64,000 nucleotides of DNA from Candidatus Woesearchaeota archaeon. Its GTDB lineage: Archaea; Nanobdellota; Nanobdellia; Woesearchaeales; JABIAG01. The notes under the pieces are model-generated. The model saw only the letters and a program-made list of their open reading frames with translations, was not told where the DNA came from and searched no databases. Location: positions 158,830 to 222,829 of the forward strand of contig JABIAG010000003.1 of assembly GCA_018653365.1 (NCBI GenBank), written 5' to 3'. The translations under genes and the position numbers were made by a program. Below, piece after piece: positions 1 through 64,000 of the stretch; the first letter of the stretch is position 1; every line of letters starts with the position of its first letter.

Positions 1-277
1 CTGCGATTACATATGAGAATGGTCCAAACCATGCCATGTCAATATGTTCTGCTCTCATTGCTTCTATTGCGGCGGTGTAGTCTGAGGTTACTTGTATTTC
101 AACGGGCATATCTAGTTTTTGTGAAAGGTATTCTTGTATTGGTTCATAATTTCTTAGCATTTCATCTGCATCATCTGCAGGGATCAATCCCATTTTTAGA
201 ACGTTTTCTTCTTCTTTTTGACATCCCACTAATGCGATTAGTAAGATCAGACAAATAACTAATATTTCTTTTTTCAT
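1..277 (-). CDS. PhnD-like phosphate/phosphonate ABC transporter substrate-binding lipoprotein, partial (runs off left edge)
   Basis: Reverse-strand translation MKKEILVICLILLIALVGCQKEEENVLKMGLIPADDADEMLRNYEPIQEYLSQKLDMPVEIQVTSDYTAAIEAMRAEHIDMAWFGPFSYVIA; lipobox LVGC and the PhnD-type 'P..DA....YEP...YL' and 'D.AWFGP.SYV' motifs. Confidence 0.85.
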   Translation of the reverse strand, partial: MKKEILVICLILLIALVGCQKEEENVLKMGLIPADDADEMLRNYEPIQEYLSQKLDMPVEIQVTSDYTAAIEAMRAEHIDMAWFGPFSYVIA

Positions 278-301
278 TTTTCCCCACCTCAGTCTGTTGT
301 T

Positions 302-703
302 TTATTGTTTTTTTATTCTATTTTTTATAGCAGTACTTGATTGATTTTTATAGTATGGAAGCATGATGATTCGTCCATTTGGAAGGGCCTTTTTTAATTT
401 CTTAAGATAAGGATTCCCTATGTGGCTTGTACTTTCTATTGTGATGTCTGGTTGTATGGCTTTTAAGTTCTCAATTGGAGAATATTCGTTTTGGGGAACT
501 GCACAATCAACACATTTGAGTGCACTTATAAGCTTCACGCGTTCTCTAAATGACAATGCAGGTCTTGCTTTTTTCTCCATTACGGCTTCATCTGTTAGCA
601 CTCCAACAATTAACTTATCTCCAAGCGCTTTTGCATTCTCCAAGAACAGTAAATGTCCTTCGTGCAATATATCTCCACATACGTAAGCATATACTATCTT
701 CAT
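302..703 (-). CDS. Cytidylyltransferase-family nucleotidyltransferase (glycerol-3-phosphate/ethanolamine-phosphate type)
   Basis: N-terminal GDILHEGH (HxGH) motif and IESTSHIGN region; ORF provided. Confidence 0.8.
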   Translation of the reverse strand: MKIVYAYVCGDILHEGHLLFLENAKALGDKLIVGVLTDEAVMEKKARPALSFRERVKLISALKCVDCAVPQNEYSPIENLKAIQPDITIESTSHIGNPYLKKLKKALPNGRIIMLPYYKNQSSTAIKNRIKKQ

Positions 704-855
704 TTTTTTCCCTCTCCCACCTCATAGACTTAAGTTGAGACACTATTTATAAAGCTTACACCAAAACATTTATATATGATTGATGATTACTCCTTATTGG
801 TGATAACCTGGATTATGCTACTAAACGCCAAGCAAGCAAAATATTAAGCACGCTT

Positions 856-1458
856 GTGGGTAATAATGATACGAATTTTAAAACTCCTTCAAGATTTATA
901 GAACATTCTAAGGAGGTTGCAGGTAATGTTGAAGCGGTTTATGATAGATTAGGATTGCCCGCTCAAGAGGGTTGGTTAGCTGGTCTATTTCACGATATTG
1001 GAAGATGTTTTGCTAAGGATCCCAAAGGACACACATTTCATGAAATTGGGAGTGGTAGAATTATTGAAAGAGATGGTGTTGAGTTAAAATTGTCTCCTGA
1101 CCAAGCAATTTGTGATAGACTTGCACAATCCGTTAGATCTCATTTTTTAGTTGCAGAACAGTTTAGGATGCCAGAGTATGCAGAGTGGTTGCCTGGGTTT
1201 AGGGATGTTAATCCTGCACTTTTAACTCCTACTTCTTGGCAAGAGTTTGCAGTAGTTTATGGGGATATGACTGCTAGTGGTAAAGACAGACCTTATACCT
1301 TCACAGAACGAATCAGCTCAATCAAAGATAAGGATGGGAAGGCTGGAAGTTCAAGGTTAGTTGTTGTTGAACAAGCAGAAGGACGTTTATATGGTGTTGA
1401 ACGTATGGTTTTAAAAGCTATGGAAACGAAAAACCTAACTGGGTTAAACACCCTTTAA
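856..1458 (+). CDS. HD-domain phosphohydrolase-like protein (GTG start)
   Basis: WLAGLFHDIGRCF HD motif; ORF provided. Confidence 0.65.
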   Translation: MGNNDTNFKTPSRFIEHSKEVAGNVEAVYDRLGLPAQEGWLAGLFHDIGRCFAKDPKGHTFHEIGSGRIIERDGVELKLSPDQAICDRLAQSVRSHFLVAEQFRMPEYAEWLPGFRDVNPALLTPTSWQEFAVVYGDMTASGKDRPYTFTERISSIKDKDGKAGSSRLVVVEQAEGRLYGVERMVLKAMETKNLTGLNTL

Positions 1459-2237
1459 AATTTTCTTAATGTTTTTTTTATTTCAGTTTCTAATCTTTTT
1501 AGAAATTCCATCTCTCTATCAACTCGCAGGTATTTTTTAACTTTTAAATCAGTGAATAAGCTTCTTATGGCATAGTCTATGACTTCATAATTTACATCTG
1601 GTTTAGCTAGTTTTCCCATTCTTATGATTAACGCTTTTATGAGTGATTCTGGGTTAAGTTTTTTTCCAAACTCTTTTTCATGTTGTAATCTTCGTTTAAT
1701 TATTAATGGAAAATCTTCAGGTTTGAATTTATAATTCCAAATATCATTGGATAACATTTTTGTTTTAAACTTAAATGCACTATCTTTTTCTGTTATCTGT
1801 TTTTTTAAATTAAAATAGTCTATATCATCCCACAGTTCCCATTGTCCTGAGCAGGAAGATGCATTAGGTACAAAGAATTGGATTGGATCAAAAAAGGTTT
1901 CTAAATAAATTTCAGTCATAACCGCCACCATAGCTTTTATTGGGTTTATTCCAATTGTTGATTCTTGACTTGATTTTAAGTTCCCAAATTCAGTGAAGAT
2001 TCTGTCTTTTTCTTTTTTTATTAGTTTATACTCTTCTGAATTTTTTTTCGCATTAGTTTTATTTGTTGTTAGAATTTCTATTGCACTATTTACGACATTT
2101 ATCTGTTTATGAAGCGTTTTTAGATTTTTAGATTCTGTGTTGGATGTGTGTACTAAAGCATAAATTGCATTGTTAGTGTTACATCCACAAGCTTCTAACA
2201 TTTTTTCTACAATCGGAATGGTAAAAATGGCTTTCAT
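1455..2237 (-). CDS. Hypothetical protein
   Basis: 260-aa ORF with no overlapping competitor; product not recognised. Confidence 0.6.
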   Translation of the reverse strand: MKAIFTIPIVEKMLEACGCNTNNAIYALVHTSNTESKNLKTLHKQINVVNSAIEILTTNKTNAKKNSEEYKLIKKEKDRIFTEFGNLKSSQESTIGINPIKAMVAVMTEIYLETFFDPIQFFVPNASSCSGQWELWDDIDYFNLKKQITEKDSAFKFKTKMLSNDIWNYKFKPEDFPLIIKRRLQHEKEFGKKLNPESLIKALIIRMGKLAKPDVNYEVIDYAIRSLFTDLKVKKYLRVDREMEFLKRLETEIKKTLRKF

Positions 2238-2317
2238 AAACCTAATATTCTTTATCCATATTTAAACCTTCTTTTTTTGTGCTTTAGAAAACCTTTATAA
2301 ACATATTTCTCCAATTT

Positions 2318-3814
2318 TTGTTCATGACCTATTTAAAAAAAGGTTTAAAAGGAGTATCCTTATTGTTCATAACTACAATACTTGCGACCCTAATTGGGTA
2401 CATAACTCGCGCAGTTCTTGCTAGGTCTTTACAACCAGAACAATTTGGTCTGTTTTATGCTGTCTTGAGTTTGATGACTTTCATATTGATTTTTACTAAT
2501 TTTGGGTTTGGTTCTTCTTTAACCAAGCATGTTTCAGAGTTTGTTTCAAAGAAAGATCGTAACGCAATGAAAACCGTTATTGTTTTTGTTTCTTCTATTA
2601 AGCTTGGTCTTGCAGTAATTGCTTCACTTATCCTGTTTTTTCTTTCTAAGTTCTTGGCGGCTAACTATTTTAAGAACCCTGTTGCCGAAGTCCTTCTTCT
2701 TTTTTTTGCAGTAATATTAATTATCTCCACGTTTAATAGCTTATTATTAAACATATTTAATGGCCTTCAGAAATACTTTTTAATGGGGGGAATACAACTA
2801 TTTGAAAAAATAATGTTTTTAGTTTTCGTTTTAGTTTTCGTTTATAGTGGATTTACTAAGAATGCATCTTTGGCAACTTTTGCTTATCTTGTCGCATTAG
2901 CCCTAACTGGATTGGTTTTTGTTTTTGTTATGCTTAGACAAACACGATTATCTAGACTAAAGTTTTCACCTTCAAAAAAGCTTTTCAAAAAACTTTCTTC
3001 TTTTGCTTCTGCATCATTTCTTACTTCTGTTAGTCGAGTTGTAATTGGGTACATAGATACGCTTATGTTAACTTTTTTTACAACTTTAGCCCAGGTTGGA
3101 GTGTATAATGTTGTTTATCCAACTGTTTTGATGTTGACGGTTGTTGGTAAAGCAGTCAATAATGTTATCTTTCCAATGTCTTCAGAACTCTGGGCCAAGG
3201 GACTGAAAGATAAGTTAAAAGCTGGAATGATGATGATCCAAAGGGTGATTCTGGTAGTATTAATTCCTCTTGCTCTGGTTCTTTTGATCTTCCCAAAATT
3301 GATTATTACGTTATTGTTTGGAGCACCTTACGCTTCGGGTTATTTTGCAATGCAGATTCTGGCTTTGGGTGTGATTTTTGCTTCTATGGGCACGGTATAC
3401 TACTCCGTTCTTAAGGGCATTGGTAAGCCTTTAGAAGTCACAAAAATTGTTGGAATTGGTGCGGTCTTTAACATAGTTATGAACTTGATTTTAATTCCTA
3501 TTTGGGGTATTGAGGGTGCAGCCCTAACTACCACTTTAAGTTATCTATTGATGCTTATCTTGGCATCTTTTAAGTTGAAGAAATTTGTAAGTGTTCCTTT
3601 AAACCCCTCAATGTGGTTGAGGTTGGTTATTGGGGCAGTTGTATTCGTTGTAGTTGTTTATTTCTTGAACTCTTTGTTGACCTTTAATGTTTATCTCGCT
3701 GCAGTACTTTCTTTAATTGTTGGAGCTCTAGCTTATTTGGTGGTTTGTAAGTATTTGAAATTGATAACCCTGAAAGAAATAAACTTTTTTATTAAACAAT
3801 TAACTCATAAATGA
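2318..3814 (+). CDS. Polysaccharide/oligosaccharide flippase (Wzx/RfbX-like, MATE-type fold)
   Basis: Multi-TM protein, N-terminal 'LKGVSLLFITTILATLIGYITRAVLARSLQPEQFGLFYAV' typical of the family; TATA-like ctttataaaca just upstream. Confidence 0.9.
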   Translation: MFMTYLKKGLKGVSLLFITTILATLIGYITRAVLARSLQPEQFGLFYAVLSLMTFILIFTNFGFGSSLTKHVSEFVSKKDRNAMKTVIVFVSSIKLGLAVIASLILFFLSKFLAANYFKNPVAEVLLLFFAVILIISTFNSLLLNIFNGLQKYFLMGGIQLFEKIMFLVFVLVFVYSGFTKNASLATFAYLVALALTGLVFVFVMLRQTRLSRLKFSPSKKLFKKLSSFASASFLTSVSRVVIGYIDTLMLTFFTTLAQVGVYNVVYPTVLMLTVVGKAVNNVIFPMSSELWAKGLKDKLKAGMMMIQRVILVVLIPLALVLLIFPKLIITLLFGAPYASGYFAMQILALGVIFASMGTVYYSVLKGIGKPLEVTKIVGIGAVFNIVMNLILIPIWGIEGAALTTTLSYLLMLILASFKLKKFVSVPLNPSMWLRLVIGAVVFVVVVYFLNSLLTFNVYLAAVLSLIVGALAYLVVCKYLKLITLKEINFFIKQLTHK

Positions 3815-4333
3815 TTACTTTATTACTTTTAATTCAACCTCAATCATGTCATGGATCTCATTGAATAAGTAATTAGCATATTTTCTTAAGAATTTTGGTA
3901 ACATTTTTCCATATCTTGTTGGACGTAACTCGTTCTTTATTAGTTCAAACTTGTTTTTCTTTTCATAACTATAACTATCATGTCCGCGTACTATTTGTTC
4001 TATTGCTCTTCTATTAAAGTGGTGTTTGTGGGTTATGTCATTAAAGCTTAGGATACTTTTACAGTAAGGTACTCGAATTTGGATTAGGCATCCATTTTTC
4101 GCTATCCTGTGTAATTCTTCAATAACTTTTTCTGGGTCTTCTAGGTGTTCAAGTACATTATCAACAAGTATTAACTCAAAAGAATCAGCTTTAAGTGGAT
4201 AGGGAAATTTGTTAAAGTCAAATGATTTGTCAACGCCTTTGTGTTTTTGTAGGTCTACATTAACAAAACCTTCTTTTATTTTTATTCCGCAACCAAAATT
4301 TAATTTTTTCATTTTATTATTTTCAAAACCCAT
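3815..4333 (-). CDS. SAM-dependent methyltransferase (class I)
   Basis: KLNFGCGIKIKEGFVNVDL ... VDNVLEHLEDPEKVIEELHRI. Confidence 0.85.
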   Translation of the reverse strand: MGFENNKMKKLNFGCGIKIKEGFVNVDLQKHKGVDKSFDFNKFPYPLKADSFELILVDNVLEHLEDPEKVIEELHRIAKNGCLIQIRVPYCKSILSFNDITHKHHFNRRAIEQIVRGHDSYSYEKKNKFELIKNELRPTRYGKMLPKFLRKYANYLFNEIHDMIEVELKVIK

Positions 4334-5865
4334 CTGTTTATTTTATATTCAAGATCAAGGTATTTAAAAAACTTCGTGTGCCAACGTAATTTTTCTACTA
4401 TTGCTATAAAGAAGTCTCTTTTCCCTTTCTTCTTTAATATCTCAATTAAGGAAGGCACAACAAATTGTGAGTAGTACGCATTTACAAATAGTACAAAGTC
4501 TTTATTTTTTATCCAGTTATAGCTATATACGTCACCATACCCTACCACGTGGTCTATATCTTTTTCTTCTGAGATGCTCCATCCATCTAATTTATCCGGT
4601 TCTTTAAATCCCATTTTTTTGCACTCTTCATAAAGTGTTGAACCAGGATATGGTCTAAATACTTGTGGACCGTTGAATGTTGCATCGGGACAAAGTTTTT
4701 TTATTGTTTTAACCAGTTTTAGGGTGTTTTTCATATCTTCTTTAGTTTCTCCAGGTAAACCGATCATGAATGAATAGAATGCACTTATGTTATGTTTGTT
4801 TAGTATTTTTGCTGAATTTTCAGTGTCTTCAACAGTTATGTCTTTTTTTAGTAGTTCTAAAATCCTGTTTGATCCTGATTCTGCTCCAAGTTTTAGATAA
4901 ACGCATCCACTCTTTTTGATTAGTTTTAGTAGATTTTCGTTAAGATGGGTTTCTTTGAATTCGCTTGCACGTACTGTGGTGCTCCATTTTATGTTTAATT
5001 TTCTTTCTATAATTCCTTCACATATTTCTTTAGCTCTTTTTTTATCTAAAAAAAAGTTTTCATCACGAAATATTATGAAGTCCATATCAAATTTGTTTTT
5101 GGCGTCTTCGAGTTCTTGCAAAACTCGTTTTGGGCTTTTCATTCTCCATTTTTGCCATCTTGGCAGTATGTTGTTTATGCAGAAGGTACAACTATGTGGG
5201 CATCCTCTCGAAGAGTTTATGGAAATGGTCTTTACTTTTTCTCTTTCAGGGAAAAATCTTTTATATGGCGCTTCTAAATATAATCTCATGTCTAATAATT
5301 CCCAGTTAGGAAGTGGACTATTCTCAATATCAACAAATGAGCAAGGGGGATTTATTATTACCTGTCCCTCTTTTTTATATGCTATTCCTCTTATGTCTGT
5401 TATGCTCTCTTTTTTTTGTAATCTTTTGGTAAGTTCGGTAAGTGTTTCTTCACCTTCATAGAGCACAACATAATCAATTAGGGGGTGTTCACAGCATTGT
5501 TTTGGATAAAGCGTTGGATGAACCCCGCCCCACACTATTTTTATTTCAGGATTTATCTTTTTAATTAATTCTGTAAGTTTAAGTGAACTTTTTATGCAGT
5601 CTGTCATAACCGAAAACCCGACAACGATTGCGTCTTTAAGTTCTTCTTTTATCTTCTTTATGTAATCCTCTCCAATTTGATGGTAAGCAAACACATCAAT
5701 AAATTTTACATTAATGTTTTCTTTAGAAAGCTCGGTTGCAATACTAAATAATCCCATGGGAATGTGAAATCTTTCAATTCCAACTTTTTTGAGTGGGTTA
5801 GGGGGAGCGTCTTCGCCTGCAATGGGGTTAATCAATACTACTTCTGCCATTTTATTGATCACCAA
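4309..5865 (-). CDS. B12-binding-domain radical SAM protein
   Basis: SSRGCPHSCTFC radical-SAM CxxxCxxC motif, N-terminal cobalamin-binding-like domain (VVGFSVMTDC..., VWGGVHPTLYP). Confidence 0.9.
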   Translation of the reverse strand: MVINKMAEVVLINPIAGEDAPPNPLKKVGIERFHIPMGLFSIATELSKENINVKFIDVFAYHQIGEDYIKKIKEELKDAIVVGFSVMTDCIKSSLKLTELIKKINPEIKIVWGGVHPTLYPKQCCEHPLIDYVVLYEGEETLTELTKRLQKKESITDIRGIAYKKEGQVIINPPCSFVDIENSPLPNWELLDMRLYLEAPYKRFFPEREKVKTISINSSRGCPHSCTFCINNILPRWQKWRMKSPKRVLQELEDAKNKFDMDFIIFRDENFFLDKKRAKEICEGIIERKLNIKWSTTVRASEFKETHLNENLLKLIKKSGCVYLKLGAESGSNRILELLKKDITVEDTENSAKILNKHNISAFYSFMIGLPGETKEDMKNTLKLVKTIKKLCPDATFNGPQVFRPYPGSTLYEECKKMGFKEPDKLDGWSISEEKDIDHVVGYGDVYSYNWIKNKDFVLFVNAYYSQFVVPSLIEILKKKGKRDFFIAIVEKLRWHTKFFKYLDLEYKINRWVLKIIK

Positions 5866-6949
5866 ATGTTGATTTATAAAGATTTCTTAACTTGTCTGAT
5901 ACATTCTCAATATCAAACTTTTTCTGGTATTCTTTGTTAAATTTTTGCATCTCTTTCATTTTTTTAGGATTTTTAAAAAGATAAACTATCTTTTGGGCAA
6001 TTTCTTTAGGATTCACTGAGTTAAGAAGCAAACCGTTAATTCGATCTTTGATTAGTTCATCATTTCCATGCCAGGGCGTACAGATCACGGTGGGTCCTGC
6101 GGTAATCGCTTCTAAGATAACATTGGAACATCCCTCTGTATGTGTGGTTGCCAATACAAATATTTCTGATCGTTTCATTTCTTTTATTGCTTGTTTATGT
6201 GCTAATCTTCCTGTAAATTTAACAACGCTCTCTAATTTCAGTTCTTTAACGATCTCTCTAACGTGCTTATCTTCTCCCTCTCTTCCACTTCCCACTATAT
6301 TAAGCGTGGTATCTGGAAATTCTTTAAGAATAACTGGGAGCGCTTCAACTATTTTGTCAACATTTTTTGATTTTCTTATAGTTCCAACATAGATTAGCGA
6401 GTGCTTTTGTGGTTTGTAAGGTTCTATGAAATCATTTAATACAATTCCATTTGGGATCACGTCTGTATTTGTAAACTTAAATTGTCTTGCAACATATTTT
6501 TTCATATAATTAGAAAGGGCTATGAATTTTGAGCACTTTTTAAGAATTATTTTTTTGATTATTTTTATGCACTTGCCTCCAAGAAAGACATCTTCTCCTC
6601 TACCATATACTATGTAAGGAATGTTTAAGAATTTTTTAGCTAAGTATCCAATTCCACATAATTCAATTTCTAAAATGAAGTCAGGGTTTATTTTTTTTAT
6701 TTTTTTTAACAGTTTTGAAAAATATATTAGAGTGCCAATTGTTGAGTCAGTTCTATTAACTCGAATTATTTTCAATCCAGTAAAGTCATTTTGGTTTTTG
6801 AGTTTCTCTTGAGTGAAGTGTGCTTTTTTCCTTGTCAATAGGTAAACTTCATCGCCTGCAGCAAGCATTTTACCAACATATTTATTGATGTTGATTGTTA
6901 TGCTATCAGCATTTCCTGAGAAGTGATTAGCATGTATCACAATTTTCAT
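5852..6949 (-). CDS. Glycosyltransferase family 4 (GT4)
   Basis: IYVGTIRKSKNVDKIVEALPVI..., SEIFVLATTHTEGCSNVILEAITAGPTVI; likely start at internal MKIVIHANHF. Confidence 0.88.
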   Translation of the reverse strand: MKIVIHANHFSGNADSITININKYVGKMLAAGDEVYLLTRKKAHFTQEKLKNQNDFTGLKIIRVNRTDSTIGTLIYFSKLLKKIKKINPDFILEIELCGIGYLAKKFLNIPYIVYGRGEDVFLGGKCIKIIKKIILKKCSKFIALSNYMKKYVARQFKFTNTDVIPNGIVLNDFIEPYKPQKHSLIYVGTIRKSKNVDKIVEALPVILKEFPDTTLNIVGSGREGEDKHVREIVKELKLESVVKFTGRLAHKQAIKEMKRSEIFVLATTHTEGCSNVILEAITAGPTVICTPWHGNDELIKDRINGLLLNSVNPKEIAQKIVYLFKNPKKMKEMQKFNKEYQKKFDIENVSDKLRNLYKSTFGDQ

Positions 6950-7752
6950 TTTATTGCTATTACCTCTATATGGGATCTTCCACTGGGAATTAAGAATCCC
7001 ATCAAGAACCAAAGTTTTCTTGACAAATAATTCAGTAATTTGTGATTTTTTAGTATTTTTCCTAGTTTAAACTGGTACTCATAGTGCACTACACTTTTTA
7101 ATTGGTATATTTTTTCATCAAGGGAGATGTGCTTTTCCTTTTTTATTTTAAAGCCCTCTTTTTTGAATAGGGCAACAACTTCTTTTAACATAAATAATCT
7201 TGAGTGTCTGTCAAAATAAGGTCTGCCTTTTGAGGAGTATCTTAAGGTATAGAACTTATCAACATTTCCATAAACACTTTTATGAAACCAGGGGTATATT
7301 CGTTTTTGTAGTGCTATTGCGTTAGGTACAGTACAAATAACGCTTCCGCCAGGTTTTAGCACTCGAAACATTTCTTTGATACACTCTCTTGGATGAAATA
7401 GGAAATGTTCCATAATCTCTGTAAAAATTACGTGATCAAAGGTATTATCTTTAAAGGGGAATTTGTCTCTTTCAGCATCTAGTTCAACCCACGCAAAGCC
7501 ATACTTTTGCATTCTTTCAGGGTAAGCTTGTTTTAAGTTTATTCCAGTTATTTCACATCCAATTTTAAGTAAGGCTATATCGATGTGTGCTCGTCCCATT
7601 CCTACATCTAAAACCTTGCTATTTTTTTTTATATTTTCTAGAATGCGAACATATCCTGGATGGCGAAGATTAAAATATTTTTCTTTCTCATCTTTTGTTA
7701 ATTCAGGAGTTATTGAACTTAATAGCTTTTTAGCTTCTTTTTTATCTACCAT
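6946..7752 (-). CDS. SAM-dependent methyltransferase (Methyltransf_11-like)
   Basis: VLDVGMGRAHIDIALLKIG ... VIFTEIMEHFLFHPRECIKEMFRVLKPGG. Confidence 0.85.
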   Translation of the reverse strand: MVDKKEAKKLLSSITPELTKDEKEKYFNLRHPGYVRILENIKKNSKVLDVGMGRAHIDIALLKIGCEITGINLKQAYPERMQKYGFAWVELDAERDKFPFKDNTFDHVIFTEIMEHFLFHPRECIKEMFRVLKPGGSVICTVPNAIALQKRIYPWFHKSVYGNVDKFYTLRYSSKGRPYFDRHSRLFMLKEVVALFKKEGFKIKKEKHISLDEKIYQLKSVVHYEYQFKLGKILKNHKLLNYLSRKLWFLMGFLIPSGRSHIEVIAIK

Positions 7753-7830
7753 CTTATTCGAATACTTCAGACATTTTTAAATATTCTTGTTGTTTTGGTT
7801 TATTCAACTAGAACGGATTTTAAGATGGGA

Positions 7831-8589
7831 TTATTGATTGATTTTTTCTTCTATTTTTTTTAGTAGAAGATGGTTTTTGGTCATATAAGCTATAACCCTT
7901 AACGGTTCATAAACTGCGTAGAATAAAACAAATATGTCTAATCTATTAATTGTAAATGCAATAATTAAGATTACAAATACCCATTTTCTTGGAATGTTTA
8001 AAACCAGCATACCTAATTTGAACATGGAAAACTTTTTCTTTTTGTGTTCTGTTACTTTTTCTTTTTCATAATTTGCTTTAAATAATGCTGCCTTTTTTAA
8101 TGTTGAAGCCATCCCAGCCATCATTGTAAAGAATGCAGTAATTCCGCCTGCCAGAATATAAATTGGGTTTCCAGTGTTTATGAAAACTCCCACGCCTATT
8201 CCTAAATAGTGAAGTGTAAACTCAGAGTGGTGGTAGAGGAGTGCGAGATACATTGATTGTATTCTTGTTGAGGTTTTTCTACATCTTGCCACAACTCCAT
8301 CGGCATAATCTATGCATTCTGCCACAAATAGCAAGATTATTGCTGTTAACGAGTACCAAAAAGTTCCTGCTGAAAATAGTCCTGCAGATAAGAATAACAC
8401 TATTGTTCCAAGAACTGTTACTTGGTTTGCGGTAATTGGGGTGTATAGTAATAATTTGGCGATTACAACACCACAACATCTTAGAACAGTATGTTGTATT
8501 TTAGTGAAGTTTAATTTTGTATTTCCTTTATTAAGCTCTTCATTCCGGCTAAACCCTTTTTCTATTACTTCCTTAAAGCTAATGCGCAT
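7831..8589 (-). CDS. CDP-alcohol phosphatidyltransferase-family membrane protein with atypical C-terminal half of the active-site motif
   Basis: CIDYADGVVARCRK (Dx2DGx2AR) followed by an atypical second half; PITANQVTVLG. Confidence 0.8.
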   Translation of the reverse strand: MRISFKEVIEKGFSRNEELNKGNTKLNFTKIQHTVLRCCGVVIAKLLLYTPITANQVTVLGTIVLFLSAGLFSAGTFWYSLTAIILLFVAECIDYADGVVARCRKTSTRIQSMYLALLYHHSEFTLHYLGIGVGVFINTGNPIYILAGGITAFFTMMAGMASTLKKAALFKANYEKEKVTEHKKKKFSMFKLGMLVLNIPRKWVFVILIIAFTINRLDIFVLFYAVYEPLRVIAYMTKNHLLLKKIEEKINQ

Positions 8590-8626
8590 ATTTTTATCAA
8601 TTCAAATATGGTTTATAAATTTATCC

Positions 8627-9145
8627 CTAGTTAACCTTTTCTTTCAAGAAGTGCAGTAGTTTTTCTACGCCCTCTTCAACACTTTCTTTATCCGTTTCTA
8701 TTACCACATCTGGATTTTCTGGTTCATGATACGGGGTGGTAATTCCAACAAAGTTGTCCCATACGCCCTCTCTGAACTTTTTATAGTTTCCTTGTGGGTC
8801 TCTTTCTTCACATTCTTTGATAGGACATTTTACGTAAGCCCAGTATATTTTATTTCCTGTTTGGATTGCATAATCTTTTGATTCCTTTGTTGCTGCTATT
8901 GCACTTGCAATGTTGATTATTCCGTTTTTTGTTAGTAAGTGGCATACATTTGCAATGGTTTGTCTTATCTTATGACGTTCTTCATCGCTATATCCCAGTT
9001 CGGGCAGTACCTCTTTTCGTATTACGTCTGCATCAATGATAACTATCTTTTTCCCTTCCTCTCGTAGTCTTTCTGCAAGTTTGTCTGCGATTGTTGTTTT
9101 TCCTGATCCACTTAATCCTGTTAACCATAATGTAAATGCTTTCAT
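8627..9145 (-). CDS. cysC: Adenylylsulfate (APS) kinase
   Basis: LWLTGLSGSGKTTIADKLAERL P-loop, DADVIRKEV, CPIKECEERDPQGNYKKFREG. Confidence 0.9.
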   Translation of the reverse strand: MKAFTLWLTGLSGSGKTTIADKLAERLREEGKKIVIIDADVIRKEVLPELGYSDEERHKIRQTIANVCHLLTKNGIINIASAIAATKESKDYAIQTGNKIYWAYVKCPIKECEERDPQGNYKKFREGVWDNFVGITTPYHEPENPDVVIETDKESVEEGVEKLLHFLKEKVN

Positions 9146-9690
9146 TTTGTTCCCCCAATTTTGTTTATTTCTTCATAAAATTCTGACCAATTATTCACTC
9201 GATTAAAACCCTCTTTATCTGTGTTATAAGGCCATGAAAATAAAAACTTATGTTTTACGTTTAAATCCTCTAGTAATTTTGCTGTGTCATCAATGTACAC
9301 ATCACATTCCTCGCATTTCTCTTTTTTTGAGCGGTCTTGTCCAACTCCTTCAAATAGGATTTCTACACCCTGTTCTTTTAGCCAAGTTCTAGCAATGTTC
9401 AACTTGTTATTTATTCTTGCGGTTACAACGCTTACGTTATGTCCATCTGCAATTAATTTTTTTATTGTTTCTATTGCTTCAGGTATTGCTTCCATGAATT
9501 TGGCATATTTTTCACTACTGGCTACTGTTTCTTGTAGTTCTCTGTAGTGTTCTAGGCTAATGACTCCGTTTAGTTTTGTTGCGTCACAGTTTTCTAGAGG
9601 GAGTTGTTTTCCGTACAGGTCTTCACACACTCTACTTTTTAATTTAGCCGAGTTGTGTATTACTCCGTCAAAGTCCAGTCCTATTTTCAT
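9142..9690 (-). CDS. HAD-superfamily phosphatase/nucleotidase-like
   Basis: N-terminal GLDFDGVIHNS (DxDG), SVVTAR, VYIDDTAK. Confidence 0.75.
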   Translation of the reverse strand: MKIGLDFDGVIHNSAKLKSRVCEDLYGKQLPLENCDATKLNGVISLEHYRELQETVASSEKYAKFMEAIPEAIETIKKLIADGHNVSVVTARINNKLNIARTWLKEQGVEILFEGVGQDRSKKEKCEECDVYIDDTAKLLEDLNVKHKFLFSWPYNTDKEGFNRVNNWSEFYEEINKIGGTK

Positions 9691-9692
9691 TT

Positions 9693-10826
9693 TTAGTTCA
9701 ATGCTTCTTTTGTTAGGCTTTTTGCTACTTCTTCTCGCATTTGTTCTTTTGGGGGAGTTTCTCCCTCGCTGATCATTTTTCTCATTAACGTGCCACTTAC
9801 CTCAAACTTATGTGCGTCGCCATGGGGACAGGTTTTTTCACTTACTATGTGGTCACATTTTTTACAGTAGTGTGGTCTCATTAATTTCACTATTGTTATT
9901 CCTAACTTTTTGATTTCATCAAATATTTTGTGAGCATCGTATGTTTCATAATACCCTCCAACTCCTGCGTGATCGCCTCCAACAATGAAGTGAGAACAAC
10001 CATGATTTTTTCGGATTATTGCGTGGAATACTGCCTCTCTTGGTCCAGCATATCTCATTTGGGTTGTTAGTGCAGCCAACATAACTCTGTCTGAGGGGTA
10101 GTAATGTTCTATTAACGCTTCATATCCTTTAATTATTGCTTCCGGGCTGTAGTCCCCTTGTTTTTTCCAACCTATTAGTGGATGAACTAAAAGTCCATCT
10201 ACAAGTTCTAGTGCAGTTTTTTGAAGGTATTCGTGTGCTCTGTGGGGCACGTTTCTTGTTTGAAACCCGACAATTGTGTTCCACCCTCTTTTTTTGAATT
10301 CTTCTCTTGTTTGTAGGGGGGTTAATTCATACATTTCAACAATGGGGTCTGGCATGTTGATTAGTTCTACTTTTCCTGCAATACATGTTGTTCCACCATC
10401 ATGAAACTTTTTCACACCTGGATGTTCCATCTCAGTTGTTCTGTATAATTCTTGTGCTGTTTCTTCAAAGTTAAATGAAAATTTTTCATCATAACTTAAA
10501 ATTCCAATAAGTTTTTGATTTTCATCATATAATGCAACTCTTTGTCCTTCCTCAAAGTCTGTAGTCTCGGGTACTTGTAGTACTACGGGCATTGTCCAGG
10601 CTAATCCACTCTTCAAGCATTTGTTTTCGACAATAGAGTCAAAATCTTCTTTCCCAACAAACCCTGTTAGTGGACTGAATGTTCCTGTTGCAATGTTTGC
10701 AATATCCAGTACTGTTTCTTTATTGACTGTTAGTTTAGGTAACGTTTTAGCTTCTTCAATTGCTTCTTCACGTTCGTCTCCTTCTAAAACTTGATTAATT
10801 AATGTTCCTCCATGGGGCTCAATCAT
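9693..10826 (-). CDS. sat: Sulfate adenylyltransferase (ATP sulfurylase)
   Basis: VGFQTRNVPHRAHEYLQKTAL, GGDHAGVGGYY, SGTLMRKMISEGE; start set at MIEPHGG. Confidence 0.92.
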   Translation of the reverse strand: MIEPHGGTLINQVLEGDEREEAIEEAKTLPKLTVNKETVLDIANIATGTFSPLTGFVGKEDFDSIVENKCLKSGLAWTMPVVLQVPETTDFEEGQRVALYDENQKLIGILSYDEKFSFNFEETAQELYRTTEMEHPGVKKFHDGGTTCIAGKVELINMPDPIVEMYELTPLQTREEFKKRGWNTIVGFQTRNVPHRAHEYLQKTALELVDGLLVHPLIGWKKQGDYSPEAIIKGYEALIEHYYPSDRVMLAALTTQMRYAGPREAVFHAIIRKNHGCSHFIVGGDHAGVGGYYETYDAHKIFDEIKKLGITIVKLMRPHYCKKCDHIVSEKTCPHGDAHKFEVSGTLMRKMISEGETPPKEQMREEVAKSLTKEALN

Positions 10827-12510
10827 TTTTGTTTTCCTCTGCAAAGAAGTTTAAAACTTCTTTGACGTTATGTACTTCAATAAGATTAGTCATTTTTCTA
10901 TGATTTGGAAATACTGCACCATTAATTAAGATAGTATCATCCAATGAAATTAATTCTTGTTTTAGACATAAGTTAATTGCCATGCTTTTTTGGTTTGTTG
11001 AAACACTATTGTCGAGCTTTTCTGTAATAAGTACGGGAAACACACCCCACAATAATTTGATTTGTCTTTGAACTTTTTTATCGTGTGTTATCGCAATTAT
11101 GGGTGCTTTTGGTTTGTATCTTGCAATCATTCTTGCACTATACCCGCCGGATGTAAGGGATATTATTTTATCAACATCTCCTTCATTTACAATTTGTTTT
11201 ATGGATCTTGTAATGCTATCCGTTAGGTTACGTATTTTAATGCCTTCTTCGATTCCGTTAAAGTCTGCTTCATCTTCAACTGTGCTGATTACTCTTGTTA
11301 GGACTCGTATAGTTTCTAAGGGGTATGCTCCAACTGCAGTTTCTGCTGAAAGCATTAGTGCACTTGCACCATCTAGTACGGCATTGGCAATATCTGAGAC
11401 TTCGGATTTCTTTGGAACCGAGTTTTCAATCATAGAATCTAGTAATTGAGTTGCGATAATGATTGGTTTCCCTTGATTATTGCATTCGTTAATTATCTTT
11501 TTTTGAACTTTGGGTATTGTTTCTGGACTTGTTTCGCCCCCCAAGTCTCCTCTATCAATCATGATTCCGTAAGATTCTTCAATTATTTCTTTATAATTAT
11601 CTACGCCTCGTTGAGTTTCAATTTTGGCAATTACTTTAAGGTTATCTTCACCGATTGCGTTATTTATTTTTGTGATATGTCCTCTATTGTTAGTAAATGA
11701 AACTCCAATAAAGTCAAGATCGTTTTTTATTGCAAAGTTGATAAATTCCAGGTCTTTTTTTGTTAGTTCTTCATATTCTAATTGTAAGTCTGGCATGTGA
11801 AATCCTTTTCTGCTTTTGATAACGCCATCATTTAAAACCTCACAAATAATCAATTTGTTTTTAATTTCTTTAACTTTAAATCCTAAGTTTCCATCGTCAA
11901 TCATTATTTTGTTTGTGGGTTTTAGAATTTTGTGTATGTTAGTATAATTTACGGGTAGGGCCTCTTTAAAATTATCTTTGAAGTCAATATCTATGAAGCT
12001 AATCTCTTCTCCTTTTTTGATTTCAAGGTCTTGGGGTAGGTCTCCAAGACGAATTTTGGATCCTGGCATGTCTATTAGTATTGGGACATCTTGGGATGCA
12101 GTTCGTATGAGTTTGATTGCTTTTTCATGATCTTCAAAATCGCCATGCGATCCATTTATTCTGGCTACGTTCATTCCCTCATTTAACATTTGTTTAATTA
12201 TAAGGGGGTCTGCACAAGCAGGTCCTATTGTTCCAATTATCTTTGTTTTTTTGAAGTTATTTTTATCATTTAATGTTTTTAATTCAGAAAACATTGCATC
12301 TTTTGATGGATGCATTTGATTTAATTTGTATACTATTGAATTACCAAGCTTTTTGGCAATTAAAACTTTTTGTGATTTTAACTCTTGCATTATCTTATGA
12401 GCACTTCCCACACTTATGTTTAAGAGTCTTGCAATTTGGTTTACATTGACTGCGTGTTCTTTATTCTTATCGAAAAATTCTAAAATTTTTTTTTGGTTTT
12501 TTGTGATCAT
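10819..12510 (-). CDS. Winged-HTH / pyruvate kinase fusion protein
   Basis: N-terminal MITKNQKKILEFFDKNKEHAVNVNQIARLLNISVGSAHKIMQELKSQKVLIAKKLGNSIVYKL wHTH; then KTKIIGTIGPAC, MNVARINGSHG, IMIDRGDLGGE, ATQLLDSM, SEVSDIANAVLDGASALMLSAETAVG and a PK C-terminal domain. Confidence 0.9.
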   Translation of the reverse strand: MITKNQKKILEFFDKNKEHAVNVNQIARLLNISVGSAHKIMQELKSQKVLIAKKLGNSIVYKLNQMHPSKDAMFSELKTLNDKNNFKKTKIIGTIGPACADPLIIKQMLNEGMNVARINGSHGDFEDHEKAIKLIRTASQDVPILIDMPGSKIRLGDLPQDLEIKKGEEISFIDIDFKDNFKEALPVNYTNIHKILKPTNKIMIDDGNLGFKVKEIKNKLIICEVLNDGVIKSRKGFHMPDLQLEYEELTKKDLEFINFAIKNDLDFIGVSFTNNRGHITKINNAIGEDNLKVIAKIETQRGVDNYKEIIEESYGIMIDRGDLGGETSPETIPKVQKKIINECNNQGKPIIIATQLLDSMIENSVPKKSEVSDIANAVLDGASALMLSAETAVGAYPLETIRVLTRVISTVEDEADFNGIEEGIKIRNLTDSITRSIKQIVNEGDVDKIISLTSGGYSARMIARYKPKAPIIAITHDKKVQRQIKLLWGVFPVLITEKLDNSVSTNQKSMAINLCLKQELISLDDTILINGAVFPNHRKMTNLIEVHNVKEVLNFFAEENKND

Positions 12511-12528
12511 TTTCAAATTACCTCACAT

Positions 12529-12696
12529 AAATGAATGCTTTTATCTAAAAATGAATGCTTTATTTATAAAGATTTCCTTTAGATCAAACATTCTTTATTC
12601 ATTTTTAAGAAAACTCTTTATGGGGCGGTCCATTCTTTGCTTAAAATGAATCGGTTCTATCTTTGGGGGAGTTCTCTGTTTTAAGAAAAAATGAAT
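12529..12696. promoter_or_regulatory. Operator-like repeats (AAATGAATGCTTT twice, plus further ATGAAT copies) between divergent wHTH-PK and CDP-alcohol transferase genes
   Basis: AAATGAATGCTTT at 12529 and 12549 (20-bp spacing); ATGAAT at 12647 and 12691; inverted ATTCAT at 12598; TATA-like TTTATAAA at 12563-12570. Confidence 0.6.
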
Positions 12697-12733
12697 CAAT
12701 ACCTTTAAATAACACTTTCCTCTTTTTTTTGTT

Positions 12734-13465
12734 ATGAAAATCTCAAATGCAGAGTTCAAAGAAAAGTGTTGGAGAGATTTGGATAAGATGACCTTCAGAT
12801 CTAAACTATTGCGTGTTTTATCTTTGCCAATAACAAAAGTCTTACTTTATTTTCCTGTTACTCCAAATCAAGTCACTTTTTTTAATATTCTTCTTAACTT
12901 TTTACGGTTATGGCTTTTTGCTACTGGTAATGCAGTTAACATTTTAATTGGAGCACTATTGTTAATTTTCAGTGAAGTTCTTGATCGTGTTGATGGGGGA
13001 ATCGCAAGGTGTAAGAACATTAAGTCCATGAGGGGTAGTTTTTTTGATGATTCTTTTCATGATTTTTTATTTTTAACTACATTTATTGGTATTGGTATTG
13101 GGGTTTTTGTTAACACAGGTAATTTAATCTATCTTTATTCTGGTTTTATCGTGGGAATATTATTTGTTCTTGCTCAGAACTTGTTTGCTCATAGAAAGAA
13201 CATTTTATACAAGAAGTCTTCAGACCCAAAAAAGTATATTTATCGTAAGCTTTTTCCGAAACGTGGATTAATTGATCATATCAAACAAGTAATTTATTCT
13301 ATCTTTCTTTATTTAACTTATATTCTTGTTGTGATGGCCGTGTTGAACTTATGGTTTAATATATTGCATTATTATATATTATTTTATGCGGCGTATTCTA
13401 TCTTCTACTTTTGTGTTAATTTTTACTACTTATCTAGTTTTAAAGAAGATAAACGAGAAAACTAA
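12734..13465 (+). CDS. CDP-alcohol phosphatidyltransferase-family membrane protein
   Basis: EVLDRVDGGIARCKNIKSMRGSFFDDSFHDF (Dx2DGx2AR...GxxxD, last Asp replaced by His). Confidence 0.83.
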   Translation: MKISNAEFKEKCWRDLDKMTFRSKLLRVLSLPITKVLLYFPVTPNQVTFFNILLNFLRLWLFATGNAVNILIGALLLIFSEVLDRVDGGIARCKNIKSMRGSFFDDSFHDFLFLTTFIGIGIGVFVNTGNLIYLYSGFIVGILFVLAQNLFAHRKNILYKKSSDPKKYIYRKLFPKRGLIDHIKQVIYSIFLYLTYILVVMAVLNLWFNILHYYILFYAAYSIFYFCVNFYYLSSFKEDKREN

Positions 13466-14238
13466 TCGTTCTTTTTTTCATAAAAGTTGGCTTCCGAATC
13501 TTTTTTTAGTGTTTTTATTTGTAATGCAAAGAAAACAATAAATAAGATTGCTAATAATGATATTCCGAGAATAAATGCCCAATGAATAAGTTTTAATCCA
13601 AAGAATACTGCCAGAATCGGCGCGATAAAGAAGATTATTGCATTTGTTTCTACATCAGTATATCCCAATCTAATTCTTCTTTTTGAGAGGAATACTTTTA
13701 CTTTTGAGATTAAAGACCTTTCATTTAGGGTTACTTTTTTCATTAGCACTTTATTACCATTAATTACGTACGAGCGTAAATACAATACATGGATCAGTAG
13801 TACAATGATTACATAAATTCCTGACAATGCAAGGGTTAGTAGGTTTCCGGTTGCAGAATAAACATAATACCCTAATGATAGAGATATTCCAATGATCATT
13901 AACAGGTCTACAAAAGCATCCGTGATTCTCCCAACGTTAGATTTCAGGTTTTTTAGTTGAGCAACTCTTCCATCTACAAGATCAAATATTAAAAATATTT
14001 GAGATAGTATTGCTCCAGTAATTAAATGCCCTGTTGCGAATGCAAGTGCGGATGTTAGCGCGAATAAAATAAAACTTAGAACTGTTATGTTTGTAGGGGT
14101 TAGTTTTGTGAAGTTTGCCATAAACCAAATCACTGGCTTGGCGAGGTGCTCAATAAGTAAGACATCCCAGATATCATTTTCTTTTTTAAGTCCTTTTTCA
14201 TTTATTTCTTTGAATGTGTATTTCATTTTTTTAATCAC
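13462..14238 (-). CDS. CDP-alcohol phosphatidyltransferase-family membrane protein
   Basis: FDLVDGRVAQLKNLKSNVGRITDAFVD (motif nearly canonical, AR replaced by AQ). Confidence 0.85.
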   Translation of the reverse strand: MIKKMKYTFKEINEKGLKKENDIWDVLLIEHLAKPVIWFMANFTKLTPTNITVLSFILFALTSALAFATGHLITGAILSQIFLIFDLVDGRVAQLKNLKSNVGRITDAFVDLLMIIGISLSLGYYVYSATGNLLTLALSGIYVIIVLLIHVLYLRSYVINGNKVLMKKVTLNERSLISKVKVFLSKRRIRLGYTDVETNAIIFFIAPILAVFFGLKLIHWAFILGISLLAILFIVFFALQIKTLKKDSEANFYEKKND

Positions 14239-14243
14239 AACTT

Positions 14244-15401
14244 TTATTTTTTATAAACTTTTGCTATCTCTTTAAGAAAAATTTCCACTAATTTGGCATT
14301 GTTGAACTTAGTATTTATTCTGCTCGTATTTTTGGCTAGTTGTTCTTGGAATTTGTTATCTTGCATTTTTTCTATTGCGTTATTAAATGCTTTTGCTGTT
14401 GGTTCAACCACTAGTCCATTTTTGTTATTTTCAACTATTTCTTTTAATCCCCCTTGGTTTGAGACTATTGCTGGCGTTCCAACCATTAGTGATTCTACTG
14501 CGATCATCCCTAGGGGTTCTTCCCAGATTGAAGGCACTAGTAAAGCAGTTGCATTTTTCATTGCACCTAATGTTTTTTCATGCGTTAAATAACCTAAGAA
14601 CGTAATATTTGAAGGGAATCTTTTTTTAGTTTTTTCATCCACCCATCCTGCAACTGTAAATCGTGTGTTAGGTAGTCTTTTAGCTACTTCTATCAATATT
14701 TCTGCACCTTTGTATGTATTTAACTTACCAACAAATAAGAATGAATTTTTAGCTTTAGAGACAACTTCAGGGGTTGCATCAACTCGATATTCTGGAAAAA
14801 TGTTGTAAATGTTATGTGTGGGTATGTTTGGGATGTAAGGTTTAAGTTTCTTTAGTGTATGTTCACTGTTAAAGAAAGCGCTTTTGCTTTTACGTAAGCT
14901 TTTGAGTGCTTGTTTTGTTCGCCAGGTTAAGTATATTGCAATAATTGGAGATAGTATTCTTATAATGCCTTTATTTTCATAAGAGATACTTTTTAAGATG
15001 TTTACATAATTACTTTTTTCATAACTTCTTTTTGTTTTAAGGTCAAATCTGGTTCCTTTATAGCATATTGGCCAGTAATCATGTATTATTGTTACAAAAG
15101 GAGTTCTAATTTTTTTACATGCGAGTGCAGATTTGAGGTATGTTGCAACAACTAATCTAATGTTATGTTCTTTAACTAGTTTTTCTATCTCTTTTCTAAG
15201 TGATAAATATGCAAATTCTTTTGGTAGCTTAGTACACGTAGTGTGAATTTTGAATTCATTAAACTCTTTTTCTTCTGCACAGGGTTTTAATATGTGTATT
15301 GAGTGACCTTTTTTCTTTAGTTCTTTTGCTAAGTTATACGTTGCCCATCCGGCACCTCCTGCATGTGGGGGAAAAGAATCAGTTACAAACAATATGTTCA
15401 T
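14244..15401 (-). CDS. Glycosyltransferase family 4
   Basis: MNILFVTDSFPPHAGGAGWATYNLAKELKKKGH ... PSIWEEPLGMIAVESLMVGTPAIVSNQGGLKEIV. Confidence 0.9.
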   Translation of the reverse strand: MNILFVTDSFPPHAGGAGWATYNLAKELKKKGHSIHILKPCAEEKEFNEFKIHTTCTKLPKEFAYLSLRKEIEKLVKEHNIRLVVATYLKSALACKKIRTPFVTIIHDYWPICYKGTRFDLKTKRSYEKSNYVNILKSISYENKGIIRILSPIIAIYLTWRTKQALKSLRKSKSAFFNSEHTLKKLKPYIPNIPTHNIYNIFPEYRVDATPEVVSKAKNSFLFVGKLNTYKGAEILIEVAKRLPNTRFTVAGWVDEKTKKRFPSNITFLGYLTHEKTLGAMKNATALLVPSIWEEPLGMIAVESLMVGTPAIVSNQGGLKEIVENNKNGLVVEPTAKAFNNAIEKMQDNKFQEQLAKNTSRINTKFNNAKLVEIFLKEIAKVYKK

Positions 15402-16450
15402 TTGTATGCCTCTGAGTATTTTTTTGCTACAACAGTCCAAGAATAATTTTTTATTATGTATTCTCTGCATTTTTTTCTTAATCCTTCTGCTTTTTTTTGC
15501 ATTTCTTTTAATGCGTTTACTAATTCAGCTAAGCTTCCTGGTTTAACCTTTATTCCCACTGTGTTGTCTATTACATCTCTCATTCCACCAATGTTGCTTC
15601 CGATAACAGGGGTTCCACAACTTAATGCTTCTAGTGTAACAAATCCAAATGGTTCTTTTAGTGAAGGAATAACTAGGACGTCTGCTTCAGAATAGTAATT
15701 GGGTAATTCAGATTGTGGTTTTTTGCCTAAGAATTCACAGTTAATCTTCGAGTCATTAGCCAGTTTCTTTAATTGCATTTCTTTATCACCACTCCCAATG
15801 ATCTTAAGGCAGTAATCATAATTTAATTTAGAACAAGCAGTAATTAGTTTGTTAATACCTTTTTCTTTTGATAACCGTCCAACATATAGAATTCGTAACT
15901 TTTCTGACTTTGTATGTTTCTTTGGTGAAAATAGTTCCGTATCAACACCATTACTGATAACTTTGATCTCTCTTTTTATTCCAAGCTTCTCTAGTTCGTT
16001 CTTTGCTTGGGTTGTTAGGGTTGTTACAGTTTTAGCATTTCTTAAGAGCTTTTTCCCATATAGGTGATATGCTATTTTGATTATTGTCGGTATCTTCTCT
16101 ATCCTTTGGGTTAATACTAAATTTTTGAGTTTTCTTAATTGCCATCCCATTGGCATAAACCATTCTTGTAAATGTATTGCATCAAAGTTTTCTTTTTCAA
16201 TCTTTTTTTTCAATCCCCTTAATTTTAACATGCCTTTTCTTTTTATGCCGCAACTATTTAGTCTAATCACTCTTACGTTTTTTAATTTACTTCCTTCAGT
16301 TATCTTTCTTACTTTTCCATATCGTGGTACAGAAAATTTACTAACATAAATTGTGATTTCATGACCTAATTTCGTTAAATTATCTGCTAGGTAATACTCA
16401 TTTCCTTTTTCTCTTTCATCATAAAATGCAGTTATTAGTGCAATCTTCAT
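15398..16450 (-). CDS. Glycosyltransferase family 4
   Basis: RILYVGRLSKEKGINKLI ... VLVIPSLKEPFGFVTLEALSCGTPVIGSNIGGMRDVI. Confidence 0.9.
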   Translation of the reverse strand: MKIALITAFYDEREKGNEYYLADNLTKLGHEITIYVSKFSVPRYGKVRKITEGSKLKNVRVIRLNSCGIKRKGMLKLRGLKKKIEKENFDAIHLQEWFMPMGWQLRKLKNLVLTQRIEKIPTIIKIAYHLYGKKLLRNAKTVTTLTTQAKNELEKLGIKREIKVISNGVDTELFSPKKHTKSEKLRILYVGRLSKEKGINKLITACSKLNYDYCLKIIGSGDKEMQLKKLANDSKINCEFLGKKPQSELPNYYSEADVLVIPSLKEPFGFVTLEALSCGTPVIGSNIGGMRDVIDNTVGIKVKPGSLAELVNALKEMQKKAEGLRKKCREYIIKNYSWTVVAKKYSEAYK

Positions 16451-17175
16451 TTTTTCTCCATTATAACATACCAACCATTAACCATTCTGTGTGGCAGTAC
16501 ATTAGCTATTTTTTGATCAACCTTTTCCAGCAGTCTTCTTAGAGGTGTATGGAAGAATAGTTGGTTTATTGGAAACGTTCCTAATATGAAGCAATGGTTT
16601 TTTATCTTTCTTATTTTTAGTCCTGCCTTATTTGCTAATTTTTTTAGTTGTTTTATTCTGAACTTTTGTATGTGTGGGTTATCATAATTTGCTGTGAACA
16701 TACCTTCGTTTGTTTTTGTTTTACTTTTTAGTTTTGTTGTTTTTCTTGTTCGAGTTATTAATCTTCCAATAATTTCGCTTGATCCATATCCATTTGGGAC
16801 TGTGATGATTGCCCACTTTTTTGTAACTCTTGAAATTTCTTTTAACATACTTTCAGGATTTTGTAAATGTTCTAGTACTTGAATGTTTAACACCACATCA
16901 TATTTTTCTTTTTCTTCTTTTATGTCTTTTACTTCAAAACTTACATTGGGTAGTTTGTTTCTTTTTTTTGCAATTTCGATTGATGCTTTATCTACGTCTA
17001 TGCCTCTTATTTTTTTAGCAACTAGTCCTGTTGGAATTGTAATTGATCCCGTTCCACAACCAACATCTAAAATGCTGGCATTATTAATCTTTTTTATGAA
17101 ATCAGTTACGAACTTTAACCTATTTATTCCTCCTACATCGTCTTGTACATTGGTATGTTTTAGAAAAGCGTTCAT
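16447..17175 (-). CDS. SAM-dependent methyltransferase
   Basis: ILDVGCGTGSITIPTGLVAKKIRGIDVD ... LNIQVLEHLQNPESMLKEISRV; likely start at internal MNAFLKHTN. Confidence 0.85.
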   Translation of the reverse strand: MNAFLKHTNVQDDVGGINRLKFVTDFIKKINNASILDVGCGTGSITIPTGLVAKKIRGIDVDKASIEIAKKRNKLPNVSFEVKDIKEEKEKYDVVLNIQVLEHLQNPESMLKEISRVTKKWAIITVPNGYGSSEIIGRLITRTRKTTKLKSKTKTNEGMFTANYDNPHIQKFRIKQLKKLANKAGLKIRKIKNHCFILGTFPINQLFFHTPLRRLLEKVDQKIANVLPHRMVNGWYVIMEKK

Positions 17176-18281
17176 TTTACCTCTTTTAATACTTCTTCTA
17201 CCTTTATTTTTTTCATACACTTTCGTTTTAGTTTTTGATTGCAGTGATCGTAAAGTCCACAAGGGCTACATTCTTCATGTTTGCTGATTACTGTGCAATT
17301 TTTGTATGCTTTCCATCTTTTAATGTTTGTGGGTCCCATCAATTCTATTGTTTTTGCTCCAACGATTGAAGCTAGATGCATTCCTCCGGAATCGCATCCA
17401 ATTACATACTTTGCTTTTGTCATTAAAGCTCCAACTTCATTTAGATCTTTTCCAAGAAATTCAAGGGGTTTTGTTCGTGCATATTTCATTACACTTAATA
17501 CATTTTTATCTCCTTTTGCTCCTGATAGAATTACTTGATATTTCAAGTTTAGTTTATCAACAAGTTCGATCCATTTTTCTAATTCCCATTCTTTTGTCGG
17601 ATACCCTGCTGAAGGTAAAATAACAATGATTTCTTTTTCAACTTTTTCTAGTACTACTTCAAGTTTCTTATATTCTTCTTTTCCTATTTCAAGTTTATAT
17701 TTTGCATCGGTTCCACCAATTGCTTTGGCTAGTTCCAAGTTGTTTTCTACTTCGTGTTTATCAAGAAACTTAATTGGGTGGGTTAATAGATACTCTCCCC
17801 CAGTTATTCCATATCCTGCTCGTAATGGTGCTTTGCTTTTATAAACTAGTAAGAGTATGTTTCTCAGGTCCCCCCTTAAATCTATTGCCAAATCATATTG
17901 TGATTTTTTTAATTTTTTAATTAATTTAAAGTATGTTTTGATGTCATTCCAATCAAGTTTGAATCCATATCTTATCCAAGGAACATCATATTCGATTAAA
18001 TTGTCATAATCATAGTTATATTTCCATACTTCTTTGAATTTTGAATTGATTACTACATCAATTTGAGCTTTTGGGTATGCTTTTCTTATTGATTCTATTG
18101 CTGGAAAGCTGATTAATGTGTCTCCCAGATAGCCAAAGTCCACAATTAATATCTTTTTAATTTCACTAAGAGAAATGCTTCTCTTGTTTTCAAACAGTTT
18201 GCAAGCGGGGTGGATTGTTTTTAGTATTCCATCAACTATCGCAACGGCTTTTCCTCTTTTCTTATTTATTATCTTATTCAT
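17172..18281 (-). CDS. Glycosyltransferase family 9 (heptosyltransferase-like)
   Basis: ILIVDFGYLGDTLISFPAIESIRKAYP; VIGCDSGGMHLASIVGAKTIELMGPTN. Confidence 0.9.
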   Translation of the reverse strand: MNKIINKKRGKAVAIVDGILKTIHPACKLFENKRSISLSEIKKILIVDFGYLGDTLISFPAIESIRKAYPKAQIDVVINSKFKEVWKYNYDYDNLIEYDVPWIRYGFKLDWNDIKTYFKLIKKLKKSQYDLAIDLRGDLRNILLLVYKSKAPLRAGYGITGGEYLLTHPIKFLDKHEVENNLELAKAIGGTDAKYKLEIGKEEYKKLEVVLEKVEKEIIVILPSAGYPTKEWELEKWIELVDKLNLKYQVILSGAKGDKNVLSVMKYARTKPLEFLGKDLNEVGALMTKAKYVIGCDSGGMHLASIVGAKTIELMGPTNIKRWKAYKNCTVISKHEECSPCGLYDHCNQKLKRKCMKKIKVEEVLKEVK

Positions 18282-19410
18282 TTAGTAACTCTCGGTAAAC
18301 TTTTTCATATTCTTCAATTATATCTTTCCATAAAAATGTTTTTGTGCCAAACTCAGTTAGTTTTCCCTGATAGACGTCAACAACCCCTTTAGTTATTGCA
18401 TTAGCGTTTCCCGGTTCGACTAGTTTGCCCTTGCCGTTTATTACTTCCGGTAGTGATCCCGCATTTGTTGCTACAACTGCTTTTCCTAAACTGCACGCTT
18501 CTACGCAAGTATATCCAAAGCCTTCTGCTAGTGAGGGTATAACAACACAATCTGCCATCATTACCTGGCTTGGTAGTTCTTCATACTTTGCAGGTTCTAA
18601 TATTATGATGTTTTCTTTAAGTTTGAGTTTTTCAATCATATTCATTAGTTTGTCATACTGTTTTGTATACGCTTTAGCTTTACTTAATCTTAGTACTAAT
18701 TTAACATTTTTTATTTCTTTTTTTATTTCTGGAAGCGCATTGATCAAATACTCAAAGCCTTTAGATGTACCGGGTCTTCCTGATGCGAAAAGAACATAAT
18801 TTGTCTCAATATTCAACTTTTTTCTCCAAAGACTTTTGTCATACTTTTTTGGGTCCCATGGAGCGTAATCCATACCATTGTGTATTGTCATAACTTTTTC
18901 TTTTGGGATATTTTTAACATTAAGTAGGTCTTTTTTTGTTGCGTTAGAAACACATATGTATTTGTCAAACTTTTGTTTGTATATTCCCTTTTCGAGCGTA
19001 TTATGGATCCAGATGGAAACTCCGCGTTTTTCAGTAACTAGATTCCATTTCCCTATCCATACTTCATGTACTGTTAAAATAACTTTCTTACCTGCTTTTT
19101 TGGCTCCAATTGAAGCGGGTCGACTTGCTGTGAATGTTGTAGTGTGTACTAAATCATAATTTTTGGCTTCTTGTGCAACTTTTCTTGTTGCTAGGAAGCT
19201 AAATAAGTATCTTGTCAGAATTTTTGGTACGTTTACACGTTCAATTTCAACTCCATTAAGGGTTTCTTTTTTTTGGGTTCCTGAAATTCTAGAAGTGATT
19301 ACTTTAACGTTATGTCCTCTTTTAACTAAACCTTCGCATAGGTTCTTGAATACAATTTCTACTCCTCCTATGTGGGGAAGGTAGTATTCCAATACAAACA
19401 GTATTTTCAT
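18274..19410 (-). CDS. Glycosyltransferase family 4
   Basis: MKILFVLEYYLPHIGGVEIVFKNLCEGLVKRGH ... VVIPSLAEGFGYTCVEACSLGKAVVATNAGSLPEVI. Confidence 0.9.
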   Translation of the reverse strand: MKILFVLEYYLPHIGGVEIVFKNLCEGLVKRGHNVKVITSRISGTQKKETLNGVEIERVNVPKILTRYLFSFLATRKVAQEAKNYDLVHTTTFTASRPASIGAKKAGKKVILTVHEVWIGKWNLVTEKRGVSIWIHNTLEKGIYKQKFDKYICVSNATKKDLLNVKNIPKEKVMTIHNGMDYAPWDPKKYDKSLWRKKLNIETNYVLFASGRPGTSKGFEYLINALPEIKKEIKNVKLVLRLSKAKAYTKQYDKLMNMIEKLKLKENIIILEPAKYEELPSQVMMADCVVIPSLAEGFGYTCVEACSLGKAVVATNAGSLPEVINGKGKLVEPGNANAITKGVVDVYQGKLTEFGTKTFLWKDIIEEYEKVYRELLNE

Positions 19411-19787
19411 TTTCTTTCTTCATCTTCAGTTTTCTTAGACAAGTTATCAGTTTCAATAACTTCACAATTTTTTAATGCTATTTTTCTTACTATTTCTTCT
19501 ACTTTTTTGTTATTTTTCTTTACTAGTCTGTAATTTTGAAATCCCAGTAGTATTAAGAATAAAAATCCAATTATAGTTAGGAAATCAAGGGTTCGTACAA
19601 TTGAGAGCGTTCGTGTTATTTTATCTAGAATGTTGGGAAATATAATTAAAAAGATAAACACTAGCCAGAATATTGTCCACAGAACAAATTCGCCGCTTCT
19701 AAATTCTTTCTTTTTGAAGTTAACAAAACTAAGATAAAGTAATACTGCTCCAAATAAAACTCCAATAATCTGTATTCCCACTAACAT
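19407..19787 (-). CDS. DUF2304-like small membrane protein
   Basis: Three TM segments, adjacent to the GT2 gene as commonly seen for DUF2304. Confidence 0.65.
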   Translation of the reverse strand: MLVGIQIIGVLFGAVLLYLSFVNFKKKEFRSGEFVLWTIFWLVFIFLIIFPNILDKITRTLSIVRTLDFLTIIGFLFLILLGFQNYRLVKKNNKKVEEIVRKIALKNCEVIETDNLSKKTEDEERK

Positions 19788-19800
19788 TTTTTTCCCTCCT

Positions 19801-20466
19801 TCATAGGTTAAATAACTTCCACTTTATTAAGTTTAGTACTATTTTTATGCCATCAACTGTTGTTGTGCCTTTGTATTTATCCCCATATATTGTTGTTATG
19901 GGAATTTCGCAGTAGTTGATATTATTTCTTCCTGCTCTTGCAATCATCTCTGATTCCATTGAATAATCATTAGCTTGCCATCGAATCTTTTTATATGTTT
20001 CTGATGTGAATGCTCTAAACCCTGATTGTGTGTCTCGTAAGTTTATTCTATAAAGGAGTTTGGTAATCTTGTCTATTGCAAAATTTCCTGCTCTGAATAT
20101 GAAGGGCATATTTTTTGAGGGAATTCTATAGCCAAATACTAAGTCTTTTTCTTTTAGTTTTGTAATAAAATTTGGAATCAGTTTTGGTTCATGTTGTCCG
20201 TCTGCATCCATTACAATGATGTGTTTTGCTCCTCGACTTATTGCATAATCACATCCGGTTTTTAATGCTGCACCTTTACCTAAATTTGTTATGTGTCTTA
20301 ATACTGTAACTTTTTCAGTTTTTGCTATTTTAGAAGTTGAGTCTTTGCTGCCATCATCAACGAGGATTATATTTTTTACATAAGTCTTAACATCTTTTAG
20401 TACTTTTCCGATGTGTTTCTCTTCGTTGTGTGCTGGAATGACAACGAAGGTTTCATTCGGTTCCAT
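19801..20466 (-). CDS. Glycosyltransferase family 2 (dolichyl-phosphate sugar synthase type)
   Basis: VVIPAHNEEKHIGKVLKDV ... ILVDDGSKDSTSKIA ... IVMDADGQHEP. Confidence 0.9.
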   Translation of the reverse strand: MEPNETFVVIPAHNEEKHIGKVLKDVKTYVKNIILVDDGSKDSTSKIAKTEKVTVLRHITNLGKGAALKTGCDYAISRGAKHIIVMDADGQHEPKLIPNFITKLKEKDLVFGYRIPSKNMPFIFRAGNFAIDKITKLLYRINLRDTQSGFRAFTSETYKKIRWQANDYSMESEMIARAGRNNINYCEIPITTIYGDKYKGTTTVDGIKIVLNLIKWKLFNL

Positions 20467-23305
20467 TGCCCTCTTTACTTGCCTCTTCTTTTAATCGTGT
20501 TTGAACTTGACATTGCCAATCTACTTTGTAAACATATATTTTGCCCCCAGTTATTTGGGTTTGTTCATCAAATTTCTCAAAACAGTTTAATCCATTTCCA
20601 TTATTGAAAAACATTCTTGTGAACATGCTGCTAGATAATAATGGATCAGTAGCCATGGCTTGATACTCTTCACCTTTTTTTATTACGGTTATGCCTACGC
20701 TAATTCCTGAGTTATTGTATTCTTTTTGTGTAATGATTCCCTCCTCAAAGTAAGCAAACTTTTTTGGTGTTAGTTTGTCTTGAGTGGTTGTTTGAGCATA
20801 GATTTCTTTGCTAGTTGTGTTTAAAATGAATGGAATCTTTTGATTGCCCACTCCTTGAATACATTGATATATGGTAGGTTCTATTTCACTGCATGTTTTT
20901 AATCCTGATGCGTATCCAGGCCATCTTGATATCCATTGATTTGGGTCTTGGGTTGTTATATCATCATAGTATTTCATTGATTGTTCTTCACTTAGTTCGA
21001 ATTGAGTTTGTAAAATAGTTAGGCTTTCAGATTCTGTTTTTCCTTTTAGCTCTCGTACCATTGATGCTTTTTCAAAGTCCCAGCTCCCAAAGTGGCCCCA
21101 CACTCCTGCTTTTCCAACCATGTCTTCTGAGGCTATAACGAATGCTTCGGGGGGCGCACAGTGTGTAAGGGTTAAGATTTCTTCAACTTCATTTTCAGAA
21201 AATTCATTTGATTCAAGTAAGTTCTTTGCACCAGTTTCATCTTGTAAGATTATGTTTTTAATAAGTAAAATGGAGTTGAAATCATTTTTTAATTTATCAT
21301 TTATTTTATCATAAGCCCCGTTACCGCCACAATCCAGCATTCTTATTATTGCAAATGCTTCTTTTTCATCAGATGTTAAGAGTAATTTTCCTACCCAATG
21401 CGCTTTTGGCGAGTTTTGAGATGCACCATCAAAGTTGGTTCCTCGGTCTGCTGCGTATTTAAACCAGTGTCCAAAGTCCCACCAGGAGGTAATAATTGCG
21501 TTTTCTTCTGAGCTTTCTTTTATGTTTGTTAATGAAGTCCACCATGCATCATTCATTGAGGGAATTTCGTTAACTGCTTGATTCCATCCTGCTTTTGCAG
21601 GTGCAACTAATAATCCAATTGCTAGTAATATGAATATTATGTTTATTAGCCCTTTGCTTATGTCTAGTTGAGCGGGCAGTGTCTTTTTTGCATAATTGTA
21701 AATGATGCCTATAAATGCGCCTATCGCAATACTAAATGCCGGAACTAATAATAATGTAAATCTTAATCCTTTTGTTGAACCATAAATTGCGCCAACAAAC
21801 CATAATGTTAAAAATATTGCATATTTTAGATCCCGTTTTCCATTCTCTTTTTTAACAACAGTTAAGATGATTCCAACAACAGCAATAAAGAATAAGAATC
21901 CACCCCCTATTGCACCAATTGTTGATTCAACGGATGCAGGGTTTAGTTCTGCTACGGTGGTTAACACATTAGGCCAGATTGTTCCCAGGGCAACTTCTTT
22001 TATTTGAATGATGCTCAGTGGGAAGTTTAAGAATGCATAGAAAAATTGTTGTATTCCTCTAACAAATCCACTTTTAAAAAGTATGGCAACACTTAACATT
22101 GCAGCGAAGAAGAATGGAACTGCTGATATTATGAGGTCTTTTAGTGTTGTTTTTGTCTCTTTTTTTGTTTTTGAATTCATAATTAGTTTTATGATTCCAT
22201 AGATTATTATTGTTGCAATTATAAAGTCAAATATGTACCACCATCCTGACCAGAATCTTGAATATAGTCCAACCAAAAGTCCAGAACCTATACCTAACCA
22301 TAATTTGGTTTTAGTTTTCTTTGCTTCAAATGCACCTATAAACAGCCAGGCAATCATTAGTGGAAAAAACACGTTATATGGGTCTGTATCAGCAAATCCT
22401 GCTACTGTTCTTGTCATAAATGCAGTATGTACTGCTAGCAAAGATGCTCCCGCTGTTGCCCCTAAGTTTCCTGCGACTTTTTTTATTAAGAAAAAGCAGG
22501 GAATTATGGCAAGGGTCGCTATTATTAATGGCACGTAAAAAATAGCCTTCATAATATCTTTATTTCCAAAGGCTCGTGAAATTTTGAAAGTTATATAATT
22601 TACATAATTGTGATAATTGTTATCTGGTGCTTTTTTGCTTGGGGCGTTCTTTTTTGTTTCATATGATATTCCGTTTTCTTTTACATCTCCAAGATGTCCA
22701 TTTTCATCAAGATTTCTTGCATATCTTGCATAATAATATGGGTCGATCGCAATTAAGTATGTTTGTCCATTATCATTTTGTAATCTTGATTTGTATGCCT
22801 TCCTGTATCCTTCAATTGCTTCATTATAAGGAAGTTGCTCTAACTGGCCATTTCCTGGAGCAAAGACCTTGTCTTGAAGTTTAAGTTTTTTATATTCTTC
22901 TTCTATGAGTCTTTGTTTGTTTTCTTGTGGTAAACTTGGAAACTGTGCGTTTATTGATTGAGAGATAACATTCATGTTAAAGTTGTCAATGCTGTTTTCT
23001 GCCCATTGTTCGGTTATAGGCAAATAGGCAGGTTGTATTCTAAAAAATATGCTAAGAAATATGGGAATTAATATTAATAGAATAATTCCATATTTTTTTG
23101 TAAACTTTTTGGTTTCTTTATACCCTTTTTTGATTGTTTCTTTTACGTCTTTTAAATCTAGTTCATCTTCGGTGGATTCTTTACTTTCTTTTTTATCTTT
23201 TGAAAAGAAGTTTTTGAATCCTGCTTTTATTTTTGAGAAGTCTATATTTACTTCTTCGTCTTCTATTTTTTCTTCTTGAGATTTGGATTTTTCGTTTTCT
23301 TCCAT
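20453..23305 (-). CDS. aglB: Oligosaccharyltransferase STT3/AglB
   Basis: IITSWWDFGHWFKYAADR (WWDxG motif), VAGFADTDPYN (DxD), multi-TM N-terminal half. Confidence 0.93.
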   Translation of the reverse strand: MEENEKSKSQEEKIEDEEVNIDFSKIKAGFKNFFSKDKKESKESTEDELDLKDVKETIKKGYKETKKFTKKYGIILLILIPIFLSIFFRIQPAYLPITEQWAENSIDNFNMNVISQSINAQFPSLPQENKQRLIEEEYKKLKLQDKVFAPGNGQLEQLPYNEAIEGYRKAYKSRLQNDNGQTYLIAIDPYYYARYARNLDENGHLGDVKENGISYETKKNAPSKKAPDNNYHNYVNYITFKISRAFGNKDIMKAIFYVPLIIATLAIIPCFFLIKKVAGNLGATAGASLLAVHTAFMTRTVAGFADTDPYNVFFPLMIAWLFIGAFEAKKTKTKLWLGIGSGLLVGLYSRFWSGWWYIFDFIIATIIIYGIIKLIMNSKTKKETKTTLKDLIISAVPFFFAAMLSVAILFKSGFVRGIQQFFYAFLNFPLSIIQIKEVALGTIWPNVLTTVAELNPASVESTIGAIGGGFLFFIAVVGIILTVVKKENGKRDLKYAIFLTLWFVGAIYGSTKGLRFTLLLVPAFSIAIGAFIGIIYNYAKKTLPAQLDISKGLINIIFILLAIGLLVAPAKAGWNQAVNEIPSMNDAWWTSLTNIKESSEENAIITSWWDFGHWFKYAADRGTNFDGASQNSPKAHWVGKLLLTSDEKEAFAIIRMLDCGGNGAYDKINDKLKNDFNSILLIKNIILQDETGAKNLLESNEFSENEVEEILTLTHCAPPEAFVIASEDMVGKAGVWGHFGSWDFEKASMVRELKGKTESESLTILQTQFELSEEQSMKYYDDITTQDPNQWISRWPGYASGLKTCSEIEPTIYQCIQGVGNQKIPFILNTTSKEIYAQTTTQDKLTPKKFAYFEEGIITQKEYNNSGISVGITVIKKGEEYQAMATDPLLSSSMFTRMFFNNGNGLNCFEKFDEQTQITGGKIYVYKVDWQCQVQTRLKEEASKEGNGTE

Positions 23306-23336
23306 TTTTTGTTTAGTGATATTCAAGAACTGGAAA

Positions 23337-24347
23337 CTATTTATAAATTTTTGGGGCGTATGTGATTAGTGTTGGATTACGTAATAAGAGCTTGATTGCA
23401 ATCTTTTTTAGGTTATCTCGATCTATTTCTTCAAGTATTTTTTTGTTTTTTTCTTTTCTAAATAATTTAAATAGTTTTTTAATTTCTTCATCGTTTAAAT
23501 GGTCTAATACTTTTCTTGCTATTAATTGTGTTTTCAATTCTTTTCTTACCTTTCTTAGTTTTCTTTTGTATTTTTTTCTTTTAATTAAACAGTTTGCTAG
23601 AACTTTTGCTGCTTTCAATCCAGGTATGATTCCGCCGCCGGTTGTTGCTTTTACCATTCCTGCTGCATCCCCTACTATGTATAGGTTATTTTTGCAGAGT
23701 TTGTTTTTTGGGTTATATTTTGGAATTAGTCCTGCTTGTAATGAATTTTGTTTTCCTTTTGTAAACTTTTTGAATGTTTGTTTAGCGTTTTCTTTTTCAT
23801 CCATGATTCCAACGCGGCAGGTCCCATTTCCTTCAGGGATTGTCCATCCAAATTTGCCGTAATCAAGCGAGGCCTTAATTTGAGAGTCCGGGAGTTTTAT
23901 TTTAGTTTGTATTCCCATCCAAGATGTTGTTTTGTTTCCTATGGCTTTTGATACTATTGAGTTGGGCCCATCCGCACCTATGATTATTCCTTTTAGTTCA
24001 GCTAAATCATTAATTCTTTTTCCCAGAGAAAATTTAACCCCTCTTTCTTTTGCTTTATTATAAAAAAACGTATCAAATTTGGTGCGGTCTATTATTATGT
24101 CTGGATTTCTTAGTTTTATTTTGAGCTTTTGATCTTTATAACTTATTTCAAAGTTTTTTATTTTGTTTAGAATAACTTCTGGTGGAATTTGGATCACACT
24201 ATTAATACTATTAGTTATTATTCCTGCGCATTGTACTGGTTTTCCAATTTCTGAATGTTCTTCATAAACTTCCACTTCGAATTTATCTGCAAGTAGGTAT
24301 GCAAGATAACATCCAACTGGTCCAGCGCCGATTATATTGATTTTCAT
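23337..24347 (-). CDS. Geranylgeranyl-reductase-family FAD-dependent oxidoreductase
   Basis: INIIGAGPVGCYLAYLLAD, EIGKPVQCAGIITN, LYIVGDAAGMVKATTGGGIIPGLKAA. Confidence 0.9.
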   Translation of the reverse strand: MKINIIGAGPVGCYLAYLLADKFEVEVYEEHSEIGKPVQCAGIITNSINSVIQIPPEVILNKIKNFEISYKDQKLKIKLRNPDIIIDRTKFDTFFYNKAKERGVKFSLGKRINDLAELKGIIIGADGPNSIVSKAIGNKTTSWMGIQTKIKLPDSQIKASLDYGKFGWTIPEGNGTCRVGIMDEKENAKQTFKKFTKGKQNSLQAGLIPKYNPKNKLCKNNLYIVGDAAGMVKATTGGGIIPGLKAAKVLANCLIKRKKYKRKLRKVRKELKTQLIARKVLDHLNDEEIKKLFKLFRKEKNKKILEEIDRDNLKKIAIKLLLRNPTLITYAPKIYK

Positions 24348-24469
24348 TCTTGTTTTAACTTCCTCAATTATTTAACTTTGACCTACTACTATATAATAGT
24401 AAACTATCAATAATCTTTATAAGCTTTACTCCATTTCCAAATAAAATAGTTGTTGGAGGGATATTAAAA

Positions 24470-25312
24470 ATGGTAGGTCGAATAGGAAGTTTTTATAATG
24501 GTCATAGAAAAGTATGTAATTTAACAGGGGGAGTTTTACTTTCTTTAGGGATTCTTGGAACTGGTGCTTTTGGTGTTAGAAAATATGCTGAGGGTAAAGC
24601 AGATGCTGCTCGAACAGAAGAACGACAGGCTGCTGCAGAAAGAGAGGCACAATTAAGAGCTCAAATGGCTGCTCAACAAAGAGCTGCTGGAAGAAGAACT
24701 AATTTTAGAGCATTCATAGGTTCAAATAGGTATGATGAAGGTATGCGTGGTCGTGACAAATTAAAAGCAGGTGCTAGTGGACGTTTTAAACATACTGATG
24801 AACAAGGAAATCAAACACCTTATCAAAACGGTTGGATTGCAAGAGGAATCGGACTTGTTGATGGTGGTGTTCGTGGAGCCTTTGCTGGTTTAAAGAATTA
24901 TACTTCGAGAGTTCCTGTGTTAAATTATGGTACTAAAATCGTTAATGGAACTGCAAATGGGATTATGAATTTTTCTGTTGGGGCTGTAGCTGACGTGCTT
25001 GAAGCAACCGATAAAGGTTTGGCTAAATTGTTCGGTTATGATGCTATGAAACCTATAGATCCTGCTGATCCTCGTGCTAAAAAACCTGCAGTTAATACTG
25101 GTGACCCAGAAAGTGCTGCAGCAATTGCTGCTCAAGGCTTTGGTGGTGGCTTACGACTTGGTTGGTTAGCTTGGATGGTGGATTGTCACAGAGACCATAA
25201 AGATGATCACAATAACAACAATAACAATAATGGAAATAATGGTAATAATAACTCTACTTCAGAACCGGATCTTGATGGGATTCTAGAAGGGGGAAACGAA
25301 TTCACAAATTAG
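24470..25312 (+). CDS. Hypothetical membrane-associated protein with Asn-rich tail
   Basis: Hydrophobic N-terminal segment, Ala/Arg/Gln-rich coil, C-terminal NNNNNNNGNNGNNNSTS; GGAGGG upstream. Confidence 0.7.
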   Translation: MVGRIGSFYNGHRKVCNLTGGVLLSLGILGTGAFGVRKYAEGKADAARTEERQAAAEREAQLRAQMAAQQRAAGRRTNFRAFIGSNRYDEGMRGRDKLKAGASGRFKHTDEQGNQTPYQNGWIARGIGLVDGGVRGAFAGLKNYTSRVPVLNYGTKIVNGTANGIMNFSVGAVADVLEATDKGLAKLFGYDAMKPIDPADPRAKKPAVNTGDPESAAAIAAQGFGGGLRLGWLAWMVDCHRDHKDDHNNNNNNNGNNGNNNSTSEPDLDGILEGGNEFTN

Positions 25313-25326
25313 GTGGGGGAAACAAA

Positions 25327-27324
25327 ATGAAAAAATTATTACTTTCAATTTTAATGTTGGTGCTTGTTTCTAGTTTTGTTTCTGCTTATGCGGATATTAC
25401 GTTTAATTTTGATCAGTCTGATGTTGGGGCAGTAGTATATGATTGTCTTGATGCTAGTTGTTCTAGTGTAACTGAATTTTCTGGAGCTTATGATCAAGTA
25501 ACAGATAATGGTGAGATCAGAGTTTTATTTCCATCAACTCTAAAACACGAAGGTTATGCATTATATTTTTATTCTGAAGACTTTGTACCAAAAGCTTACA
25601 AATCTACTTTTAATACAGGGGGAGATACCAACGCTCACACTTCTGAAATGGACATTCCTGCTTTTATTCAACTTGAAGACTGTCAAGCAGTTGTTGATAA
25701 ACCCGTTATATTAAATGCTGTTTACGAAAATGAACCTTTACAGATTAATACGAGAGCGAGTTTAGCTGCAACAACCTCTTCTGCTTTTAAGAGCGTTAAT
25801 AATGGGGTTGATTATGTTCCTGAACAACTTAGAGGAGAATTTTATTCATCTGATATTCAAGTTACTTTAGAAGTATTTTCTGAATCGAATGAGTTAGTTA
25901 AAAAAGAGGTTAGAAACTTAAATCTTTATTTGGATGAACAAAGAGAACTTAATTTTGAGTGGACTCCAATAACTGAAGGAGACTACTTTGTTAGAATTAC
26001 CTCAAAAGTAACTGATTCCCAATGTTCTTCTGATGTGGAAGCGTATGCTCGTAAGGATTTTTCAGTTTTACCTGGAAGACCTACTGACGAATATTATACT
26101 TTAATTAATGGTCTTGATGTTGATAATTCCTTTCCAAAAGAAAATTCTGAATTGACGTTCACATTTTCAAAGATAAGTAATTACGCAGATTCTGCACACA
26201 GACTTTTTACAGTACCGACTATTATGAACTACTGGGTTTATGATGCAGATCAAAATTTAATTTATACTGAACAAACAACTTTGCCGGCTAACGCTAATGT
26301 GTTTGATGCTGAAAGTTATTCATTCTCTTGGACTCCGGTTGTAAGCGGGGATTACACTATTGTTGTGGATGCAAGTGCCCAGGAAACAAAAGGGGATAGG
26401 CCAAACCTTGTTGAACGAATTGTTTTAGGTTTTTATGTTGGCGAAGAACCTGTTTATGACATTAATTTTCAAATCAGAGATAGTGATACTGGTCAAACTA
26501 TTCCTGGAGTAGTAATTAGAATGAATGGTTTGATGGGGATTACTGATGTTACTGGCACACTATCTTTTGCAGGGCTTTCTGCAGGTAATTATAATTATCT
26601 TGCAAAACACCCAGATTATGAAGATTTTTCTGGAAGTGTAGTTCTTGTTGATATTGGTAAAGATGTTTTCTTTTTCATGGATCATTTATCTGATCCTGAA
26701 GACCCTACTGATCCAACTGATCCAATTTCACAAATTACCTTTTCAAATTCACCACCTACAACTGCTTATGTGAGAGAACCTTATGAGTTTAATCTTAACG
26801 CAGTTAGTGATTTGGGTAATAATGTAATTTTTCAAGTAATAAAAGGACCAAGTAATTTTGAAATCAGTTCAACTGGTCAAATAACCTGGCTTCCACTTCC
26901 TCAACAGATTGGGGAAAATGAGATCCGAATTTTAGCAGCTGATGGTTCAGGTGTTTCTGAACTTGTTTGGAACGTTAATGTTTTAGCTCAAATGCCAGGT
27001 ACAAGAACCTCAACTGAAAGACTTAATGTTCTGGCAATTAGATTTCCTCTTGGTGATCAAACTAAGGCGGGCAGAACCATTGCAACATCAGTAGTTCTGG
27101 ATAGTAATGTGGATCTTGATGATTGTGTGCTTACAGTTTCAATTCCTGAATTAAGCGTTTTCAATAGAGTACATTTTGACCTAGATAAAAACGATGTAAG
27201 TTCAAAAACAGTTTATTTAGACATTCCTACTTATGCAAAAGCAGACACATATTTGGTTAGAATTAGTGTCGGGAATGAAGATGTTAAGAGGATAAAGCAC
27301 ATGCCTTTAACAATTATAAACTAA
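25327..27324 (+). CDS. Secreted cell-surface protein with Ig-like and carboxypeptidase-regulatory-like domains
   Basis: Signal peptide MKKLLLSILMLVLVSSFVSA; beta-rich repeats; 'IPGVVIRMNGLMGITDVTGTLSFAGLSAGNYNYLAKHPDYEDFSGSV' segment. Confidence 0.8.
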   Translation: MKKLLLSILMLVLVSSFVSAYADITFNFDQSDVGAVVYDCLDASCSSVTEFSGAYDQVTDNGEIRVLFPSTLKHEGYALYFYSEDFVPKAYKSTFNTGGDTNAHTSEMDIPAFIQLEDCQAVVDKPVILNAVYENEPLQINTRASLAATTSSAFKSVNNGVDYVPEQLRGEFYSSDIQVTLEVFSESNELVKKEVRNLNLYLDEQRELNFEWTPITEGDYFVRITSKVTDSQCSSDVEAYARKDFSVLPGRPTDEYYTLINGLDVDNSFPKENSELTFTFSKISNYADSAHRLFTVPTIMNYWVYDADQNLIYTEQTTLPANANVFDAESYSFSWTPVVSGDYTIVVDASAQETKGDRPNLVERIVLGFYVGEEPVYDINFQIRDSDTGQTIPGVVIRMNGLMGITDVTGTLSFAGLSAGNYNYLAKHPDYEDFSGSVVLVDIGKDVFFFMDHLSDPEDPTDPTDPISQITFSNSPPTTAYVREPYEFNLNAVSDLGNNVIFQVIKGPSNFEISSTGQITWLPLPQQIGENEIRILAADGSGVSELVWNVNVLAQMPGTRTSTERLNVLAIRFPLGDQTKAGRTIATSVVLDSNVDLDDCVLTVSIPELSVFNRVHFDLDKNDVSSKTVYLDIPTYAKADTYLVRISVGNEDVKRIKHMPLTIIN

Positions 27325-27372
27325 TGAGTGGTTAAAGGGTTTAACTACTTGTATATACTAAACAACAGAAAG

Positions 27373-27381
27373 CTTTAAAAA
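27373..27381 (+). promoter_or_regulatory. Probable archaeal TATA box for the surface-protein gene at 27430
   Basis: gaaagctttaaaaaagtg about 50 nt upstream of the start codon. Confidence 0.5.
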
Positions 27382-27429
27382 AGTGCATTAATTACATTTA
27401 CAAATAATATGTATTTGGGGGTATAACAA

Positions 27430-28689
27430 ATGAAAGGAGTAATGAAATTAGCAGTATTTGTCGTTTGCTTAATATCACTTCTTATGGTGAGTGGCTTGGC
27501 AAGTGCTCTGCCAGATGTCGATTATGTCAAAATTAATGGTGACGAATTCGAAACTGGCGACACATTAGTTGTTGAAAAAGGTGAAGAAATTGAAGTTAAG
27601 GTCAAACTTCAAGCAGACCAAGATTATACAAATCTTAGGGTCGAAGCCGAAGTTTTAGGCTATGAATATAATGATCATGAAGATGATCTGGAAGATGAAA
27701 CCCATACTTTTGATATGGATGCTGGCGATACAGTATACAAGTCTCTGGAATTAAGTATTCCTGCAAGAGCAGACAAAGATTATTATGATCTAAGAGTCTC
27801 TATTGGTGGACGAACTGGCGCAGCTGTAGAAAAACTTTACAGATTAAATTTAAAGGGCAATAGACATTCTCTTGAAATTAAAAGAGTTATGTTACACCCA
27901 GCTAATTCTGTTGAAGCAGGAAGTTATCTTTTAGTTAACGCTAAAATAATTAACAGAGGAGAAAAAGACGAAGAAGATGTAAGAGTTACTGCAAGCATTC
28001 CTGAATTGGATCTTGAAGATTCTTACTACATAGATGAACTTGAAGAAGATGAATCTAAAACTTCTGAGGAACTTTTCCTAAGAATTCCAGCTTGTACAGA
28101 ACCAGGTGTTTATGAAGTTGTTTTTGAAGCAGAGTATGATGAAGAATACGAATCTGTAACAGAAACTACTGACATCGAAGTTGTTGAAAGCGAACTTTGT
28201 GGTGCAGACGCTGAGGATGGCGAATCACAATCAACTATCTCTGTTGGTACACAAACTCAACAAATAGTTCGTGGTAAAGGTGCAACTTATTCCATGACAA
28301 TCACAAATGATGGAAGATCCGACAAAACATACACTGTTGGTGTTTCTGGAGTTGATGATTGGGGAATTGTTAGAGTTGATCCTTCAACAACCGTTCTAGT
28401 TAAATCTGGACAAACCAAATCTGTTTTCGCTTTTGTAACCGCAGATAAAAAAGCTGACGTTGGTCAAAAATCATTCGTTATGACTGTTTCAACAGGCGAT
28501 GATTCACAACCTATTCAGCTTTATGCTAACCTTGTTAAAGGTGAAAGCGGAGCAAGAAAATGGGCAGAAGTTGTTCTGATAGCTCTTGTTATCTTGTTAA
28601 TTGTACTAGGCTTAGTTATTGGCTTTAGTAGAATGAGAAGAAGAGAAGAGATGGAAGACGAAGAACTAACTGGACAAACATATTATTAA
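27430..28689 (+). CDS. Acidic, membrane-anchored surface protein (S-layer-like candidate)
   Basis: Signal peptide, long acidic beta-rich ectodomain, single C-terminal TM (VVLIALVILLIVLGLVIGF) and short cytoplasmic tail; own promoter and T-rich downstream tract. Confidence 0.75.
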   Translation: MKGVMKLAVFVVCLISLLMVSGLASALPDVDYVKINGDEFETGDTLVVEKGEEIEVKVKLQADQDYTNLRVEAEVLGYEYNDHEDDLEDETHTFDMDAGDTVYKSLELSIPARADKDYYDLRVSIGGRTGAAVEKLYRLNLKGNRHSLEIKRVMLHPANSVEAGSYLLVNAKIINRGEKDEEDVRVTASIPELDLEDSYYIDELEEDESKTSEELFLRIPACTEPGVYEVVFEAEYDEEYESVTETTDIEVVESELCGADAEDGESQSTISVGTQTQQIVRGKGATYSMTITNDGRSDKTYTVGVSGVDDWGIVRVDPSTTVLVKSGQTKSVFAFVTADKKADVGQKSFVMTVSTGDDSQPIQLYANLVKGESGARKWAEVVLIALVILLIVLGLVIGFSRMRRREEMEDEELTGQTYY

Positions 28690-28734
28690 TTTTTTTCTTT
28701 TTTTGTTATACCCTTTTTTTTTAATTTAATAAAA
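28690..28734 (+). terminator. T-rich archaeal-type terminator after the surface-protein gene
   Basis: ttaatttttttctttttttgttataccctttttttttaattt immediately after the stop codon. Confidence 0.55.
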
Positions 28735-28754
28735 TCATGAGTGGGGACTAAGCA

Positions 28755-30479
28755 ATGAAAAAACTATTATTTTTTTTGGCACTTCTATTAATCATTCCTG
28801 TTGTATCTGCAGCATCTTGTCCTTGTACTCCAATTGAATACGAGTTTAAAATTACTAATACCTATCCCTCTCCTGAAACCTTCTCTTTTGAATCAACAGT
28901 GCAGAATGGCCAGGTTGTTTTTTCTCCAAGTCAGATCACTTTGGCATCAGGTAAAAGCAAAACTATTCATGCATCTTTGCTAACGCCTTGTTCTGTTCAT
29001 GGTAATTATACATTTAATTTTAAAGTAAATGCTGAACAGGCAGAAAAAACTAAAATCTTGCCAGCAAAAGCAGAAATTTTGTCTTGTTATGACTTTTCCA
29101 TTAGTGCTAAACAGATTGGAAACGTTTTAGAGTCTCAAACTGTTGCTTATGAAACCTGTGTTGATGAGGAATATCAAATTCCCTTAAGAATTTCTAATAA
29201 TGCTGAGTTTACAAATAAGTTTGATCTTGAAATTGAGGGCAAATATGCCTCTTTAGAGCATGATACTTTATTATTAGGTTCAGACACTGGCGCACTGGTT
29301 AACATCTCGTTTAACCCTGGAAAAGTGGGTAATTATTCACTATTTTTTGAGGCAGAGTCCCAATTGGGGGATGTTGAGAAAAAGATAAGGTTGCCAGTGA
29401 CGGTTAAAGATTGTTATAGTCTTAAAATTACAGCTCCATCTAAGTTCTGGGTGGGGGAAGAAGACATTCCCATTTTATTAGAAAATCAGGGTTCTGAGGA
29501 GGTTAATGCGTTATTGAGTGTTGATTCAGAACTTGTTTCTTTGGACAAAACCGCGCTAGTTATTGAAAATTCAGAGGTTGTTAATTTAGTTATTGAATCT
29601 TCTGAACATGTTGGTGTGGAGAAGGTTAATCTCAAGATTTCTTTGGATAATGGAGAAGTACTATCTAAAGATATGAAACTGGTTTTTGGTAATCCTTGGG
29701 TTTATTCTTATCTTTGGTATTTTGTTGGAGCACTCATTATAATCATTTTAATTGTCTTATTTATTGTTTTATCTTCCTTTGGTAAAACTCAAAAAATTGT
29801 TGAAAGCATTAAAAGAAAAGCAGGGATTAAACAAACAAAACAAACTGTTTCAAATCAAACTAAAATTGCTAAAACTCCAAAAGCTCCTAAACCCGAAAAT
29901 AAGTCATATAAATGCATTATTTCATTAATTGTTTTAATCATTATTCTTGCGTTAATATTCTCTCTTCCAATTCCGACTGTTGCGCCAAATCTTGCTGATG
30001 AAAATGTTACATTTGGAAGCTTACCTGAGTTAAAATGGAATAATAACAGGTTGTTAAGAGTGGATCTTTCAGACATTAACGCCTCAAATACCAAACTATT
30101 GACTAATGATAAGGTGTTTGTTCGGTCTTTAGGAAAGGTTGCTTATCTTGCTGCTAATAGTAATTGGACAGGTTCTGATTTTATTGACCTAGTTAAAGAC
30201 AATAGTACTGAAAATGTTTTATTTGATTTAGATTCTGAAAATCTTAAGGGATTCTTCCCACATGGTGTTAATGTTTACAAGACTCTTGGAATTTACGTTT
30301 ATGATTCTGTTCGAACGCCTATTGGGTTGAGTATTCTTATTTTGGTAGTGCTTCTAATCGCTATTCTCTTAGTTATCTTTTTACCCTCTAAGGATGTGGG
30401 AAAAGATGAATCTAAGGGAAAGGGGAAGTCTAAGATAAAAAAGGCAGATCATAGACTTACTAGAATTGTTGTTAAATGA
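28755..30479 (+). CDS. Membrane-anchored extracellular beta-domain protein (COG1470/CARDB-like)
   Basis: Signal peptide MKKLLFFLALLLIIPVVSA; Ig-like domains; several TM segments. Confidence 0.7.
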   Translation: MKKLLFFLALLLIIPVVSAASCPCTPIEYEFKITNTYPSPETFSFESTVQNGQVVFSPSQITLASGKSKTIHASLLTPCSVHGNYTFNFKVNAEQAEKTKILPAKAEILSCYDFSISAKQIGNVLESQTVAYETCVDEEYQIPLRISNNAEFTNKFDLEIEGKYASLEHDTLLLGSDTGALVNISFNPGKVGNYSLFFEAESQLGDVEKKIRLPVTVKDCYSLKITAPSKFWVGEEDIPILLENQGSEEVNALLSVDSELVSLDKTALVIENSEVVNLVIESSEHVGVEKVNLKISLDNGEVLSKDMKLVFGNPWVYSYLWYFVGALIIIILIVLFIVLSSFGKTQKIVESIKRKAGIKQTKQTVSNQTKIAKTPKAPKPENKSYKCIISLIVLIIILALIFSLPIPTVAPNLADENVTFGSLPELKWNNNRLLRVDLSDINASNTKLLTNDKVFVRSLGKVAYLAANSNWTGSDFIDLVKDNSTENVLFDLDSENLKGFFPHGVNVYKTLGIYVYDSVRTPIGLSILILVVLLIAILLVIFLPSKDVGKDESKGKGKSKIKKADHRLTRIVVK

Positions 30480-30519
30480 TATTATTATCTTTAAAAATCA
30501 CTTTTTGTTCTTTCTTGGC

Positions 30520-31023
30520 ATGTTAGCTAAATCAATGGAGTATGGCAGAATCTTACAAAAAGTTACAGACAGATTGGAAGTGCAAGTAAGTAATGGCGAA
30601 CGATTTGATCATGGTCCGTTAATTAGGGGGTTTAAACTGAATCGTACTGAAGAACGCATTATTGCTTGTGAGGCTTCTGGTGCTTATCTTAAACTTTCTG
30701 CAGAGTTTGAAGCAGAGCAACAGTTTAGATGCGCGACAATGCCTTATGTTGAAGGTGCATATCGTGGTCTTGCTTTGTTGGGTGTGACTGTGGGGTTGTT
30801 ATTGAGTTATGGGCTTAAAGATATTGAGTCTCCAACTGCTGTTCTTACTTATTGTGCAGGGGGCGCTTTTGGCGCTTCTAGAGATTTTATTGCAAGAAGG
30901 GTTACTGCTCAATTAGCTAACATATCTCATAGAAGAAAGGGAGAACTTTTCAATGCGCATTCTTGGCGATTAGAAACAGGACATTCTTTGATGATGGAGT
31001 TTACTGGTGCGGATAGATTATAG
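30520..31023 (+). CDS. Hypothetical protein with TM segment
   Basis: ORF; start assumed at MLAKSMEYGR. Confidence 0.55.
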   Translation: MLAKSMEYGRILQKVTDRLEVQVSNGERFDHGPLIRGFKLNRTEERIIACEASGAYLKLSAEFEAEQQFRCATMPYVEGAYRGLALLGVTVGLLLSYGLKDIESPTAVLTYCAGGAFGASRDFIARRVTAQLANISHRRKGELFNAHSWRLETGHSLMMEFTGADRL

Positions 31024-31032
31024 ATGCCTTAA

Positions 31033-32178
31033 TCAAAATAGGTTAATTATTACATACCCAATTCCTGCTACAAACACAGTCATAAGTATGATGCTTAACA
31101 CCCAGTGTATTTTCATTTGGTATTCTGGCTTCCTCTTACCTAATTTTTTAGCCCGGTGGAACATGATTACAACCATTCCTCCAACTAACCCACCTGCAAT
31201 TGCACCCGTAATGCCTAATAATTGTATGAAGTTTGTTACATCGAATACTTGATCTAATAGGAATACAATTAGGGGAACAGAAATTGTTAACAAGAATGCT
31301 TTCTTTTTACTCATTTTGTAATCATATTTGTACATCTCTTTCATTGCCATTCCTAGTGCTAAGAATGAGGTGCCCATTGCAGCTATTGCAAATAAATTTA
31401 CTATGATTCCTATTGGGCCATTAACGAATACATTCAAAGCAGAAGAAGCGATTCTTTCATCTGCACCTAATGAGTTAAACCCGGTTATTCCAACAACACC
31501 TACAGTCATTAATGCAAATAGTACATAGATTAGTATGGGGATTGCACTTCCCCAAATGATTGCTTTCTTAACACTTTTTTTATGTTTAGTTAGTTGTTCT
31601 TTTAGTAATGGGATGGAAGTTAAGCCAAGATATGCGAATAGAATCATTCCATAGGGTAAAAATAGATTTCCACTACCTGCCCCCAAGTTCTGTAGTTTAA
31701 CAAACGGAATTGCCATCAGTGCAACAATTATTACTGCTAGTGTTAGTACAACTACTAATATTAATTCGGTTTTTCCAACGCTTTTCAATCCACGATGTAA
31801 TAAGTAACTTCCAATAACAAAGAATGCCAGGCTCCATAAGAATGGGTTCCCTCCAAATAGTGAGGCTAGTGAAGTTCCCTCGCCCATCGTGTACGCAATT
31901 AATGCACCATATATTTCTATCATCATTGCGATCATTAGAATTACTTTACCTTTCTTACCAACATATTTTTCTGCATAACCTGTTAGTTGATGATTTCCTT
32001 TTGTTCTTAGTGCTACCTCTCCCACGTAAAGGTTTAATACTAATAATAATAATCCAATTCCAACCAGGTCTATAATGCCTGCAACAATTCCTGCCTTTGC
32101 AATAACATAGGGTATTCCAAGAACTCCTGCTCCAACAATGGTACCAATTAGTGTTGCTATTGCAATACTTTCTTTCAT
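31033..32178 (-). CDS. Amino-acid permease (aromatic amino acid/AAAP-like)
   Basis: IATLIGTIVGAGVLGIPYVIAKAG, about 11 TM segments. Confidence 0.85.
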   Translation of the reverse strand: MKESIAIATLIGTIVGAGVLGIPYVIAKAGIVAGIIDLVGIGLLLLVLNLYVGEVALRTKGNHQLTGYAEKYVGKKGKVILMIAMMIEIYGALIAYTMGEGTSLASLFGGNPFLWSLAFFVIGSYLLHRGLKSVGKTELILVVVLTLAVIIVALMAIPFVKLQNLGAGSGNLFLPYGMILFAYLGLTSIPLLKEQLTKHKKSVKKAIIWGSAIPILIYVLFALMTVGVVGITGFNSLGADERIASSALNVFVNGPIGIIVNLFAIAAMGTSFLALGMAMKEMYKYDYKMSKKKAFLLTISVPLIVFLLDQVFDVTNFIQLLGITGAIAGGLVGGMVVIMFHRAKKLGKRKPEYQMKIHWVLSIILMTVFVAGIGYVIINLF

Positions 32179-32209
32179 GACTTATTCTTGTGCTAACTCA
32201 TATAAAAAC

Positions 32210-32812
32210 TTATCTTCTGAACTTGTGGTACATTGCTTCTGCCAGATCTAACAAGGGAGTCACACTTCTCGCTTTGATTTCAAGTCCATGTATTGGTAGA
32301 TAATGTTCTAGTCTTATGTGTTGGATTGCACATCCAAACTCTTTGCAGTATTCAAAGAATGCTTTTGCTGCTTTTGTTGTTGTGTAAAATGCAACTCCTG
32401 GTGCTGCCTTGTTTCTGGTGTGACCTCTACAACTATTCATTGGAGCGCCGCCCATTGCTGATGTGAGTGCAGTTAGTGCTGAAACCCCCACATCAAAATG
32501 TAATATTTCGTGAATGTCCCCTAGGTCTCTTATTTTTCCTTCAACTCCTGAACAGAACTCCTCAAATTCTTGTGCATTTTTTGATTGCGTGTCGGCTTTT
32601 TCTAATAAGTAACGTTCTATTGTTATTTGGCGTGCAACATTTTCCCAGTCTAACCATCTATAATCTTCATATTGGTGGTTGCTAGCGAGAAATCGGGTGT
32701 CAATTCCTTGATCATCTTCCTCTTCACTAAACCCAAGAACCTCTTCTCCAGGCATACCTATCCATCGAGTACTTACTCTTTGATGCATTTCAACATCATA
32801 CTCGGGAATCAT
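32210..32812 (-). CDS. Hypothetical protein
   Basis: 200-aa ORF, product not recognised. Confidence 0.6.
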   Translation of the reverse strand: MIPEYDVEMHQRVSTRWIGMPGEEVLGFSEEEDDQGIDTRFLASNHQYEDYRWLDWENVARQITIERYLLEKADTQSKNAQEFEEFCSGVEGKIRDLGDIHEILHFDVGVSALTALTSAMGGAPMNSCRGHTRNKAAPGVAFYTTTKAAKAFFEYCKEFGCAIQHIRLEHYLPIHGLEIKARSVTPLLDLAEAMYHKFRR

Positions 32813-32854
32813 GCTTCTGCTAATGCATTCTAATTTAAGAAGATTATTGAGAAA

Positions 32855-32970
32855 TGGTGGGGACGCCAGGATTCGAACCCGGATCCATAGGTTTCTTCAG
32901 AGTCATTGGCTTTCGCCTCATTTTTCCATTACTGGAGCCCATTATTCTAGCCAGATTATACTACGTCCCC
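32855..32970 (-). tRNA. tRNA-Trp(CCA) with a 39-nt intron (32893-32931), 3' CCA encoded
   Basis: Acceptor GGGGACG/CGTCCCC; T-arm CCGGG-TTCGAAT-CCTGG; anticodon stem ATGGG/CCTAT closing loop CT-CCA-G/A once 39 nt at 37/38 are removed; ends ACCA. Confidence 0.85.
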
Positions 32971-33008
32971 ATTAAGCTGAAAGAACCCAAGTCATTTTAT
33001 AAATATTT

Positions 33009-33302
33009 CTACCACTCTACATAATCGCCCTTTTTTAGGGGTATGTCAAACGGAGTTTCAACAATATATTTTGCTTTTTGTTTTGGGGCGTAAAACATAA
33101 ATGGTTTTAACCCCTGTTTAATCTCGATTATTCTTTTATCTTTGTCTAAAAAGTATACATCTAATGGGAAGAACACAAATAGCATGTGGATTCCTTCAAT
33201 TCTTTCCTTACGTAACTCAAATATTACAGTTCTTTTTTTAGAAAACATCAGTCCAATTCCTTGAGTGAACCAATTTTTGAGAACTTTGCCCTCAATTTTC
33301 AT
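33009..33302 (-). CDS. DUF192 family protein
   Basis: GLMFSKK ... HMLFVFFPLDVYFLDKDKRIIEI. Confidence 0.85.
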   Translation of the reverse strand: MKIEGKVLKNWFTQGIGLMFSKKRTVIFELRKERIEGIHMLFVFFPLDVYFLDKDKRIIEIKQGLKPFMFYAPKQKAKYIVETPFDIPLKKGDYVEW

Positions 33303-33664
33303 CTAATTACCTCTACAAACTTGTCTTCACGCTTTAATTCTTCTAAATATCTGTAAAATGATGCCTTGGCACAATATTTTTGTTGATCAACAATTTTATC
33401 TTTGACCTCAATTACTGAAATTCCTTGATCCAACAGATCCAAAATCTTTTGTTTTATGATCCCTTTCTTATTTCTGTTGAGTTTTTTGGCTACTTCTTGT
33501 TCAAGAACGGGTTTCTCTACTACTTGACGGGGTATTACTGCTAAACTTCGTATTTGTTCTCGTAAGAACCCATTTTCTTCCTTGACTTTCCTTAGTTCTA
33601 CCCGTAACTCGGCTATATCTTGTTTGATCCTTGTAAAGCTCTCTCTTAATACAGTTTCATTCAT
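33299..33664 (-). CDS. Coiled-coil plus C-terminal helix-turn-helix protein
   Basis: N-terminal heptad-like coiled coil; C-terminal NRNKKGIIKQKILDLLDQGISVIEVKDKIVDQQKYCAKASFYRYLEEL. Confidence 0.7.
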   Translation of the reverse strand: MNETVLRESFTRIKQDIAELRVELRKVKEENGFLREQIRSLAVIPRQVVEKPVLEQEVAKKLNRNKKGIIKQKILDLLDQGISVIEVKDKIVDQQKYCAKASFYRYLEELKREDKFVEVIR

Positions 33665-33705
33665 ACTCTCTCAACCCTGTTTAACTATTTAAATTTTTAG
33701 CAATC

Positions 33706-33846
33706 TGAGACTAGTCTCAGACCGGTCTCAGCTGAGACTGAGACTGATTGAGACTGAGACTGAGACTCATTTCTCCACAGGAAACAAGGGGGTGGCTGAG
33801 ACTCAATTGAGACTCAACTGAGACTACTTTGAGACTGACCTGAGAC
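33706..33846. repeat. TGAGAC iteron array (11 direct and 2 inverted copies)
   Basis: TGAGAC at 33706, 33733, 33739, 33749, 33755, 33761, 33797, 33808, 33819, 33830, 33841; GTCTCA at 33714, 33725; the last five are exactly 11 bp apart. Confidence 0.9.
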
Positions 33847-34692
33847 TCGTTCAAACTCCTTGATAAACAACTCTGCAACCTCTGAATTGTGGATTATCAC
33901 TACATTTTCATCGTTTCTCTCATCTCCAGACTTGGTGGGGTTCATGCTGCCCATGATCACAACTTGAGAGTCAATAACAAACACTTTGTGGTGCATCACG
34001 GCAGGATTGTTGTCTAATTCTATCTGAAAACTCTTATTCATTTGCTTGAATTTGTTGTACTGCATATTGACTCTTTGCCGTTCCATAACTCCTCTAACCT
34101 CAATTTGCCTACTTTTTTCAATTAGCAGCCCGGCTATGTCTGAATCAGTAAAAGAAAAGGTCATGAAGTGTATACTTTTTCGTGCTTTTATCAGTGTTTT
34201 GAGAACCTGTTCTTTGCAATTATCTTCTGGACAAAAATAGTTTTCAATTAGCATATTTCCCAAGATTATTCGGGGGTATTTAACCTTCTCACCATATCCG
34301 AACTTGTTGTTTTTCAGTTCTTCAAACTCTTGTAAATAGTTTTCTGCCAGATATTTGGATTCTATCACAACAACGTTATTGTCATTTTTGTTGCGGGTTG
34401 GATTATAACTCCCAGTCCACACTATGGATTCGTTGATAATGCAAAATTTGTTGTGCATAAGGCCGTATTTGCGATTGTGAACTACCAATTCATCAATATT
34501 CTCATTTATGTTTTCGAGATTGCTCTTGTAGAATGCGCATTGAGTTTGACTGTTGTTTGTTAGTTCAAGAAATCTATCTTCGCACTGGTTTTCTAAGCAA
34601 AATAGAACTTCCACATCTCCTTTTTCTGAGGGGAGAACCGTATTCTGTACTGTGCACCCACACAATAAAAGTAATAATAGTATGTACTTCAT
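33814..34692 (-). CDS. Secreted PLD-superfamily lipoprotein with two HKD-type motifs
   Basis: LLLLLLCGC lipobox; MHNKFCIINESIVWTGSYNPT and MHHKVFVIDSQVVIMGSMNPT. Confidence 0.85.
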   Translation of the reverse strand: MKYILLLLLLCGCTVQNTVLPSEKGDVEVLFCLENQCEDRFLELTNNSQTQCAFYKSNLENINENIDELVVHNRKYGLMHNKFCIINESIVWTGSYNPTRNKNDNNVVVIESKYLAENYLQEFEELKNNKFGYGEKVKYPRIILGNMLIENYFCPEDNCKEQVLKTLIKARKSIHFMTFSFTDSDIAGLLIEKSRQIEVRGVMERQRVNMQYNKFKQMNKSFQIELDNNPAVMHHKVFVIDSQVVIMGSMNPTKSGDERNDENVVIIHNSEVAELFIKEFERVSGQSQSSLS

Positions 34693-34770
34693 GATCTTTT
34701 AATTTATTTCAACTGTTAATAAAATCTTATTAAGAATTTTCGTAAAGTTTTCAGTTTTTTTGAAATAGAT

Positions 34771-35058
34771 TCAAACTGCTTGTAATACTGTCACTAGTTT
34801 AAACAATGCAGTGATTATGATAATCAAAATGATGGTTCCTAACACCACGCCTGCTACCTGTTTTGTGATTGTGCTGTTGTTAACGTTGTTTTTTCTTGCA
34901 TGGTTTATCCAACTTGTTGCCATGAACAAGTAAATGCTTAGAACTGAGAACATCACATATTTTAGAATGTCTGGGGTGGTAACCATAAAGAATACGTTAA
35001 TCATGAGTGAGACTAGACTTAGGATTTGTATCAAATGGAGTATCTTATCTAAGTTCAT
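34771..35058 (-). CDS. Small membrane protein
   Basis: 95 aa, three TM segments. Confidence 0.55.
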   Translation of the reverse strand: MNLDKILHLIQILSLVSLMINVFFMVTTPDILKYVMFSVLSIYLFMATSWINHARKNNVNNSTITKQVAGVVLGTIILIIIITALFKLVTVLQAV

Positions 35059-35181
35059 ACTACTTTAAAACATAACTAGCATAAATAACTTTGTTACTAC
35101 TCAACAATACTACACACCCGAAATCTTTATAAAGAAAATATCATTACTTTTTTTCATAAGATTTATCTATCACCTCTTTTT

Positions 35182-35259
35182 CCCGCACAAGCCTCTTTCG
35201 GGAGGTTTGTGGGGGTTTATTATTCCAATTACCTGGAATAATGCTCGAAAATCTTTGAC
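35182..35259 (-). repeat. Three consecutive stem-loops in an intergenic gap
   Basis: CACAAGCCTC/GAGGTTTGTG; ATTATTCCA-ATTACC-TGGAATAAT; CGAAAATC-TTT-GACTTTCG. Confidence 0.6.
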
Positions 35260-35288
35260 TTTCGTTGTTTAATCTATTCAGAATAAAT

Positions 35289-35546
35289 TTACTTCTTTTT
35301 ATGTCCTAAGTGTACTTCTCGTGCAACGTCGGAGAATACGTCTTTTATGGAGATAACCAGCCAAATTGCATTCAAGATTAAGAATGGCCAGCTGTTAATT
35401 CTTAATGCGTATATAGTTAATAATAAGCTACCAATTACGTTTACAATATCATAATACAGGGAATCTGATTTCCATCGATGGATTTGATTCATGAAAAATG
35501 CAAATAGAATGAGTCCCATTCCAATTAATCCAATTATTAATTCCAT
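35289..35546 (-). CDS. Small membrane protein (CBU_0592-like)
   Basis: YYDIVNVIGSLLLTIYALRINSWPFLILNAIWLVISI. Confidence 0.65.
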   Translation of the reverse strand: MELIIGLIGMGLILFAFFMNQIHRWKSDSLYYDIVNVIGSLLLTIYALRINSWPFLILNAIWLVISIKDVFSDVAREVHLGHKKK

Positions 35547-35576
35547 ATTCTTTTTTAGAACTTATTCTTAATAAAT

Positions 35577-37265
35577 TTACCGTAATTGTCTTGCCAATAC
35601 CATATAAGTAATAATTACACCCGTGATTATGCCTATTGCGTATAAGATTATCAATTCATAATCTCCAAATTCTCTTTTATCCGTTTTCACATCAATCTTG
35701 CTAGTTTCCTGAAAGTATAAATCAAAACTGCTTAGTTCTTGTGCATATTGTGAAAACAATAGTGCTGAATGAACGCTGTTATTGATTAGGTTCTGTGAAT
35801 ATTCAAAGTATGAATATCCTGCGATTGGAAAATTTCCTCGTTCTTGTTCTTCTAATATATTTTCTTTGGCTATGTCTAGCTTTACCTGGATTATTTCTCT
35901 TAAGATATCATCATCTGTTGCTCCTGCGCTACTGATTATTGAATCTACTTCGGCTTTTGAGAGTGATGCAGTATTCAAACATAATGCGTATTCTTTTGTT
36001 CCTTGTTGTTGTTTTGCCTTTTCTAATCTTTCTTGTATTGAGCTTATTTCCAACCCGTATACGAGTGATACATATTGTATTCGTTCGTTAGCTTCTAATA
36101 TTTTAGTTGAACAAGCTTTTTTTAACACTTCTTCTGTTAAATCTAGTTCTTTTCCAGTTTTATTAAAGAAGTTGCTCCATGATTTTGCTGAGTTTAATCT
36201 TTCTTCAGCATAAGAATAATCATTTATTGCACCCTCTATTTCTGAGTCAGTTAATTCTTTAACACTTTTTTCATAATACTCTAGTGCCTCATTTACCCTT
36301 TCTTTTACTATCATGTATGTTTGTAGTTCGGGAATTGTTTTCAGGGTTCTTTCACTTATTTCTTCATCAAAAGCTTCTGCATCTTTTCTTAGATTTTTTA
36401 ATTTTGAGGATAGTAAGTCTTCACTTAGGCCTTGGTTTGCAATTTTGTTGAGTTGAATGTTTGCTGAAAAACATTTGGATGCAGCAGAATAATAATCTTG
36501 TTTTGTTAATAGTTGTTTTGATTCGTTAATGATGGTTCTTATGTTTTCAACTGTTTGGTTTTCCATTGAATTAAGTAAGCCTTCACTTCTCTGACAAAGT
36601 TCAGTAGAAACAGATTTCATTATTTTTGTGTATTCTGGATCAATCACAACATTTCCGGTTCTTTCTTTTTTTAGTTTTTTGCCGGTGAATTCAAATAAGG
36701 CTTCATTTAATGTTCCCACGGCCATAACTTCAATAGTTAAATTTGTCGAATTACTTGAGTTGATTTGTTCTCCAATTGGAATGAGTACTTTTTTTAATCC
36801 AATTTTCTCTGCGGCTCTAGCTTTGGCGTCTATTCCTCCCACTGGACCGATTACTCCTCCAGAATTGATCGTTCCTGTTATTGCCAGGTCTTTGTTTAAA
36901 GGAATATCTTTAAGTGTAGCAACGGTGAGTATTGCCATTGATGCACCTGCGCTTGGCCCTCCCACAATTGGAGCATCTGATTTAATTGTGTAAATGAAGT
37001 CTAAATTACTGCAGTCTACTTCTAAGAAGTCACAAGCGATTTGTTTTGCAAATCTGGTTGAGACCTGAGTATCAACTTTAGTTAATGGGCTGGTTTCTAG
37101 AAATACTCTCCCTTTTCCATCTTCAATTTCAAGTATTAGTTCAGCAGTTCCTCCCACAAAGCCTTCGGGAGTTTCTTTTACTGCTAGTAAAGTCATCTTG
37201 TTTTCTGCAGCATAAACAGAACTTGCCAATATGAGTATGAATAAAAATAAGATTAGCTTTTTCAT
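35577..37265 (-). CDS. Secreted/membrane-anchored Lon-like (S16) serine protease
   Basis: Signal peptide; VGGPSAGASMAILTVATL (catalytic Ser), GGVIGPVGGIDAKARAAEKIGLKKVLIP (Lys); C-terminal TM. Confidence 0.88.
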   Translation of the reverse strand: MKKLILFLFILILASSVYAAENKMTLLAVKETPEGFVGGTAELILEIEDGKGRVFLETSPLTKVDTQVSTRFAKQIACDFLEVDCSNLDFIYTIKSDAPIVGGPSAGASMAILTVATLKDIPLNKDLAITGTINSGGVIGPVGGIDAKARAAEKIGLKKVLIPIGEQINSSNSTNLTIEVMAVGTLNEALFEFTGKKLKKERTGNVVIDPEYTKIMKSVSTELCQRSEGLLNSMENQTVENIRTIINESKQLLTKQDYYSAASKCFSANIQLNKIANQGLSEDLLSSKLKNLRKDAEAFDEEISERTLKTIPELQTYMIVKERVNEALEYYEKSVKELTDSEIEGAINDYSYAEERLNSAKSWSNFFNKTGKELDLTEEVLKKACSTKILEANERIQYVSLVYGLEISSIQERLEKAKQQQGTKEYALCLNTASLSKAEVDSIISSAGATDDDILREIIQVKLDIAKENILEEQERGNFPIAGYSYFEYSQNLINNSVHSALLFSQYAQELSSFDLYFQETSKIDVKTDKREFGDYELIILYAIGIITGVIITYMVLARQLR

Positions 37266-37346
37266 AAGGGTGTTTACTCCATTTTATTTATAAAGATTCT
37301 TGAAATCAAAGAAACCTTTATTAATAAAAGCCAACCTTTTCACCTC

Positions 37347-39761
37347 ATGGAATTACCTAAACATTACACGCCCAAAGAGTCAGAGCCAAAATGGCAGGAG
37401 TTTTGGGAAAAAGAGAACCTTTTTGCGTTTAATGCAGATGATATTAAGCTTCCTTTATTCACAATTGATACCCCTCCACCAACAGTTTCTGGTAAGATGC
37501 ATATGGGTCATGCCTTTTCTAATTCACATCAAGATTTTATTGCAAGGTTTAAGAGAATGCAAGGTTTTAATGTTCTTCAACCTTTGGGTACTGATGATAA
37601 TGGGCTTCCAACACTTCTTTTAATTCAAAAGCTGAAGAAGGTAAACGCTTCTAAAATGGATAGAAAAGATTTTAGAAAGCTTGTTTTAGAGACCTTAGAA
37701 AAAGAGTTAAAGCCAAGTTACATTAATGATTGGAGAAAACTAGGTATAAGTTGTGATTTTAATGTTACTTATTCTACTATTGATTCGCACTGTCAAAAAA
37801 TTTCACAGAAATCATTCATTGATCTTTACAAAATAAACAGAGAGTATAGGATTGAAGCTCCCATGATGATCTGTCCTAAATGTAAGACTGCCATCTCTCA
37901 GGTTGAGTTGGAGGATGCAGAATTTGATTCACAATTAGTTTACATTAAAGTTAAAGTTGAGACTGGTGATGAATTAGTTTTTGCCACAACAAGGCCAGAA
38001 CTTTTACCTGCTTGTGTTGGAATTAGTGTTCACCCTGATGATGAACGGTATAAACACTTAATTGGTAAGAAAGTAACGTTGCCTTTAACAGGTAATCAAG
38101 TAATTCTTTCTGCGGATAAAGAAACTGATCCAGAATATGGTTCAGGAGTTGTTTATTATTGTTCTTATGGTGGAATTGAGTGTGTTGAATGGCTTTCAAG
38201 GCATAAAGATGCTGAACCAATTCATATAATGGGTGTTGATGGTGTTTATAATGAAAAAGCGGGTAAGTATCAAGGTATGAATAGTAATGATGCAAGAAAG
38301 GAAATAATTAAAGATTTAGAATCTGATGGTTCTTTGGTTAAATCTGAGAATCTTAAACATTCTGTTAATGTTCATGAACGTTGTGGTACAGAAATTGAGT
38401 ATGTTGCAACAAAACAATGGTTTATCAAGTATATGGATATGAAAGATGATATGCTTAAATGGGGAAATGAACTAAATTGGTATCCTGAACATATGAAAAA
38501 TCGTTATGATAACTGGGCACACGGGCTTAAGTGGGATTGGTGTATTTCTAGACAGATTCCTTATGGTATTCCCTTTCCAGTTTGGTATTGTGAAGATTGT
38601 GATGAAGTAATTCTTGCAAAAGAAGAAGACCTTCCTGTCGATCCTACTGAGGATGTCCCTCCTGTTTCTGCTTGTCCTAAATGTAAAAGTAAAAACTTAG
38701 TTGGTGAAAAAGATATAATTAATACCTGGGCAACTTCATCTTTGACTCCCACTATTGTTAAGGAGTTGTTTAAAGGAAAACCTATTTATGATAAGTTAAT
38801 TAGTGAACCTGAAAGTCTTAGACCTCAAGCTCATGACATCATTACTTTCTGGCTTTTCAATACAGTTGTTAAGTCTCAACTTCATTTCAAAGTGCTTCCC
38901 TGGAAGGACTGTATGATTAGTGGATGGATGCTTGATCCCAAAGGTAAGAAAATGTCTAAGTCTAAAGGAAATGTTATTGAACCTAGAGATATGATTGAAA
39001 AGTATTCGGCGGACGCATTAAGATTTATGGCTGGCGGTTCTAAACTTGGTGATGATCTTCCTTTCCCTGAGAAAGAGGTTATGATGGGACAGAAAACTGT
39101 TACTAAATTGTGGAATGCCTCTAAGTTCGCAATTATGCACCTGGAAGATTACAAGAAAGGAAAAGCAGATTTGAGACTTGTTGATCGGTGGGTTTTAACT
39201 AAACTTCATAGGCTTATTAAGTCAACTACAGAAAATTTTGAGAATTATGCTTTTTCAGCAGTTAGAAAAGATGTCGATAACTTTTTTTGGCATGTTCTTT
39301 CAGATAATTATTTAGAAATTGCTAAAGATAGATTATATAATCCTGATGTTTGGGGTAAAGACCAAAGAATTGCTGCTCAACACACTTTATATCAATTAGT
39401 GCTTAATATTTTGAAGCTGTTTGCTCCTTTCCTTCCACACATAACTGAAGAGATTTATCAGTTATACTTCAAAGATAAAAAAGATTCCAAAAGTATTCAT
39501 ATTTCTGAATGGCCTAAGTATGATGAAGGGTTGGTTGATGATAAGGCTGAACAGATCGGTGACGCATTAATTGAGGTAGTTACCATTGTTAGAAAGGCCA
39601 AATCAGATAAACAATTATCTATGAAGGCCCCTGTTAAAAAGTTAGTTATAACCTCTGAACTTAGTTTTGAGGAGGTTAAACAAGATTTAGAGAAAACATT
39701 ATTTGTTGAGAATATCGAGTTTAAAAAAGGAAAGTTAGATGTTAAAATTGAGTTTGATTAG
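37347..39761 (+). CDS. valS: Valyl-tRNA synthetase
   Basis: PPPTVSGKMHMGHAFSN (HIGH-type), KKMSKSKGNVI (KMSKS), INTWATSSLTPTI. Confidence 0.95.
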   Translation: MELPKHYTPKESEPKWQEFWEKENLFAFNADDIKLPLFTIDTPPPTVSGKMHMGHAFSNSHQDFIARFKRMQGFNVLQPLGTDDNGLPTLLLIQKLKKVNASKMDRKDFRKLVLETLEKELKPSYINDWRKLGISCDFNVTYSTIDSHCQKISQKSFIDLYKINREYRIEAPMMICPKCKTAISQVELEDAEFDSQLVYIKVKVETGDELVFATTRPELLPACVGISVHPDDERYKHLIGKKVTLPLTGNQVILSADKETDPEYGSGVVYYCSYGGIECVEWLSRHKDAEPIHIMGVDGVYNEKAGKYQGMNSNDARKEIIKDLESDGSLVKSENLKHSVNVHERCGTEIEYVATKQWFIKYMDMKDDMLKWGNELNWYPEHMKNRYDNWAHGLKWDWCISRQIPYGIPFPVWYCEDCDEVILAKEEDLPVDPTEDVPPVSACPKCKSKNLVGEKDIINTWATSSLTPTIVKELFKGKPIYDKLISEPESLRPQAHDIITFWLFNTVVKSQLHFKVLPWKDCMISGWMLDPKGKKMSKSKGNVIEPRDMIEKYSADALRFMAGGSKLGDDLPFPEKEVMMGQKTVTKLWNASKFAIMHLEDYKKGKADLRLVDRWVLTKLHRLIKSTTENFENYAFSAVRKDVDNFFWHVLSDNYLEIAKDRLYNPDVWGKDQRIAAQHTLYQLVLNILKLFAPFLPHITEEIYQLYFKDKKDSKSIHISEWPKYDEGLVDDKAEQIGDALIEVVTIVRKAKSDKQLSMKAPVKKLVITSELSFEEVKQDLEKTLFVENIEFKKGKLDVKIEFD

Positions 39762-41149
39762 ACTTTCTTAACTCGAACTCCTTTGTCAGAATCTTCTAGA
39801 ACATATCCTTTGTCTTTTATTTCATCTCTTAGTCTATCTGCTTCTTCCCAGTTCTTATTCTTTCTTGCTTCCTCTCTTTTATTAGCAAGTTCAGTTATTT
39901 CTTTTGGTACTTCTTCATTGGTATGTTCCATTATTCCTAGTACTGAATCAATCTTGTCCATGAACTCCTTGATTTCAGTAGCGTTTTCAACCCCGATTTC
40001 AATCTTATTAATCTCTGTCATAAAATTAAAGATTGATGCTAACCCTCCAGAAATGTTTAAATCATTATCCATTGCTTTCTCAAAGTTTTCTTTTGCTTCA
40101 GAGATTAACTCCGTAACGGTTTTATTATACTCTTTACTTTCAATCTCATCTAATTTATCTAAGAAGTCGTGAAATTTTCTTAGAGTGGAGGGTATGTTTT
40201 TTAGTTGGTCTTCTCTGAAGTCCATTTTTTGTCTGTAGTGAGTTGACATTAGTTCATATCTGATTGAGAGAGGGTCATACCCTTTTTTTATTAGGTCTTG
40301 TAATGTGTAAAAATTTCCTAATGATTTGCTCATCTTTTCACCATTAACAATTAGGTGTTCGTTATGCATCCAGTAGTTAGCTAATTTTTTACCTTTTGCT
40401 GCTTCAGATTGTGCTATTTCATTTGTGTGGTGGGGAAAGATTAGATCTACCCCTCCGGTGTGTATATCAAATGGTTGTCCTAAGTACTTCACAGACATTA
40501 CTGAGCATTCTATGTGCCAGCCTGGTCTGCCCTTTCCAATTTCTGTTTCCCAGTATACCTCGCCGTCTTCTTTGTCATATGCTTTCCAAAGTGCAAAGTC
40601 TCTTGCATCTTCTTTGCCATATTCGTCTTTGTTGGACAATCTGCCATCTGCATTTTGTTTTAGGTCATCTGTTTGTAGGCATGCTAGCTTTCCATAATTG
40701 GTAAATTTTGAGATCTTATAATAAATATCCCCATTTTCTGTTTTGTATGCATACCCTTTTTCTAATAGTTTTTTTACTAACTCGACCATTCCCTCTATGT
40801 GTTCGGTCGCTCTAGGTAGTATGCCTGGAATTTCAATGTTTAATTTGGTTAGGTCTGATAAGAATGCTTCGGTGTAAAATTCAGTAAATTCTTTTAGGGA
40901 CTTTCCCTCTTTTTGAGAGTCTCTTATTGTTTTATCATCAACATCAGTTATATTCATTACCTGTTTAAGTTTAAACCCTTTATACTTTAGATATCGTCGT
41001 AGTATGTCGTTGAATATGTATGCTCTTAGGTTTCCAATGTGAACATAGTTGTAAACGGTTGGACCACAACTATAGAGGCTAACCTCATCTTTCTTAATGG
41101 GTTTGAATTCTTCTATCTTTCTTGTTAGTGTATTGTAAAACTTTAGCAT
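39758..41149 (-). CDS. cysS: Cysteinyl-tRNA synthetase
   Basis: SCGPTVYNYVHIGNLRAYIFNDILRRYL, GWHIECSVMS, NGEKMSKSLGNF. Confidence 0.95.
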   Translation of the reverse strand: MLKFYNTLTRKIEEFKPIKKDEVSLYSCGPTVYNYVHIGNLRAYIFNDILRRYLKYKGFKLKQVMNITDVDDKTIRDSQKEGKSLKEFTEFYTEAFLSDLTKLNIEIPGILPRATEHIEGMVELVKKLLEKGYAYKTENGDIYYKISKFTNYGKLACLQTDDLKQNADGRLSNKDEYGKEDARDFALWKAYDKEDGEVYWETEIGKGRPGWHIECSVMSVKYLGQPFDIHTGGVDLIFPHHTNEIAQSEAAKGKKLANYWMHNEHLIVNGEKMSKSLGNFYTLQDLIKKGYDPLSIRYELMSTHYRQKMDFREDQLKNIPSTLRKFHDFLDKLDEIESKEYNKTVTELISEAKENFEKAMDNDLNISGGLASIFNFMTEINKIEIGVENATEIKEFMDKIDSVLGIMEHTNEEVPKEITELANKREEARKNKNWEEADRLRDEIKDKGYVLEDSDKGVRVKKV

Positions 41150-41172
41150 AGAACTTAATTATCTGTTTGAAT

Positions 41173-42402
41173 TTATATAGTTTTCCTAATCGTTAACTGG
41201 GTGTTAAATAATTCTAGAGCTAACTCTTTCAATTTTGGTGCTTTATCTGAGTCGTCAGTTAACCTTTCTCTCTTTTCTTTTGATTCTTGTATTAATTGTA
41301 TTTCTTTTTGCACATGATTGATTTTATCTTCCTCTCCAGCGATTTTTAAATTCAAAGAATCATCCACGTTAAGTGCATTTATTTTTTCTTGTAATAGTCG
41401 ATTTTTTTCAAGTCTTATGTTCAAGTAACCCTCTTTTGTGTTCTTAAGAAGGTCTAATGTGTTTTTTTCTTGTTTTTCGCTCAAGCCAACCTCTTTTTTC
41501 CCAATACTTCGCTCCAGTCCAGTTAATATTTCGGTAATCTTAAGTTCGGTATCATTAAAAAATGTTGTAACTGGATCTTCTATGTATTCAGCAATTAGCT
41601 TGTATTCCATACTTACTTTTTGATATTTTCTTAGTGCTCTACCTAATTTTGAAAAGAATAAACTTACTTCTTCTTTGTTGGATTTTAGTTGGGTTTGCAA
41701 TTGAGTTTTTTCTTCTTTTAATTTGATGTTTTGCTTATATTCTAGACTTTCTTTGATTGTTTTGATCGTTTGTTCTTTTTCTTTTTTTTCTTTTTCTAAT
41801 TCATTGATCTCTTTGTCTTTTTGTGTTAAGTCTTGTTCTTGTTGTTTTTTTTCTTCTTCCTTTTTTTGTATTGTGGTTATGATTTTTATTACGTCTTCAA
41901 TTTTATCTAGCTTTTTTCTTTCTATTTTTTTCTTAAACTTTCTTGCTTGTAAATTGATCTCCCCAATTGATTTGTAGACCTCTTGTACTTGATTAAAGAA
42001 TAGGTGTGTTGTTGCTTGATAACTCTTTGTTGTTTTTTGTGCGAGTTCATCTAGTGTTTTGTTTAATTCTGTGTTAAAATTTATCGTTACTCTTATGGTT
42101 TGTTCTTCTGGAAAGCTTAAATTGTTTATGAATCTCCCAACCTCTGTAACAAAGCTGTTTTTTTGTCCTACAACCATGCTTCTTACTCTGTCTTCAACCT
42201 TATCTTTTTCACTTACCTGAGCTGTTCGTAATACCTCATTTTTTTCTGTTAGAACCTCTTTCTGTGTTTTTAGGTTTTCAAAATAAGCATTTATCTCTTT
42301 ACTGAAGTCAATTTGGGCTAGTTCTTCATCTAACCAGTTGTGTAATTCACTAATTTCAAGGCTTTTAGCCTTGGATTCTTCTTTTTTAAATAGCTTAAAC
42401 AT
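41173..42402 (-). CDS. Long coiled-coil protein
   Basis: Extended K/E/Q-rich heptad region. Confidence 0.65.
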   Translation of the reverse strand: MFKLFKKEESKAKSLEISELHNWLDEELAQIDFSKEINAYFENLKTQKEVLTEKNEVLRTAQVSEKDKVEDRVRSMVVGQKNSFVTEVGRFINNLSFPEEQTIRVTINFNTELNKTLDELAQKTTKSYQATTHLFFNQVQEVYKSIGEINLQARKFKKKIERKKLDKIEDVIKIITTIQKKEEEKKQQEQDLTQKDKEINELEKEKKEKEQTIKTIKESLEYKQNIKLKEEKTQLQTQLKSNKEEVSLFFSKLGRALRKYQKVSMEYKLIAEYIEDPVTTFFNDTELKITEILTGLERSIGKKEVGLSEKQEKNTLDLLKNTKEGYLNIRLEKNRLLQEKINALNVDDSLNLKIAGEEDKINHVQKEIQLIQESKEKRERLTDDSDKAPKLKELALELFNTQLTIRKTI

Positions 42403-42455
42403 TTTATTGGAGAATGAATGTTATTCTATAAATCTTTGCTATTTACGTAAGAAGC

Positions 42456-43199
42456 CTATTTGTGTATAACGTAAAACATTTCGTTTTCAGTGTCTATTAT
42501 GTTATATTCATAACATAATCGGGTTAGCATTAGTTCAACCCATCGTCTTTTTGGGACTCTCATAGGCAGTCCAGATAGTGTTTTGGTTGCAAAGCTTATC
42601 ACTACCCAATTAGAGGGTGTGCTCTTGATTAATTCTTCACTTATTTTGTGGCTTTTGACTAATTCAACACTTTCTAGTAATTTAAATAAGAAATAAACAT
42701 CTGCTTTTGGTAATTTAAGTTCTAAAACGTCTTCACAGTACGCCTCTCCCTTTATTTTATTGTCAGAAAAGAACTTGTTAACTTTATCGACGCATTCTTT
42801 GTTAATTTCATATGCAATATATTCTGGTTTACATCCTAATTTATCGTACATTAGGGGATTTAGTCCTGCTCCTAGGTCAACTATTTTTTTAGGAAATCCA
42901 GTTATGTTGAAAATGCTTAGGTAAACGTCATAATCTCGGTCTTGAGTTGAGATGTGTTCTTTTGTTTTTTTGGCAAATGCTCCAATTCCTTTGTACAATG
43001 TTTTTTTGATGTTTTTAACTAGAGCATCTCGTTCTTTTTTCTTATCAAGTTTATCAATGATTGCAGGAGTATTTCGTAGGTATTTGATGACCTCTTTTTT
43101 TACTTTTTCTTCATTAATTTCTTTGTATTTTCCACTTCGAACTTGTGAAACTAAGTTATCTAGAATCTCTTTTTTCAACTCTTTTTTGTAGATTTTCAT
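42456..43199 (-). CDS. Putative 16S rRNA methyltransferase of the ArmA/Rmt/FmrO family
   Basis: IVDLGAGLNPLMY, ADVYFLFKLLESVEL, NWVVISFATKTLSGLPMRVPKRRWVE resemble ArmA LDFGCGFNPL, DVVFLLKMLPVLKQ, NFVISFPIKSLSGK (recalled sequence). Confidence 0.75.
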   Translation of the reverse strand: MKIYKKELKKEILDNLVSQVRSGKYKEINEEKVKKEVIKYLRNTPAIIDKLDKKKERDALVKNIKKTLYKGIGAFAKKTKEHISTQDRDYDVYLSIFNITGFPKKIVDLGAGLNPLMYDKLGCKPEYIAYEINKECVDKVNKFFSDNKIKGEAYCEDVLELKLPKADVYFLFKLLESVELVKSHKISEELIKSTPSNWVVISFATKTLSGLPMRVPKRRWVELMLTRLCYEYNIIDTENEMFYVIHK

Positions 43200-43201
43200 T
43201 T

Positions 43202-43873
43202 CTACTTCTTTTTCACAACAATCATTACATGATCTTTTTCAAAAGGTTCTAAACTTCTAAAGTCAACGATTGTTAGTTCTTTTTCTAACTTCTCTCTAAC
43301 CTCTCTAAATACCTGTTTGGGTTTGGCGCCCATGTCTATGCTTCTTGCTTTTACAGATAGCATTCCAAATCCGCCCTTTCTTAGGTATTTTCGAACATTT
43401 TTAAGAAATATTTCTGCTTGGTTCCGTTGAGCTACGTCTTGAAAAATAACACTTACTTTTTCTGGAACTAATGATTCATAAGTTTCTGGGTGGAATGCAT
43501 CTCCCATTATTGGGGCTATGTTTTTTCTTTTTTCGCATAAAAACATTAATTCTATTAGGGGTCTGAATGCCGGGTCAATTCCGAATACCATGCCTCCTTT
43601 TCCAATTATGTCTGAAATATGAGATGCGGTAGTTCCTGATGCAATCCCTAAGTATAGTACTGTTTGATCTGGTCTGATGAATGCATCTCTTACTCCTTGC
43701 ATTATGTACGCGCCAAGTTTACTTCTGTTGGGATTCCACTCTCTATATTCAACTCCTTTATCTTTCTCTAGTTTTTCATCATATACTTTCTTTCCAGGAA
43801 CCAAGTTCTTTGTGAATATTCTTGGTCTTCGTCCAGGTAGTTCATATACTCCGAATAGTTTTGTAGGCTTCAT
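43202..43873 (-). CDS. flpA: Fibrillarin-like rRNA/tRNA 2'-O-methyltransferase
   Basis: YREWNPNRSKLGAYIMQG, VLYLGIASGTTASHISDIIG, VSVIFQDVAQRNQAEIF. Confidence 0.93.
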   Translation of the reverse strand: MKPTKLFGVYELPGRRPRIFTKNLVPGKKVYDEKLEKDKGVEYREWNPNRSKLGAYIMQGVRDAFIRPDQTVLYLGIASGTTASHISDIIGKGGMVFGIDPAFRPLIELMFLCEKRKNIAPIMGDAFHPETYESLVPEKVSVIFQDVAQRNQAEIFLKNVRKYLRKGGFGMLSVKARSIDMGAKPKQVFREVREKLEKELTIVDFRSLEPFEKDHVMIVVKKK

Positions 43874-44274
43874 CGTTTATTTTTTATTCTCCAGCAGTTT
43901 TCATCTATAAAATCATGATTTGTTGTGTTGACGTTTTCTATGAATTCAGGGGTTACTTTACACCGGTATTTTTCCATCACTTCGTACCAGGTCCATTGTT
44001 CTTTTTCATATTCGTCAAAAAAGTTTACATTCATTATGCACTTCTTGCCTCTTTGTCTTATTTCCCAGAGCGCTCTTGTTGAGGATTGGATGGGTTGGTA
44101 TGTTTCTGTACAGGTTTGTAATGCTGCCGCTTGGGTTATGTTTAGTGTAGGAAATTCAGGTACCTGGTCGTACCACAGTACTAATTCATCCACTAAGTAA
44201 TACAGGTAACCTAGTCCAAATAGTATTGCAAGTACTAGTACGCCCCATAGTATGATTTTATTTGCTCGTTTCAT
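43870..44274 (-). CDS. Hypothetical protein with N-terminal TM
   Basis: ORF overlapping both neighbours, operon context. Confidence 0.6.
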   Translation of the reverse strand: MKRANKIILWGVLVLAILFGLGYLYYLVDELVLWYDQVPEFPTLNITQAAALQTCTETYQPIQSSTRALWEIRQRGKKCIMNVNFFDEYEKEQWTWYEVMEKYRCKVTPEFIENVNTTNHDFIDENCWRIKNKR

Positions 44275-44794
44275 TGTTATAACTTATCCCGTAATGTTTT
44301 AGTACTTCGCCGCCACTCCAGTTTAGTACTTTTTCTTTTTCTATTCCTAATTTTTTTGCATATTCAAAAATTGTTTCTTCATCAGGTGCTTCAATTTCAA
44401 GGTATGTTGGAATTCCTTCTGAAGGTTCATCAATTTCAAATCGGGTGTCAGTAAGCTTGTAGCTTGTTCTTTTTTTCTTACCTGCTCTTCTTACTCTAAG
44501 TCCGATCTCTTCAAATATTTTGTTAACAATGTCAAAGTCTTTAACTTCGGTTTCAATTTCTTCTTCAATTTTTACTTTATCTTTACTTAGGCTTTTCTTA
44601 AACGTGAGAATATTTTTCTCTCCTTTTTTTCGTAGTCTTAAAAGCGTGTGGCTTTTTTTAATGCTATCGTCATTAAAATCATAAAGGTTTGAAACTAGTT
44701 CTCCTTCAAATACTTTTTCTGCCCCAAGTTCTAGTAATTTAGCAATCATTTCTTCTTTATTGATTTCTAGGATTTTGCCTTCTACCTCTTTCAC
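44258..44794 (-). CDS. CYTH-domain protein (class IV adenylate cyclase/ThTPase-like)
   Basis: MKEVEGKILEI, LLRLRKKGEKNILTFKK, TYLEIEAP. Confidence 0.85.
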   Translation of the reverse strand: MKEVEGKILEINKEEMIAKLLELGAEKVFEGELVSNLYDFNDDSIKKSHTLLRLRKKGEKNILTFKKSLSKDKVKIEEEIETEVKDFDIVNKIFEEIGLRVRRAGKKKRTSYKLTDTRFEIDEPSEGIPTYLEIEAPDEETIFEYAKKLGIEKEKVLNWSGGEVLKHYGISYNNETSK

Positions 44795-45351
44795 TCTAAC
44801 CTCACAAACAATTTTTTTAATAATTGATAATTTTCTTCAAGTTCTTGTTTGCAAATATCTAAGGATAAAACTTTATATTTTTCTTCAATCTTATTTTTGA
44901 TAAGTGTTGTTGCTTCTTCAAAATTCATTCTTTTTTTAGTCAGGTTGCAAATAGTTGCTATCACATTTTTTGGAATTAAGAACTTATAACAATCAGCATT
45001 AGCACAAATCTCCGCCTCTTTACACTCATATTCTTGTCCATGATGTGCTTCTACACAATTAATTATTTTTTTCTTTTTATCTTCTTCTAAGGTAATGTCT
45101 TTTAACCATTTTTTTACTGCTTCTACGCTCATTCCAAGATGTTCTTGCGTTTTTCCTTCTTTTACGGCTTGTCCAAGTTTTATGTCCATTAAGATCGTTC
45201 CGATTAATACTATGTCTTTGTCAACGCCTGATTTTTCTGCTAGTTCTTGTCCTTTTTCATTTGATGTTTTGAACAATAATAAAGAGGGAGAGCCATATTT
45301 TTCGATCTCTTCTAAAGCCCATTTTTTTGCGTTTTCTATTATATCTTTCAT
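44791..45351 (-). CDS. HD-superfamily protein with degenerate HD motif
   Basis: IGTILMDIKLGQAVKEGKTQEHLGMSVEAVKKWL, EAHHGQ, ANADCYKF. Confidence 0.65.
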   Translation of the reverse strand: MKDIIENAKKWALEEIEKYGSPSLLLFKTSNEKGQELAEKSGVDKDIVLIGTILMDIKLGQAVKEGKTQEHLGMSVEAVKKWLKDITLEEDKKKKIINCVEAHHGQEYECKEAEICANADCYKFLIPKNVIATICNLTKKRMNFEEATTLIKNKIEEKYKVLSLDICKQELEENYQLLKKLFVRLE

Positions 45352-46058
45352 TTAAGCATCCTCTTTAATTTATCTCCAACAAATTCACCTTTAAAATAAT
45401 CTACTTTTGCTGCTATTGATATCTTGTCTGCTAGTCTGCCTGCTGCTTTTGCTTTTTGTTTAGAACTTGCAACGTATTCATGACCTAATAATACTCCATA
45501 TTTTGGTGGGCGTGCTCCAAATTTGATATGTCTAAATAATGCTTTTTCTGCCCCTAAGATTTGTATGGTAGATGAAGGAAATTCTATTAGTTTTTTCATC
45601 CCTCCTGCTAATTCAATCAGTTTTCCGCCAATCAGACCACCGGCTAGGGTGGTTAGGTTTGGATAATGTTTTTGCATTAGTTCGTTTAGTTTTTGAGTTT
45701 GTTTTTCTCTTAATTGTATGATTTTTTCACATTCTTGACGTAATAGTTCAAGACTTTCAAGGTCTTTTTTTGAGAACTCTTTTCCCATGCTTTCTTTTAT
45801 GTCGAATTGTTGCATTAGGTTTTTTCTTTCTTTTCTAATTATGTCAACAAAGTCTTCTTGTTTTATTATTAGATTTGAAACTTCAGGCAGGGTTAGTTCA
45901 TACCAGTCTCTTAATCTTTTTATTAGCATATTTAGTATCCTGTCAAGGTCTTCGATATGGGCAACTAGTTGTATTATGAAGACATCTTCTTTGATTGCTT
46001 CACGAATTTTTCCTCTAGTAAACGCAATACTTTTCTTTCTTAATTCTTGTAGGTTCAT
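45348..46058 (-). CDS. Nop5/Nop56-like C/D RNP core protein, N-terminally reduced
   Basis: PNLTTLAGGLIGGKLIELAGGMKKLIEFPSSTIQILGAEKALFRHIKFGARPPKYGVLLGHEYV (NOP domain). Confidence 0.92.
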   Translation of the reverse strand: MNLQELRKKSIAFTRGKIREAIKEDVFIIQLVAHIEDLDRILNMLIKRLRDWYELTLPEVSNLIIKQEDFVDIIRKERKNLMQQFDIKESMGKEFSKKDLESLELLRQECEKIIQLREKQTQKLNELMQKHYPNLTTLAGGLIGGKLIELAGGMKKLIEFPSSTIQILGAEKALFRHIKFGARPPKYGVLLGHEYVASSKQKAKAAGRLADKISIAAKVDYFKGEFVGDKLKRMLK

Positions 46059-46134
46059 TGTCTATATGGGGATGGCTTGCCTTCTTAAATATTTCCCCTA
46101 AAATAGAAAAGTTAATAAAATCTTTCACGTATTT

Positions 46135-46416
46135 GTGAGTATGGCTCTTTCAGAAGAAGAACTTAAGAGTTTTTCAGTAAAACACCGTAAAAAGATTGTT
46201 CATCACGCAGTGGGCGAAGGAATAGTGGCTGTTTTGCCTTTAGCTGCACTAGCAATTGGGTTTTCGGTTATTTTAACTAGGTCAAATTCTCAAGAACTGC
46301 TATCTCCTCAAAGATTCGGTGTTGTTAGTTTTTTACTTCCTATAGTGGTAGTTGCATATGTGGTTTTCTTATTTTTTATTATTAAAGATATTAAATCTAA
46401 AGTAAAACAGAAATAA
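46135..46416 (+). CDS. Small membrane protein
   Basis: 93-aa ORF with two TM segments. Confidence 0.55.
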   Translation: MSMALSEEELKSFSVKHRKKIVHHAVGEGIVAVLPLAALAIGFSVILTRSNSQELLSPQRFGVVSFLLPIVVVAYVVFLFFIIKDIKSKVKQK

Positions 46417-46806
46417 TTAACTTCCTAGTCCGATTAGGCTAACTCCAACAATTATTAAGAGTACTCCAATCCATTTCATTGTTGTTACTTTTTCTTTTAA
46501 CATCCATTTAGATAAAATTGCTACCCAGACGTAAGCTAGAGCAACAAACGGGTATAATACTGATAACTCTCCCCCTTTCAGTGCGGGAATGAATAGTAAA
46601 GTGCTTAGTGCGTAGAATATTATTCCCCAGATTAACTCTTTATTTCTTAGTATGTCTAAAATGTTTTTTATTATCTTACTAATGGAGATTTCTTTTATTT
46701 TTATTATGTAAAATCTGTCTGAACCTTTTTTTAAAAGGATTGGTCCTATAGCCCCGACGAGGGTTGCTCCAATTACTAATCCAATTGCCCAGAGTTCGGT
46801 GGTCAT
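46417..46806 (-). CDS. EamA/SMR-type transporter subunit
   Basis: Four TM segments; LSVLYPFVALAYVWVAILSKWMLKEKVTTMKWIGVLLIIVGVSLIG. Confidence 0.8.
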   Translation of the reverse strand: MTTELWAIGLVIGATLVGAIGPILLKKGSDRFYIIKIKEISISKIIKNILDILRNKELIWGIIFYALSTLLFIPALKGGELSVLYPFVALAYVWVAILSKWMLKEKVTTMKWIGVLLIIVGVSLIGLGS

Positions 46807-47174
46807 TATTCAACCACCGCTTGTTCAGTTTTACTCCCAAATCCTACAAATGAAACGCCTGCTACAATAACAGCAACTCCCAATATTTTCAGGTAGTTTA
46901 ATTCTTCGTTAAAGAATAGGTTGGACATTAATACAACCCAGATGTATCCTGTTGCTATGATAGGGTAAAGTGTTGATAGATCGTCTTTTTGTAATGCTAA
47001 TAGCAGGATTGCTGCACCTATTGCGTAAATTACTAGCCCCCCAATTACAAAGTAGTTTAAGAATATTCCGCTGAAACTAAAATTAAGATGGGGAATGCCG
47101 AATTTGTAAAGTACTTGGGCTATAGAAACGAGTATTGTAACAATTATTATCATAAACAATGCTTTAGTATTCAT
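46806..47174 (-). CDS. EamA/SMR-type transporter subunit
   Basis: DDLSTLYPIIATGYIWVVLMSNLFFNEELNYLKILGVAVIVAGVSFVG. Confidence 0.8.
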   Translation of the reverse strand: MNTKALFMIIIVTILVSIAQVLYKFGIPHLNFSFSGIFLNYFVIGGLVIYAIGAAILLLALQKDDLSTLYPIIATGYIWVVLMSNLFFNEELNYLKILGVAVIVAGVSFVGFGSKTEQAVVE

Positions 47175-47183
47175 AAACCCTCT

Positions 47184-48869
47184 TTATTTTTTTAGCCAGT
47201 TTTCTAGCATTACACCATATGCTGGTCTTGTAATAAATACACCTATTGAAACGCCAATTATTGTTGTGATTGCGAAACCTCTTAGTATTCCTGCTCCTGC
47301 TCGCATTAGTGGAAGCATTGCTACAACTGTGGTGAAGTAAGCCGCCATTATGATAAAGAATGCATTTTTCATTTTGGCTTGCCAGTTTGAGTGATGTTGT
47401 GTTTCTTTACGTAGTAGTTCGTCTGCAATTACTATTTGGTGATCTACGCCGGTTCCTACTACAATTATGATCCCTGCGATTGCTGCAAGGTCGAGGTTGG
47501 TACCAAATGCTGCTGCTATACCTAATAATAGTACAACCTCGCTTATGTTTGTTATGATCATTGGTAATGCAATTTTTATTGATCTGTATCGAATTAAGAC
47601 AATTCCTGCAACTACAATTATTGCTAGTAGACCAGTCAATACTGCCGTTTTTAGAAATTCTTTTCCAAGTATTGGACTAAGATTGTCTGCTTTTACAATT
47701 TTTAGTTTAACAGGTAAACTACCTGTTTTTAGTATAGTTTGTAATCTTTTCATGTTTGCTAGTGTAACACCCACTGCTTCATCTCGAGAACTGCCTATGC
47801 CCCCTCCGGTTATTTGAATTGTTGTTTCCGCTCTTCCTTTTAGTCCTGCTCCCACGTTTAATGAGTCAACTAATTGATCATCTAAGTAAAATTCTATTTT
47901 TTCACTTAATATTTCGCTTCCACTTTCACTTGTGATTACGTCTAAATCTTTTGTTACACTTGCTTGTTTTTCTGCTGCTTCAGATGATAAGTCTACTGTA
48001 AAGAAGAATTGGCAACTGTGTTGGCCGTCTGAAGTCTGTCCACATCCCTGACTTGGATTAATTCCTGAGCAATCTGAACTTCTACAAACGTATGCGATAT
48101 CTTCTCCTCCACTAAATACTGTTGTTCCATTTATTTTTGCTTCAAATTTTCCTTGGGTTCCAATTAAGGATTCTATCTCTTTTTTTTGTAAGCCTGCAAT
48201 TTCTATTAGTATGAATTGATTGCCTGATAGATCTGATGACTTTTTGATTTTAACATCGCTTAGTCCAAACGCATTTAGTCTTTGATCTAGGTTTTCAACA
48301 ACTTGGTCTATAATGTCTTCTTCAACTTTTTCTTCAGGGGTTAAAAGTACTCTCACTCCTCCCTGTAGGTCTAATCCTTTTCTTATGTTGTTTTGAGGTG
48401 CTTCATATACAGTGATTCCAATATCCGCAGTACCCACAATTATTTCGCGAGTTTCATTAATTTCAATGGTTTTTTCAACGGTTTCATTTCCAATTGTTTC
48501 ATTAATCGTTTTTGTGATGGTGTTGCCAGTATATTCCATTTCTATTTCTGGCAAGGTTTTTATTGTGTAAGAATTCTTTTCTGTTCGTAATCTGATTGTT
48601 CGATTTATTTCTAATTCACTAATGGCATCATAATAGTCGGAAACTGTTTTTATAGCATTTCCATTTACACTGGTAATTACTTCATGACTTAATGGTTGAG
48701 AATTTTTCGCAGGGCTCTCAAGTCCTGCTACGTATGCTGCAGAATCTTTTTCTACAAATCTTATTGCAACTCCTTCTTTATTTGTTGGATGTATTGCCGC
48801 TACTGCTAATAGTAAGCAAAAGATTAAGATAATAATTTTCAGGTTTGTGAAAATTTTTGGGATTTTCAT
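47184..48869 (-). CDS. secD: Preprotein translocase subunit SecD
   Basis: GLDLQGGVRVLLTPE, AAFGTNLDLAAIAGIIIVVGTGVDHQIVIADE. Confidence 0.93.
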   Translation of the reverse strand: MKIPKIFTNLKIIILIFCLLLAVAAIHPTNKEGVAIRFVEKDSAAYVAGLESPAKNSQPLSHEVITSVNGNAIKTVSDYYDAISELEINRTIRLRTEKNSYTIKTLPEIEMEYTGNTITKTINETIGNETVEKTIEINETREIIVGTADIGITVYEAPQNNIRKGLDLQGGVRVLLTPEEKVEEDIIDQVVENLDQRLNAFGLSDVKIKKSSDLSGNQFILIEIAGLQKKEIESLIGTQGKFEAKINGTTVFSGGEDIAYVCRSSDCSGINPSQGCGQTSDGQHSCQFFFTVDLSSEAAEKQASVTKDLDVITSESGSEILSEKIEFYLDDQLVDSLNVGAGLKGRAETTIQITGGGIGSSRDEAVGVTLANMKRLQTILKTGSLPVKLKIVKADNLSPILGKEFLKTAVLTGLLAIIVVAGIVLIRYRSIKIALPMIITNISEVVLLLGIAAAFGTNLDLAAIAGIIIVVGTGVDHQIVIADELLRKETQHHSNWQAKMKNAFFIIMAAYFTTVVAMLPLMRAGAGILRGFAITTIIGVSIGVFITRPAYGVMLENWLKK

Positions 48870-48961
48870 AAAATGTCCTCCATTTTATGAAGCCTAAAAA
48901 TCTCTGATTTTTGTTGCACACAAAAGTTTTTAACTTTTGGGGCACAAAAACTTTGTTTTTG
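48867..48961 (-). promoter_or_regulatory. Four tandem stem-loops in the secF-secD gap; the last overlaps SD and start codon of secD
   Basis: Reverse strand: CAAAAAC-AAA-GTTTTTG, CAAAAGTT-AAA-AACTTTTG, AAAAATC-AGA-GATTTTT, CATAAAATG-GAGGA-CATTTTATG; all perfect stems. Confidence 0.8.
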
Positions 48962-48966
48962 TTGTT

Positions 48967-49848
48967 TCATTGATGTTTTCTCCTATTAACATATATTTTT
49001 AGTATGCCTGCATTTTGGACCCAGGTATTCATCATGTCTACAATCAGTCCAATAAGTACGATTGTCATGATTTGTGTTATTACTGGGCTTTGTGAGAAAA
49101 TTATTGCGATTATTATTGCGGTTATTGTTGTTAGGGTCATCATAAATCCTGTTTTCATTGCAGATTTTATTCTTTCATCTACACTGCCCTCTTTTCGTTT
49201 AAGCACTTTTGTGGAAAGTAGGATGTTAGTGTCAACTGCGTATCCAATTAACATTAGAAATGCTGCTACACCTGCAGTACTTAATTTTATGCCCATCACG
49301 TTTACTACTGCCATTGTTATGATTATGTCAGATACTGCTGCTAGAACAATTGATGAACTTGGTACTATGCTTCTAAAATAAATAAATACAACTATGCCCA
49401 TAAATATGAACGCAAAAATTACTGCTCTAACAGTTTCTTTGAAAAAACTACTTCCTAGCGCACTTCCAATAGTTTCTATTGTTATTTGATCTTCTTCTAT
49501 GTTGAATTTGTTTTTTATTTGTTCTTTTATGTTATTTACATCTAGTTCTTCTGTTGAGTCGAGCTCTATAATTAGTCCGATCTGTCGCCCTGCGCCAGAA
49601 AGTGTTCTCACGTTTAACTCTCCATCATAATCTAATGAATTCTGAACTTCTATTGCATCGGTCCCGACACTGATTATCGAAATGCTGGTTCCTCCCTTTA
49701 GGGAAATTCCTTTGTTGACAAAGCTCCCTGTTGTCGAATAGTTCACAAATAAGAATATTATTGATATTGCTAGTATTATAAAGGGTATTGCTAAGATTAA
49801 TTTGCTTTTATCTTTGCGTCTATGCCCCCCTTCTGCATGTTCTTCCAT
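48967..49848 (-). CDS. secF: Preprotein translocase subunit SecF
   Basis: GISLKGGTSISI, GVAAFLMLIGYAVDTNILLSTKVL. Confidence 0.93.
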   Translation of the reverse strand: MEEHAEGGHRRKDKSKLILAIPFIILAISIIFLFVNYSTTGSFVNKGISLKGGTSISIISVGTDAIEVQNSLDYDGELNVRTLSGAGRQIGLIIELDSTEELDVNNIKEQIKNKFNIEEDQITIETIGSALGSSFFKETVRAVIFAFIFMGIVVFIYFRSIVPSSSIVLAAVSDIIITMAVVNVMGIKLSTAGVAAFLMLIGYAVDTNILLSTKVLKRKEGSVDERIKSAMKTGFMMTLTTITAIIIAIIFSQSPVITQIMTIVLIGLIVDMMNTWVQNAGILKIYVNRRKHQ

Positions 49849-49922
49849 CTTCTTTAGAATCTTGGATTTATTAATAAATGTTTCGTCAAAACATTTATAT
49901 ATGTTATTTATAAAGAGACCGT

Positions 49923-50534
49923 ATGAGTAAATTGCGAGCTTTTCGAAAAAAACTTACTTTGAGCATTATTGTCTTTGTAATTATCTACACATTTTATTTG
50001 AGGTGGGAGTGGTTGATCGAGAATGTATCTTTTCTTAATTCATTATACTCTTTTGTTTTTGATCATTTTATTGAAAAAACTTTGATGGGAATGTTTCTTT
50101 CTAGTATGATTGGGGGCATTTTTATCATTTTTCTTCCTATTGAATTCCAATTTGCTTATTATTTCTCTTCTCAGCATCCTCTGATTCTAGTTATTGCTGT
50201 TTTGTTAGTTGGGAACGTTATTGGATTGTCTATTGATTATTTGATTGGTAGATTGTTTGGTGAACGGCTTGCAAGAAAGCTTTTGAAAAAGAAGTATGAC
50301 AAGTTCCTGAATAGAATGCAGGGTAAGCTTGGTTCTTTTTTGATCTTCTTTGGTAACATTATCGTATTTCCAATAGAGCTATTTTCTGTTGCGGTTGGTG
50401 CTGCTAAGTATCCTTATAAGAAATTTTTAATTTATACTGTTCTGGGCAAGATCATTAAATTTGCACTAATGGCATATTTGATGATAGAGTTCGGATTGAG
50501 TCTAAATTTGGCATTTTTATTGAGTTGGATTTAA
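49923..50534 (+). CDS. VTT/DedA-like membrane protein
   Basis: LLVGNVIGLSIDYLIGRLFGERLARKLL, GNIIVFPIELFSVAVGAAKYPYKKF. Confidence 0.75.
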   Translation: MSKLRAFRKKLTLSIIVFVIIYTFYLRWEWLIENVSFLNSLYSFVFDHFIEKTLMGMFLSSMIGGIFIIFLPIEFQFAYYFSSQHPLILVIAVLLVGNVIGLSIDYLIGRLFGERLARKLLKKKYDKFLNRMQGKLGSFLIFFGNIIVFPIELFSVAVGAAKYPYKKFLIYTVLGKIIKFALMAYLMIEFGLSLNLAFLLSWI

Positions 50535-50536
50535 TC

Positions 50537-51379
50537 TCAAATTAATCCTGATAAGCCGATTATTTGTGTGTATAATCCTGAATTTATAAGAACATATTGT
50601 TCAATAAATACCGCAATTACTAAGGTTACTATTGCTATAACAAGGATGGTTATGGCGTTTCGTATTAGTACAATCTTTTTGTTAGCTTTTTTTTCTGATA
50701 TTACACTTCGCGACACTACCCCTCCAGATATTGCTGAAAAGATATATGATAGTCCCTCTAATAATGTGTGGGGTAGCACTATTACTAGTATTATTCCGAA
50801 TATTATGAACGGGTTAAGTGCACCGGCTAATGCAGACGTCTTTGCTAGGTTTCCAAAGATCGTTCCCCAGACTGACGCATTCCAGACTAGTAAGAAGATC
50901 CCTCCATCTCCGATAAAGAATGCCATGATAAATGCTAATCCTAAAACAACTAAGTTATGCATGAAGAGTGCTCCAAATAGTCCTGAGTTGAATGTTCCTG
51001 CTCCTCCAACGGATGAGTATAGTACGCCTATTTGGCTCTGGAATAAGGCATTTGTTGCCAAAGAAGGTAACATCACGCTAAATAAGCTAAAGCCAATCAT
51101 AACACCCAAGAAAATGAGTAAATAAATCATTACAAGTTTGGTATGTCTTCGTAATTTGTGGTGTTTTGTTTTGCTTAATAATCCAATCTCACTTCCGACT
51201 AAACCTTTTATTGTGGGATATAGGAGTATTGCTGTGATTGCTACTGTTACTATTGCGGGGTCTTTTTTGAATAGTATTGCTGCAATTCCAATTCCTATTA
51301 TTGAGTAGACCAATCCAAGAAAGAAAGCAATATATGGTTTTTTCTTTACTAATTCGATATTGTAAAGGCGTTCTAGCAT
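50537..51379 (-). CDS. SpoIIM-like (stage II sporulation M) membrane protein
   Basis: FMHNLVVLGLAFIMAFFIGDGGIFLLVWNASVWGTIFGN, PHTLLEGLSYIFSAISGGV. Confidence 0.75.
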   Translation of the reverse strand: MLERLYNIELVKKKPYIAFFLGLVYSIIGIGIAAILFKKDPAIVTVAITAILLYPTIKGLVGSEIGLLSKTKHHKLRRHTKLVMIYLLIFLGVMIGFSLFSVMLPSLATNALFQSQIGVLYSSVGGAGTFNSGLFGALFMHNLVVLGLAFIMAFFIGDGGIFLLVWNASVWGTIFGNLAKTSALAGALNPFIIFGIILVIVLPHTLLEGLSYIFSAISGGVVSRSVISEKKANKKIVLIRNAITILVIAIVTLVIAVFIEQYVLINSGLYTQIIGLSGLI

Positions 51380-51430
51380 GCTTAATTATAATCCATTAAG
51401 TTTATATACTTTACCTTTTTCCATGCTTAT

Positions 51431-51601
51431 ATGAGTCAAAGATTTTATAGTAAAAGAATGCTTTTGGGGCAAAAGTCCAGGGGAGATAGAGTTAGACCTA
51501 AAACTTTCAAAACCGAAGCAGACGCAAAAAAGTATGTTGCTGATAAAAAACTTACTGCAAAGGTTGAACTTAGGGGCAAGAAGTTTGCTGTAGTTCAATA
51601 A
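51431..51601 (+). CDS. Small basic conserved-looking protein (56 aa)
   Basis: MSQRFYSKRMLLGQKSRGDRVRPKTFKTEADAKKYVADKKLTAKVELRGKKFAVVQ; below the ORF-track size limit. Confidence 0.65.
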   Translation: MSQRFYSKRMLLGQKSRGDRVRPKTFKTEADAKKYVADKKLTAKVELRGKKFAVVQ

Positions 51602-51606
51602 TTTAT

Positions 51607-51656
51607 TACAGCTTTGCTGTGATGACCAAAAACTTAATAGCAAATTTAAGTTTTTG
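51607..51656 (+). promoter_or_regulatory. Two tandem stem-loops directly upstream of tgt
   Basis: ACAGC-TTT-GCTGT (51608-51620) and CAAAAACTTAA-N8-TTAAGTTTTTG (51627-51656). Confidence 0.6.
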
Positions 51657-51663
51657 ATTCTCG

Positions 51664-52785
51664 ATGTTCAAATTAGTTAAAAAGAATGGAAAGGCACGTT
51701 TGGGTCAGCTTATTACAAAGTCTGGTACAGTTGAAACTCCTTTTTTTATGCCTGTTGCAACTAAACTTTCTGTTAAACAGTTTTCTACTCTTGATCTGAA
51801 AGAGATTGGGAATACTGCAATAATTTCTAATGCTTTTGTTCTTTATCTCCGGCCTGGCGATAAGATGATTAAAAAGTTGGGTGGGATAAAGAAGATGATA
51901 AATTATTCAGGAATTAACTTTACCGATTCTGGTGGATTTCAAATGTATAGTAAGGCATTTCTAATTAGCACATCTGATGAAGGGGTACTTTTTAAAAGTC
52001 CTTTTGATGGTACTCGACATTTTGTTACTCCTGAAAAAGATATGGAGATTCAGTTGAATATAAATTCAGATGTTGCAATGTGTCTGGATGTCATGCCTAA
52101 CTTCCATGACGTAAAAAAAGATGAGATTGAGGAAGCTGTTAGAAAAACTACTTTGTGGGCTAAACGTTGTAAACAACATCATGATAAACTTCAGTCAAAA
52201 CTAAAACCAAACAATAAACAATTACTTTTTGGAATTTCTCAGGGGGGGATTCATCCAGATTTGAGAAAGAAATCCATAACTCAACTCACAAAACTAGATT
52301 TTGATGGTTATTCTGTTGGTGGTTTGGGTATGGGTGAACCTAAGAAGGATCAGGCTAAAATGGTAACATTACAAAGAAAAGTAATGCCTGAAGACAAACC
52401 ACTTTATTTAATGGGTATTGGCAGTCCGGTTGAGATCATAGAGGCAGTTAGTCGAGGTGCAGATATTTTTGATTCACGTTTTCCAACTCAGAATGCGCGT
52501 AGAGGAACTATTTTTACTTCTGAAGGCTTACTTCGATTAAAAAGAAAGGCACATGAACTAGATCAACTTCCCTTGGATCCAAATTGTGATTGTCTTATTT
52601 GTAAAACTTATACGCGAGCCTATTTAAGATATTTAATTATGCAGAAGGAGGGTAATGGTTACCGTTTAGTAACTTATCATAATCTTTACTATCTGATGCG
52701 TTTAATGGAACGTATAAGGCAATCAGTTAAGGATAAAACCTTCTCTAAATTAAAAAAAGAAATTCTTAAAACATACAAAGAATAA
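51664..52785 (+). CDS. tgt: tRNA-guanine transglycosylase, single-domain (bacterial-like length)
   Basis: GTVETPFFMPVAT, FTDSGGFQMYS, FDGYSVGGLGMGEPK, DPNCDCLICKTYTRAYLRYL Zn site. Confidence 0.93.
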   Translation: MFKLVKKNGKARLGQLITKSGTVETPFFMPVATKLSVKQFSTLDLKEIGNTAIISNAFVLYLRPGDKMIKKLGGIKKMINYSGINFTDSGGFQMYSKAFLISTSDEGVLFKSPFDGTRHFVTPEKDMEIQLNINSDVAMCLDVMPNFHDVKKDEIEEAVRKTTLWAKRCKQHHDKLQSKLKPNNKQLLFGISQGGIHPDLRKKSITQLTKLDFDGYSVGGLGMGEPKKDQAKMVTLQRKVMPEDKPLYLMGIGSPVEIIEAVSRGADIFDSRFPTQNARRGTIFTSEGLLRLKRKAHELDQLPLDPNCDCLICKTYTRAYLRYLIMQKEGNGYRLVTYHNLYYLMRLMERIRQSVKDKTFSKLKKEILKTYKE

Positions 52786-52824
52786 AACACATAATTTATA
52801 TACTACTCTTCTAATTAAAATAAT

Positions 52825-54195
52825 ATGAAACTAAAGTTTTTTGGTGCTGCAGGTATTGTTACAGGTAGCTGTCACATGCTTAAGTTCAACAATAAAAAAA
52901 TTCTAGTGGACTGTGGGATGTTTCAGGGAAGAAAGCAAACCTCTATGTTAAATTATGAACCGTTTAAGTTTGATCCAAAAGAGATTGATGCGGTTTTCTT
53001 AACTCATGCTCATATTGATCATTCAGGTTTAATACCAAAACTCTACAAGCACGGTTATAGAAATAAGATTTACTGTACTGCTGCAACTAAAGACCTTTGT
53101 AGAATTATGTTGGAAGACTCTGCAGGCATTCAAGAATTTGAAAACAAGTGGGATAATAAGAGACTCAAAAAACAAGGAAAACCTCTTAGACAGCCGTTAT
53201 ATTCTGTTGCTGATGCTAAGAAGTGTATGAAACTTTTCAAAGGAATTCAATATAACGAACTAATAAAAGTGTTTGATGATTTAGAGGTTGTTTTTCGTGA
53301 TGCTGGCCATATCATGGGCAGTGCAATTGTAGAAGCGTTTGTTCTAGAAGACAAACCAAAAAAGATTATTTTTTCTGGTGATTTGGGTCAGTGGAATGCT
53401 CCAATTATTGATGATCCAACCTGTCTAAAAACTGCTGATTTTGTTGTGTGTGAATCTACTTATGGTGGAAGAACTCATGAACCTATGAAGAAGCGTGACC
53501 AGATCTTAATTGATTTAATTAAAACAACCTACAAGAATGGTGGAAAGCTTCTAATCCCCAGTTTTGCTATTGAGAGAACTCAGGAACTAATCTACACTCT
53601 TAACCGGATTGCAGAAAAAAATCTTATTCCTAAAATTCCCATTTTTGTTGATTCACCTTTAGCAATTAAGGCAACTAAAATTTTTCAACAACACACTGAA
53701 AATTATGATGATGAAGCCGTTAATCTGTTAGCAGAAGGAGATAACCCTTTTGAATTTCCCAATCTTACTTACACTCTTAAAACTGAAGAGTCTAAGGCTC
53801 TTAATGAGATGGCAGAGCCTGCTGTGATCATTGCCTCTTCTGGTATGTGTACTGGTGGTAGAATTAAACATCATTTAAAGAATCACATGGGCAAACCTAA
53901 TACTACTATTTTCTTTATTGGTTTTCAAGCGCAAGGAACTCTTGGTAGAAGAATTCGTGATGGTACTAAGTTCGTTAAAATTTATGGTAAGTCTTACAAG
54001 ATTAATGCTAAGATTGTTGATGTGGAAGGATTCTCTTCTCACGCAGATCAACCCCAATTAATGAAATGGCTTAATTGTTTTCAGACAAAACCAAAATTAT
54101 TCATTGTACATGGGGAACCTGATGAGCAAGCAGCCCTAAAAAAAGCCTACAAGTCAGGCCATATTGCTAAGTTATGGGAAGAAGTCGAGCTTTAA
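52825..54195 (+). CDS. Metallo-beta-lactamase/beta-CASP RNase
   Basis: FLTHAHIDHSGLIPKL, CESTYGGRTHE, SGMCTGGRIKHHL, FSSHADQPQL. Confidence 0.92.
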   Translation: MKLKFFGAAGIVTGSCHMLKFNNKKILVDCGMFQGRKQTSMLNYEPFKFDPKEIDAVFLTHAHIDHSGLIPKLYKHGYRNKIYCTAATKDLCRIMLEDSAGIQEFENKWDNKRLKKQGKPLRQPLYSVADAKKCMKLFKGIQYNELIKVFDDLEVVFRDAGHIMGSAIVEAFVLEDKPKKIIFSGDLGQWNAPIIDDPTCLKTADFVVCESTYGGRTHEPMKKRDQILIDLIKTTYKNGGKLLIPSFAIERTQELIYTLNRIAEKNLIPKIPIFVDSPLAIKATKIFQQHTENYDDEAVNLLAEGDNPFEFPNLTYTLKTEESKALNEMAEPAVIIASSGMCTGGRIKHHLKNHMGKPNTTIFFIGFQAQGTLGRRIRDGTKFVKIYGKSYKINAKIVDVEGFSSHADQPQLMKWLNCFQTKPKLFIVHGEPDEQAALKKAYKSGHIAKLWEEVEL

Positions 54196-54235
54196 TATCC
54201 AAACCTTTTTTAATGAAATTCTTTTTTTCTTATTT

Positions 54236-55201
54236 ATGATCGAAACAGAAGTAATCATCATCGGCGGAGGCCCTGCAGGTTCTAGTTGTGCGTGGAAGTT
54301 AGTTGAAAAGGGCATTGATTGTATTATCTTAGATAAATCCATTTTCCCCCGTCCTAAACTTTGTGCGGGTTGGATCACTTCTAAGGTCGTTAAACTGCTT
54401 AAGATCGAAGATTATCCTGGTTTGGATAAGTTGAATCACTTTATTGTTAATGTGTGGAAATTAAAGATGAAGTTTAAAACCGATCAGTTTTCAATTCGTC
54501 GTTTTAAGTTTGATGAGTTTCTTTTAAAACGCTCTAAAGCCAAATTGGTACAACACTCTGTTTTGGAAATAAAAAAAGAGAATGGTTTTTTCTTAGTTGA
54601 CAATAAGTTTAAGTGTAAGTATTTAGTTGGTGCTGGAGGAACAAATTGTCCGGTATACGCGGCTTTCTTTAAAGAGAGTAATCCGCGTGATCAGAATTAT
54701 TCTGTTGTTGCGCTTGAACAAGAATTAAAATACGAAGAACGCGATGATAAGTGCCATATTTGGTTTTTTCAAAATAAGCTTCCGGGTTATTCTTGGTATG
54801 TTCCTAAACAAAACGGTTTTGTTAATTTAGGTATTGGAGGAAAGTCTCGAGTCCTAAAAAAGAAAGGGGCATCTATTACTGATTGTTGGGATGGTTTCAT
54901 TTCTAATCTTAAAGAAAAAGGACTGATTAAAAATTTAGAACTAAATCCCCAAGGTTATGTTTATTATTTAAGAAATGAAGTTAAAACGTGCCAAATTGAT
55001 AACTGTTTTATCGTTGGTGATGCAGTGGGTCTTGCTACCCAAGATTTGGGGGAAGGTATTGGTCCTGCTATTGAGTCGGGTTTGCTTGTTGCAGATTCAA
55101 TAATTAATCACGTTCCGTATTCTATTGATTCAATTTCAGAACTAAGTATTAATAATTGGTTCTTTATATTTTTACGTTACTTTTCTAGACTTTTTCGTTA
55201 A
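54236..55201 (+). CDS. Geranylgeranyl-reductase-family FAD-dependent oxidoreductase
   Basis: EVIIIGGGPAGSSCAWKLVEKGIDCIILDK, CFIVGDAVGLATQDLGEGIGPAIESG. Confidence 0.88.
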   Translation: MIETEVIIIGGGPAGSSCAWKLVEKGIDCIILDKSIFPRPKLCAGWITSKVVKLLKIEDYPGLDKLNHFIVNVWKLKMKFKTDQFSIRRFKFDEFLLKRSKAKLVQHSVLEIKKENGFFLVDNKFKCKYLVGAGGTNCPVYAAFFKESNPRDQNYSVVALEQELKYEERDDKCHIWFFQNKLPGYSWYVPKQNGFVNLGIGGKSRVLKKKGASITDCWDGFISNLKEKGLIKNLELNPQGYVYYLRNEVKTCQIDNCFIVGDAVGLATQDLGEGIGPAIESGLLVADSIINHVPYSIDSISELSINNWFFIFLRYFSRLFR

Positions 55202-55204
55202 GAA

Positions 55205-56320
55205 TTATCTTTCAGATTCGTATCCACCTAGGATCCCCTCTTTTGATAGTACTATCTGCCATAATTCAAGTCGTCTTGTTCTGAAGTTTCCTGCGCAAGC
55301 AAGAAGGTAATATCTCCACATTCTATAAAACCTTTCACCGTATTCTTCTTTATGTTTGTGCCAGTTTTCTTCAAAGCGTTCCCACCAGGCGTAAGTAGTT
55401 TTACTATAATCTGCACCAAAATTATGCCAGTCTTCCATGATTAATTTGTTATTAAATGCAGGTGCTAGTTCTTTTAATGAGGGGATGTAGCCTTCTGGAA
55501 AGATGTATTTTTTTATCCATTGGTCTCCTCCAGTTTCGAACTTAACATCTCTTCCTATTGTATGAAGTAAGAATAATCCTCTTTTTTTAAGGCATTTTCT
55601 TGCGAGTTCAATAAATTTTCCATAATTTTTTGGTCCAACATGTTCACACATTCCTATTGATGCTATCTTGTCATATTGGCCTTTTGCGTCTCTGTAATCT
55701 GATTGAATTATTTCTACAGGGAGTCCTTTGCAGATTTCTCTTGCATATTTTACTTGTTCTGCTGAGATGTTGTAGGATGTTACGTGGACACCGTAATTTT
55801 CTGAAGCATATTTTGCAAATCCTCCCCAACCTCCTCCAAGTTCAAGTACTCTTTCTCCTTTCTTTAACTTAAGTTTTCTGCAAATGAGGTCGAGTTTATT
55901 TTTTTGGGCTTCTTCTAAATTGTCAGTATTCTTGTAATAAGCACAGGTGTATTGCATTCTTTTGTCGAGCATATCTTTATAGAAATCATTTCCTAAATCA
56001 TAATGTACTTCTGCTACTTTTTTTGATCTTTTTTTTGTTTGGGCATTAAGAAGCATAGACTTGAGTACTGGGAAAATTAGTGACACTGGTTTTACTTTTC
56101 GATCCAATCTTGCGGTGAGTAGTTTTTCAAAGAATACATCTAACTTTTCACAGTCCCACCAGCCATCCATATAAGCTTCACCAAGCCCAATTGAACCTTT
56201 GGCCAATGCTCGTGCATAAAGTTTCTGATTGTGAACAGTTATGTCGCCATCTCTATCACCATTTATTCTTATGTCGGCTAATTTTAAGAGATTTGTTAAT
56301 ATTTTTTTTGCATCAGACAT
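55205..56320 (-). CDS. cfa: Cyclopropane-fatty-acyl-phospholipid synthase family
   Basis: GSIGLGEAYMDGWWDCEKLDVFFEKLL, VLELGGGWGGFAKYASENYGVHVTSYNISAEQ, EHVGPKNYGKF, MEDWHNFGADYSKTTYAWWERF, E. coli Cfa-like along its length. Confidence 0.95.
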   Translation of the reverse strand: MSDAKKILTNLLKLADIRINGDRDGDITVHNQKLYARALAKGSIGLGEAYMDGWWDCEKLDVFFEKLLTARLDRKVKPVSLIFPVLKSMLLNAQTKKRSKKVAEVHYDLGNDFYKDMLDKRMQYTCAYYKNTDNLEEAQKNKLDLICRKLKLKKGERVLELGGGWGGFAKYASENYGVHVTSYNISAEQVKYAREICKGLPVEIIQSDYRDAKGQYDKIASIGMCEHVGPKNYGKFIELARKCLKKRGLFLLHTIGRDVKFETGGDQWIKKYIFPEGYIPSLKELAPAFNNKLIMEDWHNFGADYSKTTYAWWERFEENWHKHKEEYGERFYRMWRYYLLACAGNFRTRRLELWQIVLSKEGILGGYESER

Positions 56321-56363
56321 TTTAATTAATGAATTATTCGGTCTATTTAAAAAATTTATGATA

Positions 56364-57539
56364 TTAGAATAGTCCTTTTAGCCAGGGAAAGATCAAACTA
56401 AACAATAATAACAATAAGATTATCATTGAGATAAATATCCATCTCTTGTTCGCTTTGGTCTTATTTTTGTATAATTTTTCTGATGCCGTTTTCACCATTC
56501 TTCCGCCATCGATTGGTCCAATAGGAAGTAAGTTAGCTAGTCCAATAAAAAAGCTTAATAGTCCGATCCATTTTAGTAATCCTCTTACCCAGGCATACAC
56601 ACCATATCCAATTTTATTGACGCCTTCTTTGACTTTTAGCTCATTTTTAATATTGCTTATCCCAATAAATGCTTTTTTTGTATCTGGACTCTCAGTTGTT
56701 ATTAATGTATATTCTTGCTCTTCATCCCCTAATGTGATTGCATCTCCAACCTTCACAAAGTTCATGTTATCTATGAATTGCTGTACTGTGTTTACTTGTT
56801 CACCGTTCATTTTACTTACAACTATGCCTTCAGGTAACACTGCGGAAGGATATCCCTCGAGTTTATCAAACGTGAATCCGTTTGGTTCTGTTAATGCATT
56901 ATCAGTTGGTGCAAATACAAACATGAATAGTAAAAGGATGATTAATGCGGTTAGTATGTTAGCAAAGGGTCCTGCGGCAAATATTGAGTATTGAACAACA
57001 TCCGTTTGTTTATTCATCTCTTTTTCTTCAGGTTCTACAAATGCTAGTGGGATTAGTGGAACAATGATTGCAAAGAAGCCAAGTCCTGAGTTTTTAATTT
57101 TTACACCGTGTGCTTTTGCCACAATTCCATGAGCAAATTCGTGTATTACTACTAAAACAAACAATGCAATAATCCAGTACCAGAATGGTAGAAATCCAAT
57201 TCCTGGAATTGTTGTTTGTGGTAAGACTAATGCAACTCCTGCTTGTGTTGCTGGTTTGATTAACGCAACTACCGCTGCTTGTATTATGCTCACTACAATA
57301 ACGACCATGCCTATGAATCCAATTCCAATTCCTATATAACCTAGTAATTTGATTAGTTCTTTATATTTTTTAGAAATCTTGTTAATGAACTTAAGTCCAA
57401 AGTTTGTTCGATACAGTCCTGCGTATAATACTGGAAAGAGCATTTTTTGCAGTTCTAACTTTTTTCTATGTCTGACAATGATTATACTTAGAACTATAAC
57501 AAAAATTATCAAAGATATCCATTGAAAGTCTAATATCAT
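56364..57539 (-). CDS. Site-2 protease family (M50) with PDZ-like domain
   Basis: VLVVIHEFAHGIVAKAHG (HExxH), ANLLPIGPIDGGRM. Confidence 0.92.
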   Translation of the reverse strand: MILDFQWISLIIFVIVLSIIIVRHRKKLELQKMLFPVLYAGLYRTNFGLKFINKISKKYKELIKLLGYIGIGIGFIGMVVIVVSIIQAAVVALIKPATQAGVALVLPQTTIPGIGFLPFWYWIIALFVLVVIHEFAHGIVAKAHGVKIKNSGLGFFAIIVPLIPLAFVEPEEKEMNKQTDVVQYSIFAAGPFANILTALIILLLFMFVFAPTDNALTEPNGFTFDKLEGYPSAVLPEGIVVSKMNGEQVNTVQQFIDNMNFVKVGDAITLGDEEQEYTLITTESPDTKKAFIGISNIKNELKVKEGVNKIGYGVYAWVRGLLKWIGLLSFFIGLANLLPIGPIDGGRMVKTASEKLYKNKTKANKRWIFISMIILLLLLFSLIFPWLKGLF

Positions 57540-57567
57540 ATTTTTTTAACTAAATTAGAAGTATAAA

Positions 57568-57661
57568 AATGTTTACTTTTTGTTAAATTAAAACTGTGGG
57601 CTCGACCAAAGGGAGACCCACTTCGCTTCGCATTGGCGAAAGAATGCAATGTTTACTTTTT
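57568..57661. repeat. 14-bp direct repeats AATGTTTACTTTTT flanking a 66-bp GC-rich hairpin segment
   Basis: Copies at 57568-57581 and 57648-57661; between them GTGGG...CCCAC and TTCGC-ATTG-GCGAA stems. Confidence 0.75.
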
Positions 57662-57814
57662 CCTTGGAGAACGTAATTTTTTGGCATTACACTTTCTGCA
57701 TTTGATTTTTTCAGCTACTACTTTCATCGGATCTGCTTTTATTGTGCTTCCACACTTTTTGCATACATACCTTCTTGAGTAGTTTCTTGCAACTGCTTCT
57801 TCGAATTTTGCCAT
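57653..57814 (-). CDS. Ribosomal protein L40e-like zinc protein (53 aa)
   Basis: MAKFEEAVARNYSRRYVCKKCGSTIKADPMKVVAEKIKCRKCNAKKLRSPRKK; CxxC...CxxC; absent from the ORF track because it is short. Confidence 0.8.
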   Translation of the reverse strand: MAKFEEAVARNYSRRYVCKKCGSTIKADPMKVVAEKIKCRKCNAKKLRSPRKK

Positions 57815-57815
57815 T

Positions 57816-58211
57816 TTATTCTTTTACCTGTTTCATTACTTTATTGTCCATTATTGTCCAATAAATTATGTTTGCTCCAGATACTGCACTTTCTTTTAGT
57901 TCTTCTGGAATGTCTAAGTCGAATGTTTCGTATGTTTCAGAGTCCATTACGTTTGCTTTGTCTCCGTTTATTGATAATATTTGTGCTCCTTTCTTTCCTA
58001 CGATTGGAACATCAATGTGATCATGTCCTGGTGCTACTACAACTCTTTTTTTGCCGTCTATTAGGCCTGAACCTGTTAATCGAACTTTTGCGTGTCCGTG
58101 TTTTCCAGGTCTTGAAATTTCAACGCTAAATACTTTACACGCTGCGCCTTCAATAACAACATAATTTCCTTTTTGAAGAGTTCCTATCCCCACTGGTTTT
58201 GTTTCTCCCAT
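57816..58211 (-). CDS. Translation initiation factor aIF5A
   Basis: CKVFSVEISRPGKHGHAKVRL (hypusination-site loop) plus C-terminal OB fold. Confidence 0.95.
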   Translation of the reverse strand: MGETKPVGIGTLQKGNYVVIEGAACKVFSVEISRPGKHGHAKVRLTGSGLIDGKKRVVVAPGHDHIDVPIVGKKGAQILSINGDKANVMDSETYETFDLDIPEELKESAVSGANIIYWTIMDNKVMKQVKE

Positions 58212-58214
58212 AAC

Positions 58215-58886
58215 TTAAAGGGGAAAGAAATTCTTTATAAAGTTTTTCTTTACTTTTTTCTTTCTAACGAGCTGTTTTATCTTTGCTTCTATCTCTTGCC
58301 AGTTCTCAAATTGTTTTTCTAATGCTTTAAATTGAGTTGTGTGATAGCGTAATTGTCCATTTTTTGATTGAAACGACTCTTTTTTATGTAATAATTCGTG
58401 ATACATCACATAATCTAATATGTTAAGGTCGTCTTTTAATATTGTGCTTATTGTGATGGTGTCATTATGGTAGTTGTATGCTCCCAATTGACGTATTGAT
58501 GCCTGTCCAAACCTTAAATTTGGAAGATCCATTAATTCATTAAAGTATTTAATGTTTACACGGTCAAAGCTTTCTTTTAACATTGGATCTGTTTTGGTAA
58601 TCGGGGTGTATTTGGAGAGGTTTCTAACAAAGCTTTCATAAAGTTCTGTGTATAACGTGCTTTTCTTTTGTTTAAACATTCGCATTAGCAAGTGTTGTAT
58701 TAGTCCAATCTTGATTTCTTCACCAATATCTTTCCATTTTTTGCTTAGACCTATTTCAATGAAGTTTCCCTGTCTACGAATGTTAGCGTTAAAATCACTA
58801 AACTTTCCTGAATATTTTATTTTAGAAATATAATTAAATTCTTTTTCTGGATACAATGCAGTGAATGCTTTCTTAATAAGACTCAT
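58215..58886 (-). CDS. Zinc metallopeptidase-like (YgjP/SprT-like, HELLH)
   Basis: DYVMYHELLHKKESF. Confidence 0.7.
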   Translation of the reverse strand: MSLIKKAFTALYPEKEFNYISKIKYSGKFSDFNANIRRQGNFIEIGLSKKWKDIGEEIKIGLIQHLLMRMFKQKKSTLYTELYESFVRNLSKYTPITKTDPMLKESFDRVNIKYFNELMDLPNLRFGQASIRQLGAYNYHNDTITISTILKDDLNILDYVMYHELLHKKESFQSKNGQLRYHTTQFKALEKQFENWQEIEAKIKQLVRKKKVKKNFIKNFFPL

Positions 58887-59140
58887 TGAATAGAAACTTT
58901 GCCTGATAAGCTTTGTCCGGGCATGCCGGTTTCAAATAGTACTCTTACTGCACCTTTGTTACCATGAACCGCGGTAATTTTACCATTTAGTTTTTTTCCA
59001 GAAGGACTTTTCCATACTACTTTCTTACCTACTAACTCTTTAGCTTTTTCTTTATCGGTTATACCCTCAGCTACAACGATCATTTGATTTGTTGTTTGAG
59101 TGTGTCTTCCGCTTCTAAAGTTAGATATTGTTCCTTCCAT
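58883..59140 (-). CDS. 50S ribosomal protein L35Ae
   Basis: GTISNFRSGRHTQTTNQMIVV ... GKKVVWKSPSGKKLNGKITAVHGNKGAVRVLFETGMPGQ. Confidence 0.92.
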   Translation of the reverse strand: MEGTISNFRSGRHTQTTNQMIVVAEGITDKEKAKELVGKKVVWKSPSGKKLNGKITAVHGNKGAVRVLFETGMPGQSLSGKVSIQ

Positions 59141-59193
59141 ACTAAGTAAGTAAAAACAAACCCTTTAAAAAGATTCTGTTTTTCTCTATATAT

Positions 59194-60225
59194 ATGATCA
59201 GTTTAGCACAAATTAGGAAAGAATTAGATTCTTGTAAGAAACCATTATTCTTTTTCCATGATGACGCCGATGGTCTGTCATCTTTTTTATTATTATATCG
59301 TTATGTGGGTGAGGGTAAGGGAGTTCCTATCAAATATGGTCCTGGCATTGACGAAACTTTTTTGAGAAGGATAGAGGAATTTTCTCCAGACAAAGTGTTC
59401 ATTACAGATATGGCAATCGTTTCTCAGGAGTTTATTCAACAAGTTAAAGTTCCAATTATCTGGATTGATCACCATCCTGTTTCTGAGGATTTAGACTATA
59501 ATGGAACTAAATATTATAATCCGCGAGTTAAGAATCCTGATAAAAACATTCCTGCAACTAAGATTTGTTATGATATTGTTAAACAGGATTTGTGGGTTGG
59601 GGCAGTTGGAACTATTGGTGACTGGGTTTTCATTCCAAGTTTTATGAAAAAAGTAAGTAACGAATTTCCACAGTTTCTTTCCAAAAAGATCAAGACACCC
59701 GAGGATGCATTATTTAATTCCAAGTTTGGTTTGTTAGCAAGAATTTTTTCTAATGTTCTTAAAGGCAGAATTAGTGAGGTAAACAAGTGTATTAATGTGT
59801 TGACTAGAATTAAAGATCCTGAAGAAATTCTTAATCAGACCTCTTCTCAGGGAAATTTTATTTACAAACGTTACAAACATGTTAACCAGCCATATGCTGA
59901 ACTTTTGGAACGTGCAAAAAAACATGCTTCTGAAGATCCCTTCCTTATATTTTCTTATAAGGCGGATGAATCGTTTACAGGCGAACTTTCTAATGAACTT
60001 CTTTATCTTTATCCTGATAAGGTAACTATTGTTGCTAGAAAAAAATCTGGTGAAATGAGGTGTTCTTTACGTTCCCCCAAAAACATTAGTGTTAAAGATA
60101 TATTAGAAAAGTCTTTAGTTGGAATTGAGGGTAAAGGGGGTGGGCATCCCCAGGCTTGTGGTTGTTCTGTTAGGGAAGAATGTTGGGAAACTTTTATTGA
60201 GAATATGAGAAGAGAACTAGAATAG
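59194..60225 (+). CDS. DHH-family phosphoesterase (RecJ/GAN-like)
   Basis: FFHDDADGLSS (HDDADG), WIDHHPV, GGHPQACGCSV. Confidence 0.9.
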   Translation: MISLAQIRKELDSCKKPLFFFHDDADGLSSFLLLYRYVGEGKGVPIKYGPGIDETFLRRIEEFSPDKVFITDMAIVSQEFIQQVKVPIIWIDHHPVSEDLDYNGTKYYNPRVKNPDKNIPATKICYDIVKQDLWVGAVGTIGDWVFIPSFMKKVSNEFPQFLSKKIKTPEDALFNSKFGLLARIFSNVLKGRISEVNKCINVLTRIKDPEEILNQTSSQGNFIYKRYKHVNQPYAELLERAKKHASEDPFLIFSYKADESFTGELSNELLYLYPDKVTIVARKKSGEMRCSLRSPKNISVKDILEKSLVGIEGKGGGHPQACGCSVREECWETFIENMRRELE

Positions 60226-60600
60226 TGCGGTTTTTATACTTGCAATTGCTCTTTTAGGTGCGGGTTCTGGCACTGGTAAATAAGGGGCGCACATGTTGCA
60301 TAAGATTTCTATTGTTTGTGCTTGATCCTGTCGTGAAACCCCTCTGGCTTCATAAACTGGCTGATCGATTAAAAAGTTGTTATTTGTGGGAGAAAAACAA
60401 ACTCGTACTCGTAAATCAGGATCGGATACTCCTCGAATTATTAGAACTTCTCGCCCATGAGTGGGTTTTCTATACGTGAGATTTACTTGACCTACCCTAG
60501 TTGTTTCTCTTGTTCCATCAACTCGCTGTCCGGGTAGAATTGGAACCTCTGTTCCACTGGCACTAAGAACATCATACAATGTTCTTAAATTTGTTTGCAT
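60217..60600 (-). CDS. Hypothetical protein
   Basis: 127-aa ORF, product not recognised. Confidence 0.5.
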   Translation of the reverse strand: MQTNLRTLYDVLSASGTEVPILPGQRVDGTRETTRVGQVNLTYRKPTHGREVLIIRGVSDPDLRVRVCFSPTNNNFLIDQPVYEARGVSRQDQAQTIEILCNMCAPYLPVPEPAPKRAIASIKTALF

Positions 60601-60685
60601 TAACTAACAAGTTAGTCAAGTCAACCATATAAAAGTTGTGTTTTTAAGTTAAATTTATAAATACTTTACATTCTCTTATTCTCAT

Positions 60686-60757
60686 GCGCCGGTAGTCTAA
60701 TGGCTAGGATAGAGGCCTTCCAAGCCTTTGATCAGGGTTCGAATCCCTGCCGGCGCA
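60686..60757 (+). tRNA. tRNA-Gly(TCC)
   Basis: GCGCCGG/CCGGCGC acceptor; anticodon stem GAGGC/GCCTT with loop CT-TCC-AA; AGGG-TTCGAAT-CCCT T-arm. Confidence 0.93.
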
Positions 60758-60792
60758 TATTTTATATGCTCTACTGCGTTAAAAATACAAAA

Positions 60793-60942
60793 ATGAATTT
60801 TCAAGACATATTAGGAGCGGGTTTGGTTGTAGTGGGAATTGCCCTTTTGAATAGCAATAAACTTATTGGAATGCTATTTATTGGATTTGGATTAGGTTAT
60901 AATGTACGGCCTTTAATACAAAAAGCTTTTATTAAAAAATAA
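60793..60942 (+). CDS. Small membrane protein (49 aa)
   Basis: MNFQDILGAGLVVVGIALLNSNKLIGMLFIGFGLGYNVRPLIQKAFIKK. Confidence 0.5.
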   Translation: MNFQDILGAGLVVVGIALLNSNKLIGMLFIGFGLGYNVRPLIQKAFIKK

Positions 60943-61079
60943 TTAGACGCAGGTGATTGTAGGCTGGCTGCCAGGCACATCCATTTCTTTAACGCTAACG
61001 TATTTAAATATTTCTTAAGTTATTAAACACAACATTTAAAATGCTGATCTCGCTTACTTATTTTGTGGAGGGAATTAAA

Positions 61080-61181
61080 ATGACATCTGAAAAGTTAACC
61101 TGTGATGATATGTGTTTTTTAAAAAAGAAGAAAGGGAAGAAGTTAGATGACGAAATTCATGATAACGAGTGTAAATGTTAA
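61080..61181 (+). CDS. Cys-containing microprotein (33 aa) upstream of rubrerythrin
   Basis: GGAGGG then ATG; MTSEKLTCDDMCFLKKKKGKKLDDEIHDNECKC stop; directly followed by the rubrerythrin SD. Confidence 0.5.
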   Translation: MTSEKLTCDDMCFLKKKKGKKLDDEIHDNECKC

Positions 61182-61191
61182 GGAGGATATT

Positions 61192-61743
61192 ATGAAAACT
61201 GAAGAAAACTTAAAAAAAGCATTTGCTGGCGAAAGTCAAGCAAGAAACAAATACGATTATTTTGCTAAAGTTGCAAGAAAAGAAGGGTATCATTACATTG
61301 CTAAAATTTTTGATGAAACCGCGATTAACGAACAACAACACGCAAAAGACGAATTTAAATTACTAAAAGGAATTAGCAATACTAAAGATAATCTTAAAGC
61401 AGCCATTGAAGGAGAGCATTACGAAACCTCTGAGATGTATCCTCAAATGCAAAAAGATGCAGAAGAAGAGGGTAATGAAGAAGCTGCTAAACTTTTTAAA
61501 GAAGTTGCTGAAGTTGAAGCAGAACATGAAGCGCGTTATAAGAAAATTCTTGAAATGTTAGAAGGCAACACCCTCTACAAACGAGACAAACCTATTCGAT
61601 GGAAGTGTGGTAAATGCGGGTATGTTCATACTGGTACTGAACCTCCTGAAGAGTGTCCGTCATGTAAACATGAAAAAGGATATTTTGAACCTGAATGTAT
61701 GTGTTTTGAAGCTGATTGTGAGAGGTGTGATGATGGCTGTTAA
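61192..61743 (+). CDS. Rubrerythrin
   Basis: MKTEENLKKAFAGESQARNKYDYFAKVARKEG diiron motifs; C-terminal CGKCGYVHTGTEPPEECPSCKH rubredoxin-like site; AGGAGG upstream. Confidence 0.95.
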   Translation: MKTEENLKKAFAGESQARNKYDYFAKVARKEGYHYIAKIFDETAINEQQHAKDEFKLLKGISNTKDNLKAAIEGEHYETSEMYPQMQKDAEEEGNEEAAKLFKEVAEVEAEHEARYKKILEMLEGNTLYKRDKPIRWKCGKCGYVHTGTEPPEECPSCKHEKGYFEPECMCFEADCERCDDGC

Positions 61744-62113
61744 AAATGAACTGTATAAGTGTGAAATTTGTGGGAATGTAGTTTCTATTGTTGAAGCTGG
61801 ACCTGGAGAATTAGTTTGTTGCGGACAAGAGATGAATATTCTTACTGCTAAAACCGAAGACGAAGGAAAAGAAAAACACGTTCCTGTTTTAAGTGTTGAA
61901 GGGGATAAAGTTGTTGTTAATGTAGGTAGTATACCTCACCCAATGGATGAAACTCATTTTATTGAACTAGTTCAATTATTTGATGGGGATGAATTAGTTG
62001 GAGAAAAAAAGATTTTTCCAGGGGAACAACCTCGAATTGAATTTGCTGCAAACGTTTCAAATGAATTTAAAGTAAGGGCGTTATGCAATGTTCATGGTTT
62101 ATGGACCTCATAA
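61730..62113 (+). CDS. Desulfoferrodoxin/superoxide reductase
   Basis: YKCEICGNVVSIVEAGPGELVCCGQEM, IPHPMDETHFIEL, RALCNVHGLW. Confidence 0.95.
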   Translation: MMAVKNELYKCEICGNVVSIVEAGPGELVCCGQEMNILTAKTEDEGKEKHVPVLSVEGDKVVVNVGSIPHPMDETHFIELVQLFDGDELVGEKKIFPGEQPRIEFAANVSNEFKVRALCNVHGLWTS

Positions 62114-62709
62114 ACGAGATTAATCACCTTCCTAAAGACGTAACTGCTCTAGTTAATACTAGGTTAAAAGAGTTTACTAATTTAGGAAATGCAACTAATC
62201 TTGAATGGTTTTCAGAACTTTGTTTTTGTATTCTTACGGCTAATTCAAAAGCGGCAACTGCATTAAAGATTCAAGAAGAACTCAATACTTGTTTTCATTC
62301 TGCATCTGAAACCAAGATTAAATCTTGCATCATTAAACACAAACATCGTTTTCATAACAACAAAACAAAGTACATACTTGAGGCAAGAAAGTACAAAAAC
62401 ATTAGGGATATTATCACAAAGCAGGAAAAACCTCGAGAATGGTTGGTTAACAACATTAAAGGTTTAGGTTACAAAGAATCATCTCATTTTTTAAGAAATG
62501 TTGGTTACACTAACTACTCCATTCTTGATCGACATATTATTAATCTGATGAAAGAACATAACTTGATTGAAACTGAAATAACTCTAAACAAGACCGTTTA
62601 TTTACAAATAGAAAAAATATTTATCAAATTAGCAAACAAACTTAATGTAACTCCTGCTAAACTTGATTTATTAATGTGGTTCCTAAAAACAGGAAAAGTA
62701 CTAAAATGA
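62101..62709 (+). CDS. 8-oxoguanine DNA glycosylase/AP lyase (archaeal Ogg2-type)
   Basis: LCFCILTANSKAATALKIQEEL, NIKGLGYKESSHFLRNVGYTNYSILDRHIINLM (HhH and catalytic D). Confidence 0.85.
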   Translation: MDLINEINHLPKDVTALVNTRLKEFTNLGNATNLEWFSELCFCILTANSKAATALKIQEELNTCFHSASETKIKSCIIKHKHRFHNNKTKYILEARKYKNIRDIITKQEKPREWLVNNIKGLGYKESSHFLRNVGYTNYSILDRHIINLMKEHNLIETEITLNKTVYLQIEKIFIKLANKLNVTPAKLDLLMWFLKTGKVLK

Positions 62710-63416
62710 TTCAGCATATTAAATTTACAAGTAATAAAAACACGCTTGTAGGAATTTTAGAAAAAAATAATTCTGGTTCCACCATCACAATTCTAGTTCC
62801 GGGGTATAACCAAACAAAAACTCATTTCAGATTTCTTACAAAAAAATTAAGAAAAAATAGTTTAAACTTTTTTACTTTTGATCTTTCAGGGGTTGGTGAA
62901 TCTGATGGGGAGTTTATTAAACAAAACATTTCTTCTTGGTCTAATGATTTAATTTCATCTATTGATTTTGTAAAAAAGAAAGGGTTCGAGATTGTTAACT
63001 TAATAGGTTATAGTATGGGTGGGGCGATTTGTTTAAATGCTTCTTTAAAGAGAAAGATTAGCAAAATGGTTTTAAAAGCCCCTGTTTCTAATCTTGCTAA
63101 AATTATCGAAATGTTTTATCATAATAAAATGGATTTATTTCAAAAAAATAAAAAAATTCATTACTTTAATTTTTATGGTAAAAAAGTATTTCTTTATTAT
63201 CAATTATATTTAGATTCTAAGAAGAATAATCTTCTATTCCCTTATTCAATTTCAACTCCAACTTTATTAATTCAGGGCAGTAAAGATACGTTTGTTCCTG
63301 CTTCGCATACAAGACAATTAGCTAAGTTAATTCCTAATTCAAAGTTAATTCTTTTCAAGAATAAAGGGCATGTACTTTTCAATACTAACGAATTAGTAAT
63401 TGACTGGTTAACGTAA
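62706..63416 (+). CDS. Alpha/beta hydrolase
   Basis: LVPGYNQTKTHFRFL, NLIGYSMGGAICL (GxSxG), FKNKGHVLFN. Confidence 0.85.
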   Translation: MIQHIKFTSNKNTLVGILEKNNSGSTITILVPGYNQTKTHFRFLTKKLRKNSLNFFTFDLSGVGESDGEFIKQNISSWSNDLISSIDFVKKKGFEIVNLIGYSMGGAICLNASLKRKISKMVLKAPVSNLAKIIEMFYHNKMDLFQKNKKIHYFNFYGKKVFLYYQLYLDSKKNNLLFPYSISTPTLLIQGSKDTFVPASHTRQLAKLIPNSKLILFKNKGHVLFNTNELVIDWLT

Positions 63417-63448
63417 TATTTATATAGTCGCTTTCTAATTTTTATGTT

Positions 63449-64000
63449 ATGAAACTGTTAACCTTGTTTGTTTTATTTATTTTGCTTTTATCTTGTGGTG
63501 TTTTTGGTGCTTCTTCTAGTAAAAGTAAGATGGGTGTTGTTTTTGTTGATGTTGATGAGGTTGATTTGGGGGATGACGTTCAAGTTTTTTTAACTCCTAA
63601 CGGGGGAGGTTTTTATCGTAATGTTTATCTTTGTAAAGAAGGGGGTTCAGGTTACCGTCAGCCTTGTGGTGTTGGGAATCAGTATACGGGGGTTTATTCG
63701 GCTGCTTCGAAGTATTGGCGTGTTTTTAAGCCTACTGAGTTTTTTTTTAATGTTCCTCAACAGTTAGTTGAGGGGGAGTATTTTTTTGCGGTTTATGATT
63801 ATTCTTCTCGTTCTTATGTTAATTCTAAGTCATTTGATGTTAATGCTCTTAGTTTTCCTACAACGGTTTCTTGTTCTAGATCAAAATCTTTTTTTCATCG
63901 GGGTGCTTGCCAGCCTTCTTATTGTTCTATAAATGGGATGGAGCCTGATTCTTTTCGGAATTGTTATCATCGTTCTTATAGTTGGGGGGGGGGGGCTTGG
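63449..64000 (+). CDS. Secreted hypothetical protein, partial (runs off right edge)
   Basis: MKLLTLFVLFILLLSCGVFGASSSKSKMGVVFVDVDEVDLGDDVQVFLTPNGGGFYRNVYLCKEGG... open to window end. Confidence 0.65.
   Translation, partial: MKLLTLFVLFILLLSCGVFGASSSKSKMGVVFVDVDEVDLGDDVQVFLTPNGGGFYRNVYLCKEGGSGYRQPCGVGNQYTGVYSAASKYWRVFKPTEFFFNVPQQLVEGEYFFAVYDYSSRSYVNSKSFDVNALSFPTTVSCSRSKSFFHRGACQPSYCSINGMEPDSFRNCYHRSYSWGGGAW

What the first reader, a model, noticed from the sequence alone, without database searches (positions are those of the whole stretch)
48867..48961. secF-secD gap consists of four consecutive perfect stem-loops, the last enclosing the secD SD and AUG
On the mRNA strand the 97-nt gap reads CAAAAAC-AAA-GTTTTTG, CAAAAGTT-AAA-AACTTTTG, AAAAATC-AGA-GATTTTT, then CATAAAATG-GAGGA-CATTTTATG. 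In the fourth hairpin the SD (GGAGGA) is in and around the loop and the start codon AUG is the end of the 3' stem, so initiation would require opening it. Established: some bacteria regulate sec genes through mRNA secondary structure opened by stalled translation (SecM-secA, VemP-secDF2). Inference: an RNA-based control of the SecD:SecF ratio in an archaeon.
Basis: partly seen in the sequence, partly recalled or inferred. Interest (0 to 1): 0.72.

Follow-up and report, generated by a model that had tools for sequence, protein, structure and literature searches.

The report
Hairpin-chain insert with relay mini-gene
Between two protein-export genes of an uncultivated archaeon sits a 100-base insert of a hairpin-rich kind scattered through genomes of its order; it hides the second gene's start, but it also reads as a 34-codon mini-gene that overlaps both neighbours and could carry ribosomes from one to the other.

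Summary
The four palindromes are real, at the stated coordinates, and form the densest hairpin cluster in 464 kb of this genome. Two parts of the reading change. First, the gap is not plainly untranslated: a 34-codon ORF (48866-48970, minus) with its own SD starts in an ATGA overlap with the secF stop and ends in an ATGA overlap with the secD start. Second, the hairpins are not secD-specific: in about 58 related junctions secF and secD mostly overlap directly, and none has a hairpin-bearing gap; instead, hairpin 3 is an order-wide dispersed hairpin (113 hits against 4 for the reversed hairpin, 61 genomes), usually in chains (60% against 9% with shuffled flanks) and multi-copy in some genomes. 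Best reading: a hairpin-chain repeat entered the ancestral secF/secD overlap; the secD start is predicted to be buried (rank 14 of 430), and the bridging ORF restores the minus-4 spacing that archaeal translational coupling needs. An arrest-peptide monitor is unlikely. The ORF could be chance (22% of intergenic stretches of that length are open), no close relative was available to test selection, and nothing here shows that it is translated.

The parts
48967..49848 (-). secF, upstream gene; stop TGA 48969-48967
   Evidence: NCBIfam PRK08578-type SecF models, E about 1e-70, below the curated cut-offs
47184..48869 (-). secD, downstream gene; start ATG 48869-48867
   Evidence: NCBIfam PRK08343-type SecD models, best E 2e-99, below the curated cut-offs
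48866..48970 (-). bridging ORF of 34 codons, MKQQKQSFCAPKVKNFCVQQKSEIFRLHKMEDIL, stop TGA; not shown to be translated
   Evidence: geometry; codon score inconclusive
48967..48970 (-). ATGA overlap of the secF stop and the bridging-ORF start
   Evidence: read directly
48866..48869 (-). ATGA overlap of the bridging-ORF stop and the secD start
   Evidence: read directly
48979..48984 (-). Shine-Dalgarno-like AGGAGA of the bridging ORF, inside the secF 3' end, 8 nt before its ATG
   Evidence: read directly
48876..48881 (-). secD Shine-Dalgarno GGAGGA, in and beside the H4 loop
   Evidence: read directly
48944..48962 (-). palindrome H1, 8 bp, loop AAA
   Evidence: weak as an RNA hairpin of its own
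48921..48939 (-). palindrome H2, 8 bp, loop AAA
   Evidence: pair probability 0.95
48896..48912 (-). palindrome H3, 7 bp, loop AGA; copy of the order-wide dispersed hairpin AAAAATC-NNA-GATTTTT
   Evidence: pair probability 0.01 as a separate RNA hairpin
48865..48891 (-). palindrome H4, 11 bp, loop GAGGA; SD in and beside the loop, secD AUG in the 3' arm
   Evidence: pair probability 0.99

Best explanation
A chain of short A+T-rich hairpins, of a repeat-like kind dispersed through this archaeal order, was inserted into (or grew within) an ancestral direct secF/secD overlap. Shown: most relatives overlap directly; the segment is hairpin-dense; H3 matches an order-wide dispersed hairpin; an open 34-codon frame with its own SD meets both neighbours by 4-nt ATGA overlaps. 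Inferred: ribosomes finishing secF reinitiate at what may be the old secD start (now the bridging-ORF start), unfold the insert, finish at the UGA that overlaps the secD AUG and reinitiate there. H4 keeps free ribosomes off the secD start, so secD depends on translation through the bridging ORF. The peptide itself need not matter.
For: Direct overlaps in about 58 junctions of the order, with 4 gaps over 15 nt and none of those with hairpins or a bridging ORF. Dispersed hairpin class: 113 hits against 4, chains 60% against 9%, near-identical chains at different loci in G072, multi-copy element in G065. Both ATGA overlaps and both SDs. secD start costly to open, bridging-ORF start cheap; the cost at secD falls from 14.7 to 3.4 kcal/mol only when the ribosome covers the end of the bridging ORF. 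In Haloferax reinitiation is lost at about 22 nt between genes (PMC10666635), so a bare 97-nt gap should break coupling and a bridging ORF should restore it.
Against: The ORF may be chance: 22% of intergenic 95-mers stay open in such a frame, and the codon score is ambiguous. No homologue of the peptide and no genome of the same family, so there is no test of selection. No second copy of the whole insert in this genome and no defined ends, so insertion of a mobile unit is inferred. The secD SD is partly in a loop, so free initiation is possible.
Confidence: 0.55

Rival explanations
1. Neutral repeat insertion: the hairpin chain sits there without regulatory effect, the bridging ORF is chance, and secD is initiated independently from its own strong SD, which lies in and beside the H4 loop.
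For: 22% of intergenic stretches are open in such a frame and chains in other genomes often have open frames, so a bridging ORF would arise by chance in very roughly 7-15% of inserts (my estimate). GGAGGA is a strong SD 7 nt before the AUG.
Against: The start is among the most costly to open in the sample; both overlaps are exactly minus 4, the commonest coupled spacing, and no other of 89 gaps in the sample shows both.
Confidence: 0.24
2. RNA-only control of secD (thermometer, ligand or protein switch): H4 or the longer fold opens in response to a signal, without translation of the gap.
For: H4 is stable and encloses SD and AUG; z-score -4.7 for the 136-nt region.
Against: No orthologous structure in relatives, no Rfam match. 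Predicted H4 pairing falls only from 1.0 to 0.93 between 10 and 65 C, not a switch-like melt. The hairpins are of a class found beside unrelated genes.
Confidence: 0.1
3. Arrest-peptide monitor like SecM or VemP: the small ORF stalls the ribosome when export is weak and so opens H4.
For: Small ORF directly upstream of a sec gene whose start is masked by a stem, the same layout as secM-secA (PMC10987492).
Against: 34 residues, no signal or membrane segment in the sequence, whereas the search criteria for known monitors ask for one plus a spacer of over 30 residues; a ribosome anywhere before about nt 70-80 of the ORF is not predicted to free secD.
Confidence: 0.04
4. Transcription terminator or RNA-processing site that lowers secD mRNA relative to secF.
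For: T runs on both strands of each palindrome; hairpins are denser between genes than in genes in all six genomes sampled.
Against: Class members lie in co-directional, divergent and convergent gaps without a clear preference; this one is inside an operon for one complex.
Confidence: 0.07

Closest known systems
Translational coupling by termination-reinitiation at 4-nt ATGA overlaps in archaea and bacteria (Huber et al. 2019, PMC6728339; 2023, PMC10666635)
   Same: ATGA overlaps, SD before each start, genes for subunits of one complex.
   Different: Here the overlap is relayed through an inserted 34-codon ORF rather than joining secF to secD directly.
RNA-unfolding form of translational coupling (reviewed in PMC12548453)
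   Same: A stem over the downstream start that an upstream ribosome would open.
   Different: The stem belongs to a repeat-like hairpin chain; nothing has been measured.
REP sequences and other small dispersed palindromic repeats, MITEs (PMC3733652, PMC12306157, PMC10969869)
   Same: Short dispersed palindromes, often in clusters between genes, multi-copy in some genomes.
   Different: A+T-rich stems with three-base loops joined in chains; I did not test for GTAG/CGTC tags or an associated transposase.
Small mobile or palindromic elements read in frame (enterobacterial RU elements, PMC2759123; Rickettsia palindromic elements)
   Same: A palindromic repeat that supplies an open reading frame.
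   Different: Here the frame is a separate mini-ORF between two genes; no multi-copy family of the whole insert in this genome.
Repetitive hairpin-forming elements of mitochondrial DNA (PMC2800124)
   Same: Runs of short hairpins that invade intergenic spaces.
   Different: Different genomes; no homology tested or implied.
Sec monitoring arrest peptides SecM, VemP and relatives (PMC10987492)
   Same: Small ORF upstream of a sec gene with a stem over the start.
   Different: No targeting segment, too short, no homologue group, archaeal.

Membership tests
Coupling by termination-reinitiation | Stop and start overlap by 4 or 1 nt | tested here: met
   ATGA at 48970-48967 and at 48869-48866
Coupling by termination-reinitiation | Downstream translation depends on upstream translation | not testable with these tools
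   needs a reporter or ribosome profiling
Coupling by termination-reinitiation | Upstream frame is really translated | tested here: inconclusive
   codon score 2.5: reached by 40% of open intergenic frames, while 22% of gene windows score no higher
Dispersed hairpin-chain repeats of the order (REP-like) | Hairpin recurs at many unrelated loci | tested here: met
   H3: 7 loci in this genome, 113 hits in 61 genomes against 4 controls
Dispersed hairpin-chain repeats of the order (REP-like) | Hairpins stand in chains | tested here: met
   18 of 30 sites against 9% with shuffled flanks; here four or five
Dispersed hairpin-chain repeats of the order (REP-like) | Whole insert multi-copy in its own genome | tested here: not met
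   only 18-30 nt pieces elsewhere
REP proper | GTAG or CGTC tag and a RAYT transposase | not tested
   feature taken from the literature; not searched
Sec monitoring arrest peptide | N-terminal signal or membrane segment | tested here: not met
   hydrophilic 34-residue sequence; criterion from PMC10987492
Sec monitoring arrest peptide | C-terminal sequence conserved among homologues | tested here: not met
   no convincing homologue in 359 genomes
Conserved structured RNA of secFD | Pairing conserved in orthologous gaps | tested here: not met
   gaps mostly absent; the few present carry no hairpins; only distant relatives available
RNA thermometer | Start freed over a narrow temperature range | tested here: not met
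   predicted H4 pairing 1.0 to 0.93 from 10 to 65 C; prediction only

The most novel reading that the evidence does not exclude
Hairpin-chain repeats of this archaeal order create coupling mini-genes: by landing in a gene overlap they bury the downstream start and supply an open frame, so that the downstream gene depends on translation of the insert. A repeat thereby becomes a translational regulator, here of SecD relative to SecF.
Probability: 0.15. Interest if true: 0.75.

Novelty: new variant of a known kind. Interest (0 to 1): 0.42.

Why it matters
If right, it shows how a repeat insertion between two coupled genes of one complex can be tolerated and perhaps put to use: the insert is translated and passes the ribosome on. 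It also points to a class of A+T-rich hairpin chains, widespread in this uncultivated archaeal order, of which I found no description in the papers searched; that search was short and covers open-access papers only.

Tried and rejected
Orthologous RNA structure in secF-secD gaps: rejected, relatives lack the gap or lack hairpins. Homologues of the 34-residue peptide: best E 0.007 per genome among 359 genomes, chance level; some of these hits exposed similar hairpin pairs in other genomes. Other full copies of the gap in its own genome: none. Rfam: nothing above threshold; Pfam: nothing for the peptide. Bidirectional terminator: contexts mixed. Erm-like attenuation, in which an early ribosome frees secD: not predicted. 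Spacer pattern TTTTTGTGC..CAAAAA: only about twofold over its control. A two-sided ATGA relay at other H3 sites: none found among 37 loci. A closest-relative test was impossible: the family holds only this genome, and metagenome contigs could not be scanned.

Full report
Check of the observation. The window carries secF (48967-49848, minus) and secD (47184-48869, minus). In the gap the four perfect palindromes are present as described; H4 has an 11-bp stem, two pairs longer than stated. In 464 kb of this genome (window plus 20 stretches) no other place holds as many hairpins in 130 nt. A Markov simulation of the same amount gives one array of three or more, as does the real sequence, so the cluster stands out by its size (five with the one in the secD 5' end), not by the mere existence of an array. 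Of 431 gene starts, 7 lie in a perfect stem of 7 bp or more; secD's is the longest.

Reading from the ATG at 48970 gives MKQQKQSFCAPKVKNFCVQQKSEIFRLHKMEDIL and a stop TGA at 48868-48866. Its ATG overlaps the secF TGA (ATGA), its TGA overlaps the secD ATG (ATGA), and an SD-like AGGAGA stands 8 nt before it inside secF. Among 89 co-directional gaps of 45-250 nt in the sample, no other has an ORF meeting both neighbours at exactly minus 4; the same scan recovers two evident small ribosomal-protein genes. The codon score (+2.5) lies between open intergenic frames (mean 0.7; 40% score as high) and gene windows (mean 5.6; 22% score as low), so it decides nothing. In 22% of intergenic 95-mers such a frame stays open. 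With a one-in-three chance of the right frame, a bridging ORF would appear by chance in very roughly 7-15% of inserts (my estimate).

Relatives. The genome is the only one held of its family. Named relatives fetched by SecF are Woesearchaeota, Nanoarchaeota and other DPANN records, so I infer a Woesearchaeales-like order. In about 58 junctions (two genomes counted twice) secD mostly starts 4-23 nt inside secF or within 13 nt of its stop. Four have gaps of 19, 41, 92 and 97 nt; none of these has a perfect hairpin of 6 bp or more or a bridging ORF. The hairpin-bearing gap is therefore most simply derived, and was seen only here.

A wider class. The H3 hairpin AAAAATC-NNA-GATTTTT occurs at 7 places in this genome and in 37 of 61 genomes of the order, 113 hits against 4 for the same hairpin read backwards. 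In a phylum sample 30 of 59 genomes of the order (this one included) and 5 of 20 from other orders have it. At 30 such sites 18 have another hairpin within 14 nt, against 9% with shuffled flanks; chains of three or more, 17% against 0.4%. G072 has chains of three or four hairpins, two of them 64/66 identical at different loci. In G065 the hairpin is part of a longer multi-copy element with conserved spacers. H1-spacer-H2 resembles hairpin pairs in G041 (36/41) and G036 (36/42) next to other genes; these were picked from many genomes and are low in complexity, so the match is only suggestive. Some chains are read in frame at the start of long ORFs, as in L205 and L209. The palindromes are thus a repeat-like class and not a secFD device.

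Fold and mechanism. As RNA, H2 and H4 dominate; H1 and H3 mostly pair with other arms, giving two longer hairpins. The secD start has an opening cost of 12.6 kcal/mol, rank 14 of 430; the bridging-ORF start costs 3.7 and the secF start 4.4. Masking the mRNA as a ribosome would lowers the cost at secD only once nucleotides up to about 85-95 of the bridging ORF are covered (14.7 to 3.4 kcal/mol). Published work on Haloferax shows that reinitiation is lost at about 22 nt between genes and works at short overlaps (PMC10666635), and structure over a downstream start that the upstream ribosome opens is a recognised form of coupling (PMC12548453). The simplest account is that the insert separated two coupled genes and that its open frame joins them again. 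H4's 3' arm uses resident secD bases, so its 5' arm must have arisen locally, by template switching or selection, or be fortuitous; this is unexplained.

Alternatives. An arrest peptide of the SecM or VemP kind lacks the targeting segment and length (PMC10987492). An RNA-only switch lacks conservation and any Rfam match. A neutral insertion remains the main rival, because no relative close enough was available to test selection. A terminator is weakly possible.

Verdict. Observation confirmed; interpretation partly supported. The thing is a hairpin-chain insert with a bridging ORF, probably a coupling relay. The novelty lies in the combination and in the apparently undescribed hairpin-chain class of the order; translation, coupling and mobility are all untested.

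Noticed in passing
L221-L235 (G065), e.g. L223 and L231: A longer multi-copy repeat built of hairpins with conserved spacers (CAGAAACAAAGTTTCTG-gcatgc-CAAAAATCAAAGATTTTTG and flanks), at a dozen or so loci; looks like a dispersed, possibly mobile element of unknown type.
   Followed up: partly
L152 13821-13912 and 17103-17168, L160 11670-11767 (G072): Chains of three or four hairpins with GTAC/GCGTAC spacers, two of them 64/66 identical at different intergenic loci.
   Followed up: partly
L113 (G000 C2:80613): H3-type hairpin between two co-directional genes (NUDIX-like by eye), read in a small ORF MIQKSKIFEHFIR that overlaps the upstream stop by ATGA and ends 8 nt before the next ATG: a possible second, shorter relay.
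   Followed up: partly
L205 (G011) and L209 (G013): Hairpin chains lie in frame within the first codons of long ORFs (MSKKSKIFKNSENPQDF..., MKTRKNQRFFVSQKLQISG...), as with palindromic elements inserted in coding genes elsewhere.
   Followed up: no
window 33700-33825: Dense GAGACT/AGTCTC repeats and palindromes (TCTGAGACTAGTCTCAGA, GTCTCAGCTGAGACTGAGAC) between two minus-strand ORFs.
   Followed up: no
window 32858-32970, minus: tRNA found by Rfam (39.7 bits) over 113 nt but not by ARAGORN; probably contains an intron.
   Followed up: no
window 48840-48868, minus: The secD 5' coding end holds two more overlapping palindromes and in the predicted fold pairs with the 3' arm of H3, extending the H4 hairpin.
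   Followed up: partly
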